NCBI GenBank assembly: GCA_027008885.1
Contig: JALVDQ010000194.1
Location: forward strand, 1-11,481
Source: Thiotrichaceae bacterium
GTDB taxonomy: Bacteria > Pseudomonadota > Gammaproteobacteria > Thiotrichales > Thiotrichaceae
Direction: 5' to 3'
Length of the DNA stretch: 11,481 bases
Position numbers and translations under genes: made by a program. Below the pieces are notes generated by a model. That model did no database searches. It was not told where the DNA came from and was given only the letters and a program-made list of their open reading frames with translations. Below, one piece after another: positions 1-11,481 of this stretch. Numbering within the stretch: the stretch's first letter is position 1; each line of letters begins with the position of its first letter.

Positions 1-78
1 AAGGCAGAGCAGCAATCAGCGCAAAATGCCTATGAAAAAGTTATGCAAAAATTTAAGCAGTCAAAGAAAAACAAATGA
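1..78 (+). CDS. rnc: Ribonuclease III, C-terminal end (partial)
   Basis: Frame 1 is open from the window edge to a TGA at 76-78 and encodes the last 25 residues (KAEQQSAQNAYEKV...). The run K-A-E-Q-x-(S/A)-A-x-x-A-Y matches the last helix of the double-stranded RNA-binding domain that ends RNase III. RNase III cleaves double-stranded RNA in rRNA precursor processing. The stop overlaps the era start (ATGA, 75-78), the usual rnc-era arrangement with probable translational coupling. The catalytic domain lies outside the window, so the call rests on the short tail plus gene order. Confidence 0.8.
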   Translation, partial: KAEQQSAQNAYEKVMQKFKQSKKNK

Positions 79-1037
79 GTTCTTCCAGTAGTCGCACAGG
101 CAGTGCTCACACAGACGCTCATACAAAGCAAAAAAAATGCGGTAGCGTTTCTATTATTGGTCGCCCAAATGTTGGTAAATCCACCCTGCTCAACTATCTG
201 GTGGGTTATAAACTGTCAGCCATAGCAAACAAACCACAAACAACCCGCACCAATATTCGCGGCATTGTGAGTGATCAACTGGATAATACTGCCTACCAGA
301 TTATTTTTACAGATACGCCGGGCATCCATCAAAACTCAAAAAATCTGTTGAACAGAACACTGAACAGCGAAGCGGTAGCAGCCGTAGAAGAGGTTGATGC
401 CATCATTATGATCGTAGAAGCCTTAAAGTGGACAGAAGAAGATGATTTTGTCCTGAGTCGTTTGCAGCACACCACAAAACCTGTTTTTTTGCTTGTAAAC
501 AAGGTGGATCGTATTCAGGACAAAAACCGCCTGTTTCCCTATCTGCAAGAATTAATGCAGAAAAGAAATTATCATGAAATCATTCCCGTTTCTGCCACCA
601 AAGGTACAAACACTGACACCCTGATTCGTGCACTGCTTAAAATCCTCCCGCAATCAGAATTTATTTACCCGGAAGATCACATTACAGACAAATCCGTGCG
701 TTTTATCTGCGCTGAACTGATCCGCGAACAACTGGTAAGAAATCTGCATGAAGAATTACCCTATACCACCGCCGTAGAAATCGAAAAATTTGAAGAAAGC
801 GATAAACTGGTCACTATTGAAGCCGTCATCTGGACAGACAGAAAAAATCAGAAAGGCATTATCATTGGCAAAAAAGGCGAAACGCTGAAGAGAATAGGGC
901 AGGCAGCCCGTTATTCGCTGGAAGAATTTCTGATGAAAAAAGTGATGCTTAAACAATGGGTAAAAGTAGAAGAAAACTGGCAAAATAATCCACGTCACTT
1001 AAATGAGCTGGGGATTATTTCCAACCGGAATCTTTAG
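75..1037 (+). CDS. era: GTPase Era, 30S ribosome maturation factor
   Basis: This 320-residue protein has the full Era architecture. The GTPase domain shows G1 GRPNVGKST (29-37), the switch region TTRTN (56-60), G3 DTPG (80-83), G4 NKVD (142-145) and G5 VSA (172-174). A C-terminal KH RNA-binding domain follows, with the GKKG loop at 265-268 and a QWVKV segment near 294-298. In the known family, Era binds the 3' end of 16S rNA through the KH domain and couples GTP hydrolysis to small-subunit assembly. The N-terminus carries about 25 Ser/Thr/Lys-rich residues before the first strand, slightly longer than usual. The ATG at 75 overlaps the rnc stop. The last residues (after LGI) run close to the repeat mosaic that follows. 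recO, which commonly follows era in gammaproteobacteria, is absent here. Confidence 0.98.
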   Translation: MSSSSSRTGSAHTDAHTKQKKCGSVSIIGRPNVGKSTLLNYLVGYKLSAIANKPQTTRTNIRGIVSDQLDNTAYQIIFTDTPGIHQNSKNLLNRTLNSEAVAAVEEVDAIIMIVEALKWTEEDDFVLSRLQHTTKPVFLLVNKVDRIQDKNRLFPYLQELMQKRNYHEIIPVSATKGTNTDTLIRALLKILPQSEFIYPEDHITDKSVRFICAELIREQLVRNLHEELPYTTAVEIEKFEESDKLVTIEAVIWTDRKNQKGIIIGKKGETLKRIGQAARYSLEEFLMKKVMLKQWVKVEENWQNNPRHLNELGIISNRNL

Positions 1038-1085
1038 AATTTGTCCGGGCAGAGTACGCGAAACGTGGGGGGTGCGGTATTTTCT

Positions 1086-1110
1086 CGTTCCCACATTCCA
1101 CGTGGGAACG
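1086..1110. repeat. Palindromic repeat, GTTCCCAC/GTGGGAAC type
   Basis: A perfect 9-bp inverted repeat, CGTTCCCAC (1086-1094) and GTGGGAACG (1102-1110), encloses a 7-nt loop. The same core words recur after galU (3206-3249), so this is a dispersed intergenic repeat rather than a unique structure. From memory, similar CTCGTTCCCA...TGGGAACG units are scattered through several environmental proteobacterial genomes. Lying about 50 bp after era, it may also act as an RNA hairpin at the end of the rnc-era transcript, but no U-tract follows. Confidence 0.75.
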
Positions 1111-1116
1111 CAGCCC

Positions 1117-1132
1117 GGACGCTCCAGCGTCC
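1117..1132. repeat. Small palindrome GGACGCT-CC-AGCGTCC
   Basis: A perfect 7-bp inverted repeat with a 2-nt loop starts 6 bp after the GTTCCCAC-type hairpin. The spacing and the shared GGAACGC-to-CCGGACGCTCC joining sequence suggest it is the second half of the same compound repeat element. Confidence 0.65.
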
Positions 1133-1152
1133 CGTTCGTAACGCCGGAGCAT

Positions 1153-1220
1153 GTAGGGTTGGTGGAGTTTACGCAACCAACCAGATTCGGTTGGTTTCGC
1201 ATGGCTGCCACCAACCCTAC
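1153..1220. repeat. Nested palindromic repeat, GTAGGGTTGG type
   Basis: The outer arms GTAGGGTTGGTGG (1153-1165) and CCACCAACCCTAC (1208-1220) pair perfectly over 13 bp. An inner pair, AACCAACC (1175-1182) and GGTTGGTT (1189-1196), forms a second hairpin inside. This nested layout resembles the dispersed GTAGGTTGGGT-type intergenic repeats I recall from many proteobacteria and cyanobacteria. No protein-coding content is credible here: overlapping frames are open on both strands only because the repeat is palindromic. Confidence 0.75.
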
Positions 1221-1238
1221 GCAACTCAACACTACTAC

Positions 1239-1271
1239 AAAAATATATAAAAAACAGGGGGGATGGGTATT
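1239..1271 (+). repeat. 33-bp dispersed repeat, copy A
   Basis: This AT-rich then G-rich stretch (AAAAATATAT..., then CAGGGGGGATGGGTATT) is matched base for base, as reverse complement, at 8771-8803. The identity stops sharply at both ends. It ends 13 bp before the left boundary of the proposed integron cassette. No internal palindrome or coding potential is visible, and its function is unknown. Confidence 0.9.
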
Positions 1272-1303
1272 GTCTTGAGCGGTGTTATACGAAGGAGACG
1301 AAT

Positions 1304-1342
1304 ATGCTAAATCAGGCATTTTATACGAAAGCAGTACATTGA
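1304..1342 (+). CDS. Possible 12-residue leader ORF of the cassette
   Basis: An ATG at 1304 sits 6 nt after a strong AAGGAG (1292-1297), immediately inside the left cassette boundary. It encodes MLNQAFYTKAVH and a TGA. The ribosome-binding site is better than that of the antitoxin itself. It could be a translated leader that delivers ribosomes into the cassette, a remnant of a lost gene start, or chance. The word TTATACGAA occurs both at the cassette edge (1285-1293) and within this ORF (1321-1329). Confidence 0.3.
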   Translation: MLNQAFYTKAVH

Positions 1343-1344
1343 TA

Positions 1345-1386
1345 TTGACTTCTTACTTGCTTTAAGGTTACACTTCATAATATAAA
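1345..1386 (+). promoter_or_regulatory. Candidate cassette promoter for the toxin-antitoxin pair
   Basis: The stretch contains TTGACT (1345-1350), close to a -35 hexamer, and -10-like hexamers CATAAT (1376-1381) and TATAAA (1381-1386). The spacing from TTGACT to CATAAT (25 bp) is too long. TTACTT (1353-1358) with CATAAT gives 17 bp but a poor -35. A promoter here is likely from the AT-rich context and from toxin-antitoxin biology, but its exact elements are not settled. Confidence 0.35.
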
Positions 1387-1410
1387 CAATTGAAATTGAG
1401 GTCTAATAAA

Positions 1411-1653
1411 ATGGAAGCTACAGCAAAGGATCTAAGATTCCACTCAACAGAATTATTAAATACAGTAAAAAGAGGCGAGGAAGTTACTATAACTTTTCGT
1501 GGAAAGCCATGCGCAAAACTTGTGCCCATTGAGGAAGATGAAGAATTAATAGAAAAAAACGAATTATTCGGAATATGGGAAAATAATAAAGAAACTGAGA
1601 AAGTTGATAATTATGTAAGAAACCTTAGAAAAGGTCGATTCAGTGCTAGTTGA
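1411..1653 (+). CDS. Phd/YefM-family antitoxin (VapB-type partner)
   Basis: This 80-residue protein begins MEATAKDLRFHSTELL and contains VTITFRGKPCAKLVPI (about residues 27-42). That is the usual N-terminal DNA-binding fold of Phd/YefM antitoxins, with the G-K-P-x-A-x-L-V/I-P signature. The C-terminal half is acidic and charged, the part that typically wraps the toxin. I chose the ATG at 1411 because GAGG (1398-1401) lies 9 nt upstream; a TTG at 1390 in the same frame would add seven residues with no support. The family neutralises the partner toxin and usually represses its own promoter. The stop codon lies inside the start of the toxin gene, so the two are probably coupled in translation. 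Confidence 0.9.
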   Translation: MEATAKDLRFHSTELLNTVKRGEEVTITFRGKPCAKLVPIEEDEELIEKNELFGIWENNKETEKVDNYVRNLRKGRFSAS

Positions 1654-2023
1654 TACAGATGTTATCATTTGGTACATGCGTGGAAATATAAAAGCATATG
1701 AAATACTAAATAAAAACAAAGGCTTTAAAATTTCAGTTGTAACATATATGGAGCTTGTTCAGGGAATGAGGAATAAACAAGAACTAACACTTCTTCGTAA
1801 AGCTTTGAAAAACTGGGAAACTAAAATAATTTACATTACCGAAGAAATATCAAGCAAAGCGATGTTTTATGTTGAACAACATTACCTTAGTCATTCGGTA
1901 CAGTTAGCTGATGCATTAATTGGAGCTACTGCGGTAGCACATGGTGAGTTTTTAGTATCAGGTAACGTAAAACATTATAAGATAGTAAAAGAAATTAACT
2001 TAACTAAGTTTGTGCCAGAGTAA
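1643..2023 (+). CDS. vapC: PIN-domain ribonuclease toxin, VapC family
   Basis: This 126-residue protein starts LVDTDVIIWYMRGN, the hallmark PIN-domain N-terminus with metal-binding Asp4 and Asp6. Further acidic residues expected at the active site are Glu37 (YMELVQG) and Asp90 in LADALIGATA. Near the C-terminus SGNVKHYK (106-113) matches the usual (T/S)xN-x-K-x-(F/Y) segment. PIN toxins of the VapC type are Mg-dependent RNases that cut specific tRNAs or rRNA. The start is GTG at 1643, overlapping the antitoxin gene by 11 nt; this is the only start that keeps the conserved LVDTD strand. The coding sequence looks intact, with no missing catalytic residue. Base composition is AT-rich compared with era and galU. 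Confidence 0.92.
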   Translation: MLVDTDVIIWYMRGNIKAYEILNKNKGFKISVVTYMELVQGMRNKQELTLLRKALKNWETKIIYITEEISSKAMFYVEQHYLSHSVQLADALIGATAVAHGEFLVSGNVKHYKIVKEINLTKFVPE

Positions 2024-2061
2024 GCCGCATCGTGTTTATCACCACCAGAAATTTAACAAAC

Positions 2062-2176
2062 GTATAACAAATTGTTCAAATTGACAGTTAACACAGCCCA
2101 CTTTTTGTGCGTTCGCTTCGCTCATTTCCGCACAAAAAGTGGGCTGTGTTAACTGCAATTTAGCAAGGCGTTATGC
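2062..2176 (+). other. attC recombination site of an integron cassette
   Basis: The outer boxes are R'' GTATAAC (2062-2068) and R' GTTATGC (2170-2176). Inside, 2085-2111 pairs perfectly with 2129-2155 (27 bp), leaving a terminal loop TTCGCTTCGCTCATTTC (2112-2128). Outside the stem, AAATTG (2078-2083) pairs with CAATTT (2156-2161) after one extra top-strand base, A2084. A second extra base, C2077, is followed by further pairing (T2076-A2162, G2074-C2164, T2073-A2165, T2072-A2166). On the bottom strand, the strand IntI recombines, these extrahelical bases are T and G, the known pair that sets attC polarity. An unpaired spacer separates the L-type and R-type boxes. This anatomy argues against a plain terminator, and no U-tract follows the stem. 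Confidence 0.9.
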
Positions 2177-2277
2177 AGCCTCTTGAAAAAATACTTTCCA
2201 AATATCTGAAAGAATGATGATCTTGCTGATCTTGTATGAGAGAATCTGCCTAAGTTTTAGCTAAGGTTATATTTTTT

Positions 2278-3177
2278 ATGAAGATTACTCACAAAGTACG
2301 AAAAGCAGTCATACCCGTTGCAGGTCTGGGAACCCGCATGTTGCCAGCGACCAAGGCGATACCCAAGGAGATGTTGCCGATCGTTGACAAACCGATGATT
2401 CAATATATTGTAAATGAATGTATTGCCGCAGGTATTACAGAAATTGTACTGGTTACGCACTCCAGTAAAAATGCCATCGAAAACCATTTTGATACCAGTT
2501 ATGAACTTGAGTCTACACTTGAAAAACGTGTAAAACGCTCTCTTCTTGATGAGGTACGTTCTATCTGTCCGCAGCATGTGACCATTATGCATGTGCGCCA
2601 GGGTGTGGCGAAAGGGTTGGGACATGCAGTGCTGTGTGCCAGACCGCTTGTTGGCGATGAACCCTTTGCGGTTATATTGCCTGATGTGCTGATTGATGAA
2701 TATAGTAGTGATCTTGCCAACGAAAATATGGCAGAAATGCTGCGTCTGTTTGATGAAAATGGCGAAAGCCAGATCATGGTAGAACCTGTGCCAATAGATC
2801 AGGTCAGTCATTATGGCGTTGCAGATGTGAATGGACACAAGCTCGAGCCTGGACGTTTCGCACCCATGAGTGAAGTGGTTGAAAAACCGCCAGTGGATGA
2901 AGCACCCTCCAATCTGGCTGTGGTGGGTCGTTATGTATTATCAGCCGCAATCTGGGATTTACTTGAGCATACCCCGGCAGGTGCGGGTGATGAAATTCAG
3001 CTCACCGATGCCATTGCGATGTTAATGAACAAAGAAACAGTCAATGCTTTTCACATGACAGGCAAAAGCCATGACTGTGGTTCCAAGCTGGGCTATATGA
3101 TTGCCAATGTCGAATACGCGCAACGCCACCCTGATCTGGGTGCTGATTTTAAAGCCTATCTGGATAGCCACTGTTAG
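2278..3177 (+). CDS. galU: UTP--glucose-1-phosphate uridylyltransferase
   Basis: GalU makes UDP-glucose from UTP and glucose-1-phosphate, feeding cell-envelope polysaccharide synthesis. The 299-residue protein begins [20 protein letters not shown] (residues 10-29), the nucleotide-binding loop with the GLGTR signature. It continues with [10 protein letters not shown] (30-39), then [40 protein letters not shown] and [11 protein letters not shown]. These are diagnostic for bacterial GalU, and length and end match the family. The ATG at 2278 has a modest AAGG (2263-2266) 11 nt upstream. It lies about 100 bp after the attC site in the same direction and converges on deaD. The upstream 2177-2277 has no clear sigma-70 promoter that I can define. 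Confidence 0.97.
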
Positions 3178-3197
3178 ACTCGCCCTCACGCTCCCGT

Positions 3198-3250
3198 ATT
3201 AAACTCGTTCCCATGCTCCTTGCATTAAACTCGCTCCCGCGTGGGAACGC
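3198..3250. repeat. Palindromic repeat, GTTCCCA/TGGGAAC type, rearranged copy
   Basis: CGTTCCCA (3206-3213) and TGGGAACG (3242-3249) form inverted arms like those at 1086-1110, but the interior is enlarged. The interior carries an internal duplication: ATTAAACTCGTTCCC (3198-3212) and ATTAAACTCGCTCCC (3224-3238) differ at one base. It lies in the convergent gap between galU and deaD, where it could also act as a bidirectional RNA hairpin. It looks like a repeat unit that has itself been partly duplicated. Confidence 0.65.
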
Positions 3251-3295
3251 ATACGGAAGCTAAAACGCAGACCAGGTTTAGAACCGCCTCTCCTT

Positions 3296-5062
3296 TTACC
3301 TGCGCTTACTCCCTCGCTTATTCCCTTTTTTCTTGCGCGATTTTTTTGCCGCCTTTTCTTTAAAAGCTGTTTTTGGCTTGTTTCCGGTCAGTTGTCGCAA
3401 TTGCAGTTTCTGCCCCATGATGCGCACCCCTTTGAGGTGTTTTTCAATCTCTTTGGGCATCCCTTCCGGCAGATCCACGCTGGTGTGATCGGGGCAAATA
3501 TCAATATTCCGGATATACTGGCTTTCCACGCCCGCTTCATTCGCTATGGCGCCCACAATGTGGCGAGGCTCTGCGCCATGTTTTTTACCCACATCAAGAC
3601 GGTAAGTGACCATGCCGGGAAGCGTTTCACCTCTCGGTCTTCTGCGCTTGCCGGAATTTTCTCTGGAATCTCTGCTACGCTGCCGTTTGTTATTTCTTTC
3701 ATTGCCGCCAGATTTTCCCAGGCGTGAATCCGGAATATGATTGGGTGTAGCCAGAAGAGGGCGCTCACGCTGCACCAGAAAAGCCAGGGTTGAGGCGATT
3801 TCGCTCAGATCAAGTTCACTTTGCTGTTGCAGCTCGGTGATGATTTTTTCATAAAAATCCAGCTCCTGTGAAGCAGCGGTTTCTATGATCATCTGTTTGA
3901 AGCGGTTAATGCGCGCTTCACTAATATCTTCAGGTGATGGCAGTTTTAATGGCTCAATGCTTTGTCCTGTGGCGCGTTCAATCCCCTGAAGCTGGCGTCG
4001 CCCATTGGGTGGTACAAAGAGTATGGCAGTTCCCTTACGCCCCGCACGACCTGTGCGTCCGATGCGATGCACATAAGACTCATTATCAGCAGGCATATCA
4101 TAATTGATGACATGCGTAATGCGTTCTACATCCAGCCCGCGAGCAACCACATCGGTGGCAACAATGATGTCGATCTGACCTTTTTTCAGGCGGTTGATGA
4201 CTTTTTCGCGCATGGATTGCTGGATGTCACCATTTAAAGCCACCGAAGCATATCCGCGAGCCGCGAGTTTTTCAGAAAGCTCGGTGGTCATATTTTTGGT
4301 ACGCACAAAAATAATAATGGCGCCAAATTCTTCCGCTTCCAGCAGGCGCGTGAGTGCATCCAGTTTATAACTGGTCTTGCCTGACCAGTAATATTGCTTG
4401 ATGGTTGAAACGGTGCTGGTTTTGGTTTTAACCTTGATATCAACAGGGTTATGCAGGTATTTTTTGGTAATACGCTTGATTGCCGCAGGCATGGTTGCCG
4501 AAAACAGCACGGTCTGGCGCGATTCTGGTGTTTCCCTGAGGATGGTTTCAACATCATCAATAAATCCCATGCGCAGCATTTCGTCTGCTTCATCCAGCAC
4601 CATTGCCTGCAAATTGTGTAGTTTCAGGGTCTTGCGTCGCAGGTGATCCATGATGCGCCCCGGTGTGCCAACCACAACCTGCGCGCCACGCCTTAACTGT
4701 TTTAGCTGGATGCTGATATTTTGTCCGCCATAAACCGGCATGATATGGAAACCCTTCAGATGTCGGGCATAGCTTTGCATCGCCTCGGCTACCTGAATGG
4801 CGAGTTCGCGGGTCGGTGCGAGTACCAGTATCTGGGTATCGCTGGAAGAGAGATCCAGGCGGCTTAACAGGGGCAGGGCGAAAGCGGCTGTTTTTCCGGT
4901 ACCGGTCTGTGCCTGTCCAATCAGGTCATGCCCTTCAAGCAAATGCGGAATGGTTTCAGCCTGAATTGCCGAGGGCGCTTCATAACCGACCTCCTTAACG
5001 GCCTGTAATACAGGTTTGGATAGCTTAAGTTCCGAAAAGGAGATATTGGACTGATTTGACAT
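3296..5062 (-). CDS. deaD: DEAD-box ATP-dependent RNA helicase, DeaD/CsdA type
   Basis: This 588-residue protein carries all helicase motifs: Q motif with Gln34, motif I AQTGTGKT (51-58), Ia PTRELA (83-88), Ib TPGR (133-136), II DEAD (157-160), III SAT (188-190), V ATDVVARGLD (302-311) and VI HRIGRTGR (332-339). After the helicase core, residues from about 380 match the dimerisation region of DeaD proteins. A DbpA-type RNA-binding domain follows (LPGMVTYRLDVGKKHG through VRIMGQKLQLRQL), then a basic tail rich in KKSRKKKGNKRGSKRR. The family unwinds structured RNA in ribosome assembly and mRNA decay, especially in the cold. The ATG at 5062 gives the usual N-terminus, but its ribosome-binding site is weak. 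It converges with galU and follows the FmdB-like gene by 129 bp on the same strand. Confidence 0.95.
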   Translation of the reverse strand: MSNQSNISFSELKLSKPVLQAVKEVGYEAPSAIQAETIPHLLEGHDLIGQAQTGTGKTAAFALPLLSRLDLSSSDTQILVLAPTRELAIQVAEAMQSYARHLKGFHIMPVYGGQNISIQLKQLRRGAQVVVGTPGRIMDHLRRKTLKLHNLQAMVLDEADEMLRMGFIDDVETILRETPESRQTVLFSATMPAAIKRITKKYLHNPVDIKVKTKTSTVSTIKQYYWSGKTSYKLDALTRLLEAEEFGAIIIFVRTKNMTTELSEKLAARGYASVALNGDIQQSMREKVINRLKKGQIDIIVATDVVARGLDVERITHVINYDMPADNESYVHRIGRTGRAGRKGTAILFVPPNGRRQLQGIERATGQSIEPLKLPSPEDISEARINRFKQMIIETAASQELDFYEKIITELQQQSELDLSEIASTLAFLVQRERPLLATPNHIPDSRLGKSGGNERNNKRQRSRDSRENSGKRRRPRGETLPGMVTYRLDVGKKHGAEPRHIVGAIANEAGVESQYIRNIDICPDHTSVDLPEGMPKEIEKHLKGVRIMGQKLQLRQLTGNKPKTAFKEKAAKKSRKKKGNKRGSKRR

Positions 5063-5081
5063 GGGTTTGCACTCTGCACAC

Positions 5082-5123
5082 TTATAATGCGCACTATAAA
5101 AGAGGGGCGCGCAGTATACGCGC
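5082..5123 (-). promoter_or_regulatory. Palindromic promoter region of deaD
   Basis: An almost perfect 18-bp palindrome (5082-5099, TTATAATGCGCACTATAA, eight of nine pairs) begins 20 bp upstream of the deaD start codon. A second inverted repeat, GCGCG-7 nt-CGCGC, lies at 5107-5123. Read on the minus strand, TATACT (5118-5113) falls inside the second and a TATAGT inside the first; both resemble -10 hexamers. No good -35 partner is evident. This may be an operator overlapping a promoter, or structure in the 5' leader, which is often regulatory in deaD genes. Confidence 0.35.
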
Positions 5124-5191
5124 TTCCTGCCTTTATCGCATTAATTATTTCTTGTGGCGGGGGAAGTGCGGTTTTTGAGATTGGCTCCCGA

Positions 5192-5482
5192 TTAGCTCCC
5201 ACCTGCACAGGCACCGCTTGAGCAGCAACATGTATCTGCTGCCTTGCCTGTATCTTCTTTGGGGCTGGCTTTATCGTTGTCCTTGAGATTCTTTTTATTG
5301 CCCGATTTGAAATCAGTCTCATACCAGCCCGAACCACCTAAACGAAAAGCAGCGGCTGATACTTTCTTTTTCATGGCGGGTTTACCACAGGCAGGGCAAT
5401 CCTTTAAAGGTGCGTCGCTGACTTTTTGCAGCACTTCAACTTCATTTCCACATTCTTCGCAAACAAATTCGTATATTGGCAT
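5192..5482 (-). CDS. FmdB-family zinc-ribbon protein
   Basis: This 96-residue protein opens MPIYEFVCEECG, the standard start of the FmdB/CxxC zinc-ribbon family. Cys8-x2-Cys11 and Cys29-x2-Cys32 (CPACGKP) form the metal site. The mid segment FRLGGSGWYETDFK (46-59) is also typical. The family is small and putatively regulatory, and its molecular role is not established. The tail after residue 60 is Lys/Asp-rich and ends in a Cys cluster, CCCSSGAC (85-92), which could bind additional metal; this is inference. The ATG at 5482 has AGGTGA just upstream. It is divergent from the TetR gene and could be cotranscribed with deaD. In many proteobacteria the gene sits beside aspS, which is not seen here. 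Confidence 0.9.
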   Translation of the reverse strand: MPIYEFVCEECGNEVEVLQKVSDAPLKDCPACGKPAMKKKVSAAAFRLGGSGWYETDFKSGNKKNLKDNDKASPKEDTGKAADTCCCSSGACAGGS

Positions 5483-5615
5483 AGTTCACCTGTAAAAATT
5501 GATAAAACAAGATGACGCATAATATGGTGTGTTTAAAAAAATTCACAAGTCCGTTACAGCAAAAAAACGCTACATTATACTTGGAGACAGAATAAAAAAT
5601 TATCAAAATCGATTG

Positions 5616-5631
5616 CATACCGACCGGTATG
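5616..5631. promoter_or_regulatory. TetR-type operator palindrome
   Basis: CATACCGACCGGTATG has 7-bp perfect arms (CATACCG/CGGTATG) around a 2-bp centre. The ATACCGACCGGTAT core is a familiar operator form for TetR/AcrR regulators. It ends 17 bp before the ATG used for the tetR gene and lies in the divergent gap with the FmdB-like gene. TTGCAT (5614-5619) and TAAAAA (5636-5641) could be a weak promoter overlapping it, consistent with autoregulation of the whole downstream cluster. Confidence 0.75.
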
Positions 5632-5648
5632 TATGTAAAAATAAGCGC

Positions 5649-6368
5649 ATGTCAAAAACCTCCTTTTTCAAATCAAAACCCAAACAATGGTGGCATATCT
5701 GGTCTTGTGCCTATTGTGCAAGAGAGAATATAGACAAGCTTGACAAAAGCGCAGAAACACGCGGCAAGATTTTGATGGCTGCCTTTGAAGAGATCTATCA
5801 GCGTGGCTTTCAGGCGGCAAGTCTAAATAATATTCTGAAAAACACGAATATTACCAAAGGTGCCTTATACCATCATTTCAAGAATAAAATGGAACTGGGC
5901 TATGCGGTTGTGGATGAGGTCATTTACACAACATTGAAATCTAACTGGATTGAGCCACTTTCTACGACGGATGATCCCATTAGCGTTATGCAGCAGATTC
6001 TTGAGGAATCCGGAAAACAGATGACAGAAGAAGACGTTCGTCTGGGCTGCCCGTTAAATAATTTGTCACAGGAAATGTCGCCCATAGATGAAGGTTTTAG
6101 AAGGCGCATTATCAAGGTTTACCAGGAATTTCAGGATGCCATTGAAGCTGCCTGTGAACGCGGCAAAAAAGCTGGAAATATCCGTGACAGCGCAGACTCA
6201 AAAAAGTTGGCAATACTGTTTATTGCTACTCTGGAAGGTTGTTTGGGGCTGGCAAAAAGTACCCAGAGCCTTGATATTTTGATGCAGTGCGGCTACGGGC
6301 TAATCGAACAACTGGAGCTACTCAGACCACAGAAATTGCCGCATCAGGATGCTCACAAACAGGGATAA
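5649..6368 (+). CDS. TetR/AcrR-family transcriptional regulator
   Basis: In this 239-residue reading the helix-turn-helix domain spans about residues 36-82: TRGKILMAAFEEIYQRGFQA, then SLNNILKNTNITKGALYHHF, then KNKMELG. That is the classic TetR fold with the recognition helix at ITKGALYHHF. The ligand-binding half includes GCPLNNLSQEMSPIDEGFRR, common in this superfamily. I reject the longer frame from 5529 because it would run through the operator. The ATG at 5649 still leaves a Trp/Cys-rich N-terminus (KQWWHIWSCAYC) unlike the family. AGAGAG followed by ATA GAC AAG at 5730 marks where a typical 212-residue start would fall, so the true start may differ. It lies 8 nt upstream of the exporter and probably represses it until an unknown lipophilic ligand binds. 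Confidence 0.9.
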   Translation: MSKTSFFKSKPKQWWHIWSCAYCARENIDKLDKSAETRGKILMAAFEEIYQRGFQAASLNNILKNTNITKGALYHHFKNKMELGYAVVDEVIYTTLKSNWIEPLSTTDDPISVMQQILEESGKQMTEEDVRLGCPLNNLSQEMSPIDEGFRRRIIKVYQEFQDAIEAACERGKKAGNIRDSADSKKLAILFIATLEGCLGLAKSTQSLDILMQCGYGLIEQLELLRPQKLPHQDAHKQG

Positions 6369-6376
6369 CCATAAAT

Positions 6377-8749
6377 ATGCTAAAACAATTTTCTTATATG
6401 GTAGTTAAATTTCGCTGGCTTTTTTTGTTGCTTGCGCTAAGTACGATTGTGATTACCGCAATGGGGGCAAAATACCTTCATTTTAATAACGATTATCACA
6501 TCTTCTTCAAGCCTGATGATCCGCGTGTCGTGGCGTTTGAGGATCTGCAAAATACCTATACCAAAAATGATAATGTGCTGATGCTGTTAGCACCAAAAGA
6601 CGGCAAGGTATTTACCCGAAAAACACTCAAGGCGATCGAGGATATCACCGAAAGAGCCTGGCAAACACCTTACTCAATCCGCGTAGACTCACTCTCGAAT
6701 TATCAGCACAGTGAATCTGTCGAAGATGATATGTCAGTTGCCAACCTTTATGAAGATGCCCGGAACCTGAGTGCTTCGGATCTTCAACGAATTAAGAAAA
6801 TTGCGGTTAATGAACCACTTTTGCTGCATCGCCTGATTTCTGAAAAAGCGCATGTGACCGCGGTTAACATTACCATGGAATTTCCCAAAGTAATCAAGGA
6901 TGAAAAGGGAAATGAAATGATCGCGGATCCGACCAGACAGGTGAGCGAAGTGGTTGCCTCAGTGCGCGCCCTGAAACAGTATATTAATAAAACCTATCCT
7001 GATATCAAGGTGTATCTGTCAGGCATTGTAATGATGAATAACGCCTTTGGCGAAGCGACGATTTATGATATGTCGCATCTTCTGCCTGTGGCTATCCTGC
7101 TGATTCTGGTTACTGTATTTCTTCTTTTGCGCAGTTTTACAGGGACTTTCACCACTCTTGTTGTCATTACGACATCGGTGGTGGTTGCCTTTGGCATGGC
7201 AGGCTGGCTGGGGATTGAATTATCCTCGCCGGTGATGTCGGCACCGATTATTATTATGACGCTGGCGGTAGCCGATTGCGTGCATTTATTATCCACATGG
7301 ATTACAGAAATGCGCGAGGGTAAAGACAAGCTGGAAGCAATGCAGGACAGTTTACGAATAAACTTTATGCCGGTGTTTTTGACCTCGCTAACCACTGCGG
7401 TGGGTTTTCTGTCCCTGAATACCAGTGATTCCCCGCCGTTTCGTGATTTGGGCAATGTGGCGGCAATGGGAGTTGTCGCCGCATTTCTGTTCTCGATCTT
7501 TTTACTGCCTGCGATGGCGACCATCCTTCCGGTGCGGGTCAAACAGCGTGAAACCAGAACGCTTACTTTTATGTCCGGTTTTGCTGAAGCCACTATCAAG
7601 TATCGCAAGGCACTCCTGATTGGTATGAGTACGCTGGCAATCGTGCTGATTGCATTAGTACCAAAGAATGAATTAAATGATGTTTTTGTCAAATATTTTG
7701 ACAAACGCATCGAATTTCGCAGCGATACCGATTTTATTGTGAATAATCTGACGGGTGTTTACTATATAGATTATTCCATCAAGACAAAAAATTCGGGAGA
7801 CATTGCAAACCCCGAAGTGCTCGCCAAAATTAAAAAATTCAGTGACTGGTTGCAGCAACAGCCAGAAGTGATTCATGTTAATACCATTACTGATACCTTC
7901 ACACGTCTTAACAGGAATATGCACGGTGATGATCCCGCCTGGTATAAATTGCCGGACTCACGCGAACTGGCAGCGCAGTATTTACTGCTCTATGAGATGT
8001 CATTACCGTTTGGACTTGATCTCAATAACCAGATTGACATAGACAAGAAAAGCACCCGTATTACTGTCACTCTGAAAACATTGTCTACACAAGAGGTACT
8101 GGCATTTGAAAAACGGGTAAACCAGTGGATGACAGATAATATCCCCGAGTTAAAAGCAATGGGAGCCAGCCCCACCATTATGTTTGCCCATATCGGCATG
8201 AAAAATATTATCAGCATGTTAAGTGGAACCACCATTGCACTGGTTCTAATCTCCCTGATTCTGGTGATTGCATTGCGTTCATGGCGTTATGGCTTATTGA
8301 GCCTGATTCCAAACCTGGTTCCGGCAGGCATGGCATTTGGAATCTGGGCGCTTGTTAATGGTGAAATCGGTCTGGCACTATCGGTAGTCACCGCCATGAC
8401 ACTGGGTATCGTGGTGGATGACACCATACACTTCCTGAGTAAATATTTACGCGCCAGACGCGAAAAAGGATTAAATGCAGAAGATGCAGTGCGTTACGCC
8501 TTCTCAACCGTCGGTATTGCCCTGTGGGTCACATCGGTTGCACTCATCGCAGGCTTTCTGGTGCTGGCGACCTCATCCTTTAAACTAAATTCCGGCATGG
8601 GCTTGTTGACTGCGATTGTGATTGCAATCGCCCTGCTGGTTGACTTTTTATTATTGCCACCGCTGTTGATGACACTCGACAAGTGGTTAAGCAAACCTGA
8701 ATCAGTGGGGCAGCTACGGCATAACGCAGTAGTGCAGGGTGCCAAATAG
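6377..8749 (+). CDS. RND-superfamily exporter (MMPL family)
   Basis: This 790-residue inner-membrane protein has two similar halves and 12 predicted membrane segments: TM1 at about 13-31, a large periplasmic loop, then TM2-TM6 (about 234-400) and TM7; a second loop, then TM8-TM12. The acidic residues expected in the proton path are present: Asp300 in TM4 (AVADCVHLL) and Asp681-Asp682 in TM10 (GIVVDDTIHFL). The size and the VVDDTIHFLSKY motif match the predicted RND exporters grouped with MMPL and HpnN-type lipid or hopanoid transporters. The drug-efflux AcrB type is longer. Such pumps use the proton-motive force to move hydrophobic molecules from the inner membrane outward. The ATG at 6377 has AGGGA (6361-6365) upstream and lies 8 nt after tetR. 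An earlier in-frame ATG at 6287 overlaps tetR and adds a non-membrane segment. Substrate unknown. Confidence 0.92.
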   Translation: MLKQFSYMVVKFRWLFLLLALSTIVITAMGAKYLHFNNDYHIFFKPDDPRVVAFEDLQNTYTKNDNVLMLLAPKDGKVFTRKTLKAIEDITERAWQTPYSIRVDSLSNYQHSESVEDDMSVANLYEDARNLSASDLQRIKKIAVNEPLLLHRLISEKAHVTAVNITMEFPKVIKDEKGNEMIADPTRQVSEVVASVRALKQYINKTYPDIKVYLSGIVMMNNAFGEATIYDMSHLLPVAILLILVTVFLLLRSFTGTFTTLVVITTSVVVAFGMAGWLGIELSSPVMSAPIIIMTLAVADCVHLLSTWITEMREGKDKLEAMQDSLRINFMPVFLTSLTTAVGFLSLNTSDSPPFRDLGNVAAMGVVAAFLFSIFLLPAMATILPVRVKQRETRTLTFMSGFAEATIKYRKALLIGMSTLAIVLIALVPKNELNDVFVKYFDKRIEFRSDTDFIVNNLTGVYYIDYSIKTKNSGDIANPEVLAKIKKFSDWLQQQPEVIHVNTITDTFTRLNRNMHGDDPAWYKLPDSRELAAQYLLLYEMSLPFGLDLNNQIDIDKKSTRITVTLKTLSTQEVLAFEKRVNQWMTDNIPELKAMGASPTIMFAHIGMKNIISMLSGTTIALVLISLILVIALRSWRYGLLSLIPNLVPAGMAFGIWALVNGEIGLALSVVTAMTLGIVVDDTIHFLSKYLRARREKGLNAEDAVRYAFSTVGIALWVTSVALIAGFLVLATSSFKLNSGMGLLTAIVIAIALLVDFLLLPPLLMTLDKWLSKPESVGQLRHNAVVQGAK

Positions 8750-8770
8750 CAAACAGGCAACGCTTTTTGG

Positions 8771-8803
8771 AATACCCATCCCCCCTGTTTTTTATATATT
8801 TTT
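8771..8803 (-). repeat. 33-bp dispersed repeat, copy B (inverted)
   Basis: This is an exact reverse complement of 1239-1271. It sits in the 172-bp gap between the exporter and the LolA-like gene, 21 bp after the exporter stop. On the + strand it reads from a C-run into a T/A-rich stretch, but no GC stem precedes the T-run, so it is not an obvious terminator. A small palindrome CAGCTT-A-AAGCTG (8809-8821) follows within 6 bp. Confidence 0.9.
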
Positions 8804-8858
8804 AGCAGCAGCTTAAAGCTGTGTAAGCCTGTAAGATCATGGCATCTGCTGGAGAACA

Positions 8859-8888
8859 ATGAACGCAGGCAGAAAGAATCTGTCTTAG
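8859..8888 (+). CDS. Possible 9-residue leader ORF before the LolA-like gene
   Basis: An ATG at 8859 has GGAG (8851-8854) 4 nt upstream and encodes MNAGRKNLS before a TAG. It ends 33 nt before the LolA-like start. Its length is within chance expectation, and it is listed only because of the ribosome-binding site and its position in the longest intra-operon gap. Confidence 0.2.
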   Translation: MNAGRKNLS

Positions 8889-8921
8889 CACCTGTTGATT
8901 ATTATATTCTGGAGAAAAACA

Positions 8922-9737
8922 ATGTTTACAAAAGCAACACTCACAAAAGCAATACAACTCATCTCGCTGGGCAGTGTTTTGGCGTTACTGTCAGTTAGCG
9001 CAATGGCAAAAGCACCACTAAACCCGCAGCAAAAAGGATTGCAAATTGCAAAAGCGGCGGACGCAAAGGATACAGGTTTCGGTGACTCTACCGCCAATAT
9101 GATTATGATACTGAAAAACCGTGCAGGTAAAACCAGTCGGCGTATTATTCGCATCAAAACACTGGAAGTTAAAGGCGATGGAGACAAATCACTGTCCCTG
9201 TTTGACCAGCCACAAGATGTAAAGGGAACCGCCATGCTAACCTTTTCACATGGTCTGAAGCCAGATGATCAATGGCTTTACCTGCCCGCCTTAAAACGGG
9301 TCAAGCGTATCAATTCGCGCAACAAGTCCGGTCCGTTTATGGGCAGTGAATTTGCCTTTGAAGACCTCGGTTCGCAGGAAGTCGAAAAATACCGATATAA
9401 ATTTTTACGCACAGAAAAATGCGCCAATGGCTGGACCTGCAACGTGATCGAGCGTATCCCCGCGTATAAATATTCGGGCTACAGCAAGCAACTGGTATGG
9501 CTGGATACCAAAGAATACCGCCCCGTCAAAGTGATGTTTTATGACCGTAAAAATGCCCTCCTGAAAACACTCACAGCAAGTGGCTTTAAACAATATCTGG
9601 GAAGATACTGGCGCCCCACAAGTATGAGCATGGTGAATCACCAGACGGGCAAAAGCACCATTTTGCAATGGTCAAACTACAAGTTTAGAACCGGACTGAC
9701 AAGCCGGGACTTCAACAAAAAAGCCATCGCGCGATAA
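8922..9737 (+). CDS. Periplasmic LolA-like, outer membrane lipoprotein-sorting family protein
   Basis: This 271-residue protein starts with a clear signal peptide (MFTKATLTKAIQLISLGSVL... SAMA|KAPLN, cleavage after about residue 29). The mature part contains DDQWLYLPALKRVKRI (115-130), then NKSGPFMGSEFAFEDL (134-149), a signature I associate with the LolA-like family labelled outer membrane lipoprotein-sorting protein. A Cys pair at 167 and 173 (KCANGWTC) could form a disulfide. The family is predicted to form a half-barrel with a hydrophobic groove carrying acyl or lipid cargo across the periplasm, and it is repeatedly found beside MMPL/RND exporters. The ATG at 8922 has GGAG (8911-8914) 7 nt upstream; a TTG nine codons earlier would spoil the signal peptide. 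It probably accepts the exporter's substrate. Confidence 0.88.
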   Translation: MFTKATLTKAIQLISLGSVLALLSVSAMAKAPLNPQQKGLQIAKAADAKDTGFGDSTANMIMILKNRAGKTSRRIIRIKTLEVKGDGDKSLSLFDQPQDVKGTAMLTFSHGLKPDDQWLYLPALKRVKRINSRNKSGPFMGSEFAFEDLGSQEVEKYRYKFLRTEKCANGWTCNVIERIPAYKYSGYSKQLVWLDTKEYRPVKVMFYDRKNALLKTLTASGFKQYLGRYWRPTSMSMVNHQTGKSTILQWSNYKFRTGLTSRDFNKKAIAR

Positions 9738-9746
9738 TACAGGCAC

Positions 9747-10199
9747 ATGAAATTACTTATTCCGCCGCCCGTATATGCCCTGATGATAGCAGCCCTCATG
9801 TGGCTTCTGAATCGCTATATTCCGGGTGTGCAGTTGATAAATGCACCCTGGAATAAAGCAGGTTTGCTTGTGATCCTGGTCGCAATCATGTCTGATTTCT
9901 GGTCAATACGCCTGTTTTTTAAAAAACATACGACCGCAAACCCCATGAAACCGCAAAACACCACCGGGCTGATTACCACAGGGCTTTATAAAATAAGTCG
10001 CAATCCCATGTATATGGGGCTGCTGACAGTGCTTGCAGGCTATGCAATCTACCTCGGCAGCCTAACCCCATTTTTGGGCTTGCCAGTGTATTATTTCATT
10101 ATTACGGAAATGCAAATCAAACCCGAAGAAGCCATACTGGAAGACAAATTTGGGCAGGAATATCTGGATTATAAAAGTAAAGTAAGGAGATGGCTGTGA
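9747..10199 (+). CDS. Integral membrane methyltransferase, ICMT/PEMT-like
   Basis: This 150-residue protein has hydrophobic segments at about 8-24, 37-56, 88-104 and 107-121. Its second half carries TTGLYKISRNPMYMG (77-91), then EEAILEDKFGQEYLDYKSKVRRW (127-149). In the isoprenylcysteine carboxyl methyltransferase and phospholipid methyltransferase superfamily, the (S/R)NPMY segment and the C-terminal EE...YxxY...RRW region bind S-adenosylmethionine. Bacterial members often modify lipids or quinone-like molecules; the substrate here is unknown. It starts 9 nt after the LolA-like gene and its stop overlaps the next start, so it is firmly in the operon. It may methylate the molecule that the exporter moves. 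Its ribosome-binding site is weak, suggesting coupling to the gene before. Confidence 0.85.
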   Translation: MKLLIPPPVYALMIAALMWLLNRYIPGVQLINAPWNKAGLLVILVAIMSDFWSIRLFFKKHTTANPMKPQNTTGLITTGLYKISRNPMYMGLLTVLAGYAIYLGSLTPFLGLPVYYFIITEMQIKPEEAILEDKFGQEYLDYKSKVRRWL

Positions 10200-11410
10200 A
10201 CACTCAAAGGCAAATACTCATTTTATCCGCTCTGCTAGCGACACTTGCCTCGGCAAGCATCAGTGCGGGAGAACTCTCAGGCAATATCTCGCTGCAAGGC
10301 AGGTATTTTAACAGCGATGGCGCTTTCCCCGGACAGCAAAAAAACGGCGGCATTTCTTTAAGCCTGCAACCCGAATATAAACACAAATGGAATAATGAAC
10401 ATTCGCAATTTACCTTCACGCCCTTTTACCGCTGGGATAATCAGGACAAGGAGCGTAGCCATGCCGATATTCGCCAGCTTGACTATGTTACCAGCAAGGG
10501 TGACTGGGAATTTCAGGTCGGCATCGGCAAAGTCTATTGGGGCGTGGCAGAATCACAGCATCTGGTCGATGTAATAAACCAGACCGATGCGGTAGAAGGC
10601 ATAGATGGCGAAGACAAACTCGGTCAGCCGATGCTGCGAATGAGCCGCATCAGCGACAATGGCTCACTCGATCTGTACGTTTTACCCTATTTCAGGGAGA
10701 GAACCTTTGCCGGACGCAAAGGGCGTTTTCGCACGCCGCTTGTTGTTTATACAGATCATGCCAGCTATGAATCTGCGCGCAAGGAAAAGCATGTGGATTA
10801 TGCACTGCGCTGGTCAGAAAGCGTTGATGAGCTGGATATTGGCGTACACTACTTTAAGGGCACATCACGCGATCCGCTCTTTAAACCCAAAATTAAAAAT
10901 GGCATAGCCGTCGGCTTGCAACCGCATTATCCATTAATGAGCCAGATAGGTATCGACCTGCAATACACCGGCGAAGAAACCATCTGGAAATTTGAAGGCA
11001 TCGCCAGAGGCTATAATAGCGGCACGGGTCTAAAAGACTACGTCGCAAGCGTAATTGGCTTTGAACACAGCTTGCCACTGCTGAATGACTCCGGTCTGGA
11101 AATGACACTATTAGGCGAATACCACCATGATTCACGCGGTGAAGTAGCCAACGCACCCTTTCAAAATGATCTATTTATCGGTACCCGCCTAAGCCTGAAC
11201 GATGCTGACAGCACCGAACTGCTTGCAGGCGCCTTTGTCGATCTGGATAACCACAGCAAAAGCCTGCGAGTAGAAGCCAGCCGCCGCATTGGCAAAGGAC
11301 TGAAACTCAACCTCGAAGCACAGGGCTTTAGCGATATTGACAGCAAAGACCCCGCCAAAATCTATGAAAAGGATGATTATTTACAGATAGAACTTCAGAA
11401 ATACTTTTAG
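10196..11410 (+). CDS. Predicted outer-membrane beta-barrel protein, unclassified
   Basis: This 404-residue protein has a signal peptide (MNTQRQILILSALLATLASA..., cleaved near residue 25). Many alternating strands follow, such as NISLQGRYFN, SQFTFTPFYRWD, WEFQVGIGKVYWG and LEMTLLGEYHHD. It ends LQIELQKYF with a terminal Phe, the signal recognised by the outer-membrane assembly machinery. I do not recognise a named family. I prefer the GTG at 10196, six nt after AAGGAG (10184-10189), because the ATG at 10190 abuts that site directly. The GTG overlaps the methyltransferase stop (GTGA), implying coupling. Its place at the end of an inner membrane-periplasm-methyltransferase series suggests an outer-membrane channel or acceptor for the same substrate. 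Confidence 0.8.
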   Translation: MNTQRQILILSALLATLASASISAGELSGNISLQGRYFNSDGAFPGQQKNGGISLSLQPEYKHKWNNEHSQFTFTPFYRWDNQDKERSHADIRQLDYVTSKGDWEFQVGIGKVYWGVAESQHLVDVINQTDAVEGIDGEDKLGQPMLRMSRISDNGSLDLYVLPYFRERTFAGRKGRFRTPLVVYTDHASYESARKEKHVDYALRWSESVDELDIGVHYFKGTSRDPLFKPKIKNGIAVGLQPHYPLMSQIGIDLQYTGEETIWKFEGIARGYNSGTGLKDYVASVIGFEHSLPLLNDSGLEMTLLGEYHHDSRGEVANAPFQNDLFIGTRLSLNDADSTELLAGAFVDLDNHSKSLRVEASRRIGKGLKLNLEAQGFSDIDSKDPAKIYEKDDYLQIELQKYF

Positions 11411-11445
11411 TTCTTCAATGCTCCCTGTAAGGCAAAGTGTCACAA

Positions 11446-11481
11446 GACAGAGGACAGAGGACAGAGGACAGAGGACAGAGG
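11446..11481. repeat. Heptanucleotide tandem repeat, unit GACAGAG
   Basis: Five perfect copies of the 7-bp unit run from 11446 to 11480, with a further base at the window edge, so the array continues beyond view. It lies 36 bp after the last gene. The unit length is 7, so within a gene it would shift the frame, but no ORF here uses it. There are no spacers, so it is not CRISPR. Similar 7-bp arrays are known as short tandemly repeated sequences in cyanobacteria and some filamentous gammaproteobacteria. Confidence 0.95.

Follow-up and report, generated by a model that had tools for sequence, protein, structure and literature searches.

A Putative Toxin-Antitoxin Gene Cassette With an Integron attC Site Outside the Visible Array, Upstream of galU

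The attC Site and the Genes Between era and galU

In the window, by which we mean the whole stretch of DNA analysed (11,481 bases), era occupies positions 75-1037 and galU starts at 2278. Between them, on the forward strand, lie two overlapping genes followed by an attC site. The first gene (1411-1653) encodes a Phd/YefM-family antitoxin of 80 amino acids from the ATG at 1411 (PF02604 at 5.4e-9, 36.1 bits against a cut-off of 29.8), and the second (1643-2023), with a GTG start, a PIN-domain, VapC-like toxin of 126 amino acids (PF01850 at 8.4e-10, 39.7 bits against a cut-off of 23.6). Since the genes overlap and both products score above their family cut-offs, the pair is classed as a putative type II toxin-antitoxin (TA) system of the Phd/YefM-PIN kind. 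An earlier note on this DNA had placed an attC site between era and galU; its flanking genes were correct, but the TA operon between era and the attC was missed. The pair is presumed to be active and to have a promoter; a promoter scan of 1038-2300 gave six signals compared with 4.0 in shuffled sequence (s.d. 2.2), which is not above background.

The attC site (2062-2176, forward strand) has the order R''-L''-hairpin-L'-R', and its R'' box begins 38 bp after the stop codon of the PIN gene. Direct reading gives R'' as GTATAAC (2062-2068, also found by the covariance model R1, see below) and R' as GTTATGC (2170-2176), and between them a perfect 27-bp inverted repeat (2085-2155) whose arms (2085-2111 and 2129-2155) are 100% complementary and enclose 17 nt. 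Boxes and stem are as previously described, and the earlier note had given 12 nt of this loop. The R' consensus is GTTRRRY. Each box is one base away from strict consensus, and the two behave as core boxes with 6-7 pairs in the folds; for R'', RYYYAAC is given as the consensus (PMC12901181). The two bases that had been called extra are both seen in the folds of either strand, A2084 as a one-base bulge and C2077 as part of an asymmetric internal loop, so that the bottom-strand attC carries the extrahelical bases of L''/L' in a bulge opposite A2084 and in an asymmetric loop that includes C2077. The folding energy is -39.6 kcal/mol for the bottom strand (z = -10.1, not equalled in any of 200 shuffles), and the top strand folds about equally well (-40.0 kcal/mol, z = -10.3).

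R1 was built from seven related attC sites, with the window's own attC left out. Run with filters off, it matched 2062-2176 at 121.4 bits (E = 3.7e-32); the covariance-model check that the earlier note had proposed was thereby passed, R1 being a purpose-built model and not that of IntegronFinder or HattCI. R1 gave two other rows in the window: one, of 56.6 bits, is the same attC read on the reverse strand, and the other, of 9.9 bits (E = 0.91), is a repeat at 1151-1222. The 11,481 bases hold one R1 site and one motif site, and neither model nor motif found a second attC. By its structure, 2062-2176 is confirmed as a genuine attC, that is, an integron recombination site. Recombination by IntI at this place is predicted, with the cut in R' presumably falling between G2170 and T2171 and the bases from 2171 on coming from the target. 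A search of Rfam gave a single weak microRNA match (21.4 against a gathering score of 70), which was rejected.

The long and perfect stem would also suit a generic hairpin, such as a terminator or a MITE or REP-like repeat, that is no recombination site. Such an origin is extremely improbable in view of the R and L boxes, the bulged base, the R1 score and the cassette borders described below. Moreover, the site resembles the attC sites beside intI and in arrays, and no terminator-like site was found in 1038-2300.

Borders of the Cassette and Its Flanking DNA

The left end of a true cassette was formerly joined to the cassette's own R'' arm, so its left 7-mer is expected to complement R''. At 1284-1290 the window reads GTTATAC, the exact reverse complement of R'' and the sole forward-strand GTTATAC in the 11,481 bases. 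Between this border and the G of R', the attC terminates an apparently complete gene cassette of 886 bp, beginning with TTATAC (about 1285-2170, forward strand) and carrying the Phd/YefM-PIN pair. Its left end is uncertain by 36 bp, as a second TTATACGAA at 1321 matches the left end of the copy in the congener G009. Of 32 possible GTTRNRY words, 2 are present in 1038-1410, and G|TTATACGAA is also found at the GCG|TT junctions of L259, L260 and L262. A left border exactly reverse-complementary to R'' is likewise present in three other cassettes of the same genome (the second and third on contig C153 and the first on C93); no exact left border was found for the cassette on C128.

A wider recount started from 67 distinct R1 sites, of which 49 were testable (R'' ending in AAC and at least 900 bp upstream), while 8 had too little upstream DNA and 10 an R'' not ending in AAC. 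The exact reverse complement of R'' occurred within 1400 bp in 38 of the 49, compared with a mean of 10.1 for permuted R'' words (s.d. 2.5, maximum 19 in 2000 permutations), and within 4000 bp in 44. Six of the 11 misses at 1400 bp (L165, L010, L269, L249, L261, L246, L253, L262, L260, L271 and L248) have the word farther out.

The 36 bp at 1285-1320 resemble the start of another cassette lying before the second TTATACGAA. Because the left end in G009 matches 1321 and not 1285, these bases may derive from the start of a different cassette, and a fused cassette is therefore possible. This, together with the repeats that come within 13 bp of the left border and with the TA genes of G009, which adjoin an attI core on a contig lacking intI, would be consistent with a former longer array (a CALIN) that was reduced to its last cassette by a deletion or through the repeats on the left. 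We consider that history unlikely, given that the window offers no second attC to either search and that its left border complements R'' exactly.

The right junction is native. DNA upstream of galU (2176-2277, forward strand) aligns with the galU upstream DNA of two congeners, from 2176 in G009 (score 77, compared with 23-29 for control stretches) and from 2171 in G010 (score 46, compared with 23-27). With the predicted crossover at 2170/2171 and an alignment from 2176, native DNA begins at most six bases from the crossover. Only G009 and G010 entered this pairwise test; the other congeners were placed in one multiple alignment, in which the DNA upstream of galU varies and shows little similarity beyond the promoter region.

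The left side has a different history. No era homologue was found at the galU loci of the relatives looked at (1.5-kb flanks), and in the 10 congener loci listed an ORF reading as recO lies 3' of era, with RecO domains confirmed by Pfam for L053. As era is followed by recO in congeners, the era side appears to be a rearrangement of the window's genome, partly of dispersed repeats. A repeat at 1152-1271 (forward strand) stops 13 bp before the cassette, and a query with 1038-1290 gave 92 matches in the same genome, several pieces per place. The repeat is present in tens of places in the genome, and its terminal 33-nt piece occurs inverted at 8771-8803. Joining the left flank to the alignment of galU upstream DNA added six score units, a gain equalled by 132 of 1000 shuffles and thus no clear homology, and no relative with an empty site was found. 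The left flank was also tried as an attI core and rejected as evidence, since its match of 9 of 19 positions is reached by 4% of positions.

The left flank is draft sequence rich in repeats and may therefore contain a rearrangement or a misjoin. In an assembly artefact, the repeated attC or the dispersed repeat would have served the assembler as a bridge between an array cassette and DNA of galU or era. The genome is a draft in 494 contigs, and the terminal attC of contig C85 matches the second one on C153 without a difference over 118 nt, a sign of repeat-driven breaks. We nevertheless hold such an artefact to be very unlikely: even a chimera formed through the attC would put one immediately upstream of galU, a search of the C153, C128 and C93 pieces did not reveal the TA genes, and the attC of the window differs by at least 4% from the other copies compared.

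The Integron of the Same Genome and Lone Sites in the Family

No integrase was found on the window's contig, as the earlier note had said; the same genome (G000, 2.97 Mb) does, however, have an intI on another contig (C93:1707-2645; 416 bits in a profile search, cut-off 265). An AbiH cassette adjoins it, and array pieces on C153 carry a RelE/HTH pair and a PD-(D/E)XK protein. The attC of the window is 95% identical to the third attC on C153 and shares 94% identity over 85 nt with the cut attC that adjoins the intI cassette on C93. R1 sites in this genome comprise two on C153, that of the window, one on C128, one at the contig end of C85 and, in part, one on C93; the first C153 attC (L009:394-526) was found by eye and missed by R1. 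Across the 2.97 Mb, DNA search gave four attC-like places and the model six, all beside cassette-type genes or a contig end. The many gene-unlinked copies that the earlier note had named as evidence of a generic dispersed repeat were thus not seen, and its reading of the site as an integron attC is upheld by the structure and by the lack of any intI or second attC found on the contig. The recombination machinery was probably supplied by this resident integron.

The integrase (L011:1158-2654 on C93) has 498 amino acids and an N-terminal extension with a second SAM-like match; two Phage_int_SAM_4 stretches and a second, weak TIGR02249 match are seen. The long form is not unique, because in many of the best 80 relatives listed the alignment begins near residue 53. 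Among the matches listed, the closest named integrase is from a metagenome-assembled genome called Cocleimonas sp. (60%). The host is probably a gammaproteobacterium akin to Thiotrichaceae. The C85-end attC (L181:6614-6733) is identical over 118 nt to the second attC of C153 (L009:1641-1760), which may reflect a duplicated cassette, strain variation or an assembly branch. The C128 attC (L010:2713-2828) has a UPF0175/DUF3368 pair upstream and an R' that begins with A rather than G. At least two attC subtypes coexist both in this genome and in G025 (L009:3010-3124, L009:1641-1760 and L165).

Among 63 genomes of the family, R1 matched 21 (E <= 1e-4) and intI was above the cut-off in 35. A motif screen of the best 80 listed IntI loci gave 16 matches, compared with 0 in the shuffled control. 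Forty stretches were considered for lone sites, and a single site in 8.9-12 kb was found in five: the window, L166 (G025:C45), L261 (G025:C40), L254 (G017:C34, where the site is 2.7 kb from the contig end) and L259 (G022, a two-contig genome in which no intI was found at E <= 1e-60). Left out although single were L252 and L268 (12 kb, no proper boxes) and L264 and L265 (intI close), as were stretches near contig ends or on short pieces (L245-L247, L249, L250, L253, L255, L257, L258 and L276); the remaining stretches hold arrays or several R1 matches. Also excluded from the lone sites were many single R1 matches of the family scan situated close to a contig end. The G025:C45 cassette has a border with one mismatch and an R'' that ends in AAT, and its counterpart in G309 has about 22 bp where G025 has about 1.57 kb. 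Only 1.1 kb of that length belongs to the cassette, so the comparison is supportive as an empty site without being a clean one.

The Same TA Genes in Relatives and Comparison With Known Systems

A search for the PIN toxin in 63 genomes of the order gave, besides its own copy, G009:C129 (93%) and G025:C40 (95%), and in both relatives the TA genes have cassette-like settings. G025 belongs to another genus; on its contig C40 the TA block shares 89.5% identity with window 1321-2069 and is flanked on one side by clpB and a small ORF and on the other by a DUF4143 ATPase gene. The attC behind it shares R'' with that of the window and is otherwise quite different, the two copies being alike up to and including R'' (GTATAACA) and diverging just after. 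No second R1 match was found there in 11.2 kb, and the exact left border is absent, the nearest word being GTTATAA with one mismatch. In the congener G009, the TA block directly follows GAAACTGTCTAATAAACTG, which is identical to the 19 nt before the crossover of the window genome's inferred attI; 15 of these 19 nt recur upstream of intI in G313. This 19-nt attI core (L280:1038-1056 on G009:C129), immediately before the TA pair, may be an integron remnant or a copied attI. No R1 match was found on the 13.4-kb contig, which ends 332 bp past the PIN stop codon, nor any relative of the window genome's intI.

R1 found no attC in 19 other loci with PIN relatives, and a motif screen found one (L156) in 15 examined, so the Phd/YefM-PIN family appears to occur mostly outside recognisable cassettes. 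As R1 misses some attC sites (L156), a lone site means one for which no further match was found. Relatives of the PIN toxin at 90-98% are also carried by metagenome contigs. Nine pattern matches for the PIN protein in viral contigs yielded no confirmed relative.

In integrons, a cassette with a folded attC bottom strand is normally inserted at attI by the integrase. The best reading of the feature described here is a natural SALIN or out-of-array cassette, that is, one cassette outside the visible array, and most probably it is a single Phd/YefM-PIN cassette that IntI inserted at a non-attI site before galU in an attG-type event. The integrase, as the presumed agent, would excise the cassette or receive it as a circle, the attC bottom strand would fold for recombination, and the cassette would most likely have entered at a G|TT upstream of galU. 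Both the age and the direction of this move are presumed. Addiction to the TA pair may then contribute to the retention of the inserted cassette.

The case offers a natural, well-bounded out-of-array cassette whose genome has retained both a matching integrase and parts of an array, with the same TA genes traceable at other sites in two relatives. The point of most interest is that the same TA pair has different attC bodies in two genera, array-type in the window and quite different in G025. This raises the idea, an unlikely one, that cassette genes can change their attC. If so, crossover or template switching at R'' would be a route by which genes gain or trade attC sites, which would bear on how cassettes arise, and lone cassettes would be stages into or out of arrays. 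This TA cassette family could serve the study of cassettes leaving arrays and of the matching of genes with attC sites.

Loot et al. are said to have described attG-mediated insertion of integron cassettes into genomes, in Nature Microbiology in 2024. Insertion at attG sites is also cited in several papers (PMC11023631, PMC12901181, PMC12444791). A literature search on solitary attC sites with an integron found no paper. On integrons of this family, the papers listed included a sul4 study that mentions integrons and a family name and includes a Leucothrix genome it calls doubtful (PMC12772301), and a paper that pairs "integron" with a family name (PMC11897494); as listed, neither deals with lone cassettes, which is no proof of absence.

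The terms SALIN, for a single attC lacking integron-integrase, and CALIN, for a cluster of attC sites, are in use (PMC12690207, PMC9024848). With one attC and no integrase nearby, on a contig that extends only 1.3 kb to the left of the cassette, the window corresponds to a SALIN. Single-attC CALINs can be true positives and are unreported by default in IntegronFinder 2, so such cassettes are easily missed (PMC9024848). As in these elements, one attC and a cassette gene stand without an intI alongside. Unlike there, the genome has an intI elsewhere, along with array pieces whose attC sites are of this type, and hence a source can be named. The attG insertions share with the window a single cassette, a place that is neither attI nor attC, and G|TT at the crossover; the data there are experimental and from E. 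coli (PMC12444791), whereas here a natural draft genome was read from sequence alone. TA pairs are likewise cargo in sedentary chromosomal integrons, with 19 TA cassettes in that of V. cholerae (PMC11023631). A promoter of their own is reported for those cassettes (PMC11023631), while here the promoter scan did no better than shuffles, and the TA cassette of the window lies instead outside the visible array.
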